From NCBI GenBank assembly GCA_029821755.1, contig JALGSV010000022.1, positions 1 to 64,000 of the forward strand: a stretch of DNA of 64,000 nt, in the 5' to 3' direction. The stretch comes from Candidatus Zipacnadum vermilionense. Lineage in GTDB: Bacteria; Armatimonadota; Zipacnadia; Zipacnadales; Zipacnadaceae. Shown here in pieces: positions 1 to 64,000 of this stretch (its first letter is position 1; every line of letters begins with the position of its first letter). The notes under the pieces are model-generated. The model worked only from the letters and a program-made list of their open reading frames with translations, was not told where the DNA came from and did not search any database. The translations under genes and the position numbers were made by a program.

Positions 1-1790
1 CCCTCCGGCGGCAGCTCCACTCTCACATGCAGCTCTCGCAGGGCCTGCGGGTCCGCCTCCGATGGCGCCCCGCTCATCAGGTCTTGCGCGCGCTGCGTCT
101 TGGGGAAGGCGATGACCTCCCGGATGTTCTCCTCCCCGGCCAGCATCGCCACCAGCCGGTCGAACCCCGGCGCAATCCCCGCGTGCGGCGGCGCGCCGTA
201 CTCAAAGGCCTTCAGCAGGAATCCAAACTTACGCTCGGCCTCCTCCGGCGTGATCCCCAGCAGGTCAAAGACCTTCGCCTGGATGTCCCGCACGTGGATT
301 CTCACGCTACCGCTGGCCAACTCCACGCCGTTGAGCACCAGGTCATACGCCCGCGCCCGCACCTTCCCGGGGTCGCTGTCCAGCAGTTCCACGTCCTGCG
401 CGTGGGGCATGCAGAAAGGATGATGTTCGGCGTCCCAGCGCTTCTCCTCCTCATTCCAGTGGAACATGGGGAAGTCCACCACCCACAGCGGCTTCCACGC
501 CCCCTGCACGATCAGCCCCATGCGCTGGGCCATCTCCCGCCGCAGCCAGTCCAGCGCCTCCGCCACGATCTCCGGCTGGTCGGCCACGATCAGGATCAGG
601 TCCCCTGGCCGCGCCTCCATGCGCTCCAGGATCGCCGCCTGCTCCGCCTCGCTCAGGAACTTGGCCACCGGCGAGATGAGCGTCGGCCCCTCCTGCACCT
701 GCATCCACACCAGCCCCTGCGCCTTGTGCAGCTTGGCGAAGTCGGTCAGCTTGTCGAGTTGGTTCCGGCTATAGCCGGCGCATTCTTTGGCGCAGATCCC
801 CTTGACCTGCCCCCCCGACTCCAGCGTCCGCGCGAAGACCTTGAACTCGCTGGCAGCGACTAGGTCGCTGCAGTCCACCAGTTCCATCGGGAAGCGCATG
901 TCCGGCTTGTCCGTCCCGAACCGCCGCATGGCCTCCGCGTGGGTGATCCGCTCGAACGGCGTGTGCAGCTCCACCCCGATAGTCTGGGTGAAGATATGCG
1001 CTAGCAGTCGCTCGGCGACGTCCAGCACATCGTCCTGCTCGACGAAGGACATCTCCAGGTCGATCTGCGTGAACTCCGGCTGCCGGTCGGCGCGCAAATC
1101 CTCGTCTCGCAGGCACCGCGCCATCTGGTAGTATTTCTCCACTCCCGCCACCATCAGAATCTGCTTGAGCGTCTGCGGCGACTGCGGCAGCGCATAGAAG
1201 TTGCCGGGGCTGACCCGCGAGGGCACCAGGTAGTCTCGTGCCCCCTCCGGCGTCGGCTTGAACAGCAGCGGCGTCTCCACTTCCCAGAATCCCTCGTCGT
1301 TCAGGAACTCCCGCGTCGCCTGAGTGGCGATGTGCCGCAACTCCAGGTTCGCCTGCATCCGCGGGCTGCGCAGATCCAGATACCGGTACTTCAGCCGGAT
1401 GAACTCATCCGTCTCGGTGCGGTCCAGGTGCGTAAAGGGCGGCGTAGCCGACGGGTTGAGAATCTGCATCTCCTCCGCTAGTACCTCCACGTCCCCGGTG
1501 GACAACTCCGCGTTCTCGGTCCCCTCCGGCCGCTTGCGCACCGTCCCGCGAATCGCCAGCACATACTCCCCCCGGCACTCCCCGGCGGTCGCATGGGCCT
1601 CGGGCGCGCTGGAGGGGTCAAAGACCACCTGCACCACCCCCGACCGGTCGCGCAGGTCCAGGAAGATCAGCCCCCCATGATCCCGTCGCTTGTTGACCCA
1701 CCCATTAAGCACCACCTCGCGCCCGATCCACTCCGGGTCCAGCGCGCCGCAGATGCAGTTGCGTTTCAGAAAGGTCTGTCCCTCGGCCAT
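1..1790 (-). CDS. aspS: Aspartyl-tRNA synthetase (3' end beyond the window)
   Basis: Class II aminoacyl-tRNA synthetase that charges tRNA-Asp in the cytoplasm. The N-terminal OB-fold anticodon-binding domain is visible at residues 25-60 (VVLNGWVNKRRDHGG, LDLRDRSGVVQVVF). Near the left edge the catalytic core carries ELASGSVRIH, then motif 3 as GIAPGFDRLVAMLAG, then the bacterial AspRS tail IAFPKTQRAQDLMSGAPS. About 596 codons are present, so only a few terminal codons should be missing. The ATG start at 1790 gives the usual N-terminus. It is the last visible gene of a minus-strand run with hisS, a pairing common in bacteria, but two unrelated genes lie between them here. Identification is secure. 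Discriminating versus non-discriminating type was not judged. Confidence 0.96.
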   Translation of the reverse strand, partial: MAEGQTFLKRNCICGALDPEWIGREVVLNGWVNKRRDHGGLIFLDLRDRSGVVQVVFDPSSAPEAHATAGECRGEYVLAIRGTVRKRPEGTENAELSTGDVEVLAEEMQILNPSATPPFTHLDRTETDEFIRLKYRYLDLRSPRMQANLELRHIATQATREFLNDEGFWEVETPLLFKPTPEGARDYLVPSRVSPGNFYALPQSPQTLKQILMVAGVEKYYQMARCLRDEDLRADRQPEFTQIDLEMSFVEQDDVLDVAERLLAHIFTQTIGVELHTPFERITHAEAMRRFGTDKPDMRFPMELVDCSDLVAASEFKVFARTLESGGQVKGICAKECAGYSRNQLDKLTDFAKLHKAQGLVWMQVQEGPTLISPVAKFLSEAEQAAILERMEARPGDLILIVADQPEIVAEALDWLRREMAQRMGLIVQGAWKPLWVVDFPMFHWNEEEKRWDAEHHPFCMPHAQDVELLDSDPGKVRARAYDLVLNGVELASGSVRIHVRDIQAKVFDLLGITPEEAERKFGFLLKAFEYGAPPHAGIAPGFDRLVAMLAGEENIREVIAFPKTQRAQDLMSGAPSEADPQALRELHVRVELPPE

Positions 1791-1808
1791 GTTACTCTCT
1801 CCCTCGGG

Positions 1809-1834
1809 GTAGCGCAGGCTTCCAGGCCTGCGTC
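1809..1834. repeat. Type A dispersed palindrome
   Basis: Short palindrome with arms GCAGGC and GCCTGC around TTCCAG, preceded by GGTAGC. It lies between the AlbA_2 gene and aspS. It is one of at least seven type A copies in this window; others lie inside hisS, ricT, mfd and a glycosidase-like gene. Confidence 0.8.
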
Positions 1835-1876
1835 GGAGGCGCGGGCATGAGGAATCACGCCCCTACACTGTACCAG

Positions 1877-2950
1877 TTACTCGTAGCTCTCCCACCGGCC
1901 TAGCAGGCTTGTTCCTTGCTCCGGAAGCTTCTCGACGGGGATGACGCCGCGCTCCTCGTGATCATCGTGTGGGAGATGCTTGCCCTCACGCCACAACCCC
2001 CTGATGAAGAACCCAAACGGCTGCGGGTCGACGTTCTCGGCGTAGATGTCACCCACGACGACCAGTTGGTGGCATTCCTCAGAGTCCGGTTGAGCGACGG
2101 GGACAGTGCACTCCAGACACAAGTCCTCGGAGACGCCGGGCAGTAGAGGGAACTCGGGTTCCCAGGCCATGTACCATCCGCCTCTGTGGGTTGAGCCGCG
2201 TCGCCAGTGAGCCTCCTGGCGAGGATTGGGACCGCGTAACGCCGGAGGCCGGGTGGCGCCACGAAGCCTTAGGCTCAGACTTCGTGCCGGGGCGCGCCCC
2301 GAATTGTGGACAGAGATCCAGAATGAGATCAAGACGTTATGCTCGGAACTCCTCCAGTGGGTGAACGAGTGCCGTGGCACCTCGACGACTACATTGGGTC
2401 GCTGCCTGCGCCCCAGCATGTCGAGGATTTCGTAGTGGAGCATCGGGATACGGCCCTCGATGCCCCGTTTGTAGTACCTGCCCTCCGAGCTGTGGACTAC
2501 CTGATGGGGTACCGACTCGCTGGCCGGAACGTATATCACATAGCCCGTAAGGCAGGGGTCGGCGGGATCAGGGAAGCTGCGAACCTGTATCTTTCCCCAA
2601 GGCGCGGGCGGCGCTATCCCATTGACGAGTACATCCTGGAGCCATTGCCCTGAGAGACGCTTCTCGGTGCCCCTGATGCCCGCAGGCGTCTTGTACGTAT
2701 CGCTACGCGGGTGGCCGTCCTCCTCCACTCCGACGACGATGACGCCGCCCGCTGAGTTGAAGAATGAGCAGAACTCCCTGCAGATTTCCACCCCTTTGCC
2801 CTTGTCTATGAAGTCGACCTGCTTGTACGAGAGCACATGGCTCTCGAGAATGCGCTCCTTGACGAGCCGAACTACCGGGGCGGCGTCGCCGTCCGGGAAG
2901 TCGCCGAGACTGTAGCCCCCGTAGATGTCAGCGTCTTGATCCTGCGGCAT
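1877..2950 (-). CDS. AlbA_2 (Schlafen-type) DNA-binding domain protein
   Basis: The N-terminal 150 residues match the AlbA_2/Slfn pattern: ESHVLSYKQVDF, then EICREFCSFFNSAGG and VIVVGVEEDG, then YYKRGIEGRIPMLH. In this family the domain binds nucleic acid and is often fused to helicase or regulatory modules. The C-terminal 190 residues look beta-rich and were not recognised, and no helicase or winged helix was seen. I chose the ATG at 2950 because GGGAGG lies 8 bases before it; an ATG at 2965 is also in frame. The gene sits between a zinc-ribbon membrane protein and aspS, apparently in one transcription unit. Function is unknown; a regulatory or defence role would be a guess. Confidence 0.75.
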   Translation of the reverse strand: MPQDQDADIYGGYSLGDFPDGDAAPVVRLVKERILESHVLSYKQVDFIDKGKGVEICREFCSFFNSAGGVIVVGVEEDGHPRSDTYKTPAGIRGTEKRLSGQWLQDVLVNGIAPPAPWGKIQVRSFPDPADPCLTGYVIYVPASESVPHQVVHSSEGRYYKRGIEGRIPMLHYEILDMLGRRQRPNVVVEVPRHSFTHWRSSEHNVLISFWISVHNSGRAPARSLSLRLRGATRPPALRGPNPRQEAHWRRGSTHRGGWYMAWEPEFPLLPGVSEDLCLECTVPVAQPDSEECHQLVVVGDIYAENVDPQPFGFFIRGLWREGKHLPHDDHEERGVIPVEKLPEQGTSLLGRWESYE

Positions 2951-2984
2951 GGGCGTGCCTCCCATGGTGTCGGAACCTGGCTGC

Positions 2985-3500
2985 CTACCTCCTGCTCATT
3001 TCCCACCGGTCGTACATGTACCGCCGCATCGCCAGCCCCCATCGCGGCACCCGTAGCCCCACCATCACGAATAGCACCAACCCCGCCCCCAGGAACATCG
3101 TGAAGTTCTGCACCTGGCCGGTTAGGAGAAACGCCACCAGTCCGAAGATGACGACCGACTCCGACAGCGCCAACTGCAGAATCAGCCGCTTGCGCGCCTC
3201 GGCCGGCGCCATCCGCTTCGGGATCTGCGCCCCTAGCGCCACCACCAGGAACGCCGCCGCCGCCAGGCCTCCCAGCACATACAGCAGCGTCTGCCCCGTC
3301 GCAGCGTCCCTGACCGGCACCGTCACCAGCGCCACCAGTACGCAGTACGCCAGCGCGCTCATGAAGAAGGCGCCGGTCAGCACGTACATCGTCGCTAGCC
3401 CCGCCCGCAGCTCCCCCACCGGGAAACCGCACGACTCGCATCGGGCCGTCGGACTGCCGCCCGCTACTGACGCGTCGCACCCCGGGCAGGTGACTAGCAC
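2985..3500 (-). CDS. Zinc-ribbon membrane protein of unknown function
   Basis: 171 residues. The N-terminus holds two CxxC knuckles (CPGCD near residue 5 and CESCGFPVGE near residue 21) that would bind one zinc. About four hydrophobic segments follow, near residues 37-60, 72-92, 108-128 and 133-150. The GTG start at 3500 overlaps the hisS stop by 7 bases, with GGGAGA upstream inside hisS, so translation is probably coupled. No enzyme motif was seen. The layout, a cytoplasmic zinc ribbon followed by membrane helices, is common among uncharacterised small membrane proteins. The gene is real on overlap, spacing and composition; its function is unknown. Confidence 0.7.
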   Translation of the reverse strand: MLVTCPGCDASVAGGSPTARCESCGFPVGELRAGLATMYVLTGAFFMSALAYCVLVALVTVPVRDAATGQTLLYVLGGLAAAAFLVVALGAQIPKRMAPAEARKRLILQLALSESVVIFGLVAFLLTGQVQNFTMFLGAGLVLFVMVGLRVPRWGLAMRRYMYDRWEMSRR

Positions 3501-4780
3501 GGTTCGTTCTCCCGCTTCAGCCGCGACACCAGCCCCCCTCGCGGCAGCGTCTCCTGCTCCCCGCTCGCCATATCCCGGAGCGTAACGGTATCCGCCGCCG
3601 CCTCTTCCTCCCCGATAATGACCGCCCAGCGGAAGCGTTCCTTGTCAGCGAAACTCAGTTGCGCCCGCAAACTCCGGCGGCGGTAGTCCACCTCCGCCGG
3701 ATGCCCCGCCTGACGCAGCGCCTGGCACAGCCCCAGCACCGGACGCCAGGCCTCCTCACCCAGCGCCACCACCAGCACCCCCTGCCGTTGGGTAGCGCAG
3801 GCTTCCAAGCCTGTGGCCTTCTGGGCCGCCTCCTGGGCGATCAGCACCCGCTCCAGGCCTATCCCGATCCCCACCGCCGGTGTCGGCGGCCCGCCGCACT
3901 GCTCCACCAGCCCGTCATACCGCCCGCCTCCGCCGATGGAATCCTGCGCTCCCAGACCCGGTGCGACGAACTCAAACGCGGTCTTGGTGTAGTAATCCAG
4001 CCCCCGCACGATCCGCGGCTCCAGCGTGTAGGGAATCTCCAGCGCCTGCAGCGCCGCCTGCACTCCGGTGAAGTGCTCTCCGCACTCCTCGCACAGCATC
4101 TCCACCGCGCTCGGGGCCCCGGCGGTGATTTCCCGGCAGACCGGCGACTTGCAATCCAGCAGCCGCAGCGGGTTGTCCGCATACCGCCGCCGGCAATCCT
4201 CGCACATCTCCCCTAATCGTTCGGCCACCTGCGCCTTCAGCCGCGCCAAGTGCTGCGGTCGGCAGACCGGACAGCCCACCGAGTTGAGCAACAGTGTCAC
4301 CTGCGTGATCCCCAGCGTCCGGTAGAAGCTCATGGCCAGGCTGACGATTTCCGCATCCACCGCCGGGTTGCTCGACCCCAGCGCCTCCGCTCCGCACTGG
4401 TGGTGCTGCCGGTAGCGCCCCGCCTGCGGGCGGTCATAGCGGAAGATCGGCGCAATGTAGAACAGTTTCACCAGCCGCTCGCGGTCCTGCCCCTGTAGCT
4501 TGTCCTCCAGGAAGGCCCGCACCACCGGCGCTGTCCCCTCCGGTCGCAGGGTCAGGCTCCGCCCGCCCCGGTCCTCGAAGGTGTACATCTCCTTGCTGAC
4601 GATGTCCGTTTCCTCGCCCACGGCGCGGATGAACAGCTCCGTCTGCTCGAAGCTAGGCGTGCGAATCTCCTCATACCGGTAGGCGCGGCACAGCGAGCGG
4701 TAGGCCTCTTCGGCCCGCTGCCAGCGCCCCACCTCGGCGGGGGTAATATCATTGACTCCACGAGGACGACGGTAACGCAT
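3494..4780 (-). CDS. hisS: Histidyl-tRNA synthetase with a small inserted peptide
   Basis: Class II synthetase charging tRNA-His, 428 residues, usual family length. Visible signatures are motif 2 (FRYDRPQAGRYRQHHQ, residues about 113-128), the histidine-specific RGLDYYTKTAFEF, and motif 3 (GIGIGLERVL). The C-terminal anticodon-binding domain begins at GVLVVALGEEA. Between motif 3 and that domain, residues about 321-332 (KATGLEACATQRQ) are encoded by a type A palindrome at 3790-3818 that recurs in spacers elsewhere, so the linker has probably gained a repeat insertion. The ATG at 4780 has AGGAG about 7 bases upstream. An unknown membrane protein lies 15 bases upstream and a coupled zinc-ribbon gene follows. 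Identification is secure. Confidence 0.96.
   Translation of the reverse strand: MRYRRPRGVNDITPAEVGRWQRAEEAYRSLCRAYRYEEIRTPSFEQTELFIRAVGEETDIVSKEMYTFEDRGGRSLTLRPEGTAPVVRAFLEDKLQGQDRERLVKLFYIAPIFRYDRPQAGRYRQHHQCGAEALGSSNPAVDAEIVSLAMSFYRTLGITQVTLLLNSVGCPVCRPQHLARLKAQVAERLGEMCEDCRRRYADNPLRLLDCKSPVCREITAGAPSAVEMLCEECGEHFTGVQAALQALEIPYTLEPRIVRGLDYYTKTAFEFVAPGLGAQDSIGGGGRYDGLVEQCGGPPTPAVGIGIGLERVLIAQEAAQKATGLEACATQRQGVLVVALGEEAWRPVLGLCQALRQAGHPAEVDYRRRSLRAQLSFADKERFRWAVIIGEEEAAADTVTLRDMASGEQETLPRGGLVSRLKRENEPC
3790..3818. repeat. Type A palindrome inside hisS
   Basis: The sequence GGTAGC, then the palindrome GCAGGCTTCCAAGCCTG, then TGGCC matches the intergenic type A copies at 1809 and 27649. It is read in frame by hisS as TGLEACAT between the catalytic and anticodon-binding domains, where family members vary in length. 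Confidence 0.8.
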
Positions 4781-4795
4781 GGTGTGCTCCTGCCC

Positions 4796-5365
4796 CTACT
4801 TCCCCTCCTTCTCCTCCGCCACCAACTCCCCATTCAGCGCCGCGAGCATGACCTCGCGGTAGTAGGGATGGCGGGAGTAGATGAACAGTTGGAAGGCTAA
4901 CGCCAGCAGCAGAATCTGTATCGAGTAGCCAAATCGCAGCCCCGCCGCCGCGCCCAGCACCGCCGCCAGGCCAATGAGCAGGCCGATGACGGTCAGCGCC
5001 TTGGTCGAGAGCATTAGGCTGTCCATGATCCGGTCCGCTTGCAGCGCCAGGTGCGCCTTGGAGGGCCTAAAGCCGTTGCCCCCGGCTGCCTGGTAGACCA
5101 TGCGGGCCAGCCGCTGGGCCTCGGTCCAGCGGCCGTCCAGCCAGAATCCCATCAGAAACAGCGCCGCCCCGGCGGCCATCACGCCCTTAAACCCCAGCGC
5201 CAACTGCTCCGGCTCAGCGGCCCCCTTGACAGGGCGCAGCACCGACACCAGCGCCATGAGTATGAAGGCCAACCCTAGAGGCACCAGCCCCCAGTTGACC
5301 CACATATGGCGCAGTTGCCGGTTGACTTGTTGAATAGTTTCGTAATAGGGATGGTCCGGTCTCAC
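4796..5365 (-). CDS. Small integral membrane protein, unknown
   Basis: About 189 residues when started at the GTG at 5365, which has GGGAGG about 5 bases upstream. A longer frame reaches 5698 but runs through a GTTCCAC-type repeat and is probably non-coding there. Four hydrophobic stretches are visible: WGLVPLGLAFILMALV, FKGVMAAGAALFLMGF, TKALTVIGLLIGLAAV and SIQILLLALAFQLFIY. No recognised domain. It is 15 bases before hisS, so it is probably the first gene of the hisS transcription unit. An acidic, lysine-containing tail (EEKEGK) ends the protein. The function cannot be inferred. Confidence 0.6.
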   Translation of the reverse strand: MRPDHPYYETIQQVNRQLRHMWVNWGLVPLGLAFILMALVSVLRPVKGAAEPEQLALGFKGVMAAGAALFLMGFWLDGRWTEAQRLARMVYQAAGGNGFRPSKAHLALQADRIMDSLMLSTKALTVIGLLIGLAAVLGAAAGLRFGYSIQILLLALAFQLFIYSRHPYYREVMLAALNGELVAEEKEGK

Positions 5366-5481
5366 GCTGTCCTCCCAACCACAGGCACAGACGAACGCAG
5401 GGCCGGAATTCGGCCCTGTCGTCGGCTGAGTATAGCACCGGGGGAAAAGGAAAGTCAAAGGCAGTCGGAACGGCAGTCGGG

Positions 5482-5560
5482 GTGGAACGTGGAACGTAGA
5501 GGACGACGGGACGCGCCGTCCCTCGGGGCCGTTTTCCACCTTCCACGTTCCACGTTCCAC
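5482..5560. repeat. Long inverted repeat built from GTGGAAC heptamers
   Basis: Fifteen-base arms (GTGGAACGTGGAACG at 5482-5496 and its complement at 5546-5560) flank a smaller hairpin with arms GGGACG and CGTCCC. The arms are tandem 7-bp units. The whole lies in the spacer between a minus-strand membrane gene and hisI on the plus strand. It could fold as a cruciform or RNA hairpin. Confidence 0.75.
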
Positions 5561-5579
5561 CTTCCCCAACCGCCCTCCC

Positions 5580-5608
5580 TTGCCTCCTCCCCCTGTCCCT
5601 GCTACTAT
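5580..5608 (+). promoter_or_regulatory. Predicted sigma-70-type promoter for hisI
   Basis: TTGCCT at 5580-5585 and TACTAT at 5603-5608 are 17 bases apart. Transcription would start about 7 bases after the -10 box, at or next to the hisI ATG at 5616, implying a leaderless or nearly leaderless message. No ribosome-binding site precedes that ATG, which fits. Confidence 0.6.
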
Positions 5609-5615
5609 GGTGGGC

Positions 5616-5990
5616 ATGGACCTTTCCGACCTCAAGTTTGACGCCATCGGGCTCATCCCGGCGGTGGTCTGCGACCACGAGACCAACGAGGTGCTCATGG
5701 TCGGCTACATGAACGCCGAGTCCTTCTCGGCCACCGTCGAGACCGGCCACGCCACCTTCTGGAGCCGCTCGCGGCAGAAGCTATGGGTCAAGGGCGAGAC
5801 CAGCGGCCACTTCCAGAACGTCAAGTGGATCCGTCTGGACTGCGACGGCGACTGCCTGTTGATCGGCGTCGACCAGGTCGGCGCCGCTTGCCACGTCGGC
5901 TACCGCACCTGCTTCTACCGTGAGTTGCGCGACGGGCAATGGCAAGTCATTTACGAACAGGTCTTCGACCCCAAGCAAACTTACGGCTAG
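5616..5990 (+). CDS. hisI: Phosphoribosyl-AMP cyclohydrolase
   Basis: Third step of histidine biosynthesis: opens the purine ring of phosphoribosyl-AMP. About 124 residues, the normal length for a stand-alone HisI without the HisE domain. Visible motifs are [26 protein letters not shown], the magnesium-binding DCDGD near residue 80, and the zinc-binding [13 protein letters not shown]. The start at 5616 (MDLSDLKF) is preferred because the predicted promoter places the transcript start there; two upstream in-frame ATGs fall before or inside the -10 box. No other his genes lie nearby except hisS, transcribed the other way. Identification is secure. Confidence 0.95.
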
Positions 5991-6052
5991 TAGCAGGGGC
6001 AGCGTCTGCGCCGCCCGGTATTTCTCGCACCTCTGCGTGGAGGCCAGTTGCC

Positions 6053-8929
6053 TTGGTCACACCCCCGACTCCCCGAAACCACTGGGTGTGCCTGACCCTC
6101 GTCGCCGCCCTCCTGGGCGTTGCCCTTCCGGTGACGGCCGCCCCCACCACCGCCGCCGACTGGCTGGCTCTCGGCAACCAGCGCGCGGCGGCCTCCGAGT
6201 ACGCCTCCGCCCTCCGCGCCTACCGCCAGGCGGCGGCGCTTGCCCCCACCTCCCCCGACGCCTGGTACGGGGTCGGCTGGGCCTTGTTCTCCCTCGGCAA
6301 GCCCCAGAGCGCAGTGGCCCCCTTGCGCCGCGCCCTGCACCTGCGCCCCGCTCACCGGGCGGCCGCGCAGACGCTGGGCGAGGCCTACCTCGCCTCCGGC
6401 CGCTACTCCGAGGGCGCTGATACCTTCCGCCGCCTCGCGCGGACGGGGCCGGAGGCCTACGACGTACAGTTCGGTCTGGGGCGCGCCCTGCTCGGAGCCC
6501 AGCGCTACGGCGAGGCGGTCGCTCCTCTGGAGAGCGCTGTTCGCCTGCGGCCCGACCTCCCCCGCCCCCGCGTCCTGCTCGGCCGCGCCTGGCTGCGCCA
6601 GAGGCAATACATTCGCGCCGAGGATTCGCTACTCGCCGCCTACAACCTCGACCCCGCCTTCGAGCCCGCCTGGGGCGAGCTGGCCGGCCTGTATCGCGTC
6701 ACTGCCCGCCTCGGCCAGGCCGACGCCTTCCTCGCTCTCCAGTTGGCAAAGCACCCTCGCGACGTCTCTCTTCTCCAATCCCGCCTCCACGGCGCTCGCG
6801 CCCTGCGCCGCCGCGACCTGCTGCGGGTAACCCTCCGGCAACTCCTCGCGGCCCTTCCCGCTCGCAAGACACCGCCGTATCGGCGCGAGTTGGCTTTGGA
6901 CTACTTGGCCGCCCACGATCTGATTCCCGCCGAGGCCCAGTTGCGCGCCGCCGTCCAGGTGGAGCCCGGCAATCCCGATAACGCCGCCCTCCTGGCGCAG
7001 GTGCTGCTGGCCGCGGGAAAATCCGCGGAGGCCGCCTCGGTCCTCCGCGGCGTCCCTCCCGAGCGCGTGGGCCGGCCGGAGGTCTACCTGGCCTTGGCCG
7101 AGGCCGCCCTGGCCGGGGGGCACGCGGAGGAAGCCCTCACCCAGGCCCGGCGCGCCCTGGCTCTCGCGCCCGGCTCCGAGCCCGCCCTGCGCGTCGCCCG
7201 GGAAGCGGCCGTCCGCGCCGGCTCTTCCCCTGAAATCATCGAGTTCTCCCGCCGCCTGGTCGCGCTCCATCCCCGCGCGGGCCCAGCGCGCTTGACCCTG
7301 GCGCAGGACCTGGAGCGCGCCGGTCGAGCGGCTGAGACCATCTACCAGTATCACCTCGCCGCTTCGCTGGAGGGACCGGCGGGCCTGGAGGCTCTCCGCG
7401 CCCTGACCCGCGTCGCTGCTGCCGCCGGCAACCCCGCTTGGCGGCTCGCCCTGCAGCGCCGCCTCGCCGCGGCGGCGCCCTTGGCGCTTCCGCTGGAGCT
7501 GCTCGACGCGCTCCTGGCGCAGCATCGCTATGCCGAGGCCTCCGCCGCGCTGCAGCAAGCCCTGCTCCGCTCGCCCGGGAGTCCGGAACTCCTCGCCCGC
7601 CGAGCGCGCCTATTGCGCGAGAGCGGCCGCATCGAGCAGGCCGAGTCGGTCCTCGAGTCGGCGCTGGGCGAGAACCCGACCCACCCGGCGCTCAATCTGG
7701 AGATAGGCCTCCTGGCCGCCGGCCAGAGCAACCCCGTCGCGGCTCTGCCTTTCCTGCACTGGGGCCTGCAGGACGAAGCGCGCCTTCCCGAGGCTTGCCC
7801 GGCCCTGGCCACCTGCGCCGCCCGCGCCGGTCAAACTGACGCGGCGGCCGAGTCCCTCCGCACGCTGCTCCGTACCCACCCCGACGGCTCCCCGGAGAGC
7901 GTCGCCGGGCTAGAGTCGCTGGCCCACCTCTACTCGCTCGCCTCCGGCCCCGAATCCTCCGTCGCGCAAATGCGCGCCCTGGTCGATGCGCGCCCCGAAC
8001 GCACCGACCTGGCGCTGGCCGCTGCCGCCCAGTGCGGACGCGCCGGCTTTCCCGCCCTGGCCGGGCGCTACTACGAGCGCGCGGGGCAGGCGCCGGCCCA
8101 CGCCCCCTCGGCCCTGCGCCGGGCCGCGGCCGCCTACGTCGCCGCTGGGGACAGCGCCGGCTTCCTACGGGTCGCTGCCGGTTACCTGGTGCGAGAGGCT
8201 CGCGACCCCGAGGCACTCGCGCTCCTAGCCGAAATGCAGGCGTTGCCACAGGCCCTCTCGTCCGCGGCGCAGGCCACCATCCTGAGCCTGCTCCAAGCCC
8301 CGAGCCGGTCACCCGACTACCAGCGCGCGCGGATCGAGCTATTCGCCTCTCGGGGCCGTCTGGACGCCCTGCAAGCGATCCTCACCGCCCGCGCCCTCCA
8401 CACCCGCGCCCCGAGCGACCGCGTGGCTCTGGCATTCCTGCAAGCACGCCGCGGCGATCCCGAGGCCGCCCTGCGCACTCTCAGTATTCTCGCCCCGGCG
8501 GACCTGTCCCCGCCTGCCGTGGCGCGGCTGCGAGCGGACCTCCTGCAACAATTGGGCCAGACGGACGCGGCGTTAGCGATGCTGGAAGGGGTAGTGTCTA
8601 CAGGCGCAGAGGTCGCACTGGAACGGGCGGACTTGCTGAGCGAGGCCCAGCGGCCGGGGGAAGCTCTAGGGGAATACCTGCAGTCCCTGCGTGCGGGGGC
8701 TGAGGCGGAGGGGGTGCTCGTGCGAGTCAGGGATCTGTGGACCGACCGCCAGGTGAGCCTTTCCGCGCTACTGATCGGTCTGGGCGAGACGGCCGCCGCC
8801 CTCCCCAATCCCGCGCCGGTAAGCCAGTTCGTCACCGATCACCTGCCGGCAGACGAGCCCATCGTGCAGGAGTGGCTGGCTTTCTACGCCTGTCCCGGAG
8901 GGGCCGACGGCGAGGACGGCGCGCCCTAG
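6053..8929 (+). CDS. Exported tetratricopeptide-repeat protein
   Basis: About 958 residues from the TTG at 6053, which has GGAGG 9 bases upstream; a longer frame overlapping hisI exists but adds an implausible N-terminus. A signal peptide is visible (CLTLVAALLGVALPVTAAP), then at least fifteen TPR-like helical pairs, for example DWLALGNQRAAASEYASALR and DAWYGVGWALFSLGKPQSAV, running almost to the end. TPR arrays scaffold protein complexes. In exported proteins they often serve envelope assembly, polysaccharide secretion or lipoprotein complexes, but no partner is visible here. The stop codon lies inside a palindrome (GGCGCGCC, CTAG, CGCGCC). The fold is certain, the role unknown. Confidence 0.8.
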   Translation: MVTPPTPRNHWVCLTLVAALLGVALPVTAAPTTAADWLALGNQRAAASEYASALRAYRQAAALAPTSPDAWYGVGWALFSLGKPQSAVAPLRRALHLRPAHRAAAQTLGEAYLASGRYSEGADTFRRLARTGPEAYDVQFGLGRALLGAQRYGEAVAPLESAVRLRPDLPRPRVLLGRAWLRQRQYIRAEDSLLAAYNLDPAFEPAWGELAGLYRVTARLGQADAFLALQLAKHPRDVSLLQSRLHGARALRRRDLLRVTLRQLLAALPARKTPPYRRELALDYLAAHDLIPAEAQLRAAVQVEPGNPDNAALLAQVLLAAGKSAEAASVLRGVPPERVGRPEVYLALAEAALAGGHAEEALTQARRALALAPGSEPALRVAREAAVRAGSSPEIIEFSRRLVALHPRAGPARLTLAQDLERAGRAAETIYQYHLAASLEGPAGLEALRALTRVAAAAGNPAWRLALQRRLAAAAPLALPLELLDALLAQHRYAEASAALQQALLRSPGSPELLARRARLLRESGRIEQAESVLESALGENPTHPALNLEIGLLAAGQSNPVAALPFLHWGLQDEARLPEACPALATCAARAGQTDAAAESLRTLLRTHPDGSPESVAGLESLAHLYSLASGPESSVAQMRALVDARPERTDLALAAAAQCGRAGFPALAGRYYERAGQAPAHAPSALRRAAAAYVAAGDSAGFLRVAAGYLVREARDPEALALLAEMQALPQALSSAAQATILSLLQAPSRSPDYQRARIELFASRGRLDALQAILTARALHTRAPSDRVALAFLQARRGDPEAALRTLSILAPADLSPPAVARLRADLLQQLGQTDAALAMLEGVVSTGAEVALERADLLSEAQRPGEALGEYLQSLRAGAEAEGVLVRVRDLWTDRQVSLSALLIGLGETAAALPNPAPVSQFVTDHLPADEPIVQEWLAFYACPGGADGEDGAP

Positions 8930-8936
8930 CGCGCCG
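8918..8936. repeat. GC-rich palindrome covering the TPR gene stop codon
   Basis: GGCGCGCC and GCGCGCC arms around CTAG include the TAG stop of the TPR gene. A near-identical palindrome lies at 19062-19078 between metG and ricT. It may end transcripts or belong to the dispersed palindrome set. Confidence 0.55.
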
Positions 8937-8964
8937 CCCGCCCCGCATCCGGCCCACCTTCCGC

Positions 8965-11208
8965 CTAGCTCCCCACCATATACACATGCACCCCGTGCGG
9001 CGGGAAGCTCTCCTGGATATCCCCATCCCCATCCGTCTCCACCTCACGGTTTTCGAACATCACTTGCGCCTTGAGGCCCGCGCCACCCAACGGCAGCGGC
9101 GTGACAAGCCCCTTAGCGCTCGAGTTGACCGCGACCACGTACTCGGCCTCCTGGTAGCGCCAGCGGCCCATCACTACCGCTCCGTCCGCCGCCGCCGGCA
9201 GTGCCTCCCGCGTCCCGTCCAGCAGCACGGGTGTCAGCCACCGCAGCCGCATATTCAGCGCGGCCATCGCCGCCCACAGTTCGGGGTCGGCCTGGGGCAG
9301 AGAGCTGCGGGCATCCTTGCCTGGGGGCTTGTAGGAGTACCACATCAGCCCGTCCGCCCCGCGCAGCAGCGCCAGGTACACTAGCGCCTCCATCTCCGCC
9401 GGGGTCGGTGCGCGCCCTACCGCCGCCGGACCGGTCGGCTCATCCTGGAACGCCCCTCCGCCCTGCGCCTGGATGATCGCCCACACCGGCTTGCTGTCGC
9501 CCCCGGCCTCGCGCAGTATGTCTATCATCTCCCCCAGCGCCCGCAGCGGGGAGTGCGGTACCGGCAGCGACCACGCCACCAGAATGTCCGCCGCCTGGGT
9601 GTAGTGCTGCGCCAGCGAGGGAGAGGCCAGCGGTTGGATCACCGGCTTACTCGGGCTCATCCGCACCAGGGCGTCGTACAGGGTCGTTACCGCCAGTGGC
9701 GAGTACCCCCGCAGATCTGAGCGGGAGTACGGCACCCACCCCAGACAGGCCGGCGAGGTCCCCCACTTTCTCTGTAGGTGCTCCCAGAACGACTCCTCGG
9801 TGCTCGCGCCGGAAACCACCACCCCCATGTTGGCCTCGATCGCCGTGTCGCGTAGGTCGTAGCTGGCCCGCGCCGAGGAGGCCACCACGAAGTTGAACCC
9901 CGCCGCTGCCGCCTCCTGTAGTCCCGCCGGGTCCGCAATCCCGTATAATCCCAGCGGGAACATGCGCTTGCCGTTGACCCACAGTCGCCGCTGCTCGTCG
10001 TAGCCCACCTCCGGCAGGCCCGGCTGCACCCGCCGCAGCGGCAGGTCGATCTGCTGGCTCCCCTGCGGCAGCTTCGCCGTCACTTGCACCACGTGGTCCC
10101 CGCTCAGCAGCCTCGGGGTGGGCAGCTCCAGACGGTACTGGCTCGGGTCCGGCCCCTCCTCCGCCCTCTCGAAACTCCCCCCGCCGACTCCCAGCAGCTC
10201 CGCGTTTACCTGCAACTGCCTCCGCAGCGCCGGCACTACGTTCAGCGCTCCGGCCACTGCCAGCTCCGCCGTGGGCACTGTCTCCAGCAGGCAGTGCCGG
10301 AAGGCCGGCGAGACCAGCCGCGCGGACACTAGCCCCGGCACCTGCACGTCCCGCTGATCGTAGATCGTCTTGCCGTCCTTTCCCTGCACCGTGAGCCGCA
10401 GCAGATGGGCCTGGCGGTAGTCGTAATCGTAGCTGAACCGCACCATCTGGCTCCTGTTAGCGGCCAGGCGCAGACTCGTCCCCGCCCGCACCGTCCGCCC
10501 CTTCTCGCCCAGGGGCAGGGCCAGAGCCTGCACCGCCACGTCCCGATCCCTCGGCGCGGCGTTCGTTAGCTCCACCTCAACCTGTCGCTTCCGGGGCAGC
10601 GCCTCTACCGCCCCGGCGGTGACCACCCGGCAGGCCACCTCCATGGGGTACGGCCGCATTGTCGCCTCATCCACGAATAGCTTCCCCGCGTCGCTGAGCC
10701 GGAAGATCACCACGATCTCCTTCACGCCCGGCACGAACCGGAACCGCCAGCACACCAGCGACCAGTTGGGCACATCCGGCAGCGTCTGGGTCTCGGTCTG
10801 CAGGTACGGGGTCTCCCATTCCTTCTCCAGGAAGGGCTCGGCATAGCCTGCCAAGGCGATATGCGCCTGCGGGTGGCCCTGCGTCTTGTAGTAGCAGGTG
10901 AAGAGGACCTCCTCCCCCGCCAGCTCCTCTACGTTCGCGGGACGGCCAAATAGTCCTATCGCCCCGGGCGTCTCGGTCTCGGTGATGAGCACGGCCTGAG
11001 GGCTCTTGTACCCCGCTCTGACCAGCGTCATTCCCCGCTTCTGCCCCGCGGGCACCGGCAGGTACACGGCCCAGCCGGCCGCCCCGCCCTTGCCGTCTCT
11101 CTGCTCCATGTTCCCGTTGGCCAGCAGCTCTGCCGCCCCCACCCCGCGCACTCCTACCAGCAACCCCACCACTGCCAGCCAAGCAACCCAGTTAGCTCGG
11201 TATCGCAT
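8965..11208 (-). CDS. Exported protein with a glycoside-hydrolase-like barrel
   Basis: 747 residues with a clear signal peptide (ANWVAWLAVVGLLVGVRGVGA). The N-terminal 180 residues resemble a carbohydrate-binding jelly roll (ELLANGNMEQ, FTCYYKTQG, DEATMRPY). A beta-sandwich region follows to about residue 390. Residues about 400-690 begin with RLWVNGKRMFPLGLYG and read like a clan A TIM barrel (AAAAGFNFVVA, CLGWVPYSRSD, GADGLMWYSYK). A small C-terminal beta domain closes the protein. The ATG at 11208 has AGGGG upstream. The family was not recognised and catalytic acids could not be assigned. The gene at 20772-22652 shares the PLG opening motif and overall plan. Likely acts on glycans outside the cytoplasm. 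Confidence 0.65.
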   Translation of the reverse strand: MRYRANWVAWLAVVGLLVGVRGVGAAELLANGNMEQRDGKGGAAGWAVYLPVPAGQKRGMTLVRAGYKSPQAVLITETETPGAIGLFGRPANVEELAGEEVLFTCYYKTQGHPQAHIALAGYAEPFLEKEWETPYLQTETQTLPDVPNWSLVCWRFRFVPGVKEIVVIFRLSDAGKLFVDEATMRPYPMEVACRVVTAGAVEALPRKRQVEVELTNAAPRDRDVAVQALALPLGEKGRTVRAGTSLRLAANRSQMVRFSYDYDYRQAHLLRLTVQGKDGKTIYDQRDVQVPGLVSARLVSPAFRHCLLETVPTAELAVAGALNVVPALRRQLQVNAELLGVGGGSFERAEEGPDPSQYRLELPTPRLLSGDHVVQVTAKLPQGSQQIDLPLRRVQPGLPEVGYDEQRRLWVNGKRMFPLGLYGIADPAGLQEAAAAGFNFVVASSARASYDLRDTAIEANMGVVVSGASTEESFWEHLQRKWGTSPACLGWVPYSRSDLRGYSPLAVTTLYDALVRMSPSKPVIQPLASPSLAQHYTQAADILVAWSLPVPHSPLRALGEMIDILREAGGDSKPVWAIIQAQGGGAFQDEPTGPAAVGRAPTPAEMEALVYLALLRGADGLMWYSYKPPGKDARSSLPQADPELWAAMAALNMRLRWLTPVLLDGTREALPAAADGAVVMGRWRYQEAEYVVAVNSSAKGLVTPLPLGGAGLKAQVMFENREVETDGDGDIQESFPPHGVHVYMVGS

Positions 11209-11362
11209 GTCTCACGCCCCTGCCGTGTGCTTAGGACTGCCTCCTACCGTCGCCTCGCCCTCTCGTATTAACCCCGGGCGCCTTGCGCAAGTTCCCATCG
11301 GACGCCTGGCCTCCGGAACCTGATTCCCCAACCTATCCCCGTGGCCCTACCTCTAGGCAGGG

Positions 11363-12289
11363 CTAACTCGCGGGGGTAGGCCTCCCCACGAGGTGCACGT
11401 ACCTCGTCAGCTGATTCGACCGTACCCTCGCCATCCGCACCTGCCCAAATCCCGCCTGCTCCAGCACCTGCCCGATCGGCTCCGCCGCCACCACCGCCGC
11501 CCGCTGCACCAATCCACTCAGATTCCCCAGCAGGTCTCCGTACAGCCCCTGCGTGATCAGGCTGGACCGCCCATAGGGTAGGTCCACCACCGCTGCGTCA
11601 AACCGTCCTCCGATCTCCCGCCCGTCTCCGGCCACGATCAACACCCCGGGCCGCGCCCCGTACACGCATTCCGCCGCCCGCCCCGCCAGTTTCTTGCTGA
11701 TCTCCACCCCCACCGCCCGCACTCCCCGCTGTGCCGCCTGGGCCACCACCGTTCCCACCCCGCAGCAGGGATCCAGCAGCGTATCTCCCGGCGCCGCCAC
11801 CAGGTTGAGCATGGCCCGCGCAATCTGCGGCGGCAGTGCCGCCGAGAAGTCCACTGGCGGCTTCCACTGCCGCCAGTCTCTCGAGGCCGCCGATACCACC
11901 CGCCCCAGCCGCCAGTGCCCGGCCTGCGCTACCACTGCCAGCTCCACCCGCGGATGGCTCAGGTCCGGCCGCCCCTCGATGGCGTCAGCCAGGCGGACGA
12001 TCGCCGCCATCGGCCGCTCCGGCGCTCGCGGCGCCGGCTGCCACACATGTATGTTGAACCCCTCTAGCTCCACCCCCGCCGCCTCGGTAGCCGCCACCAG
12101 CTCCTCCAGGTCCGCCCCCGCTGCAATGGTCTCCGCACAGAACCGCGTGTACGCGGCCCCGATCACGTCGGCAGCCACCTGTCCCACGCCGCAAACCCCC
12201 TCGGCCTCCACGCCGCTCAGCGCCCATAGCTCGAGCGCCGCCAGTTCCCGCACCTCCTCCGGCCCGCTTAGCAGGAAAAAATAGCTCAC
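11363..12289 (-). CDS. THUMP/Trm11-type RNA methyltransferase
   Basis: About 308 residues from the GTG at 12289, which has GGAGG 8 bases upstream. A longer frame to 12670 runs back into the radical SAM gene and has an unnatural composition. The C-terminal half is a Rossmann methyltransferase: LLDPCCGVGTVVAQA (SAM-binding motif I), GVEISKK, and the catalytic DLPYG in place of the (N/D)PPY of other N-methylases. DLPYG is typical of the archaeal and eukaryotic Trm11/TrmG10 group, which makes N2-methylguanosine in tRNA. The N-terminal half probably recognises RNA. It follows the radical SAM gene after 74 bases. The tRNA substrate is inferred from family only. Confidence 0.75.
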   Translation of the reverse strand: MSYFFLLSGPEEVRELAALELWALSGVEAEGVCGVGQVAADVIGAAYTRFCAETIAAGADLEELVAATEAAGVELEGFNIHVWQPAPRAPERPMAAIVRLADAIEGRPDLSHPRVELAVVAQAGHWRLGRVVSAASRDWRQWKPPVDFSAALPPQIARAMLNLVAAPGDTLLDPCCGVGTVVAQAAQRGVRAVGVEISKKLAGRAAECVYGARPGVLIVAGDGREIGGRFDAAVVDLPYGRSSLITQGLYGDLLGNLSGLVQRAAVVAAEPIGQVLEQAGFGQVRMARVRSNQLTRYVHLVGRPTPAS

Positions 12290-12327
12290 CGCTCGTCCTC
12301 CAGACTCGGCCACCGTCTGCTCCCACC

Positions 12328-12366
12328 CTCCCTTCAGGGAGGGCTGGCGCTCGCCGGGGCGGGCTA
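12328..12366. repeat. Double-hairpin repeat between radical SAM and methyltransferase genes
   Basis: CCCTCCCTTCAGGGAGGG followed by CTGGCGCTCGCCGGGG. A close relative lies at 19038-19080. On the minus strand it follows the radical SAM stop codon and may act as a terminator or attenuator, although no T tract follows. Confidence 0.55.
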
Positions 12367-13884
12367 GTCCCGACACCCCCGCACTCCGACCACCTTCCAC
12401 GGCTTCCCCTCCGGCGCCTCGGCATAGTCCTCCAGCCGCAACCCCGCCTCCCGGCACGCCCCTCGCAGCGCCGCGAAATCCCCGCCTCGGCGCCCGGCCT
12501 CCACCAGCACCGGTCCCAGCTCTTGCCCGCCCCGGCTCAACGCCGTCTCCACCAGCCCCCCCCGGGCCGAGCCGATATCCGAGGCTATTCCCAGCTTCCC
12601 CAGCGCGCGCCGCACCTGCGCCGACCGCCGCCGTATCTCCGCCACCGGCGGCATGGCCAGACCTTCCCACGGCGTATGCGGCTTCGGTACCAGCGGGCTC
12701 ACGCCCACCTCCAGCCGCAGCCGCGGTGCCACCTCCCGCAGTTCCCCCACCAGCTCCGCGATCGCCAGGCGGTCCTCCTCCGTCTCCTCCGGCAGCGCCA
12801 CCATGAAGTACAGCTTCAGCGTGGCGATCCCCGCCTCCTCAGCCGCTCGGGCAGCGGCCAGGATATGCTCCTGGGCAATCGGCTTGCCAATCCTCCGCCG
12901 TAGCGACTCGTTCCCTGTCTCCGGTGCCAGCGTCAGCGTCCGCGCTCCTCCCGCCGCCAGCACCTGCGCCAGGCGAGGCGTGAGCGCATCCACCCGCAGC
13001 GAGGAAGTAGACACTTGCGCCCCCTCCGCCACCAACGTCTCGCATAGCTCCAATAGATGAGGATGATCCGACAGCGCTGCCCCCAGCAGCCCCACTCGGG
13101 GCGTCACCGCCAGCGCCGGCCGGATCGTCTCCAGCAGGTTGTCTCGCGATCGCGGCCTGAAGGGGTGATATATCTGCCGCGCCAGGCAGAACTCACACGT
13201 CTGCGGGCAGCCCCGGCCCACCTCCACCAGGAACATGTCGCTCAGTTCCGTCTCCGGCGTGACCACCACCGAGGCGGAGGGGAAGAGGTTGACCTCTCGC
13301 AGCACCTGCCGCGTCACCGGCTCCTCCGGCGGCTCGTCCGGCCGGTACACCCCGGGAATTTCCGCCGCCGCCTCCAGCGCCGCCTGCTTCGACTCCGCGG
13401 ACCGGGCCAGCGCCGCCTGCAGCTCCTCCCACACCGGCTCCACTTCACCGATGAACAGCAGGTCAAACAGCGGCGCCAGCGGCTCCGGATTCTGCGTCAC
13501 CCCCGGCCCCCCGGCAATCAGCAGTGGATCCCTCGGCCCCCGGTCTGCTCGCAGCGCCGGCACCCCGCCCCCCTCCAGCAGCGGCGCCAGGTGCAGGTAG
13601 TCCAGCTCATACGCGCAGGTGAAAGCCAGCAGGTCGAAGTCACTCAGGCGGGCTTCATGTTCGAGGGAGTATCCGCGCTGGGGGTCGAGGAAGGCCCGGT
13701 CTACCTCCCAGCCGGCTTCGCTCAAGAGCCGCCAGAGGGTATGCAGGGCCAGGGAGGACATGCCCACGGCATAGGAGTTGGGGAAGATCAGCGCGGCGTG
13801 TCCGGTCTCGCCGCGTCCCGCCGGGGTCCACAGATACCGTTCCGCCGCCAACAACCGGCGCCGGTCAGTCTGGGATGGAGACAA
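12364..13884 (-). CDS. Radical SAM protein with B12-binding-like N-terminus
   Basis: About 506 residues when started at the TTG at 13884, which has GGGAGGGG 7-10 bases upstream. A frame from an ATG at 13980 would translate a type B palindrome and is less likely. Residues to about 190 resemble a cobalamin-binding-like Rossmann region (ALIFPNSYAVGMSSLALH, DLLAFTCAYEL, PLLIAGGPGVTQNPEPLAP). The radical SAM core follows with CPQTCEFC, the CxxxCxxC triad for a 4Fe-4S cluster, and TLTLAPETGNESLRRRIGK. It resembles the uncharacterised TIGR03960-type family found beside a radical SAM-linked protein in many bacteria. Substrate unknown. The RNA methyltransferase downstream hints at RNA modification but does not show it. 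Confidence 0.75.
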   Translation of the reverse strand: MSPSQTDRRRLLAAERYLWTPAGRGETGHAALIFPNSYAVGMSSLALHTLWRLLSEAGWEVDRAFLDPQRGYSLEHEARLSDFDLLAFTCAYELDYLHLAPLLEGGGVPALRADRGPRDPLLIAGGPGVTQNPEPLAPLFDLLFIGEVEPVWEELQAALARSAESKQAALEAAAEIPGVYRPDEPPEEPVTRQVLREVNLFPSASVVVTPETELSDMFLVEVGRGCPQTCEFCLARQIYHPFRPRSRDNLLETIRPALAVTPRVGLLGAALSDHPHLLELCETLVAEGAQVSTSSLRVDALTPRLAQVLAAGGARTLTLAPETGNESLRRRIGKPIAQEHILAAARAAEEAGIATLKLYFMVALPEETEEDRLAIAELVGELREVAPRLRLEVGVSPLVPKPHTPWEGLAMPPVAEIRRRSAQVRRALGKLGIASDIGSARGGLVETALSRGGQELGPVLVEAGRRGGDFAALRGACREAGLRLEDYAEAPEGKPWKVVGVRGCRD

Positions 13885-13937
13885 GAGGAACGCCCCTCCC
13901 TTTTCGCGCGGGCTATTCCGCGTCGGGCGGGCCGGCA

Positions 13938-13968
13938 CTCCGCGTGGCGCGGGCTTTCTAGCCCGCGC
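13938..13968. repeat. Type B dispersed palindrome
   Basis: TCCGCGTGG then CGCGGGC, TTTCTA, GCCCGCG. It shares the flank GCGTGG and core TTTCTAG with copies at 20272 and 26166. It lies just upstream of the preferred radical SAM start, and would be translated only if the ATG at 13980 were used. Confidence 0.7.
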
Positions 13969-14017
13969 AGGCGCTGGCAAGTTCAGGGAAGGGCGCCGCG
14001 GGGCAGGTCCGTCCGCC

Positions 14018-15499
14018 CTACCCTCCCACCGCCTCCACCACGCTCATGCTCAGCGTCCCCAGCGTTCGCCCCGTATCCAGGCTCATGCGCGCGTAGGAGA
14101 TGTCGTCCATCGCCGACCGTGCCAACAGCAGGTGCCCGGCGTCTACCCCCGCCTCGCCCCAGGTCGGGTCCATCTCCACCCACTCGCCCACGTACACCTC
14201 CACCCACGCGTGGTAGTACAGCCCGTCCCGCAGCGCCGTCAGCCCGGCCACCAGCCGCGAGGGCAGCCCCACCGACCGCGCCAGCGTCGCCATCAGCAGC
14301 GAGTGCTCGCTACAGTCGCCTTTCTTCTGCGCCAGCACCTGCAGGCAGTTGATCGGCCGCGGCTCGCTCTCCATCTTCCCCAGGTTCTTGTACACCCAGT
14401 TGTTCAGCCGTAGCGCCGCCCGGTAAGCGTCCGTCTCCTCGCCCACGATCTGCCGGGCCAACTGCCGCACTTCTAGCGCGTCGCTCTGGGCCATCGGCGT
14501 CGCCTTCAGGTACTCCGCCATCCCTTCCGCCTGCACCGGCAGTTCCGCGCTGTGCACCGGCGCCCCTTGCGCCCGGATTACCACCCGCGCTGTCCCCTCC
14601 GGACCCGGCGTGACCTCCTGCCTTGGGGTCGTCGGAATCAGGTCCGCCGCCGTCTGTCCCACGCCCTTAGCCTCCAGCTCCAGCCGCTTGAGCCCCATCG
14701 GGTTGTCGAAGGTCCGCTCCAGCGAGATGGAGTTGGCTATTACCAGCGGCGAGAGTTGCTCCAGCGCTTCCGCTTGGCTAACCTTCTCCACCAGCGCTCC
14801 CATCAGCGTGGGCAGGCTGTACTTGACCACCTCGCCCTGCTCATTTATCCACAGCCGGATCTCCGATCCCACCAGTTTGGCCACCACGCGCAGCGGGAAA
14901 CAGCGCTGCTCCTCCCCCAGCACCAGTAGTTGCTCCGGCTCCGACACCGTAATTTCCTCGGTGTCCATCGCCCCCACCTGGGGGATGAAGGTGCTCACCG
15001 TCCGCGTCTGCCCCGGCTTGAGCGTGCCCTGCAGTACTTGGGCGAAGACGGCCAACTCCCCCGCGAAATCCTCCGGCAGGGGCACCGTCTGCTCGGTGCA
15101 CTGGCCACCCTCCTCCGAGACGATATGCAGGCTGTCCCCCTGGCGCTGCGCGGTGACCTCCTGCAGTTGCCCCATCTTGTCCAGGCGCACGTCCCAGCGC
15201 AGCGGCGTCAGGTCGGCGGCGTACCGCGTGACCACGTCCTCCGTCACCCGCAGGGCCTCCCCGCCCAGCGAGAGGGTGATCACCTGCCGGTCGACGATCT
15301 CCAGCTCCTCTTCACCCTTCTCACCGCGTACCAGCCGGGCTGAGGAACTCATGTACCCGCTCGGCCGCCCCAGCAAGGAGATGCGGTACCAGGTCGTGCC
15401 CGTCGTGGGCACCGGCCAGACCACCGCATCCGCCTGCAGGGCTCCCGCTACCCCCACCAGCGCCGCCACCGCCATTACGAGTGCACAGTGCCCTCTCAC
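14018..15499 (-). CDS. Exported transglutaminase-like protein
   Basis: 493 residues with a signal peptide (LVMAVAALVGVAGALQADA). The C-terminal region carries the transglutaminase/protease-like triad: Cys in KKGDCSEHSLLMATLARSVG, His in YYHAWVEVYVG, Asp in WVEMDPTWGE. The preceding 350 residues are beta-rich, as in many bacterial transglutaminase-like proteins of unknown substrate. The GTG start at 15499 overlaps the stop of the upstream HD-GYP gene (GTGA), so the two are translationally coupled. Such proteins may cleave or cross-link envelope peptides. The catalytic residues look intact, so an active enzyme is likely, but no substrate is indicated. Confidence 0.8.
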   Translation of the reverse strand: MRGHCALVMAVAALVGVAGALQADAVVWPVPTTGTTWYRISLLGRPSGYMSSSARLVRGEKGEEELEIVDRQVITLSLGGEALRVTEDVVTRYAADLTPLRWDVRLDKMGQLQEVTAQRQGDSLHIVSEEGGQCTEQTVPLPEDFAGELAVFAQVLQGTLKPGQTRTVSTFIPQVGAMDTEEITVSEPEQLLVLGEEQRCFPLRVVAKLVGSEIRLWINEQGEVVKYSLPTLMGALVEKVSQAEALEQLSPLVIANSISLERTFDNPMGLKRLELEAKGVGQTAADLIPTTPRQEVTPGPEGTARVVIRAQGAPVHSAELPVQAEGMAEYLKATPMAQSDALEVRQLARQIVGEETDAYRAALRLNNWVYKNLGKMESEPRPINCLQVLAQKKGDCSEHSLLMATLARSVGLPSRLVAGLTALRDGLYYHAWVEVYVGEWVEMDPTWGEAGVDAGHLLLARSAMDDISYARMSLDTGRTLGTLSMSVVEAVGG

Positions 15500-16983
15500 C
15501 GTTCCGGCGTCTCCCCCGCGGATAACTCCTGCGGCTCCCCGCTCTCCTGTGGTTCCGAGGTTTGCGCCAGCACCACCCGCCGGAAGACCCGCACCAACTC
15601 CGGGTCAAAGCGGCTGCCCGCCTCCGAGGTGATCTGCTCCAGCGCCTCCCGCACGCTCAGGCCCGGTACGTCCATGCCGTCGACGTATCGCAGCCGGTCG
15701 AACGCATCCGCAATCGCCACCAGCCGCGCCATCTCCGGGATCTGCTTGCCCGCGCGCCCCTCGGGAAAGCCCTTGCCGTCCCAGCGCTCGTGGTGGAACA
15801 GCACCACCGGCAGGATCGGGTCTAGGAAGCCGACCGGCTGCAGGATGCTCTGGCCGATGATCGGGTGCATCCGGTAGAAGATGCGCTCTGTGTCCTTGTC
15901 GTCCCGCGCCTCCAGGCTCTGCTCGGCCACTCCGATCTTGCCCACGTCGTGCAGGATCGAGCCGAACCGCAGCATCTCCCGCTGCTCGGTCGTCATCCCC
16001 ACCAGCTCCGCCATCTGCTCCACCCGCTCCGCCACCCGCTCCGAATGGCTGAAGGTCGCCAGGTCCTTGGCCTCAATGGCCCGGGTCAGCGCCCGCACCG
16101 TCTCGTAGTAGTTCCGCCGGATATCCTCATACAGCCGTGCGTTCTCGATAGCCACTGACGCCTGGTGCGCGAAAGCGCTCAGCAGGTCTACCTCCCGCGA
16201 CCGGAAGTGGTGCCGTCGCCGGGCATACACCCGCACCAGCCCGATCACCCGGTCCTTGGTGGACAGCGGCACGGTCAGGATGGAGGTCAACCCCGCCTCC
16301 CGCGCCTCCTCATTATAGTGGATGCGGGGGTCGGTGGGCGCGTCGTAGATCTCCTCCACCTCCCCGCGCAGCACCGCCCGGTTGATGGGACTGTCGCAAA
16401 TGCGCACCGGGCCCTTGTCCCAGTAGGCTCCGGTCAGCCCGGCTGTGGCCGCCAACTGCAGCTCCTCGCCCGGCTCATCCAGCAGCCGAATGGCGCAGCC
16501 CTTGGCGTTCATCACCTCCAGCGCATGATGCGTTATCAGGTCCAACACTTCGCGGATGCGCAGCGTCGAGGTGATGCTGGCTGCCACCTCGTACAGCGTA
16601 CGCTGCTCGGCGATGCGGCGCTTGAGTTCGGTGGCCGCCCGGGAGCAGGCGATGCCTACCACGTAGAAGACCGCCGTCCGGACCAGGATATCCTGCAGCG
16701 GCTGGGCGATGCGGTTACCCTCTGGGTCGTAGGCGGCCGGCATCCACACGCCACAGGCCATGGCCGACAGCAGTGCCACCACGATCGCCCCATAGTCCCC
16801 GAACATGAAGGCCGCGTAGATGATGGGCAGGTAGAACAGGTGGACAGCCACGCTGTTGGTCCCGCTCAACGCGACCAGCACGGTAGCGGCCGCTATCGCG
16901 ATCAGCCCGGCCAGCACGGAGGCCAACACGGTCCCCGTCTGCCGCCTGCGTTTCTTCTTGGTGGGAAATTGCTCCATACTCAC
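15496..16983 (-). CDS. Membrane GAF and HD-GYP domain protein
   Basis: 495 residues. The N-terminal 120 residues hold four or five hydrophobic helices, similar to DUF4118-type sensor regions. A coiled linker (ATELKRRIAEQRTLYEVAASI) leads to a GAF domain (residues about 130-285, SILTVPLSTKDRVIGLVRVY). A C-terminal HD-GYP domain follows with HDVGKIG, MHPIIG and HHERWDGKGFPEG. HD-GYP enzymes hydrolyse cyclic di-GMP; the signature is GFP rather than GYP, a common substitution. It is 34 bases after metG and overlaps the transglutaminase gene. It is probably a sensor that lowers cyclic di-GMP or acts by protein contact. The ligand is unknown. Confidence 0.88.
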   Translation of the reverse strand: MSMEQFPTKKKRRRQTGTVLASVLAGLIAIAAATVLVALSGTNSVAVHLFYLPIIYAAFMFGDYGAIVVALLSAMACGVWMPAAYDPEGNRIAQPLQDILVRTAVFYVVGIACSRAATELKRRIAEQRTLYEVAASITSTLRIREVLDLITHHALEVMNAKGCAIRLLDEPGEELQLAATAGLTGAYWDKGPVRICDSPINRAVLRGEVEEIYDAPTDPRIHYNEEAREAGLTSILTVPLSTKDRVIGLVRVYARRRHHFRSREVDLLSAFAHQASVAIENARLYEDIRRNYYETVRALTRAIEAKDLATFSHSERVAERVEQMAELVGMTTEQREMLRFGSILHDVGKIGVAEQSLEARDDKDTERIFYRMHPIIGQSILQPVGFLDPILPVVLFHHERWDGKGFPEGRAGKQIPEMARLVAIADAFDRLRYVDGMDVPGLSVREALEQITSEAGSRFDPELVRVFRRVVLAQTSEPQESGEPQELSAGETPER

Positions 16984-17017
16984 TTCCCCGGTGCAGCGAT
17001 ACTGTTGTCTCCGCGCC

Positions 17018-18967
17018 CTACCTTACGACACTCCCCACCGGACACTCTCGGTCCGTCGTCACCAGCGCCACCGGCTTCTTCTCGCCCGCGGCCAGCAGCA
17101 TCCCCATCGATCGGACACCTCGGATGGTGGCCGGCTCCAGGTTCGCCACTATCACCACGGTCTTCCCCAGCAGCTCCTCCGGCGGGAAATCCTGCGCCAG
17201 TCCCGCCACGATCTGCCGCGGCGTCTCTTCGCCCAAGTCCACCAACGCCCGGTACAGCTTGTCACTCCCCGGTGCCCGCTCAATCTCCACGACCTTCCCT
17301 GTCCGCAGGTCCAGTTGCCTGAATTGTTCGTACGAGATGGTCTCCGGCTTGGCTTCCTCGGTTTCCTCCTCCGCCGCGGCCTTGTCGGCCTCGGCCTGCA
17401 GCCGCTGCATGGTCCGCTCCAGGTCTATGCGCGGGAACAGCGGCCGCCCCGCCTCTACCTGCAGACCCGGCGGCAGGCGCCCTGCCTCCGCGTCTTTCCA
17501 TGTCGGTACGATCCCCGCTGCCTTTAGGCCCAGCCGCTCCCAGATCTCCTCGCCCACTGCCGGCATGAACGGCCAGATGAACAGCGCCGTCACCCGCAGG
17601 CAGTCGGCCAGGTCGTACAGCACCGCGTCCAACTCCACTTCCTTCGACTCCCGCTGCAACGTCCACGGCTCCCGCGTGTCCACGAACTTGTTGCCTGCCG
17701 ACAGCATCTCCCAGATAGCTTCTAGCGCCCCGCGGAAGTCGATCGCCTCCAGCCGAGTCTCGATCGCTGCCCGCGCCTGCTCAATCGCCTCCGCCAAGCC
17801 GCCTGCCCCCGGCCCCGGCTCCGGCACCACGCCCTGGCGGTACCGCCCAATCAGTGGCAGCGTCCGGTTGAGCAGGTTCCCCAGATCGTTGGCCAGGTCC
17901 GCGTTGAAGCGCCCGAACAAACCGCTCATCGAGAACGACCCATCCAGCCCGAAAGTCACCTCGCGCAGCACAAAATAGCGCACCGCGTCCACCGCCACCG
18001 GCGTGGTGGCTCCGGAGACCTCCGCCAGCTCGTGGGCGATCTCCCAGGGGTCCATGACATTCCCCCGCGACTTGCTCATCTTGTCCCCGGTATCGGTCAC
18101 CCACCACCCGTGCGCGAAGAGGCGGCGGGGGAGAGGCAGCCCCAGCGCCATCAACATCGCCGGCCAGATAGTCGCGTGGAACCGCGTCAAGATGTCCTTA
18201 CCCATCAACTGCAAGTCCGGCGGCCACCGGTGCCACGCCTCCGACTCCGTGTCAGGATACCCCGCCGCCGTCAGGTAGTTGATCAGCGCATCCACCCAGA
18301 CGTAGACCGAGTGCTCCGGGTCCCCGGGCATGGCAATGCCCCAGCCCGGGTGCTTGCGGCTGATGCAGGCATCCCGCAAGCCTCCCTCGATGAAGGAGAC
18401 CACCTCCCGCCGCCGCGTTTTCGGCTGGATGAACTCCGGATTCTCCTCGATGTAGCGCAGCAGACGCTCGGCGTAGGCCGAAGTGCGGAAGAAATAAGCG
18501 GATTGCGCCACTTGCTCCACCGGCCGCTGGCAGTCCGGGCACGCCCCCTCGCGCAGGTCATCCTCCCGGAAGAACGTCTCGCAGGGCACGCAGTACCAGC
18601 CCTGGTACTCGTCCAGGTAGATGTCGCCCTGCTCCTGCAGCTGCGCCACCACCGCCTGCACCGCCGCTATGTGCTCTGGTTCAGTGGTGCGGATGAAGCG
18701 GTCGTAGGTTACGTGCATTCGCTCCCACGTCTTGCGCCAAAGCACGACGATGTCGTCCACGAACTCCCGCGTTCCCTTCCCCTGCGCCTCCGCCGCGCGC
18801 ATTATCTTAGTCGCGTGCTCGTCGGTGCCGGTGAGGAAGAACACCTCCTCCTCCCGCAGCCGGTGGAACCGCGCCAGAACGTCCGCGGCAATCGTGGGAT
18901 AGGAGTTCCCGATGTGCGGCTTATCGGTGACGTAGTAGATAGGGGTAGTAATGTAGAACTTCTTCAT
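17018..18967 (-). CDS. metG: Methionyl-tRNA synthetase with C-terminal tRNA-binding domain
   Basis: Class I synthetase charging tRNA-Met, 649 residues. The start MKKFYITTPIYYV at 18967 is the classic N-terminus; a longer frame to 19102 is rejected. Visible parts are the nucleotide-binding HIGNSYPT, GTDEHATKI, a zinc knuckle pair (CVPCETFF and CPDCQRPVE), DKMSKSRGN, and an EMAP-II-like tRNA-binding domain from about residue 540 (FRQLDLRTGKVVEIERAPGSDKLY). No Shine-Dalgarno sequence precedes the ATG; the leader is an unstructured A/C-rich stretch. It follows ricT, an arrangement also known in Firmicutes, and precedes the HD-GYP gene. Identification is secure. Confidence 0.97.
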   Translation of the reverse strand: MKKFYITTPIYYVTDKPHIGNSYPTIAADVLARFHRLREEEVFFLTGTDEHATKIMRAAEAQGKGTREFVDDIVVLWRKTWERMHVTYDRFIRTTEPEHIAAVQAVVAQLQEQGDIYLDEYQGWYCVPCETFFREDDLREGACPDCQRPVEQVAQSAYFFRTSAYAERLLRYIEENPEFIQPKTRRREVVSFIEGGLRDACISRKHPGWGIAMPGDPEHSVYVWVDALINYLTAAGYPDTESEAWHRWPPDLQLMGKDILTRFHATIWPAMLMALGLPLPRRLFAHGWWVTDTGDKMSKSRGNVMDPWEIAHELAEVSGATTPVAVDAVRYFVLREVTFGLDGSFSMSGLFGRFNADLANDLGNLLNRTLPLIGRYRQGVVPEPGPGAGGLAEAIEQARAAIETRLEAIDFRGALEAIWEMLSAGNKFVDTREPWTLQRESKEVELDAVLYDLADCLRVTALFIWPFMPAVGEEIWERLGLKAAGIVPTWKDAEAGRLPPGLQVEAGRPLFPRIDLERTMQRLQAEADKAAAEEETEEAKPETISYEQFRQLDLRTGKVVEIERAPGSDKLYRALVDLGEETPRQIVAGLAQDFPPEELLGKTVVIVANLEPATIRGVRSMGMLLAAGEKKPVALVTTDRECPVGSVVR

Positions 18968-19037
18968 GTTGTTGCTGGTTCGCTTGTTGTTGTCTATCCC
19001 GCCAGGTCTCGACCTCCACCCTCTGCTCCCCTCTCCG

Positions 19038-19085
19038 ACCCTCCCTTTACGGAGGGTCGGCGCGCCTAGCGCGCCGGGGTAGGGC
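19038..19085. repeat. Double-hairpin repeat between ricT and metG
   Basis: CCCTCCCTTTACGGAGGG is followed by GGCGCGCCTAGCGCGCC. It resembles the element at 12328-12366 and the palindrome over the TPR stop at 8918. It lies in the ricT-metG spacer and could attenuate or end ricT transcripts. Confidence 0.55.
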
Positions 19086-19098
19086 CTGTCGCGACGCG

Positions 19099-20706
19099 TC
19101 ACTGCTTCGGGGCAGGATCGCCCGGTGTCCCTCCCGCCTTATCCCCTCCGCCCGGCGCCCCTCCGCCTTGCGGCGCCTTCCCGCTGGGCTTGCGCTTTCT
19201 CCGGTGCCGCGGCCCCCGGTGCCGGTGGCCTTTCTTGCGGTGGTCCTCCTGGGACTTGGCCCCCGGCGCTGCCGACTGGCCTTTCGCGGTCGGCTCGGCC
19301 GGAGCCGTCGGCTTGGCCGGCGCCTCGCTGGGCCTCGCTTCGGGCGCGGCTTGCGCCTGCCGCTCCCGGCGCCGCGACTTCCGCTCCCGCGGGCGTCGGT
19401 CCTCCCGCCGCCGCTGCTGCTGGGGGGTTCGCACCGCCACCGTGATTCCCTCCGGGAAGAGGTCCTTCTCGGTGAGCGCCGCCTCCTTCCCGTCGTCCGT
19501 ACGCACCGTGACCAATCCGGTCAGCAGGTTCCGCCCGATGACTTCCCCTGCCACCGCCCCATGCTCCACTCGCTCGCCCATCCGTGGCAGTCGCCGGTTC
19601 AGCTCCGCATACTGCGCGTGCTCATAGCGCAGGCAGCACATCAACCGGTCGCACGCCCCGCTGATCTTGGCCGGGCTCAGCGACAGCCCCTGGTCCTTGG
19701 CCAAGCGAATACCTACGCTGCAGAAGTCCCGCAGGAAGGTGGCGCAGCACAGCGGCCGCCCGCACGGCCCCAGGCCTCCGATCAGCTTGGCCTGATCCCG
19801 CACTCCCACCTGCCGCAGCTCAATCCGGCAGCGGAAGGTCTGCGCCAGGTCCCGCACCAAGTCCCGGAAATCCACCCGTCCCTCGGAGACAAACGAGAAC
19901 GTCAGCCGCTTGCCGTCCAAGGTGTAGGAGGCGTCAATTAGTTTCATGTCGAGCTTGTGCTCGGCGATCTTACCCTCGCAGGCCTTGAAGGCCTGTTCCT
20001 GCTTGGTCTCCAGGGACCGCTTGCGCCGCACATCCCCCGGCGTTGCCGGTCGCAGCAGCCGCTTGGTCGGCTCCTCTTGCCCCGGCTCCAGCCGCGTCTT
20101 CAGCGCCACGACCTCCCCGATATCCACGCCCCTATCCGTCTCCACCACCACGAAATCGCCGCTAGCCAGGGGGAAATCGCCGGAATGGAAGTAGTACACC
20201 TTCCCGCCCTTGCGGAAGCACAACCCCGCCACCTTTACACCGGCCGCCGGCCACACCTCCTCCCCCTCCGCGAGGGGCGGGCTTTCTATCCCGCCCTTCG
20301 CGGTAGCGCCGGCTTCCAAGCCTGTGTCCCCTCCCGGCTTACTCGCCGAAGCTCCAGCGAAGGCGGGTGGCGCCGGCGTCTCGCCGGTGCTCCCCTCAGC
20401 GGTGTGGTGGGCGTCCTCGCCCCCCGCGCCCTCCGCAGCAGAGCCGTTACCACCAGTGGTACCGCTCTCCAGAGCGGTGTCCCCTCCCCTCAGGGGGCAC
20501 ACCTCTCCATCTTCGCCCCCGCAGCACCCCGGGCACCCTTCCCCGGCACTGGTCTCCAGACCGGTGCCCTCCGGAAAAGCAGGCCCCGCCTCAGTGGCAT
20601 CGCTCTCCGGAGCCGCGTCCGGCTCCCCGGTGTCCCCTGCCTCTCGCCGCTGGCCATCGGGGTCTAGGTCTTCAGTTGTCTCCTCCACCACATCATCTTC
20701 CGGCAT
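19099..20706 (-). CDS. ricT: PSP1 domain protein (RicT/YaaT-like) with repeat-built N-terminal extension
   Basis: The core (residues about 160-440) matches PSP1/RicT: VAGLCFRKGGKVYYF, SYTLDGKRLTFSFVSEGRVDF, IELRQVGVRDQAKLIGG, CGRPLCCATFL, and CDRLMCCLRYEH. In Bacillus, RicT belongs to the RicAFT complex, which binds iron-sulfur clusters and affects RNA processing with RNase Y. The core cysteines are present. The C-terminus is a basic, low-complexity tail. The first 150 residues are acidic and contain six dispersed palindromes (20272-20620), read as DTALESGTTGG, TGLEAGAT and similar. An alternative GTG start at 20256 would exclude them. Its place before metG matches Firmicutes. Core identity is strong; the start is uncertain. 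Confidence 0.88.
   Translation of the reverse strand: MPEDDVVEETTEDLDPDGQRREAGDTGEPDAAPESDATEAGPAFPEGTGLETSAGEGCPGCCGGEDGEVCPLRGGDTALESGTTGGNGSAAEGAGGEDAHHTAEGSTGETPAPPAFAGASASKPGGDTGLEAGATAKGGIESPPLAEGEEVWPAAGVKVAGLCFRKGGKVYYFHSGDFPLASGDFVVVETDRGVDIGEVVALKTRLEPGQEEPTKRLLRPATPGDVRRKRSLETKQEQAFKACEGKIAEHKLDMKLIDASYTLDGKRLTFSFVSEGRVDFRDLVRDLAQTFRCRIELRQVGVRDQAKLIGGLGPCGRPLCCATFLRDFCSVGIRLAKDQGLSLSPAKISGACDRLMCCLRYEHAQYAELNRRLPRMGERVEHGAVAGEVIGRNLLTGLVTVRTDDGKEAALTEKDLFPEGITVAVRTPQQQRRREDRRPRERKSRRRERQAQAAPEARPSEAPAKPTAPAEPTAKGQSAAPGAKSQEDHRKKGHRHRGPRHRRKRKPSGKAPQGGGAPGGGDKAGGTPGDPAPKQ
20272..20334. repeat. Type B plus type A palindromes inside the ricT frame
   Basis: A type B unit (GGCGGGC, TTTCTA, TCCCGCC) is followed within 5 bases by a type A unit (GGTAGCGCCGGCTTCCAAG, CCTGTG, TCCCCTCCC). 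On the ricT strand they read as DTGLEAGAT then KGGIESPPL. Confidence 0.75.
20365..20397. repeat. Type D palindrome inside the ricT frame
   Basis: GGTGGCGCCGGCG then TCTCGCCGGTG then CTCCCCTC. It resembles the copies at 27731 and, in reverse, 50742. The ricT strand reads it as STGETPAPP. Confidence 0.7.
20452..20620. repeat. Three type C-like palindromes inside the ricT frame
   Basis: 20452-20490 is a full type C copy (AGTGG, CCGCTCTCCAGAGCGG, TGTCCCCTCCC). 20545-20575 (CACTGGTCTCCAGACCGGTG) and 20588-20620 (AGTGGCATCGCTCTCCGGAG) are diverged. They encode most of the acidic N-terminal extension. Confidence 0.65.
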
Positions 20707-20771
20707 CTATATGGTCACTCACTTATCATCCATCGCCGCCCCTCCCCAACTCACCACTGGCTACTCTCTCC

Positions 20772-22652
20772 CTAGTCCGCTCCGGCGTCCCCCTCGGCAG
20801 CCTCCCCGGGCTCCAGCACCGGTTCCCCTCCGCCCTGCTCCGCCGGCACTGCCCGCAGGTCATAGTTCGGCCCCAGTCTCACCCAATCCAGGGCCCAGTC
20901 CATGTCTTCTTCCGCTGGCAGGACCAACCGCAGGCGCGTGATCACGCCTTCTGGTCCGCCCCACCTCTCTTCCCCGGCCACTGTGGCCCCGGCGAAACCG
21001 ATCCGGCTCAGGTCCACGCACTGCGTCGCCAGGTCCGGGTCCGTCCGGAAGGTCGCAATCCCGCCGTGCTTCTCCGCGTCTCCCTGCTGCCACCAGTACT
21101 CTACTTGCGCCAAGCTCGACCCCGGCAGTGTCGCCGCCCAGGACAGGAACGGCAGGCGGTTGACTTCCAGCTTCCCGCCCGGCAGCGCCGGCTCCACCGC
21201 CACGCGTTCGCCCGTCGCCTGGCCCTTCAGTTCCCCGTCTTCCACCGCCGCCCGCTCCAGTCCCTCTATTTTAGCAGCTTCCTCCGCCTTATCCAACTCC
21301 CAGTTGACTTCCCCGGTGGAATCCGGCTCCAGCCGTATCCACTGCCACTCCACATCCGAGCCCAGCTCCGGCGACGGCGTGAAGCTCAGCGCTTGCACCA
21401 CCCCGGTCGTCCCGCCCCACTTGGCCGCCTCCGGCTTCTGCGACTCCCACGTCGCCGTGGCCAGGTCCAAGTCGTACACCTGCCACCCGCCTCCGAACGG
21501 CACCCGCACGAAGCCAACCTCCCCCGCCGTCGAAAGCGCCAGCAGCGCCCCCTGGCCCTCCCCACTGCTGAACATGCGCATGGAGAATCGCGTCAGCCGC
21601 TGGGCGTCTACCCAGGCCGACCGGTTAGGGATCGCTAGATTGAGCAGCGCCCGTCCCGTCACATTATAGCCCATCGACCCATCCAGTGTCACATACGGCG
21701 TCAGCCCCGCCTTGGTAACCTCGCCCGCCTGCTTTAGTCGCCACACCAGCGGCGTGCCCGCCTCGGTCGCCAGGACCCCTTCCCGGTCGGCCGCTGGTGG
21801 TGGTGGGGCGTAATTGCTCAGGTCCTTCGCGAACTCCCGTCCCGCTCCCAACTGCGCCTCCCGGATACGGTCGCTCTCTGCCCTCCTCAGCACGATCCCC
21901 GTCGCTCCCGCCTCGCGCGCCCCCCGCATCATCGCCAGCAGCGACTCCGCGGTCAGCGCCCCTGGCTCCGCCTCATCCCCCGGCAGCAGCGCCAGCAGCG
22001 GCAGCTTGTGCCCCTCTAGGTTCCGCGTGACCTTCCCCACTTGCTCCTTCGCCGTTTCCGCGCCCTGCGCCGTCGCCCCTTCGGGCATAAGCTGCACCGC
22101 CAGCGCCTCCGCCAGCCGCGCCGCCGCCTGTATCGCCTCGGCCGGCTCCTTCGGCCCTAGCGTCACGATCACCGACCCCGCCGGATTCCCCGCCTTCACG
22201 GCGTGGACATACGCCGCCACGTCCTCATGCGACACGCCCTCCGCGGCCAGCGGCTGAAACAGCCAGGCAAAGAAGGCCGGGCCGGTGGCATTCCACGAGC
22301 TGTAGTCGTAGTATTTCCGTACCCAATCCCGCGCCTCCCCCCCCGCCGCGGGATTCCCCAGCCCCGTCGAGTGCTGGATTACCAGTAACCCTCGCACCGC
22401 CGCTTGCCAGTACGCCGGTCGCGCCTCGGCCCCCACGGGAGCTGCCGCCAGCACGCAGTTGAACCCCGCCGCACGCAGCTCCTCGCCCGCCTGCGTTACC
22501 TCATTGACGTTGCCCAGTTGCACCCCTAGCGGGAAGAAAGGTTGCGACGACAGCACAAAAGGCACCGTGGGCGCCGCCTGCCCCCACGCCGCCAGGGGCA
22601 CCAGCCCGACCAGATAGAGAGCCACAATATCCAGCAGGTGCCACCTTCTCAT
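20772..22652 (-). CDS. Exported protein with TIM-barrel-like and jelly-roll regions
   Basis: 626 residues with a signal peptide (LLDIVALYLVGLVPLAAWGQAA). Residues about 30-290 resemble a TIM barrel of glycoside-hydrolase type (SSQPFFPLGVQLGNVNEV, AAGFNCVLAAAPVGAEARP, AFFAWLFQPLAAEGVSHEDV, GATGIVLRRAESD). The C-terminal half contains two beta-sandwich regions with repeated phrasing (WQWIRLEPDS and DWALDWVRLGPN), like carbohydrate-binding modules. No catalytic residues could be assigned. The gene lies between mfd and ricT on the same strand. It shares with 8965-11208 a PLG motif opening the barrel, so the two probably belong to related families acting outside the cytoplasm. Substrate unknown. 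Confidence 0.6.
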   Translation of the reverse strand: MRRWHLLDIVALYLVGLVPLAAWGQAAPTVPFVLSSQPFFPLGVQLGNVNEVTQAGEELRAAGFNCVLAAAPVGAEARPAYWQAAVRGLLVIQHSTGLGNPAAGGEARDWVRKYYDYSSWNATGPAFFAWLFQPLAAEGVSHEDVAAYVHAVKAGNPAGSVIVTLGPKEPAEAIQAAARLAEALAVQLMPEGATAQGAETAKEQVGKVTRNLEGHKLPLLALLPGDEAEPGALTAESLLAMMRGAREAGATGIVLRRAESDRIREAQLGAGREFAKDLSNYAPPPPAADREGVLATEAGTPLVWRLKQAGEVTKAGLTPYVTLDGSMGYNVTGRALLNLAIPNRSAWVDAQRLTRFSMRMFSSGEGQGALLALSTAGEVGFVRVPFGGGWQVYDLDLATATWESQKPEAAKWGGTTGVVQALSFTPSPELGSDVEWQWIRLEPDSTGEVNWELDKAEEAAKIEGLERAAVEDGELKGQATGERVAVEPALPGGKLEVNRLPFLSWAATLPGSSLAQVEYWWQQGDAEKHGGIATFRTDPDLATQCVDLSRIGFAGATVAGEERWGGPEGVITRLRLVLPAEEDMDWALDWVRLGPNYDLRAVPAEQGGGEPVLEPGEAAEGDAGAD

Positions 22653-22701
22653 TTGACAGCCACTTCCTTCTCGGCTGATGTCCGTTGACCTACCGCTCTA
22701 C

Positions 22702-22739
22702 TCCCTCTCTCCTGCCAGGAGAGGGGGTAGGGGGTGAGG
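22702..22739. repeat. CCCTCTC/GAGAGGG inverted repeat
   Basis: CTCCCTCTCTCCTGCCAGGA then GAGGGGGTAGGGGGTGAGG. Other members lie at 39571, 48914, 50207 and 52241. It sits just after the mfd stop on the minus strand. Confidence 0.6.
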
Positions 22740-22749
22740 CTCCCCTCGC

Positions 22750-25700
22750 CTACCCACCCACTTCCGCCCTCACTCGCGTCCCCTTCTCCGCCTGCTTCCG
22801 ATTGTACTCCGCCCTTTTCACCAGTAGCTCGGTCAACTGCTCCACCCCGCTCAGCACAAAGTCCACGTCTTTCCCCGCCGGAGCGAAGGACAGCCCCTGC
22901 TCAGTCGCGTTGGCACGAGGGAGAATCGACCGCGCCCCCTGCCGCGCTTGGCGCAGCGTCGGTTGCAGCATCCCCCGGAAGATGTCCACTTCCCGCGCCG
23001 TCAAGCGTGCCGAGGGCGCCAGCTTCACCACCAGCCGTGCGTTGTCCGACCCCACCTCCACCACGCCCGCCGCCACCGCCCGCAGCTTGAGCTTGGCGAT
23101 CCGCAACAGGTTCTCCACCGCCTCCGGCGCCGGACCATACCGGTCGCGTATTTCCTCGGAGATGCCCTGTATCTCCTCCTCGCTCTGCAGTTCCGCCAGA
23201 TGCCGGTACAGGTCAATCCGCTGCCGCTCATCCGGCACGTAGCTCGCCGGGATCACCGCCTCCACCGGTAGGTCCAGCGCCGGCAGCCCCTCCAGGTCGC
23301 TGGGCCGCTCCCCCTTGAGCGTCTTGACCGCGTCCGCCAGCATCTGCGTATATAGGTCCAGCCCCACCGAGGACATCTGCCCGCTCTGCTCGGCCCCCAG
23401 AATCTCCCCGGCCCCGCGTATCTCCAGGTCCCGCAGGGCCAGCTTGAACCCGCTCCCCAGCTCACTGAACTCCTCGATCGCCTTCAGCCGTTCTTCCGCC
23501 TCCGGCGTCATCAGCTCGGGGTACTTGTACAGCAGGTACGCATACGCTTGCCGCACCGACCGTCCCACCCGCCCCCGCAGTTGGTAGAGTTGCGCCAGCC
23601 CCAGCTTGTTCGCGTCGTCCACGATCATGGTGTTGACATTGGGCACATCCAGCCCGTTCTCGATGATCGTGGTGCACACTAGCACGTCAAACTCCTCGGC
23701 GTAGAAGGCCAACATCACCTGCTCCAGGTCCCTCTCGTCCATCTGCCCGTGCGCCACCCCCACCCGCGCCTCCGGCACCAGCCGCTGGATATGCGCCGCC
23801 ACGTGCTTGATCGACCGCACCCGGTTGTGGACCACGTACACCTGCCCGCCCCGCTCGATCTCCCGCAGCAGCGCCTGCCGGATTAGTTCGTCGTCCGTCT
23901 CCCGGACGAAAGTCCGGATCGGCAGCCGTCCCTGCGGCGGGTCGTTGATCACTGAGATCTGCCGGATCCCCGAGAGCGCCATGTTCAGCGTCCGCGGGAT
24001 CGGCGTCGCCGACAGGCTCAGTACGTCCACCTGCGCCCGCAGTTGCTTCAGCTTCTCCTTCTGCTTGACCCCGAACCGCTGCTCCTCGTCGATGATCACC
24101 AGTCCCAGGTCCTTGAACTGGATATCGCCGCTCAGTAGCCGGTGCGTCCCCACCACGACATCCACCGTGCCGGACTTGAGTCCGGCCGCCGTCCCCCGCT
24201 GCTGCTCCGGCGTGCGAAAGCGGCTGAGCATCGCCACCCCCAACGGGTAGTTGGCCAGCCGCTCCCGGAAAGTATTGTAGTGCTGCTGCGCCAGGATCGT
24301 CGTCGGCGTCAGCACCGCCACCTGCTTGCCCTCCACCGCCGCCTTGAAGGCCGCCCGGATCGCCACCTCCGTCTTGCCATAACCCACGTCCCCGCAGATC
24401 AGGCGGTCCATCGGCCGTTGCGCCTCCATGTCCTGCTTGACTTCGGCAATCGCCCGCAGTTGGTCCGGCGTCTCGTCATACCGGAAGGCATTCTCCAACT
24501 CCGCCATCCACGGCCCATCCGGCGCGAACGTGTGCCCCGGCGCCTGCTCCCGAGCCGCGTACAGTTTCATCAGCTCCCGCGCCAGCAGTTGCACCGACCG
24601 CCGCGCCTCCTTCTTGGCGGCCCTCCAGCGCAGGCTCTTCATCGCGCCGACTTCCGGCGCCGCCCCCTCACTCCCGATGTATTTCTGCACCCGGTCCAGC
24701 TGCGTCACCGGCACGTACAGCTTATCCGCCCCGGCGTACTCCAGGACCATGTACTCCCGCTCGATCCCGCCCAGCGTCTGCCGGGCCAAGCCCCGGTAGC
24801 GCGCGATCCCGTGGTTGATGTGCACCACATAGTTGCCCTCATGCAGCTCCCGCAGCGAGGTTAACGAGAAGCCCCGCTTGTACGCCGGCTCCTCCGTCCG
24901 CCGCAGCCGCCGCCAGCCGAAGACCTCCCGCCCCGTCAGCACCACCAGGTCCGCCCCCGGCACGGTGAACCCGCCCGACAGGTCCAGGTCCGCCAGGTTC
25001 ACCAGCCCCGGCTCCAGCACGGGATGCTCCCCCGGCGCTCGCAGCTCCCCCAGGCCCCGCTTGGCGAAGACTTCCTCAATCCGTTCCGGCTCGCTGGTGC
25101 ACACCAGCACCCGCTTGCCCTCGCGCTCCCAGTCCGCCAGTCCCTGCACCAGCAGCTCAAACCGCCCGCCAAAGCTGTCCACCGGCGGCGTGTTGAAGTG
25201 AACCAGCTCCGCCTGGGGCGCCCACGGTACCTCTCGCTGCAGCATGGTCAGATACAGCGTCGGCCGGATCAGCCGCGAGTGCTGCAGGTGCGCGATGACG
25301 AAGTCCTCCCAGGCCATGCACGCCGTCGCCGGTAGACGCAGATGGCTCCCTAGCTTCACCGCGCTATCGTACGCCCGCTTAACCTCCTGCTCAAACTGCT
25401 CCGCGTGGCTCTTGATCCGCACCGGCTCATCCACCACCAACACCGCGTCCTCCGGCAGGTACGCGCATAAGCAGGCCGGGCGCTCGTACAGATAGGAGAG
25501 GTAGTGCGTCAGCGAGGGATGCGGCCGCAGGTTCTCCAGCAGCTCCAGGTCCTCGCTCATCCGTTCCTTGAGCCGCTCCGCCTCCCGATGCTTCTCGCGC
25601 TCATGCAGCAAGTCCAGCTCCCGCCGGTAGGCCGACCGGATCGCCGGCAGCGACCGGTGTACCGCGTCGCGTGCCAGGAGAATCTCTCCCGCGGGCCCCA

Positions 25701-26502
25701 CCAGCACCTTCTTCACCGGCGCCAGCGACCGCTGGGTGATCGGGTCAAAGTGCCGCAGGGACTCGATCTCGTCCCCAAAGAGTTCCAGTCGCACCGGATG
25801 GGGCTCGGTAGGCGGTGAGAAATCCACGATCCCGCCCCGCGCGGAGACCTGCCCCACCTCATCCACCAGCGCTACCCGCTCATACCCCAGGTCCAGCAGC
25901 GCCTCGATCAGTTCCTCGCGCCTGATCTCCTGCCCCACTTCCAGCACCCGCCGCGCCCCGCGCAGCGCCTCCACCGGCATCGTCAGATGCAGGGCTGCCT
26001 GTACCGCCGCCACCACCACCGTCGGCTCCCCCGCCGCCAGCCGATTCAGTACCATCAACCTCTGCGCCACCTCCGCCGGCTCCGGATTCACCCCGTCATA
26101 CAGTGCAGAAGCAATCGACGGGTAAAGGAGCACTGCTCGGGTAGTGCAGGCTTGCAAGCCTGCGTCCGCGTGGGGCGGGCTTTCTAGCCCGCCCTCCCCT
26201 GCCGGGGACAAGGCACCTCCAGTGGCACCGCTCTCCAGAGCGGTGTCTCCTCCCAGCAACGCCTCCAGATCCCCCACCAGCTGCGTCGCCCTCTCCTCGC
26301 TAAAGGTCAACACCAGCGCCGTAGTCTCCGCCTCCCCCAGCAGGGCCGCCAGCAGCGCCGCCTTGCCGGCGCCACTCGGTCCTTCTACCTGGAGAGGGTC
26401 CCCCGGCGCACCCAGCCTCTCGCGCAGCCGCCGCACCTCCAGCGTCCCCTGTATCAACTCCCGTATCTGTTGTCCCAGCGCCTTATCCGGCATAGCAGCC
26501 AC
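22750..26502 (-). CDS. mfd: Transcription-repair coupling factor
   Basis: Mfd displaces RNA polymerase stalled at DNA damage and recruits UvrA. The 1250 residues exceed the usual 1150-1180. Visible parts are the N-terminal UvrB-like region (GPSGAGKAALLAALLG), the RNA polymerase-interacting segment (LREGNYVVHINHGIARYRGL is nearby as LHEGNYVVHINHGIARY), Walker A (ICGDVGYGKTEVAIRAAF), the DEEQ box (IIDEEQRFG), SATPIPRTL and the RecG-like QLRGRVGR. Residues about 84-121 (DTALESGATGG through GLQACTT) come from an A-B-C palindrome cassette at 26139-26252 and probably account for part of the extra length. The start is GTG at 26502, or ATG at 26493. Identification is secure. Confidence 0.97.
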   Translation of the reverse strand: MAAMPDKALGQQIRELIQGTLEVRRLRERLGAPGDPLQVEGPSGAGKAALLAALLGEAETTALVLTFSEERATQLVGDLEALLGGDTALESGATGGALSPAGEGGLESPPHADAGLQACTTRAVLLYPSIASALYDGVNPEPAEVAQRLMVLNRLAAGEPTVVVAAVQAALHLTMPVEALRGARRVLEVGQEIRREELIEALLDLGYERVALVDEVGQVSARGGIVDFSPPTEPHPVRLELFGDEIESLRHFDPITQRSLAPVKKVLVGPAGEILLARDAVHRSLPAIRSAYRRELDLLHEREKHREAERLKERMSEDLELLENLRPHPSLTHYLSYLYERPACLCAYLPEDAVLVVDEPVRIKSHAEQFEQEVKRAYDSAVKLGSHLRLPATACMAWEDFVIAHLQHSRLIRPTLYLTMLQREVPWAPQAELVHFNTPPVDSFGGRFELLVQGLADWEREGKRVLVCTSEPERIEEVFAKRGLGELRAPGEHPVLEPGLVNLADLDLSGGFTVPGADLVVLTGREVFGWRRLRRTEEPAYKRGFSLTSLRELHEGNYVVHINHGIARYRGLARQTLGGIEREYMVLEYAGADKLYVPVTQLDRVQKYIGSEGAAPEVGAMKSLRWRAAKKEARRSVQLLARELMKLYAAREQAPGHTFAPDGPWMAELENAFRYDETPDQLRAIAEVKQDMEAQRPMDRLICGDVGYGKTEVAIRAAFKAAVEGKQVAVLTPTTILAQQHYNTFRERLANYPLGVAMLSRFRTPEQQRGTAAGLKSGTVDVVVGTHRLLSGDIQFKDLGLVIIDEEQRFGVKQKEKLKQLRAQVDVLSLSATPIPRTLNMALSGIRQISVINDPPQGRLPIRTFVRETDDELIRQALLREIERGGQVYVVHNRVRSIKHVAAHIQRLVPEARVGVAHGQMDERDLEQVMLAFYAEEFDVLVCTTIIENGLDVPNVNTMIVDDANKLGLAQLYQLRGRVGRSVRQAYAYLLYKYPELMTPEAEERLKAIEEFSELGSGFKLALRDLEIRGAGEILGAEQSGQMSSVGLDLYTQMLADAVKTLKGERPSDLEGLPALDLPVEAVIPASYVPDERQRIDLYRHLAELQSEEEIQGISEEIRDRYGPAPEAVENLLRIAKLKLRAVAAGVVEVGSDNARLVVKLAPSARLTAREVDIFRGMLQPTLRQARQGARSILPRANATEQGLSFAPAGKDVDFVLSGVEQLTELLVKRAEYNRKQAEKGTRVRAEVGG
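26139..26252. repeat. A-B-C palindrome cassette inside mfd
   Basis: In order: type A (GGTAGTGCAGGCTTGCAAG, CCTGCG), type B (GCGTGGGGCGGGC, TTTCTA, GCCCGCC) and type C (AGTGGCACCGCTCTCCAGAG, CGGTGTCTCC). The same order recurs at 26619-26740, 370 bases upstream of this copy. It is read through in frame by mfd. Confidence 0.8.
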
Positions 26503-26618
26503 GCAAACTCACCCAGCCCGAGGGCAGGCCCTCGGGCTATCAGCAAATACCATGCTTGTGTGTATGAACCACGTCCAAGGATCGGACGCCGCCCCGAGAG
26601 GGGCAGTTCCCCTCTGAA

Positions 26619-26740
26619 TAGCGCAGGCTTCCCAGCCTGCGTCCCCTCCCTGGTACGGCGGGCGTTCTCGCCCGCCGTTCGCTGCGCTCAACAACTTACG
26701 CCACTAGTGGCACCGCTCTCCAGAGCGGTGTCCCCTCCCC
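26619..26740. repeat. A-B-C palindrome cassette upstream of mfd
   Basis: The spacer 26503-26781 contains no gene. It holds type A (26619-26650), type B (26653-26678, GGCGGGCGTTCTCGCCCGCC) and type C (26705-26740), then TTCGACT-like heptamers at 26741-26775. The A-B-C order matches the copy inside mfd. Confidence 0.8.
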
Positions 26741-26781
26741 ACTTTCGGCTCCCGACCTTCGACTTGCGGCTTCCCCTCCCC

Positions 26782-27630
26782 CTACCCGACCTTCTCCAAC
26801 CTCCCCTTCACCTCCGCCGCAAACGCGTCAATCCTCTGCTGCACCAGTTCCCCCGGCGTCAGCGTATCGTCCTGCACCAGCGGCGTCATATCCATGGCAA
26901 AGGTCAGCCCTGTCGCCACGTCTACGTCGTGGGTCGCATGGTAGGTCGCATGGGCCTTCCGCCGCCCCATCGTCGCCAGGTCATAGCGCTTCCCGCCGCA
27001 GATCTGCGAGTCGAACACTCCCAGCAGCGCCATCTGCAGGTTCTCATGTCCACTGCAATCCAGGGGCACCTTATCCTCGTCGGTCAGCCAGTCCAGATCC
27101 CGCCACACCTCCCCGCCCCACAGCACCTGCGGCCGCCAGTCCTCCGGCAGCTCGCGGATCGCCTGAATCGTCCGCAACGCCACCGCCACATGCGTATCGT
27201 GCTTGTCCGCCAGGTTGTGCGTATAGACGATCTGCGGCCGGGCGGCGATCAGGATCGCCTTGATGTCCTCCACCACGGCCGACTCCGCCGGGTCTTTCAC
27301 CATCGCGCTGGTGAAATCCAGCAGCCCCTGGAAACCATACTCTCCCAGCACCGCCGCCTTCTTCTGCTCCTCCCGCCGCACTACTTGCATCTGCTCATCG
27401 GTATAGTCGGCGTATAGGTCATCCCGGGACGAACCCGCCCCATTGGTGACCACGACGCCCCCATACCACCAGTCCTCCCGCCCAAACCCCTGCAGCACCC
27501 CGTGCCCGCTCAGGATTTCCAGGTCATCCTGATGCGCCCCGATCCCCAGATGCGTAGTCCGCGCCATCGCCTCCCCTTCCGGCTTCCCGTCAGGAACGTA
27601 TAGCTCTGCGCCCGCCATGTGCAACTGCAT
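26782..27630 (-). CDS. PIG-L (LmbE-type) deacetylase
   Basis: 282 residues from the ATG at 27630 (MQLHMAG), with GGAGG 9 bases upstream. A longer frame to 27789 only translates palindromes and is rejected. The zinc-binding N-terminal motif is HLGIGAHQDDLEIL (consensus AHPDD, here AHQDD), and the later ligand region is IVYTHNLADKHDTHVAVALR. PIG-L/LmbE enzymes remove N-acetyl groups from GlcNAc-type substrates, for example in mycothiol or glycolipid synthesis, or from diacetylated chitobiose. It follows a ROK-family gene on the same strand, which fits a role in amino sugar use. The actual substrate is not evident. Confidence 0.85.
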   Translation of the reverse strand: MQLHMAGAELYVPDGKPEGEAMARTTHLGIGAHQDDLEILSGHGVLQGFGREDWWYGGVVVTNGAGSSRDDLYADYTDEQMQVVRREEQKKAAVLGEYGFQGLLDFTSAMVKDPAESAVVEDIKAILIAARPQIVYTHNLADKHDTHVAVALRTIQAIRELPEDWRPQVLWGGEVWRDLDWLTDEDKVPLDCSGHENLQMALLGVFDSQICGGKRYDLATMGRRKAHATYHATHDVDVATGLTFAMDMTPLVQDDTLTPGELVQQRIDAFAAEVKGRLEKVG

Positions 27631-27648
27631 TGTGAAGATCCTCCATCC

Positions 27649-27760
27649 GGGTAGCGCAGGCTTCCCAGCCTGCGTCCCCTCCGCGTGGGGCTTAGCGCAT
27701 CCCGATGCGCAGGGCTTCCCGCCGTCCCCTCCCGGTGGCACCGGTGTCTCGCCGGTGCGG
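27649..27760. repeat. A-E-D palindrome cassette
   Basis: Type A (27649-27680), a unique type E (27683-27730, AGCGCATCCCGATGCGC within the B-type flank GCGTGGGGC) and type D (27731-27760, GGTGGCACCGGTGTCTCG, CCGGTG). It lies in the spacer between the ROK gene and the PIG-L start. Confidence 0.75.
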
Positions 27761-27786
27761 GGTGGGGCTGCTATGGCCCCCCTCCC

Positions 27787-27822
27787 CACTTTCGACTTAC
27801 GACTTTCGACTTACGACTTCCC
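27787..27822. repeat. TTCGACT heptamer array at the ROK gene 3' end
   Basis: Four to five imperfect repeats of the type CTTTCGACTTACGACTTTCG. They overlap the last codons of the ROK gene, which read as GKGKS. Related arrays lie at 26741, 29225 and 29680. Confidence 0.7.
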
Positions 27823-29208
27823 CTTCCCCACCGCCGGCAGACTCGCCGCCGCAATCGCCTGCCCCACCCTGCGCTCCTTCTCCCCCGGCAGGTGCAGCTC
27901 AATCCCGGCCAACTCCGGGAACTCTTGCTTGAGTACCTCCTGCGCCTCGGCCAGCACGATGTCCCCGCCTTCTCCCGTGGTCACCCGGCCCATCATCAAC
28001 ACGTGCGCGAGATCGTAGAACTGCGCGTAGTAGGCCACCGCATACCCCACCCAGCGCCCCACCGTCACGTACACCTGCTTGGCCCGCTCGTCGCCCTGCG
28101 CCATGAACTCCTGCACCGTCTTGAGCTGCTCCGCCAGGTGCGCGTTCTTGTCCAGTGGTATCCCCGCCCGGTCGGCCATCCGCACCACGCCCGTCTGGCA
28201 CAGATATTGCGCCCCCACGCCGGGGTAGTTGGACCACTCGTCCACCGCCGCCCCCGGTGCCAGGTCAAAGGGTACGAAAGCCAGCTCATTCAGCCAGCCG
28301 GTGATATTCCCGTCCGCGTCCACGTAGCCTGCCGCCTCGCTCGACCCGAAGGCTACGCCCAGCAGCCGCGTCGTCTCCAGGCTCATCGCCCCCGCCAGCG
28401 CCGCCACGTCTCCGTCGTTGGCCACTTCCATCGGCGCCTCGCCCATGTCCTCCTGCACCCGCAGGAACAGGGGCCGGATCTTCTCGTCGAACGCGTCCTT
28501 TGGAATTCCCCGGAACAACGAGGCCACGGCCACGCGGTTGTTGATATAGACTCCCGCGCTGCTCACGCCGATGGCGTCGATGGTCGGCAGATGCTTGGCT
28601 GCCTCCCGCATCGCGTGCATGACGTGGTCGTAGTGGTACTGCGGGTCGCTCTGTACCTTCGGGTCCCAGGGGTACTCCTCGCTGAAGGTGACCTCTCCGT
28701 CCACCACCGCCGCCACCTTGTAGTCGCTGGCCCCAGCGTCAAACCCGATCCGGTTCCCCTCCAGATGCCGTCCCACCGACACCGTCTTCTCGTTGGCCGC
28801 CGGGACCTGGTCCACGCTTACCGTTTCCACCTGGAAGGACTTCTCATAGACCCCGCCCATGAACTCGGCGTCGAAGGCATACTCCCCGCCCGGCGCGTAG
28901 GCCTGGGTCAGGTATGCGCCAATCTGCGCCGGCCCGCCCACGACCACGCGCCAGCCCCCGCGCGCCCACAGCAGCGTCTTGACCAGCTCGGCCACGTACC
29001 GCAGGTTGGCCGAGGCCTCCGCGGCCTCGGTCGCGAACACCTCGGTCTCATACCGCGTAATCACCCCGCCCCCGCGCTCCAGCGCAAGCACTAGCGGTAC
29101 CCCCTGCCCGGAGGCCTTGACCTGCGCCCGGAACGTCCGAAACGCCGAAGCCGCCGGCCGGAAATCCGGATCCAACGGCGGAGCCAACTGAGCCTTAGGA
29201 AGCTGCAT
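27811..29208 (-). CDS. ROK-like sugar kinase or ASKHA-fold protein
   Basis: 465 residues. After an unusual 160-residue N-terminal region comes an ASKHA nucleotide-binding start (GNRIGFDAGASDYKVAAVVDGEV, where ROK kinases have GIDIGGT), then AIGVSSAGVYINNRVAVASL, EVANDGDVAALAGAMSL and LLGVAFGSSEAAGYVD. These correspond to ROK phosphate and adenosine motifs in diverged form. The CxCG zinc motif is not seen. The ATG at 29208 has AGGTGA 7 bases upstream. It lies directly upstream of PIG-L and near a canonical ROK kinase. Likely a sugar or amino sugar kinase, or a sensor that lost catalysis. Substrate unknown. Confidence 0.65.
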   Translation of the reverse strand: MQLPKAQLAPPLDPDFRPAASAFRTFRAQVKASGQGVPLVLALERGGGVITRYETEVFATEAAEASANLRYVAELVKTLLWARGGWRVVVGGPAQIGAYLTQAYAPGGEYAFDAEFMGGVYEKSFQVETVSVDQVPAANEKTVSVGRHLEGNRIGFDAGASDYKVAAVVDGEVTFSEEYPWDPKVQSDPQYHYDHVMHAMREAAKHLPTIDAIGVSSAGVYINNRVAVASLFRGIPKDAFDEKIRPLFLRVQEDMGEAPMEVANDGDVAALAGAMSLETTRLLGVAFGSSEAAGYVDADGNITGWLNELAFVPFDLAPGAAVDEWSNYPGVGAQYLCQTGVVRMADRAGIPLDKNAHLAEQLKTVQEFMAQGDERAKQVYVTVGRWVGYAVAYYAQFYDLAHVLMMGRVTTGEGGDIVLAEAQEVLKQEFPELAGIELHLPGEKERRVGQAIAAASLPAVGKGKS

Positions 29209-29224
29209 CTTCAGTCACCTCTGA

Positions 29225-29255
29225 GGTCGAAAGTGAGGAGTCGAAAGTCGAAAAC
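29225..29255. repeat. AGTCGAA heptamer array, left flank of the four-helix-bundle gene
   Basis: GGTCGAAAGTGAGGAGTCGA then AAGTCGAAAAC. It is the complement of the TTCGACT units at 29680-29812 on the other side of the gene, so the two arrays are in inverted orientation. Confidence 0.6.
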
Positions 29256-29294
29256 GGAGGGGGGCTCTGCGCCATCCCCGCTGACCGCCGGAGC

Positions 29295-29663
29295 TTACTT
29301 GGCAAGCTTTCTGTGCAGTACGCAGAGCATGCCGTCGATCTCATCTACGTCTGCGTGTAGTTCCGCAATCTGCTCCTGGTTGAGGTGGCCGAAACGGAAC
29401 GCCAGCTCCAGGAGGGTCCGCAACTCCGCCAGAGAGCCGCGGGCAATGCTGACATGGTGTCGGTATTCACCGGAGCCAAACCGGCCGGCTCCTTCGGCGA
29501 TGTTAGCCGGAACGGAGATCGCGGAACGTCTGGTTTGGTCGGTCAGGGCGAAGAGCTCATACCTGGGATAGCTCCGAGTGACCACGTGCACTGCCTCCGC
29601 AAGGTCGACCGCCTTCTGCCAGACAATCAGGTCGCGATAGCTTCGTATTTCGCTGCTCCTCAG
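29295..29663 (-). CDS. Four-helix-bundle protein (23S rRNA intervening-sequence type)
   Basis: About 123 residues: IRSYRDLIVWQKAVDLAEAVHVVTRSYP, then LTDQTRRSAISVPANIAEGAGR, then YRHHVSIARGSLAELRTLLELA. These are hallmarks of the TIGR02436/S23 family, first seen in intervening sequences of Leptospira 23S rRNA and related to Avd proteins of diversity-generating retroelements. Function unknown. The start is uncertain: a CTG at 29663 with GAGG close upstream gives family-like length, while the only in-frame ATG (29837) would translate a heptamer array. Arrays of TTCGACT units lie on both sides. It is placed between two ROK genes, with no rRNA or reverse transcriptase nearby. Confidence 0.8.
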   Translation of the reverse strand: MRSSEIRSYRDLIVWQKAVDLAEAVHVVTRSYPRYELFALTDQTRRSAISVPANIAEGAGRFGSGEYRHHVSIARGSLAELRTLLELAFRFGHLNQEQIAELHADVDEIDGMLCVLHRKLAK

Positions 29664-29679
29664 CGGATGCCTCCCCCTC

Positions 29680-29812
29680 CCGACTTCCGGCTCTCGGTTG
29701 CGGGTTCTCGGTTGCCGACTTTCGACTTCCGACTTCCCCTCCGCCACTTTCGACTTTCGACTTCCGACTTCCCCTCCGCCACTTTCGACTTTCGACTTTC
29801 GACTTCCCCTAC
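29680..29812. repeat. Large TTCGACT heptamer array
   Basis: Roughly fifteen imperfect 7-bp units (CTTTCGACTTTCGACTTCCG type) in three blocks separated by TCCCCTCCGCCA. It starts with CGGCTCTCGGTTG variants. It overlaps the last two codons of the ROK kinase gene (stop 29809) and lies upstream of the four-helix-bundle gene. Confidence 0.85.
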
Positions 29813-30759
29813 TCCCACACCAGCGCCCCCGCCCCATACGTGCCGGCGTGATTTCCTAACGCCGCCGGCACAATCTTGTTGACGTCAAACTGCGCGAAAA
29901 TACCCACGTGCTTGACCGTCCGTCGGATAGCGTCGAACAGCAATTCCCCGGTTGCCGCGATCCCCCCGCCGATGAGCACCAGGTCCGGGTCCACCAGTAG
30001 GATCGCGTTGCAGATGGCCAGCCCGATGTAATGCCCGGTCTGGTCCACCACCCGTCGCGCCACCTTGTCCCCCTGCTGGGCCGCTTGGGCGATGACGCGC
30101 GGGGTGATGGCGTTGTCGTCGCCGCCGGTCAGCTCGTCAATCAGGCTGGGGCGCCCGCTCTGCAGGCGTTCCACCGTCATGTCGATCATCGCCTGCTTAG
30201 CGGCCATCGCCTCCAGGCATCCAAAGCTCCCGCAGCCGCACCGCCGCCCGCCGGGAGCAATGGTCATGTGCCCAATCTCGCCCATCAGTTGCCGCGGTCC
30301 CCGCCGCACCTTGTTGTCCAGCACCACCCCGCCGCCCACTCCGGTCCCCAGCGTCAGCAGCAGCAGATTCTGCACCCCTCGCCCCGCCCCATAGCGCAGT
30401 TCCGCCAGGGTCGCGCAGAAGGCATCGTTGGCCACCCACGCCGGCATACCGAACGTGGCCGCGAGTCTCTCGCCCGCGTTGACGCCGTCCATGACCTCCA
30501 GGTTAGGGCAGCGGACGATGGCCCCGGTCTCCGGCACCACCTGCCCCGGCACGCCGATCCCGACTCCGACCAGCGCCCGATCCATGTGCCGACTCAGCAG
30601 GTCCTTCCCGGCCGTCTCGATAACCCCTAGCACCGCTAGGGCGTTGTCCGGCGGGGTAGGATGCGAGGAACTCTCCAGCAGCTCCCCTTCCCCCGTGAGC
30701 AGGCCCACCTTGAAGGTCGTCCCGCCCAGATCAATCCCCATTGCCACCTGCTCGGACAT
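29809..30759 (-). CDS. ROK family glucokinase-like sugar kinase
   Basis: 316 residues from the ATG at 30759 (MSEQVAMGIDLGGTTFKVG), with GGAGGG about 7 bases upstream. Classic ROK features are the phosphate-binding GIDLGGTTFKVGLL, VGVGIGVPGQV, WVANDAFCATLAE with the catalytic Asp, LLTLGTGVGGGVV, GHMTIAPGGRRCGCGSFGCLEAM with the zinc-binding cysteines, and LVLIGGGIA. Phosphorylates glucose or a related hexose with ATP. It ends inside a heptamer array and is followed by the four-helix-bundle gene. It lies 114 bases after ssb, with a strong terminator between, so it is probably expressed separately. Sugar specificity is not determinable. Confidence 0.92.
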   Translation of the reverse strand: MSEQVAMGIDLGGTTFKVGLLTGEGELLESSSHPTPPDNALAVLGVIETAGKDLLSRHMDRALVGVGIGVPGQVVPETGAIVRCPNLEVMDGVNAGERLAATFGMPAWVANDAFCATLAELRYGAGRGVQNLLLLTLGTGVGGGVVLDNKVRRGPRQLMGEIGHMTIAPGGRRCGCGSFGCLEAMAAKQAMIDMTVERLQSGRPSLIDELTGGDDNAITPRVIAQAAQQGDKVARRVVDQTGHYIGLAICNAILLVDPDLVLIGGGIAATGELLFDAIRRTVKHVGIFAQFDVNKIVPAALGNHAGTYGAGALVWE

Positions 30760-30825
30760 TACACCCTCCCCTCCGTGGGGGGGCCATCCGGCCCGCCCTG
30801 ACGGCAGGGAATCAGCATTCCTCAC

Positions 30826-30855
30826 AAAAACGCCAGGGCCTTCGCGGCCCTGGCG
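30826..30855 (-). terminator. Rho-independent terminator after ssb
   Basis: Read on the minus strand: CGCCAGGGCC, a 5-base loop, GGCCCTGGCG, then TTTTTGTG. A perfect 10-bp GC-rich stem followed by a T run, 18 bases after the ssb stop. It ends the rpsF-ssb operon. Confidence 0.93.
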
Positions 30856-30872
30856 TGGTCGTCTGTCCCCAG

Positions 30873-31319
30873 CTAGTCCCCGAAGAAGTCTTCACCCGGC
30901 GGCGTCTCCTCCACCTGCCCGCCACCCTGCGGCGCCGGGCTCCCGCCCTCGCGTGCCGCGCGCGCCGCCCGCCGCCGGTCGGCTTCGGCCTTGCTCTCCA
31001 TGAACTCAACGCGGTCGGCGACGATCTCCACCGCATATCGCTTGCTTCCGTCCTGGGCCTCCCAGGTACGGCTTTGCACGCGGCCGGTCACGCCGATCAG
31101 AGCACCCTTGTCCAGGTACTGCGACACGAACTCGGCGGTTTGCCCAAAGGTCACCACATCCAGCCAGTCGGTCTCCGACTCCCCCTGCTCCCCACTGCTC
31201 CCCCCGCGCTGTCGCCGCGTGACTCCCAGCCGGAACTTGGTGATGGCCAGGCCGCTCGGCGTGTACCGCATCTCCGGGTCATTCCCGATCCTGCCCACCA
31301 GCACAACGTTGTTGATCAT
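30873..31319 (-). CDS. ssb: Single-stranded DNA-binding protein
   Basis: Binds and protects single-stranded DNA in replication and repair. 148 residues. The N-terminal OB fold is canonical: MINNVVLVGRIGNDPEMRYTPSG, FRLGVTRR, DWLDVVTFGQTAEFVSQYLDKGALIGVTGR and YAVEIVADRVEFME. The C-terminus is a short disordered linker ending in GEDFFGD, an acidic tip resembling but not equal to the usual DDIPF partner-binding motif. It follows rpsF after 39 bases. The usual next genes, rpsR and rplI, are absent and a terminator follows instead. Identification is secure. Confidence 0.96.
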   Translation of the reverse strand: MINNVVLVGRIGNDPEMRYTPSGLAITKFRLGVTRRQRGGSSGEQGESETDWLDVVTFGQTAEFVSQYLDKGALIGVTGRVQSRTWEAQDGSKRYAVEIVADRVEFMESKAEADRRRAARAAREGGSPAPQGGGQVEETPPGEDFFGD

Positions 31320-31358
31320 GGACCGTTCCTCCCTGGCTGGCTGAGTAGCTGTGCCCGA

Positions 31359-31880
31359 CTACCCCTCCGCCGCCTTCTCCTCCTCCGCCGGGGCCGCCTC
31401 TGCTACCGGGGCCGCCTCTGCTGCCGGGGCCGCCTCTGCTGCCGGGGCCGCCTCTGCTGCCGGGGCCGCCTCCGCTACCGGGGCCGCCTCCGCTGCCGGG
31501 GCCGCCTCCGCTGCCGGGGCCGCCTCTGCTGCCGGAGCCGGTTCCTCCGTCTTCTTCTCCGGCGGTAAGCTGAAGATCGCCTTGGGGTTGGCCAATACGA
31601 CCATCCCTCGCACGATCGGCTCGATCAGGGAGAACTGGTGCTTGACTTCCTCGGCTATCTCTCCATTGCCGTGGAAGTACATGATGCGGTAAGCACCCTC
31701 CACGTTACCATCGATGGCATAGGCCAGGCGCCGCTGCCCGAACAATTCGTCGGAGACAAACTCCCCACCTGCCGCGATCAGGGCTTCCTTGAGCAGCGTG
31801 GAGGCTTCTTGCTGCTCCTCCTCGGGGACCTTCACGTCCAGAATATACATTACTTCGTACAAAGTGGCCTCGTCGGCCAT
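31359..31880 (-). CDS. rpsF: Ribosomal protein S6 with an alanine-rich repeat tail
   Basis: 30S protein S6, partner of S18. The first 110 residues are a normal S6: LYEVMYILDVKVPEEEQQEAST, LAYAIDGNVEGAYRIMYFHG, IEPIVRGMVVLAN. A tail of about 60 residues follows, made of eight AAEAAP or VAEAAP units from an 18-bp tandem repeat (31389-31539). Acidic tails occur on S6 in some species (E. coli S6 gains glutamates), but this one is long. The ATG at 31880 has AAGGA upstream; a GTG at 31889 is also in frame. The predicted promoter lies about 100 bases upstream. Identification is secure. Confidence 0.96.
   Translation of the reverse strand: MADEATLYEVMYILDVKVPEEEQQEASTLLKEALIAAGGEFVSDELFGQRRLAYAIDGNVEGAYRIMYFHGNGEIAEEVKHQFSLIEPIVRGMVVLANPKAIFSLPPEKKTEEPAPAAEAAPAAEAAPAAEAAPVAEAAPAAEAAPAAEAAPAAEAAPVAEAAPAEEEKAAEG
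31389..31539. repeat. 18-bp tandem repeat in rpsF
   Basis: Eight units of the GCCGCCTCTGCTGCCGGG type encode AAEAAP. The valine variant appears at every fourth unit (A-A-A-V twice), so the array probably grew by duplicating a 72-bp block. Copy number may vary between strains. Confidence 0.9.
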
Positions 31881-31977
31881 AGCGGTCACGTCCTTCCCAT
31901 GGCTTAGTCAGTTCCGGGTCAACCCTCGCCCGAAACAGGAAGGGGGCCGGCGCAAAGCACCGCCCCACACATGTGGC

Positions 31978-31987
31978 GATTATAGCA
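31978..31987 (-). promoter_or_regulatory. Extended -10 promoter for rpsF-ssb
   Basis: The minus strand reads TGCTATAAT, a TGn motif with a perfect -10 box and no clear -35. The leader to the rpsF ATG is about 95 bases and contains a strong hairpin (GGGGC, GGTGC, TTT, GCGCC, GGCCCC), a candidate site for S6:S18 autoregulation, which is known in other bacteria. Confidence 0.65.
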
Positions 31988-32007
31988 CATCGCTCCGGCG
32001 TGAGAAA

Positions 32008-32080
32008 GTGTCAGTCGACAGTGACAGTAGCCGCCGATTCGTCGCGAGCCTCGGTCTCTTCGCCACTGACACTGTCACTA
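32008..32080. repeat. CAGTGAC-type inverted repeats upstream of rpsF
   Basis: AGTGTCAGTCGACAGTGACAG at the left and CACTGACACTGTCACT at the right form imperfect inverted arms around about 30 bases. A related CAGTGGACAGTCGACG stretch lies at 47427-47455. The right arm ends in the stop codon of the methyltransferase gene. Confidence 0.55.
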
Positions 32081-32929
32081 AGCTGGTTTCTGAGCTTCTA
32101 CAAGCAGGTAGTCATCCAGCTCATACATGCACACATCCACGAATCCATTCTCCAGTAGTAACTCCGCCCACTCTTCGCGGGAGATGGCCAGGAAGCAATG
32201 CCATCCGTGGGCGAGAAACCCTTTCCTGCCAACCAAGAAGTCTATACACAGGAACTTACCGCGGGGCTTCAAGAGCCTATGGACAGACTTCAGGCACTTA
32301 CGCTGATCTGCCATGCAATGCATTGCCTGCGAGGAGACTACATAGTCAAAAGTGTGGTCGCACTCGCCAGATGCTCTTACGTCTGCCCGGCGGAACTCGA
32401 TACTTCCTCCTTCTCCTTGGGCGAGGGCTCGCTCCTGGGCCTTCTGAATGCTGTCCTTAGAATAGTCATGTGAGCCGGAGTCAATTCCTAGAACCCGGAA
32501 GCCACGCTCAACCAGTTTGAAGGCCAAGAATCCCTCTCCCGTGCCTACGTCAAGCACGTGACTATCCGAGGGTGCGCTCTCCAGCAGGGCCAACATCTTC
32601 TCTGCCGCGCGTTCCTTCGTCTCTGGCGGGGGCTGGTACTGCCGCTCCATCTGGCGACGCACGCGCCGGCCGTGCCAGGTTATCTGGCATTTGCCGCTCG
32701 GGCCGTCCAGCTCAAGAAGGGACCTCTCGCAGAGAGCAGACACAATCTTGCTCATCTCAGCAGTGGCTACCCACAATATCCCCCCGGGCCGATATGAGCG
32801 ATTGTCGGCGCTGCGCTGCTTAATCTCTTGTATCAACTCTCGTGTAGTCCGACTCTTCTCGGCCAACAGCACTAGCACATAGTACTCCAAGAATTCTCTT
32901 ATGCTGGGACCGCTCCGGGTTCGTGGCAT
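32078..32929 (-). CDS. SAM-dependent methyltransferase with N-terminal winged helix
   Basis: 283 residues from the ATG at 32929 (MPRTRSGPSIREFLEYYVLVLLAE). Residues 10-100 resemble a PadR-type winged helix (TTRELIQEIKQRSADNRSY, LWVATAEMSKIVSALCERSLLEL). Residues 115-280 are a class I methyltransferase: VLDVGTGEGFLAFKLVERG (motif I), VLGIDSG, DYVVSSQAMHCM, HRLLKPRGKFLCIDFL. The GC content looks lower than that of neighbours. A DNA-binding domain fused to a methyltransferase suggests either a regulator sensing SAM or a small-molecule enzyme with autoregulation. Substrate unknown. It follows the ferredoxin gene after 16 bases. Confidence 0.75.
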   Translation of the reverse strand: MPRTRSGPSIREFLEYYVLVLLAEKSRTTRELIQEIKQRSADNRSYRPGGILWVATAEMSKIVSALCERSLLELDGPSGKCQITWHGRRVRRQMERQYQPPPETKERAAEKMLALLESAPSDSHVLDVGTGEGFLAFKLVERGFRVLGIDSGSHDYSKDSIQKAQERALAQGEGGSIEFRRADVRASGECDHTFDYVVSSQAMHCMADQRKCLKSVHRLLKPRGKFLCIDFLVGRKGFLAHGWHCFLAISREEWAELLLENGFVDVCMYELDDYLLVEAQKPA

Positions 32930-32945
32930 ACATAACCCACCTTCT

Positions 32946-33257
32946 TCATTGCCACTGAGCGAATGCCGGGGTCGGCAGGGAGATCGCTTCAGCCGGACAT
33001 TCACTCATGCAGATCCCACAGCCCTGGCAGACAGCGGCATTGACCGCTGCCTTACCTGTAGGACTCAGGGAGATAGCCTGCTGGGGACAGACGCTAATGC
33101 ATCGGCCACAGCCAGTACATGCCGCGGTGTGGATCTGAGCAGCACCCCGACTGGCGCCCACGTTGTTCCCCGCCGCTGGCGCCAGCGTCGGCCAGCTCAG
33201 CCATGAGAACGCCGCTGGCCTTGGAGGTATTCTGCGGCCTCGTCTGCGCCTTCGCAT
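32946..33257 (-). CDS. Two-cluster 4Fe-4S ferredoxin-like protein
   Basis: 103 residues from the ATG at 33257. The C-terminal 60 residues hold two ferredoxin motifs, CTGCGRCISVCP and CQGCGICMSECP, each able to bind one 4Fe-4S cluster with the fourth cysteine swapped between motifs. The N-terminus is arginine-rich (MRRRRRGRRIPPRP) then hydrophobic, which is unusual and could be a twin-arginine-like or membrane-associated leader, though no clear signal peptide was seen. The gene lies between fmdB-like and methyltransferase genes on one strand. Likely carries electrons in anaerobic metabolism. Partner unknown. Confidence 0.8.
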   Translation of the reverse strand: MRRRRRGRRIPPRPAAFSWLSWPTLAPAAGNNVGASRGAAQIHTAACTGCGRCISVCPQQAISLSPTGKAAVNAAVCQGCGICMSECPAEAISLPTPAFAQWQ

Positions 33258-33346
33258 GATGAACACATTCTCACCCTCAAGCCCACCCCCGCAGTCAGTC
33301 TGCAAGGCGCGGGTGCAGGCTCAGGTCGTCCTAGGCGGTTCCCGCT

Positions 33347-33556
33347 TCACCCCAGAGGGCAAGTTCCTGTGGGGCAGGAAGCACTTGCTGAAGACGATCC
33401 CCCTGATGAGTGGTGAACGGCCACGGAGATCAGGCGCTCAGTCTTCTTGTGGCCACATTTAGGGCACTGCGGCGCTTCTGCTTCCCAGTTGGGCTGTAGA
33501 ACCTCGTGAATTTCGCCGCACTGGAGACATTTGTACTCGTATAACGGCATACCCAT
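33347..33556 (-). CDS. FmdB-type zinc-ribbon protein
   Basis: 69 residues from the ATG at 33556, which has AGGAA 8 bases upstream; an ATG two codons later is also possible. PLYEYKCLQCGEIHEVLQP and CPKCGHKKTERLISV are the FmdB/CxxC regulatory-protein zinc ribbon, present in many bacteria and named after a formylmethanofuran dehydrogenase regulator. The serine-rich tail ends in CPTGTCPLG, a second cysteine pair often seen in this family. Function is not established. It follows a small unknown gene by about 10 bases. Confidence 0.85.
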   Translation of the reverse strand: MGMPLYEYKCLQCGEIHEVLQPNWEAEAPQCPKCGHKKTERLISVAVHHSSGGSSSASASCPTGTCPLG

Positions 33557-33566
33557 CACTCGCTTC

Positions 33567-33821
33567 CTAGTCACTCAACAACCGCTGTAGCTGGGTCCAG
33601 GACCCACGCAACCTCCGCGCTACGCGGTCGTCGTGATATTCGACTAGCGACGCCCTGTGTCTCAGAGCCTCGATCACGCTGCCATCGTAAGGCGGTTCTC
33701 CCACGATGTCAAGCCACTGCTGCGCGGAGCAGGCGGCGATGCGTGGGACATTCCCCTCGTTGATGTCAGCTTTGTTGACTGACGTCAACTGTTCTTGCCG
33801 GTGGGCGACAATTGCCTTCAC
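33567..33821 (-). CDS. Small protein of unknown function
   Basis: 84 residues (MKAIVAHRQEQLTSV). It is soluble and mixed in charge, with WLDIVGEPPYDGSVIEALRHRASLVEYHDDRVARRLRGSW in the middle, read here as helix-rich. No family recognised. It starts 25 bases after the phosphofructokinase stop and ends just before the zinc-ribbon gene, which supports a real gene in a tight operon. A weak AAGG lies very close to the ATG. Confidence 0.5.
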   Translation of the reverse strand: MKAIVAHRQEQLTSVNKADINEGNVPRIAACSAQQWLDIVGEPPYDGSVIEALRHRASLVEYHDDRVARRLRGSWTQLQRLLSD

Positions 33822-33846
33822 CGGTTGAGGTAGGTCACTAGCCCCC

Positions 33847-35082
33847 CTACTTCACGCGCACGTACTGCCCCAGCTTCTTCTCCACAAAGTGCTGCTGCAA
33901 TCGCGGATACGTCGGCAGTAGCGCCGGCATGGACTCCCCGGTCCCCTGCATCAGCGGCTTGGCGTAGCGGATGAACTCCTCCGTTACTCCGTTCTGCCGC
34001 TCGTTGATCCACTCCGCCGGCACTACCCGCTCCTTGTCCGCCACGCTCATCAGCGAGGTCGTCTCGCACTCGAACTCGAACGGCTCGTCGTTCTTGCGCT
34101 GGATGGTGACCATCAGGTCCGTCTCGCCGTTGCAGGCCCGGTCCACCGCATTGCGCCCCACCGCGTAGGCCTCCTCCAGGTCCACGGCCGAGGCGGCGTA
34201 CGAGAAGCAGCGGTGCAGGTTCCCCAGCCGGTCATGCCGGCAGCGCCGACCGACCGCTTCCTCCACGATCTCCGCCAGCGCCTCCGCCACCCCGCTCAGC
34301 CGCGCATGCCCGAATTCGTCCACCTTAGCCGACGACTTGGTCCTCTCACTCTCGGCGAAGGCGAACCCCTCCGACGCCGCTACTACCAGGTAGCCGTACT
34401 TGTGGTAGGCCTCCTTGCAGTCGGCGATGAACTCCTCCGGGTTGACCTTGACCTCCGGCAGGTACACCAGGTGCGGCGCGTCGCGCTCTTCCAGCCGCCC
34501 CACCTGCGTGGCCCCGGTGACCCAGCCCGCGTGTCGCCCCATGATCTCGATGACCTCCGCATCCCCGAAGGCCTCCGCATCCCGCGCCACGAACTGCACC
34601 GCCGACGCCGCCAGCCGCGCCGCCGAGGCAAAGCCGGGGCAGTTGTCGGTAATCGGCAGGTCGTTGTCAATGGTCTTCGGCACGCCGATGATCCGCATCT
34701 CCCAGTCGCTATGCTGCGCCAGCTCAGAGACCAGGTGGCAGGACAATTGGCTGTCGTTGCCGCCGATGTAGAAGAAGTAGCGGATGTCGTGGGCCTTGAA
34801 GACCTCCAGCGCCCGCTCCAGGTCCGGTCGCTTGGGCTTGATCCGGCTGGTCCCCAGCGCCGCCGAGGGGGTATGGCGAATCCCCTGCAGGATCGCGGGG
34901 TCTTCCCGGAACAGGTCAATGAGCACCTCGTTCAGGATTCCGTCCATTCCGTGCACGGCGCCGTAAACCGTGTCGATCTCCGCATGTTTCCGCGCCGCCT
35001 GGATGACGCCGACCATGCTGGCGTTGATAACCACCGTCGGGCCCCCCGACTGGGCGACCAGAGCATTACCCTTGAGTGACAT
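33847..35082 (-). CDS. 6-phosphofructokinase, probably pyrophosphate-dependent
   Basis: 411 residues. PFK features are QSGGPTVVINASMVG at the N-terminus, YFFYIGGNDSQLSC, GVPKTIDNDLPITDNCPGFASA, EIMGRHAGWVTGA and LPEVKVNPEEF. The lysine in PKTIDND and an aspartate directly after the GG(N) position mark the PPi-using type; ATP enzymes have GGDGS and GTIDND. Here the first aspartate of GGDDS is replaced by asparagine (GGNDS), which is unusual. The ATG at 35082 has GGAGG 8 bases upstream, and a good promoter lies 65 bases further up. Transfers phosphate to fructose 6-phosphate, possibly reversibly. Confidence 0.88.
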   Translation of the reverse strand: MSLKGNALVAQSGGPTVVINASMVGVIQAARKHAEIDTVYGAVHGMDGILNEVLIDLFREDPAILQGIRHTPSAALGTSRIKPKRPDLERALEVFKAHDIRYFFYIGGNDSQLSCHLVSELAQHSDWEMRIIGVPKTIDNDLPITDNCPGFASAARLAASAVQFVARDAEAFGDAEVIEIMGRHAGWVTGATQVGRLEERDAPHLVYLPEVKVNPEEFIADCKEAYHKYGYLVVAASEGFAFAESERTKSSAKVDEFGHARLSGVAEALAEIVEEAVGRRCRHDRLGNLHRCFSYAASAVDLEEAYAVGRNAVDRACNGETDLMVTIQRKNDEPFEFECETTSLMSVADKERVVPAEWINERQNGVTEEFIRYAKPLMQGTGESMPALLPTYPRLQQHFVEKKLGQYVRVK

Positions 35083-35147
35083 ATCCGTATCCTCCTGACT
35101 GCTGTAGGGCGCGGACTCGTACCGCCCCCTCCCTGAGACCTCGCGTC

Positions 35148-35176
35148 AGTATATCAGACTATCCGGGCCTCCTCAA
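35148..35176 (-). promoter_or_regulatory. Predicted sigma-70-type promoter for phosphofructokinase
   Basis: Minus strand TTGAGG (35176-35171), a 17-base spacer, TATACT (35153-35148). The start of transcription would be near 35141, giving a leader of about 60 bases. Confidence 0.7.
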
Positions 35177-35266
35177 CACCGCTTCTCCCTTCGCGGCGCC
35201 GCCCGCACTTACCGTTTGATGCACGTGCCTCCCCTCCCCACTTGCCACCTCCCACTCCCCCCTCGG

Positions 35267-35295
35267 TTGCCCCCTTACCCGCCTTTTGGTATAAT
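35267..35295 (+). promoter_or_regulatory. Predicted sigma-70-type promoter for ftsEX
   Basis: TTGCCC at 35267-35272, a 17-base spacer, and a perfect TATAAT at 35290-35295. The leader to ftsE would be about 66 bases. It is divergent from the phosphofructokinase promoter, 91 bases away. Confidence 0.8.
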
Positions 35296-35367
35296 ATCCT
35301 TCAGTTGTTTCCTATCGCCGCAACGTCGCCGCTTGCTTCGCAGCCTCCTTCGCCGACGAGGAACAAG

Positions 35368-36054
35368 ATGATCCATTTTCAGGACGTCAGTGTGCTCTAC
35401 CCTGACGGTACTCAGGCTCTCAGTGGGGTAGACCTCCATTTCGAGCGCGGTGAGTTCGCTTTTCTCACCGGCGCCTCCGGTAGCGGCAAATCCACGCTGC
35501 TGGAGCTTATCTACCGTGAAATCGAGCCAACCGGCGGCCAGGTCATCGTGGACGGGCAGGACGTCAGCCAACTCCCCCGCCACCTCGTCCCCCTCCTGCG
35601 CCGCAAAGTGGGAGTGATCTTCCAGGACTTCCGCCTGTTGCCGCAGCGCACGGTGTGGGAGAACGTGGGCTTTGCCCTTGACGTGATCGGGACGTCTCGC
35701 CGCGACAAACACCGCAAGGTGCCCCTGGTGCTGGAGCTGGTCGGCCTGGGCGACCGTGCCGATTCCTACCCCGACCACCTCTCCGGCGGCGAACAGCAGC
35801 GGGTGTGCATCGCCCGCGCCCTGGTCAACACCCCGCCCCTACTCATCGCCGACGAGCCCACCGGCAACCTCGATCCCGCCATCTCCCGCACCATCGTCCA
35901 GCTTCTCGCCGATATTGCCGAGCGGGGTACCACGGTGGTCTGCGCCACCCACGACACCAACATCGTGGACATCATGCAGCGCCGGGTCGTGGAGTTGGTG
36001 CAGGGAGTTGTCGTCCGCGACGCTAAGGAGGGGGGGGGCTACCATGCGGCTTAA
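35368..36054 (+). CDS. ftsE: Cell-division ABC transporter ATPase FtsE
   Basis: 228 residues from the ATG at 35368 (MIHFQDVSVLYPDG), with GAGGAA 5 bases upstream. It has all ABC motifs: Walker A GASGSGKST, Q-loop VIFQDFRLL, signature LSGGEQQRVCIARAL, Walker B LLIADEPTGNLD and the H-loop VCATHDTN. FtsE powers FtsX, which activates peptidoglycan hydrolases at the septum. The gene overlaps ftsX by 11 bases. A run of nine G (36030-36038) near its end also forms the ftsX ribosome-binding region; a slip there would change the FtsE tail (EGGGYHAA). Identification is secure. Confidence 0.96.
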   Translation: MIHFQDVSVLYPDGTQALSGVDLHFERGEFAFLTGASGSGKSTLLELIYREIEPTGGQVIVDGQDVSQLPRHLVPLLRRKVGVIFQDFRLLPQRTVWENVGFALDVIGTSRRDKHRKVPLVLELVGLGDRADSYPDHLSGGEQQRVCIARALVNTPPLLIADEPTGNLDPAISRTIVQLLADIAERGTTVVCATHDTNIVDIMQRRVVELVQGVVVRDAKEGGGYHAA

Positions 36055-36919
36055 CACCGTCGAATTTCTGCTCACCCAGGCCTGGAGCGCCATTGTGCGC
36101 AACGGGGCCATCAGCGGCGCCGCCATTACCAACGTGGCCGTCGCCCTCTGCGTCTTGGGCGCTTTCGCCCTGACCGCCTTCAACCTGGACCAGCAAGCCC
36201 GTTCGCAGGCCGCCGCGGTGGAGATCACCGCTGACTTGGGCAAGGGCGCGAAGAAGGACGACCTCGATAAGGCCCTGCGCCAGGATCCGGGCCTCCGCAG
36301 CCTGCGCTTCGTCAGCAAGAACGACGCCCTGCGAGACCTGGCCCAACGCTGGGACCTGGACTTGTCCGCACTCGAGAGGATCGGCAATCCGTTACCCGAC
36401 TCCTTCCACGTTGTCCCGGTCGACCCCCACCAGGTCGATGCCCTGGCCGCCCGGATCGAGCAATTCGATGGCATCGCCGACGTGCGCTATGCTGAGCAAA
36501 CTACCCAGCGCCTGCTGACGCTGGCCCGCGGCATCAAGCTGGCCGGCCTGATCGCCGTCCTGGTCCTGGGCACGGCCACGCTGCTCCTGGTCAGCGTGAC
36601 CATCCGCCTGACCATCTACGCCCGGCGCCGCGAGATTCGCATCATGCAGCTAGTCGGCGCCACCAACTGGTTCATCCGCATCCCCTTCCTGCTGGAGGGG
36701 ACCTTCCAAGGCGCGGCCGGAGGAGTCGTGGCCATGATCCTGCTCCTGCCGGGCTACAGCTACGTACAGGACGTGATAGAGAGTAGCCTGCCTTTCCTGA
36801 AGCTGGTCTATTCGCCGCAGATGCTGGCCCTGCTGGCCGTAGGCACGGTCCTTTTCGGCTGCTTCTTCGGCGGTCTGGGCAGCCTGATCGGCCTCCAGCG
36901 CCACCTGCGGGACGTGTAG
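36044..36919 (+). CDS. ftsX: Cell-division membrane protein FtsX
   Basis: 291 residues from the ATG at 36044, with AAGGAG and a G run upstream inside ftsE. Layout matches FtsX: one helix near residues 20-42 (ISGAAITNVAVALCVLGAFAL), an extracellular loop of about 110 residues, then three helices (LAGLIAVLVLGTATLLLVSV, GGVVAMILLLPGYSYV, LLAVGTVLFGCFFGGLGSLI) with the conserved RRREIRIMQLVGATNWFIRIPFLLEG. It passes the FtsE ATPase signal to periplasmic or wall hydrolase activators. The next gene, an EnvC-like M23 protein, is the expected partner. Identification is secure. Confidence 0.95.
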   Translation: MRLNTVEFLLTQAWSAIVRNGAISGAAITNVAVALCVLGAFALTAFNLDQQARSQAAAVEITADLGKGAKKDDLDKALRQDPGLRSLRFVSKNDALRDLAQRWDLDLSALERIGNPLPDSFHVVPVDPHQVDALAARIEQFDGIADVRYAEQTTQRLLTLARGIKLAGLIAVLVLGTATLLLVSVTIRLTIYARRREIRIMQLVGATNWFIRIPFLLEGTFQGAAGGVVAMILLLPGYSYVQDVIESSLPFLKLVYSPQMLALLAVGTVLFGCFFGGLGSLIGLQRHLRDV

Positions 36920-36942
36920 AGGCCCACCCTCTATTAGAACAG

Positions 36943-38076
36943 ATGTCAACCCGCTCCTCCAACCAGCGCCTCCCCTTCCTTCTGGTGGCCCTCCTCCTCG
37001 CCGGGGCCCTTCTCCCTGCCCGCGCCGAGAGTCTCGCCTCCCGCCTGCGCCACCTTGCCCAGCGCAAGGAGCAGGTGCAGGACCGGCTCCGCCAGGTCAA
37101 GCAGCAGCAGCGCTCCGCCACCGCTCGCCTCGACGTCGCGGAGCGCGATCTGGACGCCACCGAATCCCGCCTGCGCGCCGCCCGCTCCCGACTAGCCGCC
37201 ACCCGCCGTGACCTGGCCACCGCAAGGGCCGACCTGCGTCGCTTGGAGAAACAACTGGCCAACCACACCAAGCAAGTCCAGGCCCACATGCTGGCCCTCT
37301 ACCGCGCGGGTGACTCCAGCTACCTCAACGTCGTCATGCAGGCTGACAGCTTCTCCGAGTTCGCCAACCGGGGCCGTTTCGTCAGCGCTGTCGTCAACCA
37401 GGATAAGTACATCCTGCGGCGGCTGGACAATCTTCAAGAACAGTGCGACGCCAAGCGCGCTGACCTCGAGCGCCGGGAGACCGCCCAGGTGACCCTTGCC
37501 AACCAGGTCCGCGCCGACCAGCGCCGCGCCCAGTCCCGCCGCGGCGAGATCAAGGAGATCCTGAACGACGCCGACACCAAACGCGCCGCTGCTGAGGCCA
37601 TACTGGCCCAGATGGACTCTGAAATGGCCGCGGTCCGGCAGATGGTACGCTCCGGCGGTGGGTCCCGCTACTCCGGCGTTTGGAGCGGCTACTTCACCAA
37701 ACCGGTGGACTCCTACCGCTTCACCAGTCCCTTTGGCTGGCGCATGCACCCCATCCTGCACTACCGCAAGTTTCACCAGGGCGTGGACCTGGCCTGCCCC
37801 TACGGCACGCCCATCCACGCCGCCGATAAGGGCCTGGTCATCGCTGCCGGCTGGCGGGGCGCGGTCTCCGGCAACACCGTCATCATCAGTCACGGCAGCG
37901 GCCTGACCACCTGCTACTGCCACATGAGTTCGGTAGCCGTCAGCAAGGGCGCCTTGGTAACCCGCGGCCAGCACCTAGGCAACGTCGGCAGCACCGGCCG
38001 TTCCACTGGCCCTCACCTGCACTTCGGCGCCCTGCTGAACGGCGAATGGGTAGACCCGATGGGCTTCACGAGATAG
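36943..38076 (+). CDS. EnvC-like M23 peptidase (first copy)
   Basis: 377 residues with a signal peptide (LPFLLVALLLAGALLPARA). Residues 30-240 form a long coiled coil, with LNVVMQADSFSEFANRGRFVSAVVNQDKY in the middle, as in EnvC/NlpD-type proteins contacting FtsX. The C-terminal LytM domain has intact zinc ligands: HQGVDLACPYGTPIHA and GPHLHFGA, plus CYCHM. It therefore may cut peptidoglycan cross-links itself, unlike E. coli EnvC, which is degenerate. It starts 23 bases after ftsX. A second, closely similar gene follows. The role in cell separation under FtsEX control is inferred from context. Confidence 0.92.
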   Translation: MSTRSSNQRLPFLLVALLLAGALLPARAESLASRLRHLAQRKEQVQDRLRQVKQQQRSATARLDVAERDLDATESRLRAARSRLAATRRDLATARADLRRLEKQLANHTKQVQAHMLALYRAGDSSYLNVVMQADSFSEFANRGRFVSAVVNQDKYILRRLDNLQEQCDAKRADLERRETAQVTLANQVRADQRRAQSRRGEIKEILNDADTKRAAAEAILAQMDSEMAAVRQMVRSGGGSRYSGVWSGYFTKPVDSYRFTSPFGWRMHPILHYRKFHQGVDLACPYGTPIHAADKGLVIAAGWRGAVSGNTVIISHGSGLTTCYCHMSSVAVSKGALVTRGQHLGNVGSTGRSTGPHLHFGALLNGEWVDPMGFTR

Positions 38077-38265
38077 TGGCAAGTGGCGAGTGGCGAGTGC
38101 AGATGGGGAACACCCGCGGGGTCCGGTATCGTCAAATCAAGGCCTCGCGTGGCCACTAACCCTTGGTCCCAAGCCACCGGCCTCGGCAACCGCTTCCTCT
38201 CCCGTAGGGGTGAGGCAAGTCCCAACGCCGGCGTGGGCATGTAGCCCCCGTCCTACACGAGAACC
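38077..38265 (+). promoter_or_regulatory. Structured leader between the two M23 genes
   Basis: No gene. It starts with a GTGGCGA heptamer array (38076-38099). Then come hairpins GGCCTCGCGTGGCC (38141-38154), CTTGGTCCCAAG (38162-38173), CCTCTCCCGTAGGGGTGAGG (38196-38215) and CCCAACGCCGGCGTGGG (38221-38237), enclosed by CGGGG and CCCCG. CGGCAACC (38184-38191) and GGTGAGGCAAGTCC resemble conserved SAM-riboswitch-clan strings. No ribosome-binding site precedes the ATG at 38266. Confidence 0.4.
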
Positions 38266-39408
38266 ATGCGTAACCTATACAGCTTAGCTAACCGCCGCAG
38301 CTTCGCCTACCTCCTGGTGCTACTCCTCCTAGGCGGCCTCACCCCGGCCGCTTCTGCCCAGAGCTTACGCTCTCGGCTCAACAGCCTCCTGGGGAAGAAG
38401 GAGCGCGCCTACAGTAAGATCCGCGCCGTTAAGCAGGAGCAGTCCACCGCCACCAACCGCCTCTGGAACGCTCAGAGGAAGCTCAAGCAGGTGCAGGGCC
38501 GTCTCAGCACCGCGCGCACCCAACTGCGCGAGACCCAAGCCGACCTCGCCCAGGCCCGCGCCAAGCTGGCCCGCCTGGAAAAGCGCATCAGCCAGCACGA
38601 GGACGACGTGCAGGCCCACCTGGTCGCCCTCTACAAGTCCGGTCAACCCGGTTACCTCAACGTCGTCATGCAGGCCGATTCCTTCTCCGATCTCGCCAAC
38701 CGCGGCCGCTTCGTCTCCGTCATCGTCAACCAGGACAAGTACCTCTTGGACTCGTTGGCCCAGAAGCAGCAGGAGGCCGATAGCCGACGCGTCGCCCTGG
38801 AGCAGAAGGAAGCCCGCCGCCGGGCCTTGGCCAACCAGATCGCCAGTGACGAGGCCGAGGCCCGCCAGAAGCAGGTGGAGGTCAAGTCCATAGTCCACGA
38901 CGCCAACACCAAGCGCGCCGCGGCGGAAGAGATGTTGGCGGAGATGGAGAATGAGGAGGCCCAGGTCCGGGCCCTGATCCGCTCCAGCTCCGGGGGCGGC
39001 AGCGGGCGCTCCTACGCGGGCACGTGGAGCGGCAGCCTCCTGCGCCCCGTCGCCGGCCGCATCAGCAGCCCCTTCGGCATGCGCGTCCATCCCATCACCG
39101 GCCGCTACAAGCTCCACACCGGGGTGGATATCGCCGCGGCCCATGGCACCTCCATCCGTGCCGCCGACAAGGGCCTGGTCATCAGCACCGGTTGGATGAA
39201 AGCCTACGGCCAGACCGTCGTCATCGATCACGGCAGCGGCATTCACACCTGGTACTGCCACTGCAGCCGCATCGACGTCAGGAAGGGACAGATGGTCAGT
39301 CGCGGCCAGGTCATCGCCCGTATTGGCAGCACCGGCATGTCTACCGGTCCGCACCTGCACTTCAGCGTCCTCAAGAACGGCAAGTTCGTCAATCCGCTGA
39401 GTTTCTGA
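38266..39408 (+). CDS. EnvC-like M23 peptidase (second copy)
   Basis: 380 residues with a signal peptide (FAYLLVLLLLGGLTPAASAQ). Same plan as the preceding gene: coiled coil with LNVVMQADSFSDLANRGRFVS and NQDKYLLDSL, then a LytM domain with zinc ligands in HTGVDIAAAHGTSIRA, WYCHCS and GPHLHFSV. The shared blocks are nearly identical, so it is a tandem duplicate that has since diverged in the coiled coil and surface. The 189-base leader in front suggests separate regulation from the ftsEX-linked copy. No Shine-Dalgarno sequence was seen at the ATG. Two active hydrolases next to ftsEX could divide septal and sidewall roles; that is inference. Confidence 0.9.
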   Translation: MRNLYSLANRRSFAYLLVLLLLGGLTPAASAQSLRSRLNSLLGKKERAYSKIRAVKQEQSTATNRLWNAQRKLKQVQGRLSTARTQLRETQADLAQARAKLARLEKRISQHEDDVQAHLVALYKSGQPGYLNVVMQADSFSDLANRGRFVSVIVNQDKYLLDSLAQKQQEADSRRVALEQKEARRRALANQIASDEAEARQKQVEVKSIVHDANTKRAAAEEMLAEMENEEAQVRALIRSSSGGGSGRSYAGTWSGSLLRPVAGRISSPFGMRVHPITGRYKLHTGVDIAAAHGTSIRAADKGLVISTGWMKAYGQTVVIDHGSGIHTWYCHCSRIDVRKGQMVSRGQVIARIGSTGMSTGPHLHFSVLKNGKFVNPLSF

Positions 39409-39416
39409 GGTCGTCT

Positions 39417-39470
39417 TCCGCGTGGGGCGGACCCCAAGCGAACCCGCGATTCGCAGCCCGCCTTCCCCGG
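39417..39470. repeat. Expanded type B palindrome
   Basis: TCCGCGTGGGGCGG and GCCCGCCTTCCCC flank an inner stretch with GCGAACCCGCGATTCGC. Same outer flank as type B copies at 13938 and 26166. It lies after the second M23 gene. Confidence 0.6.
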
Positions 39471-39570
39471 AGGTCTAGCCGCTCTCGTCGGCGAACTAAG
39501 GGAGGCCTCGCGGTGTTTGTACAATAGCGCCGCCGAGGAAGAGCGTGTGCCTGTGGCCCTCGTCCGTTCT

Positions 39571-39611
39571 CCACCCCCTTCCCCGTGAGGGAGAGGGGGC
39601 CGGGGGGGGGG
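39571..39611. repeat. CCCTCTC/GAGAGGG inverted repeat
   Basis: CCACCCCCTTCCCCGTGAGG followed by GAGAGGGGGCCGGGGGGGG. Same family as the element at 22702. It lies in the ctpA leader. Confidence 0.6.
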
Positions 39612-39646
39612 AGCGCGCTTGTGAGGGTGGAGACCAAGGAGTTCAC

Positions 39647-40969
39647 ATGGAAAACCGATCCGTCCGCATTTGGGTAGTCATAGCCGTTCTCGTCCTCATG
39701 GCGGGCTCCTTTGCCGCCGGCACCGGCCTGGGCAATACCTCCGTCTACGGCCTCGCCGCCCAGGTGGCGCAGTGGATGCCCGGCCTGTATGACCACGAGG
39801 TCGACAGCGATCTCCCCTCCGCCAACGACCTGCGCCCCTTGGCCACCTTCTGGGAAGTGCGCGACAAGGTCATGCGCAACTACGTCTACCCCGTAGAAGA
39901 TCCCCGGAAGCTCACCTATGGCGCTATCCGTGGCATGTTGGCCTCGCTCGAAGACCCCTACAGCCGCTTCCTGAGTCCCGAGGAATTCGCCGACTTCTCC
40001 AAGGAAGTCGAGGGCTCGTTCGTGGGCATCGGCGTCTGGCTGGAGCAGGAGAAGGCCGAGGATGGCAGGCCCGCCCGTACCATCATCATGTCCATCATCC
40101 CCGAGGGCCCGGCCTCCCAGGTCGACATGCATCCCGGCGACCAGATTCTCGCCGTCGACGGCAAGCCCATCCAGGGCATGACCCTACAGGCCGTCGTCTC
40201 TCTGATGAAGGGCCCAACCAACACTCCGGTTACCCTGGTCCTCAAGCGCGAGGGGCGCGCCAACGGCTTCGAGGTCACCATGACCCGTACCCGCATCGAC
40301 GCCCCCAACGTCGAAACCCAGGTCTTGGACGGTGACATCGGTTATTTGTGGTTGCGCACCTTCAACAAGCAGGCGGAGCGCGAGGCCCGTCAGGGCCTGG
40401 AGAAACTGCTCGCCCAGAACATCAAGGGCCTGGTCTTTGACCTCTCTATGGACGGCGGCGGCCTGCTCGAGCAGGCCATCAGTGTCTCCAGCCTCTTTTT
40501 CCAGGAGGGCCCGGTAGTCTACGTCAAAGAGCGCGGTGGGCAGCCCCAGGCCTACAACGCCTTGGGCACCGCCGTGGTCCCCGCCGACCTGCCGCTCGTG
40601 GTCCTGGTCGATCAGGGCACGGCCAGCGCCTCGGAGATCACTTCCGGCGCTCTGCAGGATCGGGGCCGCGCCAAGATCATCGGCACCCGCACCTTCGGCA
40701 AGTCCAAGGTGCAGACGGTCATCAAGCTCAACGACAACTCGGCGCTGGTGCTATCCACCGCTGTCTACCTGACGCCCAAGATGCGGGACGTTGGCGCGCC
40801 CTGGCCGGAGGACGAGACCAAGCGCGGCCTCCACCCCGATATTACCTTGCCCAGTCCCGACTTCGCCGCCGGCGTCAAGTACCAGGAGTGGCACAAGGGC
40901 AACATCCAAAAGGCCGCCGACTACCTGCGCGGGCAATTGACCGCTGCCGCCACTCCGGCGGCAGGCTGA
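39647..40969 (+). CDS. ctpA: C-terminal processing peptidase (S41)
   Basis: 440 residues from the ATG at 39647, with AAGGAG 6 bases upstream. An N-terminal signal or anchor (IWVVIAVLVLMAGSFAAGTG) is followed by a PDZ domain (residues about 115-200, GSFVGIGVWLEQ, PASQVDMHPGDQILAVDGKPI). The S41 serine protease core follows, with the Ser-Lys dyad in DQGTASASEITSGALQDRG and GTRTFGKSKVQTV. Cuts C-terminal tails of exported proteins. In other bacteria Ctp enzymes degrade peptidoglycan hydrolases, and ctpA often follows envC, so the preceding M23 proteins are plausible substrates. A repeated element and hairpin follow the stop. Confidence 0.94.
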   Translation: MENRSVRIWVVIAVLVLMAGSFAAGTGLGNTSVYGLAAQVAQWMPGLYDHEVDSDLPSANDLRPLATFWEVRDKVMRNYVYPVEDPRKLTYGAIRGMLASLEDPYSRFLSPEEFADFSKEVEGSFVGIGVWLEQEKAEDGRPARTIIMSIIPEGPASQVDMHPGDQILAVDGKPIQGMTLQAVVSLMKGPTNTPVTLVLKREGRANGFEVTMTRTRIDAPNVETQVLDGDIGYLWLRTFNKQAEREARQGLEKLLAQNIKGLVFDLSMDGGGLLEQAISVSSLFFQEGPVVYVKERGGQPQAYNALGTAVVPADLPLVVLVDQGTASASEITSGALQDRGRAKIIGTRTFGKSKVQTVIKLNDNSALVLSTAVYLTPKMRDVGAPWPEDETKRGLHPDITLPSPDFAAGVKYQEWHKGNIQKAADYLRGQLTAAATPAAG

Positions 40970-41046
40970 ACGGAAGCTAGAAAGACGCTGAACGGAAGCT
41001 CAGAAGGAGCTGAACGGGAATAGCTCCGCATCTGAGCTTTCGTCTT
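40964..41046 (+). terminator. Triple repeat and hairpin after ctpA
   Basis: Three copies of GCTGAACGG(A/G)A (40964, 40987, 41009) lie in 60 bases, the first overlapping the ctpA stop. AAGCTCAGA (40996-41004) pairs with TCTGAGCTT (41031-41039), and AAGACG with CGTCTT just outside. It could end ctpA transcripts, but there is no strong T run. Confidence 0.5.
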
Positions 41047-41119
41047 GCTACTTTTGTGCGTACGACTGTGTCTAGCGCCCTCATCCATCCCCCTCCCATC
41101 ATCGCCCAGGGGAACGCCA

Positions 41120-42139
41120 GTGGACTCGTCCGAACAGCGTGACTATCGCTACGAGCGCCTGGAACACACCCTCCGCCTGTATCGCGGAGGGCTGCTGCTC
41201 TGTCTGCTGCTCATTATGGTGTTGGCCGCGGCCCTGGTGGCCGGCGGCCGCCACCACGTCGCTCGGGCCATCCGCCTCAACGGCCAGGTCGCCTGCCTGG
41301 TCGCTAACCGTGTGACGGCTCAGCGTGTCCGCGAGTGCCTGCTGGAGCCGGTCCGCCAGACCCATGGCGGTACGGTCATCTTGCGCGAGCAGTGGGAGGA
41401 CCTGGACTGGCCCGTGGGCCAGAATGAAGTCCTGACTATCGATCAGGCCGTGCAGAAACTCACGCCGCAGGTCACGCCGCTGCTCAGTGGCACCGCGATT
41501 CGAGTTGACGATCACCAGGCGCTGATCCTCCCCTCACGCGACCTGGCAGAGAAGGCGCTCAAGGTGGCCCAGGCGAAGTTCCTGGTCCCTGGGGAAACGC
41601 TGCTGGAGCAATATTACGTCAACCAGGTGAAGATGTCTGAGGTGCAGGTCCCGGCTCGCCTGGTGGAGGCCGACCTCTCCCGCGCCGCCCAGACGCTGCT
41701 GCAGGGCTCCAGCTACACCCGGGCCTATATCGTCTGCCGGGGGGACACTCCGGAGCAGATTGCGGCCAGCCTGGGCGTGCCCCTCAGCGTGCTCCGCCGG
41801 CAGGTGCCCTCGGTGGACAAATGGCCCTCCGCGGGCACCAAGGTGCGGGTCAAGATCTCCGTTCCGCCGCTCCGGGTGGTCAGCATCAAGGAGGTCGTGT
41901 ACGAGAAGAAGTACCAGGAGTCGCCGCAACTGGTGCCCACCGCCGCGCTCCCCCCGGGTGAGCGCCGCCAGGTGAGCCGCGGCGAGCCCGGCGTCAAGCG
42001 TATCCACGCCAAGCAGACCTGGGAGAACGACAAGCGAGTCAGGAGCGTCAACCTCCAGGTGGAGATCGTCAAGCCGGCCGTCCCGCCGCGTATAGAGGTA
42101 GGCCAAAAGCCCGCCCCTAGTCTGACGCCGGCGGGGTAG
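41120..42139 (+). CDS. Membrane-anchored LysM and G5 domain protein
   Basis: 339 residues from the GTG at 41120, with AGGGGA 7 bases upstream. One transmembrane helix near residues 22-43 (GGLLLCLLLIMVLAAALVAGG) leaves the rest outside. Residues about 200-255 resemble LysM (AYIVCRGDTPEQIAASLGVPLSVLRR). Residues about 260-325 resemble a G5 domain (KEVVYEKKYQESPQLVP, RGEPGVKRIHAKQTWENDKRV). Both domains bind peptidoglycan or N-acetylglucosamine-containing wall material. The middle region was not recognised. Its position after ctpA and the M23 genes fits a cell-wall role. No catalytic domain is present. Confidence 0.75.
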   Translation: MDSSEQRDYRYERLEHTLRLYRGGLLLCLLLIMVLAAALVAGGRHHVARAIRLNGQVACLVANRVTAQRVRECLLEPVRQTHGGTVILREQWEDLDWPVGQNEVLTIDQAVQKLTPQVTPLLSGTAIRVDDHQALILPSRDLAEKALKVAQAKFLVPGETLLEQYYVNQVKMSEVQVPARLVEADLSRAAQTLLQGSSYTRAYIVCRGDTPEQIAASLGVPLSVLRRQVPSVDKWPSAGTKVRVKISVPPLRVVSIKEVVYEKKYQESPQLVPTAALPPGERRQVSRGEPGVKRIHAKQTWENDKRVRSVNLQVEIVKPAVPPRIEVGQKPAPSLTPAG

Positions 42140-42186
42140 GTCCCTGCGGTCGCGCCGGAGGGCACGATTCATCGAGGCTCAGCATC

Positions 42187-42921
42187 ATGCGCTTCAAACT
42201 CCTCGCCTGCGAAGTCCTCTTCCGCGAAATCAGCCTCTGCGCCGCCCAATCGCCGCACACCATCGACGTCGTCTATCTCCCCAAGGGCCTGCACGACAAC
42301 CCCGCCGAGATGACCCCAGTCCTGCAGGAGCAAATCGACGCCACCGACCCCTCTCTCGACGAGGCCCTGGTGCTCGGCTTTGGCCTGTGTAGCCGCGGCA
42401 CCGTCGGTCTGGTCGCCCGCGCGGTCCCGCTCATCATCCCCCGCTGCCACGACTGTATCACTCTCCTGCTCGGCTCCCGCCAGGCCTATGACGCCTATTT
42501 CAAGCGCCAACCTGGCACTTACTACTTCACCGCCGGCTGGATCGAGCGTGGCGGCGCCGAGACCATGCGCCTCCCCGAGTACGCCGAGGGCCTGGGCAAG
42601 TCGCTCCAAGAGTATCTCGACAAGTACGGCGAGGACAACGGCCGCTTCCTGTGGGAGTTCGAGAACCAATGGCAGAAGAACTACACCACCGCTGCCTACA
42701 TCCGCATGCCGCTGTTCGACGCCCCTGTCGTCCGGGAGCAGGCTGAGAAGGTGGCCGCCGAGTATGGCTGGGGGGTCGAAGAGCTCCCCGGCTCCGACCG
42801 GCTCTTCGTCGCCATGTGCAATGGCGACTGGATTGACGAGGATTTCCTGCGCGTCGAGCCTGGCTGCGAGGTGGCCCAGGCCACCGACGAAACCATCCTC
42901 AAGGCGGTGTGCTCGCGGTGA
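42187..42921 (+). CDS. DUF1638 domain protein
   Basis: 244 residues. MRFKLLACEVLFREISLC, LVLGFGLCSRGTVGL, IIPRCHDCITLLLGSR and YYFTAGWIERGG match the DUF1638 pattern, found in anaerobes and methanogens near corrinoid methyltransferases and uroporphyrinogen decarboxylase-like proteins. Conserved cysteines (CEV, GLCSRG, RCHDC) could bind metal. Function is unknown. The stop overlaps the GTG start of the polyprenyl synthase gene (GTGA), so the two are translationally coupled. A UroD-like gene occurs 15 kb away at 57509, which may or may not be related. Confidence 0.82.
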   Translation: MRFKLLACEVLFREISLCAAQSPHTIDVVYLPKGLHDNPAEMTPVLQEQIDATDPSLDEALVLGFGLCSRGTVGLVARAVPLIIPRCHDCITLLLGSRQAYDAYFKRQPGTYYFTAGWIERGGAETMRLPEYAEGLGKSLQEYLDKYGEDNGRFLWEFENQWQKNYTTAAYIRMPLFDAPVVREQAEKVAAEYGWGVEELPGSDRLFVAMCNGDWIDEDFLRVEPGCEVAQATDETILKAVCSR

Positions 42922-43838
42922 TCACTGACTCTTCTCTCGCCCAGGAAGCCGCTCAAGTACGGGCCTTGTTGCAGGAGACCGCCCGCCAGGTGGATGCGGC
43001 CCTGCCCGACTATCTCCCGGTCGTCTCTCCCCATGCCGGCCGCCTGGGCCCCGCCCTCACCCACACCTTCCACGGCGGCAAGCGTGTCCGCCCGCTGGTG
43101 GTGCAGCAAGCCGCCGAGTCCTCCGGCCTGACCGCCGCGGCGGTGCTCCCCACCGCCTGCGCCTTCGAGTTGCTCCACACCGCCACCCTCATCCACGACG
43201 ACCTGCCGGCTATCGACAACGCCGACCTCCGCCGCGGCCTGTCCGCCAGCCACGTGGCCTTCGGCGAGTCCACCGCCGTCCTGGCCGGCGACGCCCTCAT
43301 CATCGCTGCCTTTTCCGCCCTGGCCCGCCAGGCCGAGCGTCCCGCGACCCCGGCCGACCGCGTGGTGCGCGTGATCGGCGAGTTCGCCCATTTCAGCGGC
43401 GCGGAGGGAGTTATCGGTGGCGAGACCGCCGACATCGAGGGCGAGCGCCAGGCCCCCGAGGCCGATTTGCTCTCCTACATCCACCTGCACAAGACCGCCG
43501 CCCTCTTTGCCGCCGCCAGTCGCGCCGGGGCGATCCTGGCCGGCGCTCCCGAGGCAGTAGTGGACCGCTTCGGCGAGTACGGCGAGACGCTGGGCCTGCT
43601 CTTTCAAGTCACCGACGATCTCCTCGACGCCACCGGCGACGCGGCCACGCTGGGCAAGCCCGCCGGCCTCGACGCCGCTGCCGGCAAGCAGACCTACCCC
43701 GCCCTGCTGGGCCTGGAGGGCACCCAAGCCTACGCCGACCAATTGGCCGCAAGAGTCCTAACCCTAGCCGCTGCCCTCCCCGCCCAGCATGAAGTCTGGC
43801 GGGGCCTGGTCTGGGTAGTGCTAAGGCGGGAGGCTTGA
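42918..43838 (+). CDS. ispA: Short-chain polyprenyl diphosphate synthase
   Basis: 306 residues from the GTG at 42918, overlapping the DUF1638 stop; a GTG at 42909 is also in frame. Class I prenyltransferase motifs: GGKRVRPLVV, first aspartate-rich motif HDDLPAIDNADLRRG, GGETADIEGE, and second motif FQVTDDLLDATGD. The family makes geranyl, farnesyl or geranylgeranyl diphosphate from IPP and DMAPP. The aromatic residue that limits chain length is not obvious, so product length is uncertain. The ispH gene, which makes its substrates, lies 1.6 kb downstream, with an AbiE pair inserted between. Confidence 0.9.
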   Translation: MITDSSLAQEAAQVRALLQETARQVDAALPDYLPVVSPHAGRLGPALTHTFHGGKRVRPLVVQQAAESSGLTAAAVLPTACAFELLHTATLIHDDLPAIDNADLRRGLSASHVAFGESTAVLAGDALIIAAFSALARQAERPATPADRVVRVIGEFAHFSGAEGVIGGETADIEGERQAPEADLLSYIHLHKTAALFAAASRAGAILAGAPEAVVDRFGEYGETLGLLFQVTDDLLDATGDAATLGKPAGLDAAAGKQTYPALLGLEGTQAYADQLAARVLTLAAALPAQHEVWRGLVWVVLRREA

Positions 43839-43855
43839 CAAGGAGTCGCGGCCCC

Positions 43856-43884
43856 TTGACATCCGCCGCCCTCAGGATAATAAT
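43856..43884 (+). promoter_or_regulatory. Predicted strong promoter of the abiE operon
   Basis: Consensus TTGACA at 43856-43861, a 17-base spacer, and AATAAT at 43879-43884. This is one of the best promoter matches in the window and begins 17 bases after the ispA stop. It would also drive ispH downstream. Confidence 0.78.
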
Positions 43885-43911
43885 GTACACACTTCTTGAG
43901 ATATGTGTACA
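43884..43911. promoter_or_regulatory. Candidate AbiEi autorepressor operator
   Basis: A perfect inverted repeat, TGTACACA (43884-43891) and TGTGTACA (43904-43911), with a 12-base gap; half-site centres are 20 bases apart, about two helical turns. It abuts the -10 box and covers the transcript start. AbiEi antitoxins are known to repress their own promoters by binding inverted repeats. Confidence 0.7.
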
Positions 43912-43925
43912 GGTTTATCCACATC

Positions 43926-44555
43926 ATGGCACCTATCGCGACCAACCAGGAACTCCAGAGGGCGAAGACAATACTCCGCGAACATGGGGGGGGGGCCCTG
44001 CGCACTAGCGACATCCTGAGGCTTGGGGTGCATCCCCGGACCCTCTATCGGATGGTTGAAGCCGGCGTCCTCGAGCGCCTTAGCCGTGGCGTGTACCGTC
44101 TCTCTGACCTGCCGACACCGGGGGCTCCTGATCTTGTGACGGTCTCGGTTCGTCTCCCCCAGGGGGTCATCTGCCTGCTGTCGGCCCTCGCCTTCCACGA
44201 GATCACTACTCAGGTTCCACATGCGGTGTACGTGGCCGTGCAGCGAGGAGCGCACAGCTCTCGCCTGCCGAAGCTGGATCATCTGCCCCTGCGCGTTTTC
44301 CATTTCAGCGGCGCGGCCTTCGCTGCCGGCATAGAGATTCATGAAGTGGACGGCTGTCCCGTACGCGTTTACGACGCGGAGAAGACCATCGCTGACTGCT
44401 TCAAGTACCGGAACAAGCTCGGCCTGGATGTGGCCCTGGAGGCGCTCAAGCTGTACCGCCAGGCCCGGCCCATTCGCGCCGACCGCCTCATGGACTACGC
44501 CCGTGTGTGCCGGGTCGCTCGGGTGATGCGTCCCTACCTAGAGGCTATCCTATGA
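43926..44555 (+). CDS. AbiEi-type antitoxin
   Basis: 209 residues from the ATG at 43926 (MAPIATNQELQR). The N-terminal winged helix LRTSDILRLGVHPRTLYRMVEAGVLERLSRGVYRL is the AbiEi_4 DNA-binding domain. The C-terminal part (VYVAVQRGAHSSRLP, VRVYDAEKTIADCFKYRNKLGLDVALEAL) is the AbiEi antitoxin domain. Type IV antitoxins oppose the AbiEii toxin and repress their own operon. A run of nine G (43986-43994) at codons for HGGGALR could slip and shift the frame. No ribosome-binding site was seen. The stop overlaps the toxin start (ATGA). Confidence 0.88.
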   Translation: MAPIATNQELQRAKTILREHGGGALRTSDILRLGVHPRTLYRMVEAGVLERLSRGVYRLSDLPTPGAPDLVTVSVRLPQGVICLLSALAFHEITTQVPHAVYVAVQRGAHSSRLPKLDHLPLRVFHFSGAAFAAGIEIHEVDGCPVRVYDAEKTIADCFKYRNKLGLDVALEALKLYRQARPIRADRLMDYARVCRVARVMRPYLEAIL

Positions 44556-45478
44556 CGCAGAAAACCCTCACGAACCTCTCTGCCTCCGTGCGTCAGCGTC
44601 TACTCACCCGCGCCTGCGCGACTGGCCGACCCTTTGAGCAGGTGCTCAAGTACTACTCCATGAAGCGGTTCCTCTACCGGCTGTCATGTTCACCGCACGC
44701 GGACGCTTTCGTGCTCAAGGGCGCGCTCATGCTGCAAGTCTGGCAGGGACCGGAGGCTCGTCGCACCGAGGACATTGATCTCCTCGGACGTGTGCGCAAC
44801 GAGCCCGAATTGCTCGCCGATATCGTCCGCAGCGTGTGCAGCCAGGAGGTAGTGCCCGATGGGCTCGTGTTCCACACGGAAACGGTAAGTGCCGTCGCCA
44901 TGCAGTTTGACCCCAGGTACTCCGGCGTCCGCCTCAGTCTCCGCGCAGCTCTGGGTACCGCTTGCGTATCGCTGCGCCTCGACGTCGGCTTCGGTGACGC
45001 GGTGATCCCCGGCCCCAGCCGCGTCGTGTACCCGGCCATCCTCGACTTCCCGGCCCCCGAGATGCATGGCTACAGCCGGGAGAGCGCCATCGCCGAGAAG
45101 TTCCAGGCGATGGTGCAGCATGGCGAGTTCAACAGCCGGCTGAAGGACTTCTTCGACATATGGCTTCTCTCCCAGCGAACCGCTTTCGCGGGCGAGGTGT
45201 TGGCTGAGGCTATTCGCGAGACCTTCCGCCACCACCGGCAGGAGGTGTCGGCTTCTCCCCACGCCTTCGACGATCCGTTTGCCCTGGACCCTGGCCGATG
45301 CGCCCAGTGGCGCAGGTACGTGCGCGAATACCATCTTCCGGAGGACACGCCGGAGTTTCCGGCAGTGGTGAGTTCCCTCGCGAGGTTCCTCGCCCCCCCG
45401 GCTGTCGCTCTCGCCTCCGGCCGGCCCTTCACCTCCCGCTGGCCTGCCTCCGGTCCCTGGCAGGAGGCGACTTCCTGA
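44552..45478 (+). CDS. AbiEii-type nucleotidyltransferase toxin
   Basis: 308 residues from the ATG at 44552, overlapping the antitoxin stop. AbiEii proteins are nucleotidyltransferases; relatives add pyrimidines to tRNA acceptor stems and stop growth. Visible motifs are FVLKGALMLQVW, RRTEDIDLLG with the catalytic DxD, SAIAEKFQAMV and RLKDFFDIWLLS. They look intact. The last 30 residues are proline- and serine-rich and encode the AGGAGG ribosome-binding site for ispH; the toxin stop TGA and the ispH ATG share bases (TGATG). AbiE pairs are known for phage defence by abortive infection and for plasmid-like maintenance. Confidence 0.88.
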   Translation: MTQKTLTNLSASVRQRLLTRACATGRPFEQVLKYYSMKRFLYRLSCSPHADAFVLKGALMLQVWQGPEARRTEDIDLLGRVRNEPELLADIVRSVCSQEVVPDGLVFHTETVSAVAMQFDPRYSGVRLSLRAALGTACVSLRLDVGFGDAVIPGPSRVVYPAILDFPAPEMHGYSRESAIAEKFQAMVQHGEFNSRLKDFFDIWLLSQRTAFAGEVLAEAIRETFRHHRQEVSASPHAFDDPFALDPGRCAQWRRYVREYHLPEDTPEFPAVVSSLARFLAPPAVALASGRPFTSRWPASGPWQEATS

Positions 45479-46329
45479 TGCAGATCCTTCTCGCTGACCA
45501 TGCCGGGTTCTGCTTTGGGGTGCGACGCGCCCTGGAGATGGCCGAGGAAGCTACACGCAGCCACGAGCGTCTGTACGCCCTGGGGCCGTTGATTCACAAC
45601 CGGCAGGTCGTGGAGCGTCTGGGGCGCCAGGGGCTGGTGGTCTGTGAGGACCTCGAGGCCCTCCCGGCCGGAGCGGTGGCCATGATCCGTGCCCACGGCG
45701 CCGGGCCCGCGGTCTACGACCTTGCCTCCGAACGCGGCGTCACCCTCCTCGACGCCACCTGCCCCTTTGTCGCGCGCGTGCATCGCAAGGCCGCCCAGTT
45801 CGTACGCCACGGCTACCAGGTCCTGGTCCTGGGCGACCCCAACCACCCCGAGGCCCAGGGCATCGTCGCCCACACCGGCGGCAAGGCCCTCATCGTCGAG
45901 GACCCGGTTGACCTGGAGAACGTTCACCTGCGCCGTCGAGTCGCCGTGGTCTGTCAGACCACTCAGACCCTCGAGTCCCTGCGCGTGCTGGTCGGAGCCG
46001 TGCTGCCGCACGTGCAGGAGTTGATCGTGGCCAACACCATCTGCGACGCCACCGTCAATCGGCAGGAGGCCTCGGTGGTTCTGGCCCGCCGGGTGGACGT
46101 GGTGATCGTCATCGGCGGTTACCACAGCGCCAACACTCGCCGCCTGGCCGAGGTCTGCGCCGCCGCCGGCACTCCCGCCCACCACATCGAGACCGCCGAC
46201 GAGTTGCAGGAGGAATGGCTCACCGGCGTCGCGAAGGTAGGAGTAACCGCTGGCGCTTCCACCCCCGCCGAAGCTATCGAGGCGGTCATTGAGCGGCTGC
46301 GGGAAATGGGGTCGGCGGAGTCTGGGTAG
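45478..46329 (+). CDS. ispH: 4-hydroxy-3-methylbut-2-enyl diphosphate reductase
   Basis: Last step of the non-mevalonate isoprenoid pathway, making IPP and DMAPP with a cluster held by three cysteines. 283 residues. The cysteines lie in HAGFCFGVRRAL, DATCPFVARVH and ANTICDATVNRQEA; HGAGP, GDPNHPEAQGI, the catalytic TTQT, GGYHSANT and GASTPAEAI are also present. The start overlaps the toxin stop and uses AGGAGG 10 bases upstream inside the toxin gene. The essential ispH is thus probably expressed from the abiE promoter as well as from upstream. Identification is secure. Confidence 0.96.
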   Translation: MQILLADHAGFCFGVRRALEMAEEATRSHERLYALGPLIHNRQVVERLGRQGLVVCEDLEALPAGAVAMIRAHGAGPAVYDLASERGVTLLDATCPFVARVHRKAAQFVRHGYQVLVLGDPNHPEAQGIVAHTGGKALIVEDPVDLENVHLRRRVAVVCQTTQTLESLRVLVGAVLPHVQELIVANTICDATVNRQEASVVLARRVDVVIVIGGYHSANTRRLAEVCAAAGTPAHHIETADELQEEWLTGVAKVGVTAGASTPAEAIEAVIERLREMGSAESG

Positions 46330-46484
46330 GGCGGGCCTCCTCGTCTGACCCCGCGGAGGGGCCGCGTCGATTCGGCCGGCAAACACAAAGGGCCGCCAAG
46401 GCTTCAGCTAGTCAGGAGGGGCCGACATCTGTCCGGCTCCTCTTCGCTCGCTTGTGGGGTATTCTGCCCCTCCAGGGAGGAAGC

Positions 46485-47420
46485 ATGCTCAGATCCTTCG
46501 ACGACATCCTCGCCGCCGTGCGCGAGCAGCCTCGGCGCAAGGTAGCCGTGGCGAACGCCGTCTCCGCCAGCAGCCTCCAGGCCGCCCTGCGCGCGCAGGA
46601 GTTGGACATCGCTGACCCGCTCTTCGTCGGCAGCCGCGCCGAGATCCTCCGCGTGGCGGAGGAGAACCAGCTCGACCTCGCGGCCGCCGAGATACTTGAC
46701 GTTCCCGGCGAGCTGGAAGCTGCCGGCGCGGCCGTGCAAGCCGTGCGCGAGGGGCGCGCCGGTATCCTGAGCAAGGGCCTCCTCCACACCGACGACTTCC
46801 TCCGCGCCATGCTCGACAAGGAGAACGGCCTGCGCAGCGGCTCGTTGATGAGCCACATCTTCCTCTTGGGCCTGCCCGACCGCCTGCTGCTGGTCACCGA
46901 CGGCGCCATGAACGTCGCCCCGGACCTGACGGCCAAGGCCGCCATCATCCTCAACGCCGTCTACCTGGCCAACTGCCTGGGCAACGGCAACCCCAAGGTC
47001 GGCGTACTGGCGGCCACCGAGCTGGTCAACCCCTCCATGCAGGCCACTCTGGACGCCGCCGCCTTGGCCACCATGGAGCGGCGCGGCCAGTTCCCCTCCT
47101 GCGACGTGGACGGCCCCTTCGCCCTGGACAATGCGGTCAGTGTGGAGGCGGCGCGCCTGAAAAAGATCCCCGGCGAAATCGCCGGGCAGTGTGACATCCT
47201 GCTGGTTCCCGACATCGAGGCGGGCAACATCCTGGCGAAGACCTTCAGCTTCCTGGGCGGCGGCAAACTCGCCGGCGTCCTGGTAGGCGCTGCCGCCCCG
47301 GTAGTCCTCACCTCCCGCGCCGACAGCGACGAAGCCCAGATGTTCTCCATCGCCATCGCCGTCCTCACGGCCACCATGCAAAGGACCGGGAGGCTGAAGG
47401 TGGGGAAGGTGCACTACTGA
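46485..47420 (+). CDS. Phosphate butyryltransferase-like protein
   Basis: 311 residues from the ATG at 46485, with GGGAGG 5 bases upstream. SFDDILAAVREQPRRKVAVANA, ADPLFVGSRAEILRVAEE, ILSKGLLHTDDFLRAML, SHIFLLGLPDRLLLVTDGAMNVAPDL and LLVPDIEAGNILAKTFSFLGG match the Ptb/Pta acyltransferase fold of phosphate butyryltransferases, which swap CoA and phosphate on butyryl or branched acyl groups. No butyrate kinase gene lies next to it. In genomes without that kinase, Ptb-like proteins also serve branched-chain acyl-CoA metabolism. Substrate is uncertain. CAGTGGA-type heptamers follow the stop. Confidence 0.88.
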   Translation: MLRSFDDILAAVREQPRRKVAVANAVSASSLQAALRAQELDIADPLFVGSRAEILRVAEENQLDLAAAEILDVPGELEAAGAAVQAVREGRAGILSKGLLHTDDFLRAMLDKENGLRSGSLMSHIFLLGLPDRLLLVTDGAMNVAPDLTAKAAIILNAVYLANCLGNGNPKVGVLAATELVNPSMQATLDAAALATMERRGQFPSCDVDGPFALDNAVSVEAARLKKIPGEIAGQCDILLVPDIEAGNILAKTFSFLGGGKLAGVLVGAAAPVVLTSRADSDEAQMFSIAIAVLTATMQRTGRLKVGKVHY

Positions 47421-47426
47421 GAGGAG

Positions 47427-47455
47427 TGTCAGTGGACAGTCGACGCTGACGACCG
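47427..47455. repeat. CAGTGGA-type heptamer stretch
   Basis: GTGTCAGTGGACAGTCGACG then CTGACGACC. Approximate 7-bp period. Related to the stretch at 32008-32080 upstream of rpsF. It separates the Ptb-like gene from the DUF2953 gene. Confidence 0.5.
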
Positions 47456-47459
47456 ACTG

Positions 47460-48122
47460 ATGCGCGTACTCGCCACCGTAGCTGTAATCCTGCTGCTCCT
47501 TGAAGCGCTGCTCGCCTTCGCCTGCTACGCTGGGTACTTCTGGCTGGGTGGAGGGCTGTGGGGCACAGTGCTGGTGGTGGGAGTAATCCTCCTGATCATT
47601 GCACCATGGATTGGGGAAATGCGGGTGGAGATGAACTCGCAGGAAGGACGGCTGGCGGCGCGGCTGGGCTGGTGGTTCTCCCTGCGCGCTACCCAGAAGC
47701 CGCGGGAGACCCGGATGCGGATTGTCTTTATTCCTCTGCGTCTCCGGCCCCAGCCGCGCGCGAAGAAGCCCCCGTCGCCCCCGGAGGAAGCCCCCCGTAA
47801 GCGCCGAACCCGCCCCAGCGCCGAGTCGATCATCCAGATGATCCCCGCCGCGCTGCAGGCGTTGGTGGACCTGCTCTGGGAGGCGCGGGAGGTGTCGGTC
47901 CGGGTGCAGGCGCCGGTGCAGTACCCCTATGTCGACGCCGGCATCGTCGGGGTGGTGGGGGAGAGGCACTGGGGACCGCTGGACCTCACCACTACCGCCA
48001 CGGGCGACCGGGCGGTGTCGGTGCGCTACCGGGCCGGGCTGCTGCGGACGACACTCACGGTGCTCTACGCCTTGATCCAGGGCCGACTGTGGCGCCTGCG
48101 GCCGCGGCGGCCGGGCAGGTAG
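47460..48122 (+). CDS. DUF2953 (YtfI-like) membrane protein
   Basis: 220 residues. An N-terminal helix pair (VAVILLLLEALLAFACYAGYFWL and GTVLVVGVILLIIAPWI) precedes a soluble region with a basic linker and RRTRPSAESIIQMIPAALQALVDLL, then LDLTTTATGDRAVSVRYRAGLLRTTL. This matches DUF2953, whose Bacillus member YtfI is encoded next to ytfJ. A GerW/YtfJ-family gene lies 390 bases downstream here, which supports the call. Function is unknown; in spore formers the pair is linked to sporulation. The start is weakly supported, with no clear ribosome-binding site. Confidence 0.7.
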   Translation: MRVLATVAVILLLLEALLAFACYAGYFWLGGGLWGTVLVVGVILLIIAPWIGEMRVEMNSQEGRLAARLGWWFSLRATQKPRETRMRIVFIPLRLRPQPRAKKPPSPPEEAPRKRRTRPSAESIIQMIPAALQALVDLLWEAREVSVRVQAPVQYPYVDAGIVGVVGERHWGPLDLTTTATGDRAVSVRYRAGLLRTTLTVLYALIQGRLWRLRPRRPGR

Positions 48123-48130
48123 ATCGGGAA

Positions 48131-48418
48131 TCAGGCCGGGGGTTGACCCTTGATCTGTTCCTGGGCCTCGGCGACCACTTCTGGGGGGATCAGGCGCAGG
48201 GCAAGGTAGACCAGGCCGGGGACGAGAACCACATCGTCCAGGTAGCCGAGGACAGGGACGAAGTCGGGGATGATGTCGACAGGGGAGAGCAGGTAGGCAA
48301 TCGCCATACCCAGCAGCCACCGGGCGACCCGAGGCGTGCGGCGGTCGGCCAGGACCAGGCGATAGACCTGGAGTTCCTGCTTGAGGCTGCGGGCAAGCTC
48401 GCGCAGACGGCGGCGCAT
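48131..48418 (-). CDS. DUF1232 (YkvA-like) membrane protein
   Basis: 95 residues from the ATG at 48418; a GTG at 48436 is also in frame. The hallmark is LLGMAIAYLLSPVDIIPDFVPVLGYLDDVVLVPGLVYLALRLIPPE, which is DUF1232, a small conserved hydrophobic unit of unknown role. It is transcribed against its neighbours, between DUF2953 and gerW. RLVLADRRTPRVARW precedes the membrane segment, as is usual. No further function can be given. Confidence 0.88.
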   Translation of the reverse strand: MRRRLRELARSLKQELQVYRLVLADRRTPRVARWLLGMAIAYLLSPVDIIPDFVPVLGYLDDVVLVPGLVYLALRLIPPEVVAEAQEQIKGQPPA

Positions 48419-48508
48419 GGCGGTAAGGTAGCACACGAATTACAGGGAAGCAACCGTGGGGGGCGCTCGCAGTCGCTCCCTCCGGATGGCTGAAGGAGGC
48501 GTTCATAG

Positions 48509-48904
48509 ATGGCGGATTTCGACGCCGGTAGCGTGCTAGGACAGATTGCCGAGGGCCTGACCAAGTTCTCGGAGTCGGTGAAGGTCATCGGGGAGCCGGT
48601 GGAGGCGGCGGGCAAGATCGTCATCCCGGCCGTAGTCGCACGCGTGGGCTTCGGCGCGGGCGGCGGTCTGGGCAAGGGCCGCCCCGGCGGCGAGGAAGAG
48701 GGCGGCAGAGGCGGCGGAGGCGGGGGCGGCGGCATCACCATGACCCCCGTTTTCCTGATTGTGGACGCCGAGGGCGAGCGGATCCTCACGGTGCCCGACG
48801 GCGTCAGCGCCGTCTCGGGGATCGTGGACAAGGTCAAGCAGGTAGTCAGCGACGTCTGCGCGGGAGGCAAAGGGGAAGCGGAAGGGCCGCAGAACGAGGG
48901 CTGA
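48509..48904 (+). CDS. GerW/YtfJ family protein
   Basis: 131 residues from the ATG at 48509, with AAGGAGG about 10 bases upstream. LGQIAEGLTKFSESVKVIGEPVEAAGKIVIPAVVARVGFGAGGG and a glycine-rich middle, then GITMTPVFLIVDAEG and a C-terminal helix, match the GerW (YtfJ) family. In Bacillus it is a sporulation protein needed for germination in response to some nutrients, but the family also occurs in non-spore formers. The nearby DUF2953 gene repeats the ytfI-ytfJ pairing, here split by a reversed DUF1232 gene. No other sporulation genes are seen in the window. Confidence 0.85.
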   Translation: MADFDAGSVLGQIAEGLTKFSESVKVIGEPVEAAGKIVIPAVVARVGFGAGGGLGKGRPGGEEEGGRGGGGGGGGITMTPVFLIVDAEGERILTVPDGVSAVSGIVDKVKQVVSDVCAGGKGEAEGPQNEG

Positions 48905-49424
48905 ACAGGCGTGCCTCACCCCCTCCGGCCCCCCGCTCCGTGCGCCTCGCTGCGCTGGGCGTTGGGGAGAGGGGGGGGAGGCGGTGGCGGCGCCGGCTGG
49001 GTTGTCAAAGAGCACGCGTACGTGCCGGAGGGGTGAAGCGGCGGACGGCACGGGTGGTCACGAGGGCCCTGGTCTCCTGCCACGGAGGGGGCCTGACGAC
49101 AGGCGATGAGGAGAGCTGAACGGCCCGCGAGAAGACAGCGTAACCGTGAGCTGTACGGCGCTGGGCCGGTGCGAAGTACGCGGGCCCAAGGGGGGCCAGG
49201 AGCGATGGTGCTCCCATGACGAAGATGGTTCTCCGGGAATCCGGAGGGAGCGGCGGCTGTGGCCGACAGACGCCGACTTGGCGAACTTGGGTTGCAGATA
49301 CGACGGGTGTACAGGACAAGTATAGCAGGTATGTTCTAGAAGTCAAGGGGCTGTGGGACTTTTCTGGACCGTTTCTCGTGAGAGGGGGAGGGCAGGAGCG
49401 AGGGTAGAAAAGGGGGCCAGCACC
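48905..49424. other. 520-base spacer without a recognised gene
   Basis: It begins with a CCCTCAC/GAGAGGG-type repeat (48914-48979), then GC-rich sequence with several possible short hairpins. A good minus-strand promoter lies at 49319-49346 with no convincing reading frame after it, so a small RNA transcribed leftward is possible. A 113-residue minus frame starts inside the -35 box and looks spurious. I found no match to RNase P, tmRNA or SRP RNA signatures by eye. Confidence 0.5.
49319..49346 (-). promoter_or_regulatory. Predicted promoter pointing into the spacer
   Basis: Minus strand TTGACT (49346-49341), a 16-base spacer, TATACT (49324-49319). It would start transcription near 49312 toward gerW, antisense to it if long enough. 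This is the only AT-rich patch in the spacer. Confidence 0.6.
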
Positions 49425-49907
49425 ATGACCGGTCGGCGTGGGATGGTCCTTGCCTGGGGCGTGGGGGTGGTCGTGACGTTGGGGGCGCTGGTAGCGGCGT
49501 TCAGGGTGGGGTCGGTGAGGGCAGAAGACGCCTACCTGCCGGTGCAGTCACTGCAGGGCGTGGCGCGGCGAATCGGGCTGAAGTTCCCGCCCGGGGCGCG
49601 GCTGGTGGACGTCCGGTACACCAGCGTCCTCATGAGCGTCAACCTGTGGGCGGTGCTGACGATGCCGCCGGAGCAGGCGCGGGCGTTCCTGGCCGGGCCG
49701 CCCTTTGAGCGCGAGACCAGCGAGGAGCGGAGGCTGACTGACAAGGCCGCGTCGGTGTCGGGGATCAGCGGCTGGCATCCGGACGCGGCGCGCAAGTTCC
49801 TCTCCGCCGGGACGCCGTACCGTGGGCAATGGTACACCGTGCATGTGCTGGCGGACCTGGACCAGCCGGACAGCGCCATGGTATACCTGTTGTGGAGCGT
49901 GATGTGA
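49425..49907 (+). CDS. Small exported or anchored protein, family shared with 62228-62722
   Basis: 160 residues from the ATG at 49425. One N-terminal hydrophobic segment (GMVLAWGVGVVVTLGALVAAF) serves as signal or anchor. The domain that follows has VARRIGLKFPPGARLVDVRYTS, LTMPPEQARAFLAGPPF and WYTVHVLADLDQPDSAMVYLLWS. The protein at 62228 has the same order (MQVHFPAGATVVGYQ, VEFPREGLDSFLATLP, VVLISKDDPARVTVYMAS). They are paralogues of an unrecognised family with an FPxGAxxV motif. The stop overlaps the next start (TGATG). Function unknown. Confidence 0.6.
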   Translation: MTGRRGMVLAWGVGVVVTLGALVAAFRVGSVRAEDAYLPVQSLQGVARRIGLKFPPGARLVDVRYTSVLMSVNLWAVLTMPPEQARAFLAGPPFERETSEERRLTDKAASVSGISGWHPDAARKFLSAGTPYRGQWYTVHVLADLDQPDSAMVYLLWSVM

Positions 49908-50188
49908 TGCTGGGACCTCCGCGACTAATTCCGTGGTGGCTGTTCTGGCCGGGGATGGCCGTGGGACTAGCGGGCGTGGTACTGGGCGTGGTACTGGGCG
50001 TGCTGCTGGGGATCGGGGAGTTGGTGCTCAGCCGAAACTATCTGAGGGAGGAGAAGCTCTACGATCTGGTGCTGCCCGCGGGGACGCATCTGGGGCTGGT
50101 ACTGGGGCCGTGGCTGTGGATTCTGGCGGCCGTGGGTGGGGCGTTCGTGCTGGTGTGGGGAATGGTGGTGTGGACGCGGAAGGTGTGA
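49907..50188 (+). CDS. Small two-helix membrane protein
   Basis: 93 residues. Two hydrophobic segments, MAVGLAGVVLGVVLGVLLGIGELVL and LVLGPWLWILAAVGGAFVLVWGMVV, are joined by a charged loop (SRNYLREEKLYDLVLPAG). The start ATG shares bases with the previous stop (TGATG), so the two are translationally coupled. No family recognised. It may hold or assist the preceding anchored protein. Confidence 0.55.
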   Translation: MLGPPRLIPWWLFWPGMAVGLAGVVLGVVLGVLLGIGELVLSRNYLREEKLYDLVLPAGTHLGLVLGPWLWILAAVGGAFVLVWGMVVWTRKV

Positions 50189-50206
50189 GGGGGCCGCTTG
50201 GTTTTG

Positions 50207-50270
50207 CCTCACCCTCCGCCCCCCCCTCTCCCGCGCCTGCGGCTTGGGAGAGGGGGGAGGAGAGGGAGGG
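50207..50270. repeat. CCCTCTC/GAGAGGG inverted repeat
   Basis: CCTCACCCTCCGCCCCCCCC then TCTCCCGCGCCTGCGGCTTG then GGAGAGGGGGGAGG. Same family as the elements at 22702, 39571, 48914 and 52241. It lies after the small membrane protein gene. Confidence 0.6.
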
Positions 50271-50283
50271 TGCGGGCGGAGGG

Positions 50284-50315
50284 AATAACACCGCTCTGGA
50301 GAGCGGTGCCACTAG
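50284..50315. repeat. Type C palindrome, reversed orientation
   Basis: AACACCGCTCTGGAGAGCGG then TGCCACTAGG. It is the reverse complement of the type C copies at 26217 and 26705. It lies in the 199-base spacer between convergent genes. Confidence 0.75.
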
Positions 50316-50387
50316 GGGTGGCGTGAGGAAGACAAAGGTACAGGGGCGGCTTTCGGGGACGAGAGCCGCCCCTGTTGGTGTCTGCGG

Positions 50388-52193
50388 TTAGCTGCCCGCG
50401 CGCTCCAGTTCCTTCTCCATCGTCGCGATCTTCTCCCGGATCATTTCCCCGTTGTACTTGTACCCGTGGATGTCCTGGTGCCAGCCGAGGCGGGGGTCGG
50501 CTTCCACGAGGGGTAGACACTGGCGGAGGTTGGCGATTTCGTCCGCCATGATCGCCAGTAAGGCCGGGTCGGCGGGGAGATCGCAGGGCGGGGTCAGGTG
50601 GTGCTCGGCGAGGAGGCGCTGCTGCTCGCGGTAGTGGCGGAAGACGTTGATGATTGAGGTCAACTGGTGGGCGATCATGCGGGCCACGGATAGCTCCTGG
50701 CGGCAGTGGAGGAGGGGGCCACTGTCGCGCAGGCTCGCCGCCCCGTATCGGCGAGACGCCGGTGCCACCGGGAGGGGAGACGCAGGCTTGGAAGCCTGCG
50801 CTACCGGGAGGGTCTCCAGCGCCGCGTAGTCCCGCAGGCCCGCCGCCCAGCCGTCCCGCAGCCGCGTGAAGCCCGCGATGACCTCGGCGACGGTCCACGA
50901 CTGACCGTCGGAGAAGAAGCCCTGCAGGCAGGGGGCGAGGTCGTCGCCGGGGGGATCGGCCTGCCAGGAGCGCCCGATCGGCGTGCCCGCGTAGTGCAGG
51001 GACAGCACACGGGCGGGGGCGTCGTTGTGCGGGCCATGGTAGAGCAGGGCTACCGAGAAGGGGTAGTGGGTGAAGGCGTCGCTGAACTGCTCCCAGGCCC
51101 GGACAATCGGGGCGGGGTCGGCGAGGCCGAAGTAGTCACGGGCGAGGGCGGAGAGGAAGGCGGTGCGGTCGCGGTAGCGCTCGGGGTCCTGCAGGAAGAC
51201 GCGGAGGGCGGCGGTGTTGAGGGTCAGGCGGGTGCCCATCGACCAGCAGCCGAGGAAGCCGTCTACCTCCAAGTCGAGCAGGGAGACGAAGCGCGAGTGG
51301 AGGGTCTGCAGCACCGGGACGTTGGGGACGGAGCACAGCTCGTGGGTGCAGTTGAACTCGAGCTTGGCATGAACGGGGGTGCCGCGCCGGCGGACCAGCT
51401 CGCGCGTCGCGAGGAATTGTTGACCGGGACCGACGTAGCTGAAGGCGTACTCGCCGACGTAGAGAGTGCGGCCATCCCAAGGACGGGCGCCGCCCATCTC
51501 GAAGCCGAGGAGAAGCTCGACGCCCTCCGGGAGGCGGGAAACAATCTCGGCCTGGGGGTCGGGGTACCAGTAGGCCCACTCCCAGTTCCAGGCCAGAATA
51601 CGAAAGGGTTGGGGCTGGGCGCGGCTGACCTCGGACCAGGTCTGGAGGAGCTCCAGGACGAGGTCGGCGGGCTCGCGGTCGCGGCAGCGGGGGCAGGTGG
51701 GGCCGGGCATGCCCCGGCGGGTGGCCGACTTGGACCAGCAGTGGGTGAGCGACTCGCAGGCGGTGATGAGGAGGACGCCGGCGACGCCGGTCAGGCGGGA
51801 GAAGACGCTCTCCAGGGCCTCGCGGAAGAAGGCCTGAACTTGGGGAGTGGAAGTGCACAGCGCGTAGGAGTGCCACTTCTCGACGCCGCGCAGGTCCGGG
51901 TGGTTCTGCCAGAAGGGGTCGTCCACGTCCACGCTGACGGGGTCGTTGAAGTACAGGTAGACGTCGAGACCGTGGCCGGCGGCGCGGGTGATGGTCTCCT
52001 GGAGGCGGGCCAAGCGGTCGGCGGTACCGGGGCGGTTCAACTCCGGGAAGACGGCGCTGTGCATGAGGTCGCGCAGCTCACAGAAGACCCACAGGCCCGT
52101 GAAGCCCTCGGCGGCGACGGCGGCGAAGGCCTCGTCAGAGTGGTCATCGAAGACGCGCCAGAGGCGCGGGGCGGAAGGGGAGGTGAAGGGCAT
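50388..52193 (-). CDS. Glycoside-hydrolase-like TIM-barrel protein
   Basis: 601 residues from the ATG at 52193, without a clear ribosome-binding site. No signal peptide was seen. Residues 1-350 read like a glycoside hydrolase barrel: FAAVAAEGFTGLWVFCELRDL, GLDVYLYFNDPVSVD, VAGVLLITACESLTHCW with CPRC nearby, RILAWNWEWAYWYPDP, AKLEFNCTHELCSVPNVP and VDGFLGCWSMG. The C-terminal half is helical (YREQQRLLAEHHL, HQDIHGYKYNGEMIREKIATMEKEL). Overall it resembles alpha-glucuronidase or hexosaminidase-like families without a firm match. Residues about 459-485 come from reversed type A and D palindromes (50742-50810). It ends near a small membrane gene; the sulfatase lies upstream. Confidence 0.6.
   Translation of the reverse strand: MPFTSPSAPRLWRVFDDHSDEAFAAVAAEGFTGLWVFCELRDLMHSAVFPELNRPGTADRLARLQETITRAAGHGLDVYLYFNDPVSVDVDDPFWQNHPDLRGVEKWHSYALCTSTPQVQAFFREALESVFSRLTGVAGVLLITACESLTHCWSKSATRRGMPGPTCPRCRDREPADLVLELLQTWSEVSRAQPQPFRILAWNWEWAYWYPDPQAEIVSRLPEGVELLLGFEMGGARPWDGRTLYVGEYAFSYVGPGQQFLATRELVRRRGTPVHAKLEFNCTHELCSVPNVPVLQTLHSRFVSLLDLEVDGFLGCWSMGTRLTLNTAALRVFLQDPERYRDRTAFLSALARDYFGLADPAPIVRAWEQFSDAFTHYPFSVALLYHGPHNDAPARVLSLHYAGTPIGRSWQADPPGDDLAPCLQGFFSDGQSWTVAEVIAGFTRLRDGWAAGLRDYAALETLPVAQASKPASPLPVAPASRRYGAASLRDSGPLLHCRQELSVARMIAHQLTSIINVFRHYREQQRLLAEHHLTPPCDLPADPALLAIMADEIANLRQCLPLVEADPRLGWHQDIHGYKYNGEMIREKIATMEKELERAGS
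50742..50810. repeat. Reversed D-A palindromes inside a glycosidase-like gene
   Basis: Plus strand: CGTATCGGCGAGACGCCGGT, GCCACC, GGGAGGGGA, GACGCAGGCTTGGAAGCCTG, CGCTACC. The orientation is opposite to that in hisS, mfd and ricT relative to the coding strand, so the gene reads a different peptide (VAQASKPASPLPVAPASRRY). Confidence 0.8.
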
Positions 52194-52240
52194 GGGAGGG
52201 GATTCTTCGCCTCTCGCGCAGTTTCCTTGCCGGGCGTGGA

Positions 52241-52286
52241 GCCTCACCCCCCTGCCCCCTCTCCTGGCAGGAGAGGGGGGGAGAGG
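52241..52286. repeat. CCCTCTC/GAGAGGG inverted repeat
   Basis: GCCTCACCCCCCTGCCCCCT then CTCCTGGCAGGAGAGGGGGG. It is close to the element at 22702. It lies in the spacer between the glycosidase-like gene and the sulfatase. Confidence 0.6.
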
Positions 52287-52370
52287 GAGAGAGTCAGTCG
52301 CGCGGCAGCCACCAGCGGGCGGCACGGAAAGAGCCGCCGCCACCGAGCGTGGGCACGTCGGGGGCTGTCT

Positions 52371-53789
52371 CTACAGCAGATCGTCAAGGACAGCGAAAGC
52401 CTCCCCCGGAGAGTGCTCCAGATCAACCGTGGTCAGTTGCCCCCGGCCGGTCACCGGCAGGCGGCTGCCGTCTTTGGCCGGGTCCGCGTACTCGACGAAC
52501 CAGGCGTTGAGCTGCTTCTGCAGGTTGCGGATCAGGGCCTGGTTCGCCGGATCGTCGGAAGCGTTCCGGCGCTCGCCGGGGTCCCGGACCAGGTCGTAGA
52601 GCTCGTCAGGCCCGAAGGGGTAGCGGTGCACATACTTCCATTCCTGGGTCCGTATCATGCGAACCGGTCCATACTCACTGTGCACGACCACGCTGTCCCG
52701 GCCCTCCCCGGATTCCCCCAGCAGGACCGGCACGAAGGAGTGGCCGGGTCGAGAGCCCGTGCCAGGAATCGGCAAGCCGACATAGTCGAGCAGCGTGGGG
52801 AATACATCGTAGGCGCTCAGCAGGGAGTCACTCACTCGTCCCGGTGGGATTCGGCGCGGATGGCTCACGATGAACGGCACCTTGACCGAGTTCTCGTACA
52901 TGTTGAGGGGGAAGGTGCCGTTGCCCTTGCCCCAGAAGCCGTGATGGCCACAACTGTGTCCGTTGTCGCTGGTGAAGATGATGAGGGTGTCGTCCCGCAG
53001 TCCCAGCTTCTCCAGGTGGTCGAGAAGCCTCCCCACATTCGCGTCCATGGCGGTGACCGCCGCGAAATATCCCTTCAGCGATTCCCTGTTTCCCAGGTGT
53101 TCTTTGGTGTGGATTCGCGCCCACGGGTGGCGCGGCTCCTGGGGGCAGGACTCGAAGGGGCAGGCATCGTAGGACTCGACCACGTCTCGGGGGTGGCAGT
53201 CCCAGGGCGCGTGCGGGGCGGTGAAGTGTAGGCTCAGATAGAAGGGGCGATCAGCGTGGGCCGTAAGGAAGGCCATGGCGTCGTCGGTGATGACGTCGCT
53301 GAAGTAACCCTCCGTCTGGACCAGCTTCCCGTCCCGTACCATCAGCGCATCGGTGTAGTAACTCACGCCCTCCTGCGGATGCGCAAACCAGTGGGAGAAC
53401 CCCGCCTGTGGGCGCAGGCTGTCGCCACAGTGCCACTTACCGCTGAAGCCGCACGCATAGCCGCCGTCGGCCATCACGTCCGTGTACGACTGCTCGTTTC
53501 TGAGATACTCAATTGCCTCCGTGGATCCGCAATTCAGTCCTGGCGGCTGTGTGTCGGCCGACATGTTTCCGGCGCGCACCCAGTCGTGCACGCCGTGTTG
53601 GGAGGGGATACGGCCTGTCAATAGGCTGGCCCGCGCTGCCGAGCAGACGGGCGAGGCGCAGAAGAAGTTGGTGAAACGCACCCCGCTCTCGGCAAGGCGG
53701 TCGAGGTGGGGCGTCCGTATCTCGGGATTGCCGTAGCAGCCGGCCGCCCAGACACCCTGGTCGTCGGTGAGGATGAAGATGACATTCAT
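52371..53789 (-). CDS. Type I sulfatase
   Basis: 472 residues from the ATG at 53789. It has metal-binding VIFILTDDQGVWAAGCYG (Asp9 and Asp10), the sulfatase signature CSAARASLLTGR with Cys49 converted to formylglycine in the family (CxAxR variant of CxPxR), HCGDSLRP, SLHFTAPHAPWDCHP, and the second metal site IIFTSDNGHSCGHHGFWGKGN. The length fits choline- or aryl-sulfatase-like enzymes of glycan-degrading bacteria. No signal peptide was seen, so it may act in the cytoplasm or use an upstream start. It is divergent from the alpha-galactosidase. Likely removes sulfate from a carbohydrate. No maturase gene is in view. Confidence 0.92.
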   Translation of the reverse strand: MNVIFILTDDQGVWAAGCYGNPEIRTPHLDRLAESGVRFTNFFCASPVCSAARASLLTGRIPSQHGVHDWVRAGNMSADTQPPGLNCGSTEAIEYLRNEQSYTDVMADGGYACGFSGKWHCGDSLRPQAGFSHWFAHPQEGVSYYTDALMVRDGKLVQTEGYFSDVITDDAMAFLTAHADRPFYLSLHFTAPHAPWDCHPRDVVESYDACPFESCPQEPRHPWARIHTKEHLGNRESLKGYFAAVTAMDANVGRLLDHLEKLGLRDDTLIIFTSDNGHSCGHHGFWGKGNGTFPLNMYENSVKVPFIVSHPRRIPPGRVSDSLLSAYDVFPTLLDYVGLPIPGTGSRPGHSFVPVLLGESGEGRDSVVVHSEYGPVRMIRTQEWKYVHRYPFGPDELYDLVRDPGERRNASDDPANQALIRNLQKQLNAWFVEYADPAKDGSRLPVTGRGQLTTVDLEHSPGEAFAVLDDLL

Positions 53790-53959
53790 TTGCTTCTTCA
53801 CTCGCAATTCCGGGGACACCATACCTGATTCCCCAAGTCTTCCAGCAAATTCCACTATATACTTCGCGGGCGGGCCGGGTTCTCCTGCCGGGGGGAGCGG
53901 AGGAACTACAGGGCCCGCGGGGGAACTGGGCGCACAATCTTGGCCAGCGAGGTGCACTG

Positions 53960-55929
53960 ATGCGTATTGCTCGGGAAGAGACCGCCCAGGCCCAGGAATG
54001 GGCTGGCGCCGCGTTCGGCCCTGACCGGGCGCCGTTTTCGTTCGTGTATGGAGGGGAATCCTCGGCGGAGTTGTTGCCGAAGTGGTCATTGGGCGAAAGC
54101 GCGCGGCAGATCAGCGAGCAGCGGACGGAGCGGACGCTGACCTGGACCGATCCGGCTACCGGGTTGCAGGTGCGGTGTGTAGCGGTGACCTACCGCGACT
54201 GGCCGGCGGTGGAGTGGACGGTGTACCTCAAGAACACCGGGGCGGAGGATACGCCCATCCTGGAGGATATCCAGGGCCTGGACGCGCGGTTTGCGCACGT
54301 GGGGGAGGGGGAGTTCCTGCTGCACTACCACAGCGGGGACTGGTGCCACCCGGATGGGTATGAGCCGCACAGGCAACTGATGCCGCCGAACTTGCGCTGG
54401 AACTATGCGCCGGAGGGGGGGCGGGCGTCGGATACGGGGTTTTCCTGGCCATCGGGTGGCCGGGGCAGTGGGCGTGCAGCTTCGCGCGGGATGAGGGGAA
54501 GGGAGTGACCATCCGGGCCGGGCAGGAGCTGACGCACCTGGTGCTGCATCCGGGGGAGGAGATCCGGACGCCGCTGATCGCGCTGGTGTTCTGGGCGGGG
54601 GAGGATCGGCTGCGGGCGCAGAACGTGTGGCGGCGGTGGTTCATTAGCGAGAACATGCCACGGCCCGGCGGGGAATTGCCTGCGCCCATGCTCTCTGGCG
54701 GGAGCAACGGGCAACTGCACGAGATGCAGGAGGCCAACGAGGAGAACCAGCTCTTCTTCCTCGACCAGTACCTGGATCACGGAATCGGGCTGGATGTGTG
54801 GTGGATGGATGCGGGATGGTTCCCCTTCACCGAGGGCTGGTGGAATACGGGGACGTGGGAGGTGGATACCGCGCGGTTCCCGCGGGGAGTGCGGGCGGTG
54901 TGCGACTACGCGCATGAGCGGGGAGTGCAGACGCTGGTGTGGTTCGAGCCGGAGCGCGTGAGGAATAGAACGTGGCTCTTCGAGCAGCACCCCGAGTGGC
55001 TGCTGAGTGTGGAGGACCCCGAGAACCACCGGCCGGACCCGGAGGATGCGGAGGCGTTGGCCCGGCTGATTGAGCAGGAGAAAGCCGAGAATTACCTGCT
55101 CGACCTGGGGAATCCGGAGGCGCTGAGCTGGCTGATCGAGCACGTGGACGAGCTCCTGAACGCACAGGGGATCGATATCTATCGGCAGGACTTCAATTTC
55201 GAGCCGCTGCCGTACTGGCGCGGGAACGAGGCCGAGGATCGGCAGGGGATCACTGAGAATCACCACACCTGCGGGTACCTGGCGTACTGGGATGCGCTGC
55301 GGGAGCGGCACCCGGGGATGCTGCTGGACTCGTGCGCCTCGGGCGGGCGGCGCAATGACCTGGAGACGATGCGGCGGGCGGTGCCGCTGCACAAGACCGA
55401 CTACAACTACGCGGACCTGCCGGTCAAGCAGGCCTTCCACCATACGCTGTTCTCGTGGCTGCCGTACTTCGCGGCGCCGGTGGCGCCGGGGGAGGTGGTG
55501 GACGAGTATATCTTCCACAATTCCTTCTGCCTGTGGCTGCCGGTCGGGTTTGACGTGCGCCAAGCGGGGCTGGATTACGGACTGCTGAGGCGATTGGTCG
55601 AGAAGTGGCGGGAGTTCGCGCCGTACCTGTACGGGGATTACTACCCGCTCACGCCCTTCCATCGAGACGAGGAATTCTGGATGGCGTGGCAGTTCAACCG
55701 CCCGGAAGAAGGGGACGGGATAGTGCAGGCCTTCCGGCGGGCGCACTGCCTGAACGAGACGGTCTGCCTGGCGCTGCATGAGCTGGAGGCGGGGGCGACC
55801 TATCGGGTGAGCGACTGGGACGGGAGCGAGATCGGGCAGTGGAGTGGGGAGGAGCTGATGAGGGAGGGGCTGCAGGTGACTTTGGCGGGGCGTCCGGCGG
55901 CGGCGGTGTGGGAGTACCGGAGGGTGTGA
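53960..55929 (+). pseudogene. Alpha-galactosidase (GH36), frameshifted
   Basis: Two frames together match a GH36 enzyme. The first (53960-54508) holds the N-terminal beta-sandwich: FSFVYGGESSAELLP, WTVYLKNTGAEDTPILEDIQGLD. The second continues from near 54440: FLAIGWPGQWACSFARDEG, DVWWMDAGWF, QTLVWFEPERV, the nucleophile region IYRQDFNFEP and the acid/base region LLDSCASGGRRND. The junction lies at a GGGG-TTTT tract (54436-54443), and the segment between GGRASD and LAIGW looks shorter than in relatives. It is either a true frameshift with deletion or a sequence error. Catalytic residues are intact in the second frame. Confidence 0.85.
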
Positions 55930-55975
55930 GGGAGTAGAGGGGTCCGCAAGCAATACAACCACTCAGGAGGCCGAA

Positions 55976-57442
55976 ATGCTAGTCAACAAGCCGTTCTTCC
56001 TCCGTAACATCACGCTTGCAGTGCTGCTGGCGCTGAGCGCTTGGCTGAGCGCGGGCGCGGCGGCGGACGGAGTGGTCTTCCAGGACCAGACAGCCGAGTT
56101 GGGGCTGCAGGGGATGGCCAACGCGGCGGCGTGCTGGGTGGATGTGGACAACGACGGATGCCCGGACCTGTGCGAGGCGGGCGGGATCTGGAAGAACAAC
56201 TGGGGGCTGGGGTTCACCAAGCTGGCGCCGGGGCTGGGGTGCGTGGTGGCGGCCGACTTTGACAACGACGGCTGGGTGGACCTGTTCTCATGGTACTCGC
56301 TCAAGGTCTACCGGAACGAGGGCGGGAAGGCCTTCACGGAGGTGGCGCTGCCGGAGTTGCCCAAGTGCGCGTCGCGGGGAGCGTGCTGGGGGGATTTCGA
56401 TAGCGACGGCTGGGTGGACCTATACGTGGGCGGGTACGAGGACTGGAACGCGGGGATTACCTATCCGGATATGGTCCTGAGGAACGAGCAGGGCCAGGGC
56501 TTCAAGCTGGTCTGGAGCGAGGAGCGGTACCGGGCGCGCGGGGTGACGGGGTGCGACTTCGACCAGGACGGGGACCTGGATGTGTATGTCTCCAACTACC
56601 GCCTGCAGCCGAATGTGCTGTGGCGCAACGACGGGACGGGGAAGCTCGAGGACGTGACCACGGCGTATAACGCACTGGCCACCTCGCCGGAGTTCGGCGG
56701 CGGGCACTCGATTGGCGCGGCCTGGGGTGACTTTGACGACGACGGCTTGATGGATCTATTCGCGGGGAACTTTGCGCACGTGGACGGGCGCGGGGATCAG
56801 CCCAAGTCGAGGTTCCTGCGCAACCTGGGACCGGAGCAGGGGTACGTATTGGAGGACCGGGGAACGTGCGGGGTGTTCTACCAGGAGTCCTACGCCACGC
56901 CGGCGGCGGGGGACTATGACAACGACGGGGACCTGGACCTGTTCTTCACCACCGTCTACGCGGGTGCTTCCTTCGGTAAGCCGAACAACCCGGTGCTCTT
57001 CCGCAACGATGGGGGATTCGTCTTCGCCGACGGGACCGCGGCGGCAAAGCTCGAAGGACTGGAGCCGACCTACCAGGCGGCGTGGGCGGACTTCGACCGG
57101 GACGGGGATCTGGACCTGGCGACCGCCGGGAAGCTGTTCGTAAACCAGGGAACGGCGGGGAGGCATTGGCTGGGAGTGCGCCTGTTCGGGGATGGGAAGA
57201 CCGTGAACCGCTCGGCGATCGGGGCGCAAGTGCGCGTCAAGCTGGGCGACAGGACGCTGACGCGGCAGGTGGAGGCGGGGACCGGGGAGGGGAATCAGAA
57301 CGATCTGACGCTGCACTTCGGGCTGGGGGTAGAGACGGGACCGGTGGCGCTAGAGATTGTCTGGCCCGGGGGAAAGGTGCAGACGGTGGAGAGGGTGGGC
57401 GTGGACCGCAAGGTGGTCGTGCGGTTCAAGCCCGGGTCATGA
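55976..57442 (+). CDS. Exported FG-GAP (VCBS) protein with ASPIC/UnbV C-terminus
   Basis: 488 residues from the ATG at 55976, with GGAGG 5 bases upstream. A signal peptide (ITLAVLLALSAWLSAGAAA) is followed by about seven FG-GAP blades with calcium-binding DxDxDG loops: DVDNDGCPDLCEAGG, DFDNDGWVDLF, DFDSDGWVDLYVGG, DFDQDGDLDVYVSN, DFDDDGLMDLFAGN, DYDNDGDLDLFFTT and DFDRDGDLDLATAG. The C-terminal 100 residues match ASPIC/UnbV (WLGVRLFGDGKTVNRSAIGAQVRVKLGDRTLTR, LHFGLG, WPGGKVQTVE). Such secreted beta-propellers bind surfaces or glycans. No enzyme activity is known. It follows the alpha-galactosidase by 46 bases. Confidence 0.92.
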   Translation: MLVNKPFFLRNITLAVLLALSAWLSAGAAADGVVFQDQTAELGLQGMANAAACWVDVDNDGCPDLCEAGGIWKNNWGLGFTKLAPGLGCVVAADFDNDGWVDLFSWYSLKVYRNEGGKAFTEVALPELPKCASRGACWGDFDSDGWVDLYVGGYEDWNAGITYPDMVLRNEQGQGFKLVWSEERYRARGVTGCDFDQDGDLDVYVSNYRLQPNVLWRNDGTGKLEDVTTAYNALATSPEFGGGHSIGAAWGDFDDDGLMDLFAGNFAHVDGRGDQPKSRFLRNLGPEQGYVLEDRGTCGVFYQESYATPAAGDYDNDGDLDLFFTTVYAGASFGKPNNPVLFRNDGGFVFADGTAAAKLEGLEPTYQAAWADFDRDGDLDLATAGKLFVNQGTAGRHWLGVRLFGDGKTVNRSAIGAQVRVKLGDRTLTRQVEAGTGEGNQNDLTLHFGLGVETGPVALEIVWPGGKVQTVERVGVDRKVVVRFKPGS

Positions 57443-57451
57443 GTGGGGGGA

Positions 57452-57507
57452 GGGGGGCCTGAGGCCGGGCATGGTGGCCCCCCGTCCCGGCAGCCGGGCT
57501 GACGGGG
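57452..57507. terminator. Paired hairpins between convergent genes
   Basis: GGGGGGCC (57452-57459) pairs with GGCCCCCC (57476-57483), and CCCCGTC with GACGGGG (57501-57507) around CCGGCAGCCGG. The two stems fill the 66-base spacer between the FG-GAP and UroD-like genes. No T run, so the terminator call is tentative. Confidence 0.5.
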
Positions 57508-57508
57508 C

Positions 57509-58534
57509 TTAGCGCTCCACGGGGGTCGAGGCTTGCTCCAGGTAGGCAATGACATTCGCCACCGGGACCTCCTTGCCGATGCCCTTCGCCCCGGCCAGGA
57601 CATACCCGCCGCCACGGCCTAGCTCTTGTTGGAGGCGACGAGTCTCGGCGCCGACCTGCTCGGGGGTGCCGAAGGGGAGGGTGGACTGGGCGCCGAGTCC
57701 GCCCCAGAAGCGCAGGTCGCGGCCGTACTCGCGCTTGAGTTGGTAGATGTCCATCGCCTCCGGCTGCAGGCTCTCCAGGCAGTCCAGGCCGCACTCAATC
57801 AGGTCGGGGACGGCCGGGGCCGCGCAGCCGCAGACGTGCATAATACTGTACACCCCGGCTTGGCGCAGGCGGCCGTAGATCCGCGCCCAGTGCGGCTTGA
57901 ACAGCCGCCGGAAGCGCGCCAGGCCGAAGATCACCCCGCGCTGGTCGGCGTAGTCGTCGGTGAGCATGACGGCGTCCACCGGCGCGGAGAGCATATTGTC
58001 CAGCGAGCGCAGGAACCACTCGGCGAGCGTCCCCAGCAGTTCCTCCACGAAGTCGGGATGCTCCACCAGGTCCATCAGAAACTCGTTGAACCCCCGCAGC
58101 GCCCAAGCCCGCTCGAAGAGGCCGAAGGAATGACAGATCAGGTGGAAGCTGGAGGGGCTCGCCTCCAACTCGGCGGCCCAGCGCGGGCGCACGAAGCGGG
58201 CGAAGTAGTCGTCAAGGTCGGGCAACTGGTAGCCGCGGAGGGAGGGCTGCTTCAGGGGCGGCTCGACGAGATGATGGGTGCTGCCCAGCTTCCAGACGCA
58301 GCCGAGGATATCGCGGGTGAGGCCGCCGGGAAGGTCCTCCATCCCGGCCAGGGAGAGGAAGTTGTCCACGCCGGTGATATAGGCGAGGTAGGGGCGGACC
58401 TTCTCCCGCCAGCTTTCCCCACCGTAGTGGGCAGTAAGCCCGGCCTCCTGGTCGGGAGAGGCGTTGAAGGAGAAGGGGATCTCCGGGTGTTCCTGAAACT
58501 GGAAGGCAAGTTTGACGAGGTCGCGTGGGAGCAT
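57509..58534 (-). CDS. Uroporphyrinogen decarboxylase-like protein
   Basis: 341 residues. GFNEFLMDLVEHPDFVEELLGTLAEWFLRSL, DAVMLTDDYADQRGVIFGLARFRRLFKPHWARIYGRLRQAG, HVCGCAAPAVPDLIECGLDCLESLQPEAMD and LRFWGGLGAQSTLPFGTPEQV are typical of the URO-D superfamily branch that includes corrinoid-methyltransferase MtaA-like proteins and many unassigned members in Planctomycetota and Armatimonadota. True heme-pathway HemE features (the RQAGR N-terminus) are absent. The HxCG motif could bind zinc, as in methyltransferases. No corrinoid protein is encoded nearby. Substrate unknown; methyl transfer or sugar-related roles are both possible. Confidence 0.82.
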   Translation of the reverse strand: MLPRDLVKLAFQFQEHPEIPFSFNASPDQEAGLTAHYGGESWREKVRPYLAYITGVDNFLSLAGMEDLPGGLTRDILGCVWKLGSTHHLVEPPLKQPSLRGYQLPDLDDYFARFVRPRWAAELEASPSSFHLICHSFGLFERAWALRGFNEFLMDLVEHPDFVEELLGTLAEWFLRSLDNMLSAPVDAVMLTDDYADQRGVIFGLARFRRLFKPHWARIYGRLRQAGVYSIMHVCGCAAPAVPDLIECGLDCLESLQPEAMDIYQLKREYGRDLRFWGGLGAQSTLPFGTPEQVGAETRRLQQELGRGGGYVLAGAKGIGKEVPVANVIAYLEQASTPVER

Positions 58535-58584
58535 TGGGAGGCAATTCGCCGGGCAGGGGAGGGGGACCTGCGGTACGTGGAGTG

Positions 58585-58707
58585 GAGGGGGACAGAGGCG
58601 CGCAGGAACGAGGGAGATGACTATAGTGTCCCCGTAACCGCCCTGTCCCCGGAATGCCTCTGGTGCCCCCTGCCTTCTCCGGAGCTACGGAGAAGGTGGC
58701 GCCACCA
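58585..58707. repeat. REP-like GGGGACA/TGTCCCC sequences and hairpin
   Basis: GGGGGACAGAGGCGC, AGTGTCCCCG and CTGTCCCCGGAATGCC lie in the spacer 58535-58715. A hairpin CTTCTCCG, GAGCTA, CGGAGAAG (58674-58695) and the palindrome GGTGGCGCCACC follow; on the minus strand these come after the lipoprotein stop and may end its transcript. A related TGTCCCCGGAATTC lies at 59416. Confidence 0.5.
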
Positions 58708-58715
58708 AGGGAGTA

Positions 58716-59240
58716 CTAGATTCTGCTCAGGTTAAGGGTCCCCGTGGCGGTGCTGCTGTCCGTGAACCTGACGGTGTAGTTCAGGGCGATGCTGCCGGCG
58801 TTGGCAGTACCGTTGAAGTCCACTCGGGAGATGCCCGCCGCGGGGAGATTGGTCAGGTTTCCTGTGATCGTCCCCTGGGGAGTCCAGCTGACCTCGAGGT
58901 CGCCATAGGGCGTGCCCGCTTGGTTGAGGACGAAGCCGCTGCCGGTGTAGGGTCCAGTTAGGGTGGTTGGCGGCGGGGCGACCGTACCGAAGGCCGAGCC
59001 CCCGAGGGTCACGGTAATGCTTGCCGTCTGCGCGCCCGTGTCCACCGTGATGGCGAAGGAAGCCGGCCCCGTGCTACTGAAGGTGTTGTTGTCCCAGGTC
59101 CCATCCCACGTTCCCGCCGCGTCCTGCACGGCAATCCCCGTGCCGGCAGACGAGCACGACCCTCCGCAACCCATCAAGAGTGGCGCGACCGCCGCGACAA
59201 TCACCATCACCAAGCAGGCCGACAGGTGCATAGTCTTCAT
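58716..59240 (-). CDS. Small lipoprotein of unknown function
   Basis: 174 residues from the ATG at 59240, with GGAGG 10-12 bases upstream. The signal sequence LVMIVAAVAPLLMGCGG ends in a lipobox (LLMGC), so the mature protein starts at a lipid-modified cysteine. The rest is a threonine- and glycine-rich beta domain (GTWDGTWDNNTFSSTGPAS, YTGSGFVLNQAGTPYG, LNYTVRFTDSSTATGTLNLS), probably a compact barrel or sandwich. No family recognised. It is flanked by REP-like sequences on both sides. Confidence 0.75.
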   Translation of the reverse strand: MKTMHLSACLVMVIVAAVAPLLMGCGGSCSSAGTGIAVQDAAGTWDGTWDNNTFSSTGPASFAITVDTGAQTASITVTLGGSAFGTVAPPPTTLTGPYTGSGFVLNQAGTPYGDLEVSWTPQGTITGNLTNLPAAGISRVDFNGTANAGSIALNYTVRFTDSSTATGTLNLSRI

Positions 59241-59326
59241 GTCGTCATTCTCCTCCCAATCGATATAGCGCCGCCTCCCTCTGGGCCGGCGCGACAACTT
59301 GTGGGGAGGACGTTTCGGCTACCGGG

Positions 59327-59563
59327 ATGGTTCTAGGCGCGTCGGTGGAGGGGAGGCGGACCTGCGGGGCTCAGGCGGGGGCGATGGCGGAGGAAGAAGG
59401 CAGGGACCAAATATGGTGTCCCCGGAATTCTCCGGGCGGCGAGGACCTGCAGGACCTAGTCGAGGCCCCGGAGACGGGGATGCAGGCAGCAGCGGAGAAT
59501 GCGGACTTCGAGAGGGCGGCGGAGCTAAGGGATGAGATCAAGAGTTCGCGGGATCCCACATAG
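59327..59563 (+). pseudogene. Fragment carrying a UVR (UvrB/UvrC interaction) motif
   Basis: A 78-codon frame whose second half, EDLQDLVEAPETGMQAAAEN then ADFERAAELRDEIKSSRDPT, closely follows the C-terminal UVR motif of UvrB (FExAAxLRDxI), the helix pair that contacts UvrC. The first half is low-complexity and the start is arbitrary. The rest of UvrB is not upstream; a REP-like TGTCCCCGGAATTC sits at the junction. It may be a truncated uvrB end moved by repeats, or a genuine small UVR protein. It overlaps the end of the convergent DUF5677 gene. Confidence 0.4.
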
Positions 59564-60236
59564 GGCGCGGGGGCCGCACCGGAGACTGCGCCTCTGGGAA
59601 ACAGTCTTCCATCATCTCCGACAGCACGACGAGGTGGCATGCGGCATGGAGGCAGACGTAGGCGCACAGGCTCGGATCGTTGGTGACCTTGCTTACCGAA
59701 TACCCCAGGCCGCCGTCTCCCAGTTCTACCAAGTTCCAGTCCGCTGAGAAGGGATCGCCGTGTATGAGGTGGTTGAGCCCGCTGCACGTCTGGGCGGCAA
59801 CGTCAGGGCTTGAACTACCTTTCGCAGACTTGAGCATCTTCGCCAGGTCCGGCCGTTTGCCATGCTTCCAGCCGCTTGCCCAGAGGTCGAGGTCCTCTGG
59901 ATTGGCGCGCAAATGCGATATGATCGCCGCCCTCTCTATCAAAGGTCGCAACAGGACTAGAGCTGCGAAAAGGTACCCCTGGCTGACGAGCTCCCGAGTC
60001 GCGAGCGCGAGGTTCACTCCTTGCGGGATGATCTGACACGCCGCCTTTTGCAGATCGGAAAATTCGGCCTCATGCGTGTAGGCGGCGGTACGGGCGTTGA
60101 CGTCCAAGCACTTGACGATGATCTTGTCGAATAGGAGGACCGAGTCCTGCCCCAGGTACGGCTCGTTGGACGGCAAGTATACCGGCTCCGGCATGGAGCC
60201 TCTCGGCGTGTCCTGCGGGTCGCCTCCGTTGTTCAT
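59538..60236 (-). CDS. DUF5677 (HEPN-like) protein
   Basis: 232 residues from the ATG at 60236, with GGGAGGGAC upstream. The core NLALATRELVSQGYLFAALVLLRPLIERAAIISHLRANPEDL is typical of DUF5677/AbiV-like helical proteins, where an ARxL...EAxxLxRxLxE pattern defines the fold. The rest includes LNHLIHGDPFSADW. Related HEPN-like helical proteins are RNases or defence components, but the RxxxxH catalytic motif is not clear here. It sits alone between a lipoprotein and the redox genes. It could be a minor defence gene; no partner was recognised. Confidence 0.6.
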   Translation of the reverse strand: MNNGGDPQDTPRGSMPEPVYLPSNEPYLGQDSVLLFDKIIVKCLDVNARTAAYTHEAEFSDLQKAACQIIPQGVNLALATRELVSQGYLFAALVLLRPLIERAAIISHLRANPEDLDLWASGWKHGKRPDLAKMLKSAKGSSSPDVAAQTCSGLNHLIHGDPFSADWNLVELGDGGLGYSVSKVTNDPSLCAYVCLHAACHLVVLSEMMEDCFPEAQSPVRPPRPMWDPANS

Positions 60237-60303
60237 TGCCTGTCCCTCCCATCTCGGCACCGCAGAATTCATCCGTCGCATGGGTCGGAGTTCGGGACCA
60301 CCT

Positions 60304-61173
60304 CTAGATCCAGGGCAACCCCTGCAACTCCTCCGCGCTGAAGACCGGGCCGTCGAGGCAGACCAGCTTGGGGCCTACGTTGCAGCGGCCGCATTTGCCG
60401 AAGCCGCATTTCATCTTCGCCTCCAGGCTGGCGAAGACCTGATTGCGCGGCCAGCCTAGCTTGTCGAAGGCCTGCAGCACGAACTTGATCATGATGGGCG
60501 GGCCTACCGTGTAGGCGACCGCGTTATCCGCGGGGGGATTGAGTTCCTCCAGGTAGGACGGGACGAAGCCCTCGTGGCCCTCCCAGTCCTCGTCGCCCTT
60601 GTCCACCGTCAGCTTCAGGTCGAAAGCCTCGTCCTGGCCCCAGTCCAGCAGGCACTCCTTGTAGCAGAGCATCTGCGGGTTGCGGGCGCCGTAGATGATG
60701 CAGACCTCGCCGTAGTCGTGGCAGTTCTCGCGCAGGTACTCAATCACCGAGCGCAGGGGGGGAAGGCCGATGCCGCCGCCGATGATCAGGACGTTCTTGC
60801 CCTTATGCTCCAGGACGGGGAAGCCATTGCCGAAGGGGCCGCGGATGCCGATGGTCGCGCCTTCGGAGAGGCCGTGCAGGGCGGTGGTGACCAGGCCCAT
60901 CTTCTGCACGGAGAAGCGGAGCGGGCGGCCGGGGCCGGCGACAGAGGCGATCCCGAAGGGGGCCTCACCGGCACCCAGGACACTGATTTCCAGGAACTGT
61001 CCGGGGAGGTAGGTGAAGGTCTGGGCGGTCTCGGGGTCCTGGAACTGGGCCTCGAAGGTCATCAGGCCGGGACCCTCCTCGCGCACTAGGGTCAGCGTGG
61101 CGAGGTGGGGCAGGTAGGGATTGTTCTGCAGCGTGCAGGGATGGCAGCGCTGGTCAGTGGCGGGATTACTCAT
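60304..61173 (-). CDS. FAD/NAD(P)-binding electron-transfer subunit (HydG/AsrB-like)
   Basis: 289 residues. The ferredoxin-NADP-reductase fold has a flavin site at APFGIASVAGPGRPLRFSVQ, NAD(P) site LIIGGGIGLPPLRSVIEYL, YGARNPQMLCYKECL, and a C-terminal 2Fe-2S site CGFGKCGRC then CLDGPVF. This matches the gamma subunit of archaeal sulfhydrogenase and subunit B of anaerobic sulfite reductase. It passes electrons between NAD(P)H and iron-sulfur proteins. The start overlaps the stop of the beta-like gene by 8 bases. No hydrogenase large or small subunit follows; the next gene is DUF5677. The partner catalytic unit must lie elsewhere. Confidence 0.88.
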   Translation of the reverse strand: MSNPATDQRCHPCTLQNNPYLPHLATLTLVREEGPGLMTFEAQFQDPETAQTFTYLPGQFLEISVLGAGEAPFGIASVAGPGRPLRFSVQKMGLVTTALHGLSEGATIGIRGPFGNGFPVLEHKGKNVLIIGGGIGLPPLRSVIEYLRENCHDYGEVCIIYGARNPQMLCYKECLLDWGQDEAFDLKLTVDKGDEDWEGHEGFVPSYLEELNPPADNAVAYTVGPPIMIKFVLQAFDKLGWPRNQVFASLEAKMKCGFGKCGRCNVGPKLVCLDGPVFSAEELQGLPWI

Positions 61174-62212
61174 CAGGGGTCACCGGTTGTTTCTTCAAGT
61201 CCTCGATAGTGGCGGCGATATCGGAATGGCTGGCGCAGCCGCGCAGGCAACGGCCGCAGCCGACGCAAGAAAGCACGCCGGTGCGGTCCACGGAGTACCA
61301 GAACTTGTGGCAGATGCGGTTGCGCTGCTTCTGCCACTGGTGGGCGCGGGCGTCGTGGCCGCTGGCCTCCTGGGAGAAGTCCGCGAACTGGCAGGTATCC
61401 CAGCAGCGGAAGCGCTGGCCGCGGCCGCTGATGGCGTCGTCGCGAACGTCGAAGCAGGTGCAGGTGGGGCAGAGGAAGGTGCAGACGCCGCAGCCGACGC
61501 AGGCCTCGGCATGCTCCTTCCAGAAGTCTTCGTCGCCGTAGGCGGCGCGGACGAGCTCGGTGACACCTTCCATGTCGATCTTCCGCGTCTGGGCGGCGGC
61601 CGTGGCGGCCGCGACCTCAGCCTGACGCGCCAGGTCGGCCTCGGTGGCCTCGGGGAGGTCACCGGCAGTGGCCGCCAGGAGGTCCTCACCCTTGTGGGTG
61701 AGGGCCGCAACGAGGTAGGCGTCGTCCAGCGGGGTAAGCAGGACATCGGCCCCGGGGGCCTCGGTGAGGCAGTCGTTGAGCGAGGCGCAGAAGCACTCGG
61801 GGAGGGCTTCGGTGCAGTTGACGGCGATGATCGTGCCGGCGTCGCGGCGGGCCTGGTAGTAGGGGTCGGGCAGGTCGCCGAGGAAGACCAGGTCGGCCAC
61901 CTGCTGGGCCAGGGCATCGCACGGGCGTACGCCGAAGACGGCGAAGGGCGTGGCGGGCGGCGGCGTGGCGACCACGGCAGCTTTGTCGGCGCGGTAAGCG
62001 TACTGGAGCATGGTCTCGGAGGTGGGGAAGAAGAGCTTCTTCACCGGCAAGTCCGGGACCCCTGGAGGCAGGACGATCTGGGCGGGGTCGGAGACCTCCC
62101 GCCAGTCCAGCACGCCGTCGGCATCCGCCACCGGGGCGTAGAGAGTGCGGTCGGCCTGGACTCGGGAGAGCCAGGAGGCGAGTTGGGTTTTGGGGAGGAG
62201 GTAGGATTTCAT
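61166..62212 (-). CDS. 4Fe-4S electron-transfer subunit (HydB/AsrA-like)
   Basis: 348 residues. The N-terminal 200 residues match AsrA/HydB (KKLFFPTSETMLQY, PFAVFGVRPCDALAQQVADLVFL, FCASLNDCL). Two 4Fe-4S motifs follow: CVGCGVCTFLCPTCTCFD and CVGCGRCLRGC. In sulfhydrogenases and anaerobic sulfite reductases this subunit links the flavin subunit to the catalytic one. It overlaps the gamma-like gene, so both are made together. It lies 15 bases after a small unknown membrane gene and about 1.2 kb after a further iron-sulfur gene that probably belongs to the same complex. Confidence 0.87.
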   Translation of the reverse strand: MKSYLLPKTQLASWLSRVQADRTLYAPVADADGVLDWREVSDPAQIVLPPGVPDLPVKKLFFPTSETMLQYAYRADKAAVVATPPPATPFAVFGVRPCDALAQQVADLVFLGDLPDPYYQARRDAGTIIAVNCTEALPECFCASLNDCLTEAPGADVLLTPLDDAYLVAALTHKGEDLLAATAGDLPEATEADLARQAEVAAATAAAQTRKIDMEGVTELVRAAYGDEDFWKEHAEACVGCGVCTFLCPTCTCFDVRDDAISGRGQRFRCWDTCQFADFSQEASGHDARAHQWQKQRNRICHKFWYSVDRTGVLSCVGCGRCLRGCASHSDIAATIEDLKKQPVTPDE

Positions 62213-62227
62213 GCCTGTGTTGGTCGG

Positions 62228-62722
62228 TCAATAGGAAGCCATGTAGACGGTCACGCGTGCGGGGTCGTCCTTGCTGATCAGGACCACGCCGACGTTGCCT
62301 GCTTGCCAATACTCGCGGGCCACGCCGTCTCGCACCGAGTCCGGGTTCCACCAGTCTGCCGGTCGGTCGATGACCTGGTTGTTGATCCACCTGGGACGCT
62401 CGTCTGTGCTCAGCTCGGCGGCATCCTTGTTGGGTAGGGTCGCCAGGAAGCTGTCCAGGCCCTCGCGGGGGAACTCCACTCGAGCGTACATATGCAAGAG
62501 TATGTGCTGGTACCCCACCACGGTGGCGCCTGCCGGGAAGTGCACCTGCATGGATCGCTCAACGCGTTGGAGGTCGGTTAGTCGAGACTCCTCGAGGTGG
62601 ACCGAGACGAGCATCCAGGCAATCCCAACCAGCCCCGATAGCAGCCACGCGGCCACCAGGGCCGCCACCACAATGACGAGGGTTTTCCCCCAACCCAGGC
62701 GCGGCCGCGGCCGGGTCGGCAC
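62228..62722 (-). CDS. Small anchored protein, paralogue of 49425-49907
   Basis: 164 residues. The N-terminus is basic, then one membrane helix (LVIVVAALVAAWLLSGLVGIAWMLV). The outside domain has VERSMQVHFPAGATVVGYQHI, VEFPREGLDSFLATLP and a C-terminal strand VVLISKDDPARVTVYMAS. The order of motifs matches the protein at 49425 (FPPGARLVDV, MPPEQARAFLAGPP). The family was not recognised. It lies inside the redox gene run, 5 bases after the gene at 62728 and 15 before the HydB-like gene. No redox motif is present. Confidence 0.6.
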   Translation of the reverse strand: MPTRPRPRLGWGKTLVIVVAALVAAWLLSGLVGIAWMLVSVHLEESRLTDLQRVERSMQVHFPAGATVVGYQHILLHMYARVEFPREGLDSFLATLPNKDAAELSTDERPRWINNQVIDRPADWWNPDSVRDGVAREYWQAGNVGVVLISKDDPARVTVYMASY

Positions 62723-62727
62723 CTAGA

Positions 62728-63057
62728 TCATCCCGCCTTGCGCAGCGCGGGCTCCTCGACTTCAGCCGCTAGGCGCAGGATGCTTTTCCACCAGGGGGAC
62801 TCGACGAAGCCGCACTGGAAGCTGATGCGGGTGACCTCCAGCCACCAGGGCACGGTGGTGCGCCGAAGTGCGCGGGCCACGGCGTCGTCCAGGGCGGGCA
62901 GGAGCGGGCGGGCATCTTCCAGTTTGTCGAGGGTGCCACGGGCGAGGAGGAAGGCGATCATCTCCTCGGACGAGTCGGTCGTAAGAGGGCCAGTCAGCAG
63001 GTTGGGCACCAGTCGGTAGATCGACAGGAACCCCTCTGTTCTCTCACTCAGGTTCAT
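62728..63057 (-). CDS. Small soluble protein, unknown
   Basis: 109 residues (MNLSERTEGFLSIYRLVP). Helical, with TTDSSEEMIAFLLARGTLDKLEDARPLLPALDDAVARAL and VTRISFQCGFVESPWWKSILRLAAEVEEPALR. No family recognised. GAGG lies about 14 bases upstream of the ATG. It ends 5 bases before the small anchored protein gene, and its start overlaps a coding-like segment at 63044-63178. Probably real on packing; function unknown. Confidence 0.5.
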   Translation of the reverse strand: MNLSERTEGFLSIYRLVPNLLTGPLTTDSSEEMIAFLLARGTLDKLEDARPLLPALDDAVARALRRTTVPWWLEVTRISFQCGFVESPWWKSILRLAAEVEEPALRKAG

Positions 63058-63178
63058 TGCATAGCCACCTCGCTCTCGTCAGTCCTCCGACATAGAAGGC
63101 GATGTCCTCGACCAGGAAGGCATTGAAAACGAGTCCGTCAGGGAGCGTCGCGATAATGAACAGCTCCGTACCGGGGTG
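63044..63178 (-). pseudogene. Coding-like segment in frame after a UGA stop
   Basis: Directly after the TGA of the gene at 63179, the same frame stays open for 44 codons (HPGTELFIIATLPDGLVF, NAFLVEDIAFYVGGLTRAR) and ends in TGA at 63044, overlapping the next ATG by 14 bases. Composition looks protein-like. It has no ATG, GTG or TTG near its start. It may be a tail cut off by a nonsense change, or a small gene with an unusual start. Confidence 0.4.
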
Positions 63179-63400
63179 TCACAGCCCGAGCCGAGGGCGG
63201 CCGTAGTGCTCGTACGCAAGCAGTGACGCCTGACATGTTAGGCTGCGCTCGACCTGCTGCTCCCGAACGCCATGTGCAGCGATCTTGGTCGTGAACTCCT
63301 TGTGCAGACCTTCGCCTGACGCGCAGGACCGTTGCGCGCAGTCCAGAAAAGCCCGCCACTCCTCTTCAGTATACTCCCGCTCCAGTTGGCAATCCAGCAT
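63179..63400 (-). CDS. Small protein of unknown function
   Basis: 73 residues from the ATG at 63400, with GAGG 7 bases upstream. MLDCQLEREYTEEEWRAFLD and CAQRSCASGEGLHKEFTTKIAAHGVREQQVERSL suggest a helical soluble protein; three cysteines are in the first 25 residues after position 3. No family recognised. It follows the iron-sulfur gene by 20 bases. The frame continues after its stop (see 63044-63178), so the real product may once have been about 118 residues. Confidence 0.5.
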   Translation of the reverse strand: MLDCQLEREYTEEEWRAFLDCAQRSCASGEGLHKEFTTKIAAHGVREQQVERSLTCQASLLAYEHYGRPRLGL

Positions 63401-63420
63401 GGTGAACCTCGGTTGGGGCC

Positions 63421-64000
63421 TTAGTGCCCCTCCCCCGCGTCGCGGTCCTGGCTGTCGAAGGTGGCCAGGGGCGGGGGTTTCTCGGCGTCGAGGCCCGAGA
63501 CGTGGGCGTAGGCCTCCTGGACCTCCTTCGCCATCTTGGCGTTGAGGAGGCGCAGGGGGAGGTTCACCGGGCAGACGCGGTCGCAGCCGCCACACTGGAC
63601 GCAGCGGCCGGCCAGGTGCATAGCCCGCCCCAACTGGAACATCTCGTTCTCGTCCGTGCCCACCGTGCGCGGGAGCCACTGGGGCTTGTTCTGCACGGCG
63701 AAGCAGGTGGTGCAATAGCACATCGGGCAGGTGCGGACGCAGGCGTAGCAGCGCACGCAGCGGGAGAAAGCGCGGCGGAAGTACTCCTGGCGCTCAGCCG
63801 GGGACATGGCCTCCAAGCGGGCGAGTTCGGCGTCCTCGCCGTCGGGGTTGCGCGGAGTGACCTCCTCGCCCAGCATCTCGTCCACCACCAACGGGTTGGG
63901 GTACTGGCAGAGCCGGCAGCAGTCCTCCAGCAGGTCCTCGGCGGGGAAGCGCTGCTCACCGGCGGCGGTGGTGACGAGGACCATCTGGCCTTCCACGCGG
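63421..64000 (-). CDS. 4Fe-4S dicluster electron-transfer protein (5' end beyond the window)
   Basis: At least 191 residues, open to the right edge. CRLCQYPNPLVVDEMLGE is followed by the cluster motifs CVRCYACVRTCPMCYCTTC and CVQCGGCDRVCPVNLP. The spacing resembles formate dehydrogenase beta-like and heterodisulfide-reductase-linked iron-sulfur proteins. It lies upstream of the HydB/HydG-like pair on the same strand, which suggests a joint electron-transfer complex. The C-terminus is a short acidic tail. No start codon can be assigned because the frame reaches the window end. Confidence 0.8.
   Translation of the reverse strand, partial: RVEGQMVLVTTAAGEQRFPAEDLLEDCCRLCQYPNPLVVDEMLGEEVTPRNPDGEDAELARLEAMSPAERQEYFRRAFSRCVRCYACVRTCPMCYCTTCFAVQNKPQWLPRTVGTDENEMFQLGRAMHLAGRCVQCGGCDRVCPVNLPLRLLNAKMAKEVQEAYAHVSGLDAEKPPPLATFDSQDRDAGEGH

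Follow-up and report, generated by a model that had tools for sequence, protein, structure and literature searches.

How does a palindrome that recurs across a genome come to lie within the coding sequence of an essential enzyme, and what kind of element is it? The hisS locus of Candidatus Zipacnadum vermilionense raises this question. It lies in a stretch of 64,000 nucleotides of contig JALGSV010000022.1, hereafter the window, to which coordinates refer unless another locus is named.

A palindrome in the linker codons of hisS

The hisS gene (window 3494-4780, minus strand) encodes a histidine--tRNA ligase (HisRS) of 428 amino acids, whose translation scores 479.4 bits against TIGR00442, the cut-off for hisS being 286.75 bits. 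Its linker codons hold a type A palindrome, a GTAG-class REP with a core at 3792-3815 and a conserved unit at about 3790-3818, on the plus strand and hence antisense to hisS. The plus strand of the core reads GTAGCGCAGGCTTCCAAGCCTGTG, which differs from the consensus GTAGCGCAGGCTTCCAAGCCTGCG at a single base. A search of the 4.39-Mb genome with the type A pattern retrieved 79 matches at three mismatches or fewer, dispersed over many contigs, and the reversed-pattern control returned 0. These counts bear out the sequence-only reading, which had taken the hisS palindrome for a copy of a dispersed repeat. It had also held that the reading frame is preserved across the palindrome, and this is the case: read in frame, the REP encodes ATGLEACAT, residues 322-330 of HisRS.

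The HisRS linker, measured from GLERVL to the first strand of the anticodon-binding domain, is exactly 16 residues long in 21 relatives (20 of the order and one of the phylum) and 20 residues long in the window species. The alignment with HisRS of E. coli and S. aureus has a four-residue gap at the linker, and more distant HisRS sequences also lack the insert residues. The REP spans about 10 codons, and the net gain of the linker is only four residues (12 nt). Because this gain is smaller than the REP, host codons were lost or overwritten, and the edges of the repeat are not clean insertion edges. The dozen or so residues that were thought to have been added are thus roughly the REP-encoded length, and the simple addition of that many to HisRS is ruled out. 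The expectation that relatives would lack these residues was correct, but not the expectation that they would do so exactly at the repeat edges.

In the AlphaFold2 model of HisRS (mean pLDDT 87.4), a helix at residues 309-323 is followed by coil at 324-334 and by a strand from residue 335. The model places the REP-encoded residues at the helix end and in the coil of the interdomain joint, where confidence is low (average pLDDT 62 for the block 321-330). This low confidence is not special to the linker, since comparably low values are found for the block 51-60 (64) and for the C-terminal end (58).

The repeat family and RAYT-like genes

The type A unit is about 28-33 nt long. In a tally of 66 copies, GTAG stands immediately before a perfect palindrome, with the first G present in 61 and the last G in all 66; the copy filter demanded the T and A, which carry no independent weight, so the evidence for the tag rests on the first and last G. 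The palindrome has the 20-40 nt length and the stem-loop that define the GTAG class. Five distinct inverted pairs occur, with spacers of 12-30 nt, and most copies lie outside genes, about 11 of 77 being judged in frame in ORFs. The family numbers 79 copies in the window species, 25 in its closest relative (G001) and three in another member of the genus (G002), with none in the 17 other genomes tested; the type A REP is confined to the genus. Relatives that bear a name are assemblies of Armatimonadota, of candidate division WS1 and of Candidatus Zipacnadia.

Further copies in the window lie on the plus strand at 1809-1832, 26618-26641 and 27651-27674, none of these three being flagged as in coding frame, and at 20303-20326 (plus; pattern match), as well as at 50781-50804 (minus), in frame in an ORF at 50391-52370 (minus) that has no Pfam match. 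The window also holds other repeats: a tandem array with an 18-nt period and several near-identical copies at 31361-31558, and short repeats rich in CGACTTTCGACTT, partly spaced by 35 nt and outside the palindrome families, at 26732-29815.

A RAYT-like ORF (L043) lies between inverted type A copies at 1266 (+) and 1876 (-), 586 nt apart. It scores 74.2 bits (E 1e-20) against NF047646 REP_Tyr_transpos, slightly under the cut-off of 80, and 20.8 bits against PF01797, under the cut-off of 23; scores of RAYT-like ORFs against the latter range from 20.8 to 22.7 bits, slightly below that cut-off. An HVH motif is visible in the RAYT-like protein. Taken with this gene between copies, the GTAG tag, the perfect palindrome and the inverted pairs identify the family of the hisS palindrome as one that behaves as a GTAG-class REP and not as a Rickettsia palindromic element (RPE). 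Another RAYT-like gene (L042, 1234-1870 of G000:C71) has type B palindromes, which bear a GTGG tag, close to either end; this suggests a further REPtron that is served by a separate REP family.

GTAG REPs and REPtrons were described by Di Nocera et al. 2013 (PMC3733652), together with in-frame copies in conserved genes, including tRNA synthetases of three species. Type A resembles them in its GTAG tag beside a short palindrome, its many dispersed copies and inverted pairs, its REP-flanked tyrosine transposase gene, and its mostly extragenic location with a minority of copies in frame in genes. Since in-frame REPs, tRNA synthetases included, were already published there, the hisS palindrome is a further example of a documented phenomenon. 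The published REPs belong to Proteobacteria, Cyanobacteria, Chloroflexi and the PVC group, whereas type A occurs in relatives of Armatimonadota, and the HisRS linker insertion with its empty-site comparison with relatives is specific to the hisS case. No report of REPs in Armatimonadetes was recognised in the literature searched, as judged by titles and abstract openings. Group 3 REPtrons, for example S. maltophilia Sm (Corneloup et al. 2021, PMC8266576), appear similar in having GTAG directly before a perfect palindrome.

The parallel with RPEs that had been drawn earlier holds in so far as both are palindromic repeats inside the reading frames of functional genes, but the closest kind is the GTAG REP/RAYT system. 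The intragenic RPE-4 and RPE-6 of R. conorii have been equated with CGTC-tagged repeats, for which no transposase was found (PMC3733652); the hisS element, unlike these, has GTAG and a RAYT-like gene, and the two are set apart by class. The inverted REP pairs with short spacers in the genome, two of them in frame in genes, resemble REPINs (Bertels and Rainey 2011, PMC3116915); the hisS copy, by contrast, is a single REP.

In-frame copies in other genes

A screen based on codon usage placed 7 of the 77 copies in a single open coding frame. After the flagged and some borderline ORFs had been read, the number of in-frame copies came to about 11, in nine ORFs; the borderline ORFs were chosen by the analyst, not blind, and coding context was judged from the stretches around the copies. 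The screen misses out-of-frame copies in genes and is therefore no measure of the rate at which REPs enter genes. Among the REP-bearing ORFs, hisS, hypF and glmM have NCBIfam matches above cut-off, and the matches of an mfd fragment, a tyrA-like, a SpoU-type and a flavoprotein ORF are below equivalog cut-offs; of the remaining two, one is beta-helix-like and one has no Pfam match.

The second conserved gene of the window to contain REPs, an mfd-like ORF (transcription-repair coupling factor; window 22750-26502, minus strand, 1250 amino acids from the first listed start), has an N-terminal fragment that falls below the equivalog cut-offs of TIGR00580/PRK10689, as expected for a fragment. Its N-terminal region contains three palindrome types together in frame, all on the plus strand between 26141 and 26255 and amounting to about 30 added residues: a type A REP at 26141-26164, which reads DAGLQACTT, a GTGG-tagged type B palindrome at 26170-26193 and a type C palindrome (repeat family D6) at 26216-26255. 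This insert is absent from 13 relatives, G001 included. The glmM insert is likewise absent from six relatives, and that of the SpoU methyltransferase from six loci of five genomes, where the linker length is variable. Insertion edges look cleaner in mfd and glmM than in hisS. Beyond hisS and these three genes, the repeat by itself points to a probable insertion.

Two genes, hypF and that of the SpoU-type RNA methyltransferase, contain inverted REP pairs in frame (L006, G000:C22:51792-51869; L127, G000:C22:56123-56192), and both share a contig with the RAYT-like gene L043. Six of the 11 in-frame copies use one antisense frame, the GLEACAT type (binomial P = 0.012 for the named frame at 1/5); this preference is not convincing once five frames and linked pairs are allowed for.

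Origin of the hisS copy and the HisRS joint

We put at roughly 85% the probability that a REP specific to the genus and dispersed by a RAYT entered the HisRS linker, with loss of host codons at a flexible joint that tolerates the change. Such a REP would be a short non-autonomous element, its dispersal most likely due to a RAYT that the genome itself encodes (TnpA-REP, a single-strand transposase of the HuH/Y1 kind), for which the L043 protein is the candidate. One copy would have entered the interdomain linker codons in a stop-free frame, displacing or overwriting host codons, and would have persisted because the joint loop tolerates changes of length and sequence; in an essential gene, an insertion that disrupted the frame or a domain would be purged. 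We infer that the added residues are neutral, and likewise infer the chemistry of the insertion. Several observations count against this account. A net gain smaller than the REP argues against a simple insertion, the RAYT-like ORFs lie just below curated cut-offs and the genome is a fragmented assembly. In addition, the hisS copy lacks the CT that precedes the tag by 5-6 bases in 30 of the 66 type A copies; it is at CT that TnpA-REP cleaves single-stranded REP in those systems (PMC8266576) by analogy with which the copies would have been moved by the RAYT.

Other linkers in the order bear on how often this has occurred. In G001, which is 79% identical, the linker is 40 residues long and carries an exact REP, in the orientation opposite to that in the window species and read as SAGFQACVT. 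In G026, of another family, it has 20 residues and contains the palindrome CGCGGGCTTTCCAGCCCGCG, which occurs 63 times in that genome at no more than one mismatch. The linker of G002 also has 20 residues, with no recognisable repeat; a REP origin of its expansion is not supported, its inverted repeat having only two matches at three mismatches or fewer there. As orientation, frame and element differ, separate events in the window species, G001 and G026 are the simplest reading of these alignments. A single REP insertion in the common ancestor of the window species and G001, later inverted, extended or partly deleted, would suit the fact that the two are congeneric and share, at one site, a single REP family. 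Their opposite orientations, different reading frames and different flanks speak against it, as does the lack of a recognisable repeat in G002 of the same genus, and G026 indicates that repeated entry happens anyway; we hold a single ancestral event to be rather unlikely.

Repeated entry could also mean that the REP has been co-opted, the added residues, or a hairpin in mRNA or single-stranded DNA, tuning HisRS activity or hisS expression. Palindromes do lie in the same linker in three species, and a hairpin of about -11 kcal/mol can form in the transcribed strand; the inserted sequences, their orientations, frames and linker lengths (20, 40 and 20) differ, however, 21 relatives do without any, and REPs occur in many unrelated genes of the genome, which fits tolerance better than function. 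Co-option therefore seems very improbable to us. Still less credible is an assembly artefact in which the repeat wrongly joined two hisS fragments of the metagenome. The assembly consists of 115 contigs, and assemblers may be misled by REPs, but hisS is contiguous and in frame on both sides, the genome has no second full-length hisS match, and the sister genome, assembled separately, also has a REP in its HisRS linker. As for a palindrome arising by chance from linker codons, the linker is short and variable and its net expansion of only four residues is no greater than in G002, where no REP is recognisable; yet agreement with a 79-copy family at all but one of 24 nt leaves this a negligible prospect, and a chance match is excluded by the empty reversed control. 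The entry of a RAYT-dispersed REP into a tolerant linker is thus the reading that we retain.

The same joint is altered in another manner in a sister genus, g2: each of the five genomes there that yielded hisS has the gene split between the two domains (loci L028, L030, L031, L032 and L034 of G011, G009, G012, G003 and G006, respectively). The first ORF terminates in NAT* or NAN*, and the second begins at an ATG that overlaps this end and lies six bases downstream of AGGAGG. This second ORF has 100-105 residues and contains the anticodon-binding domain (PF03129, E 6.6e-21 in the one tested). Its differences at third positions are about two- to fivefold above those at first and second positions, an excess that fits selection on the predicted protein. 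The product may be either two proteins or one made via frameshifting. No REP was seen at the g2 split joint, and no split histidyl-tRNA synthetase was recognised in the literature searched, as judged by titles and the openings of abstracts. Conceivably the HisRS joint is prone in this order both to repeated entry, independently by different REP families, and to breakage, as in g2, where HisRS would be made as two proteins; a linker that admits REPs may be a stage towards the division of an essential enzyme. We consider this unlikely.

Altogether, relatives of Armatimonadota are shown to carry a family of GTAG-class REPs along with a RAYT-like gene; such REPs lie in frame in essential genes, for several of which relatives provide the empty site. 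There is a warning in this, too: peptides derived from repeats, such as GLEACAT and GSAGFQAC, can turn up in protein predictions made from metagenome assemblies. Of greater interest than the REP itself are the HisRS joint, hit more than once, and the split hisS. Depending on the lineage, the joint holds a REP, a different palindrome or a break in the gene, and HisRS thus provides a natural experiment that shows which of an essential enzyme's joints can bear change.
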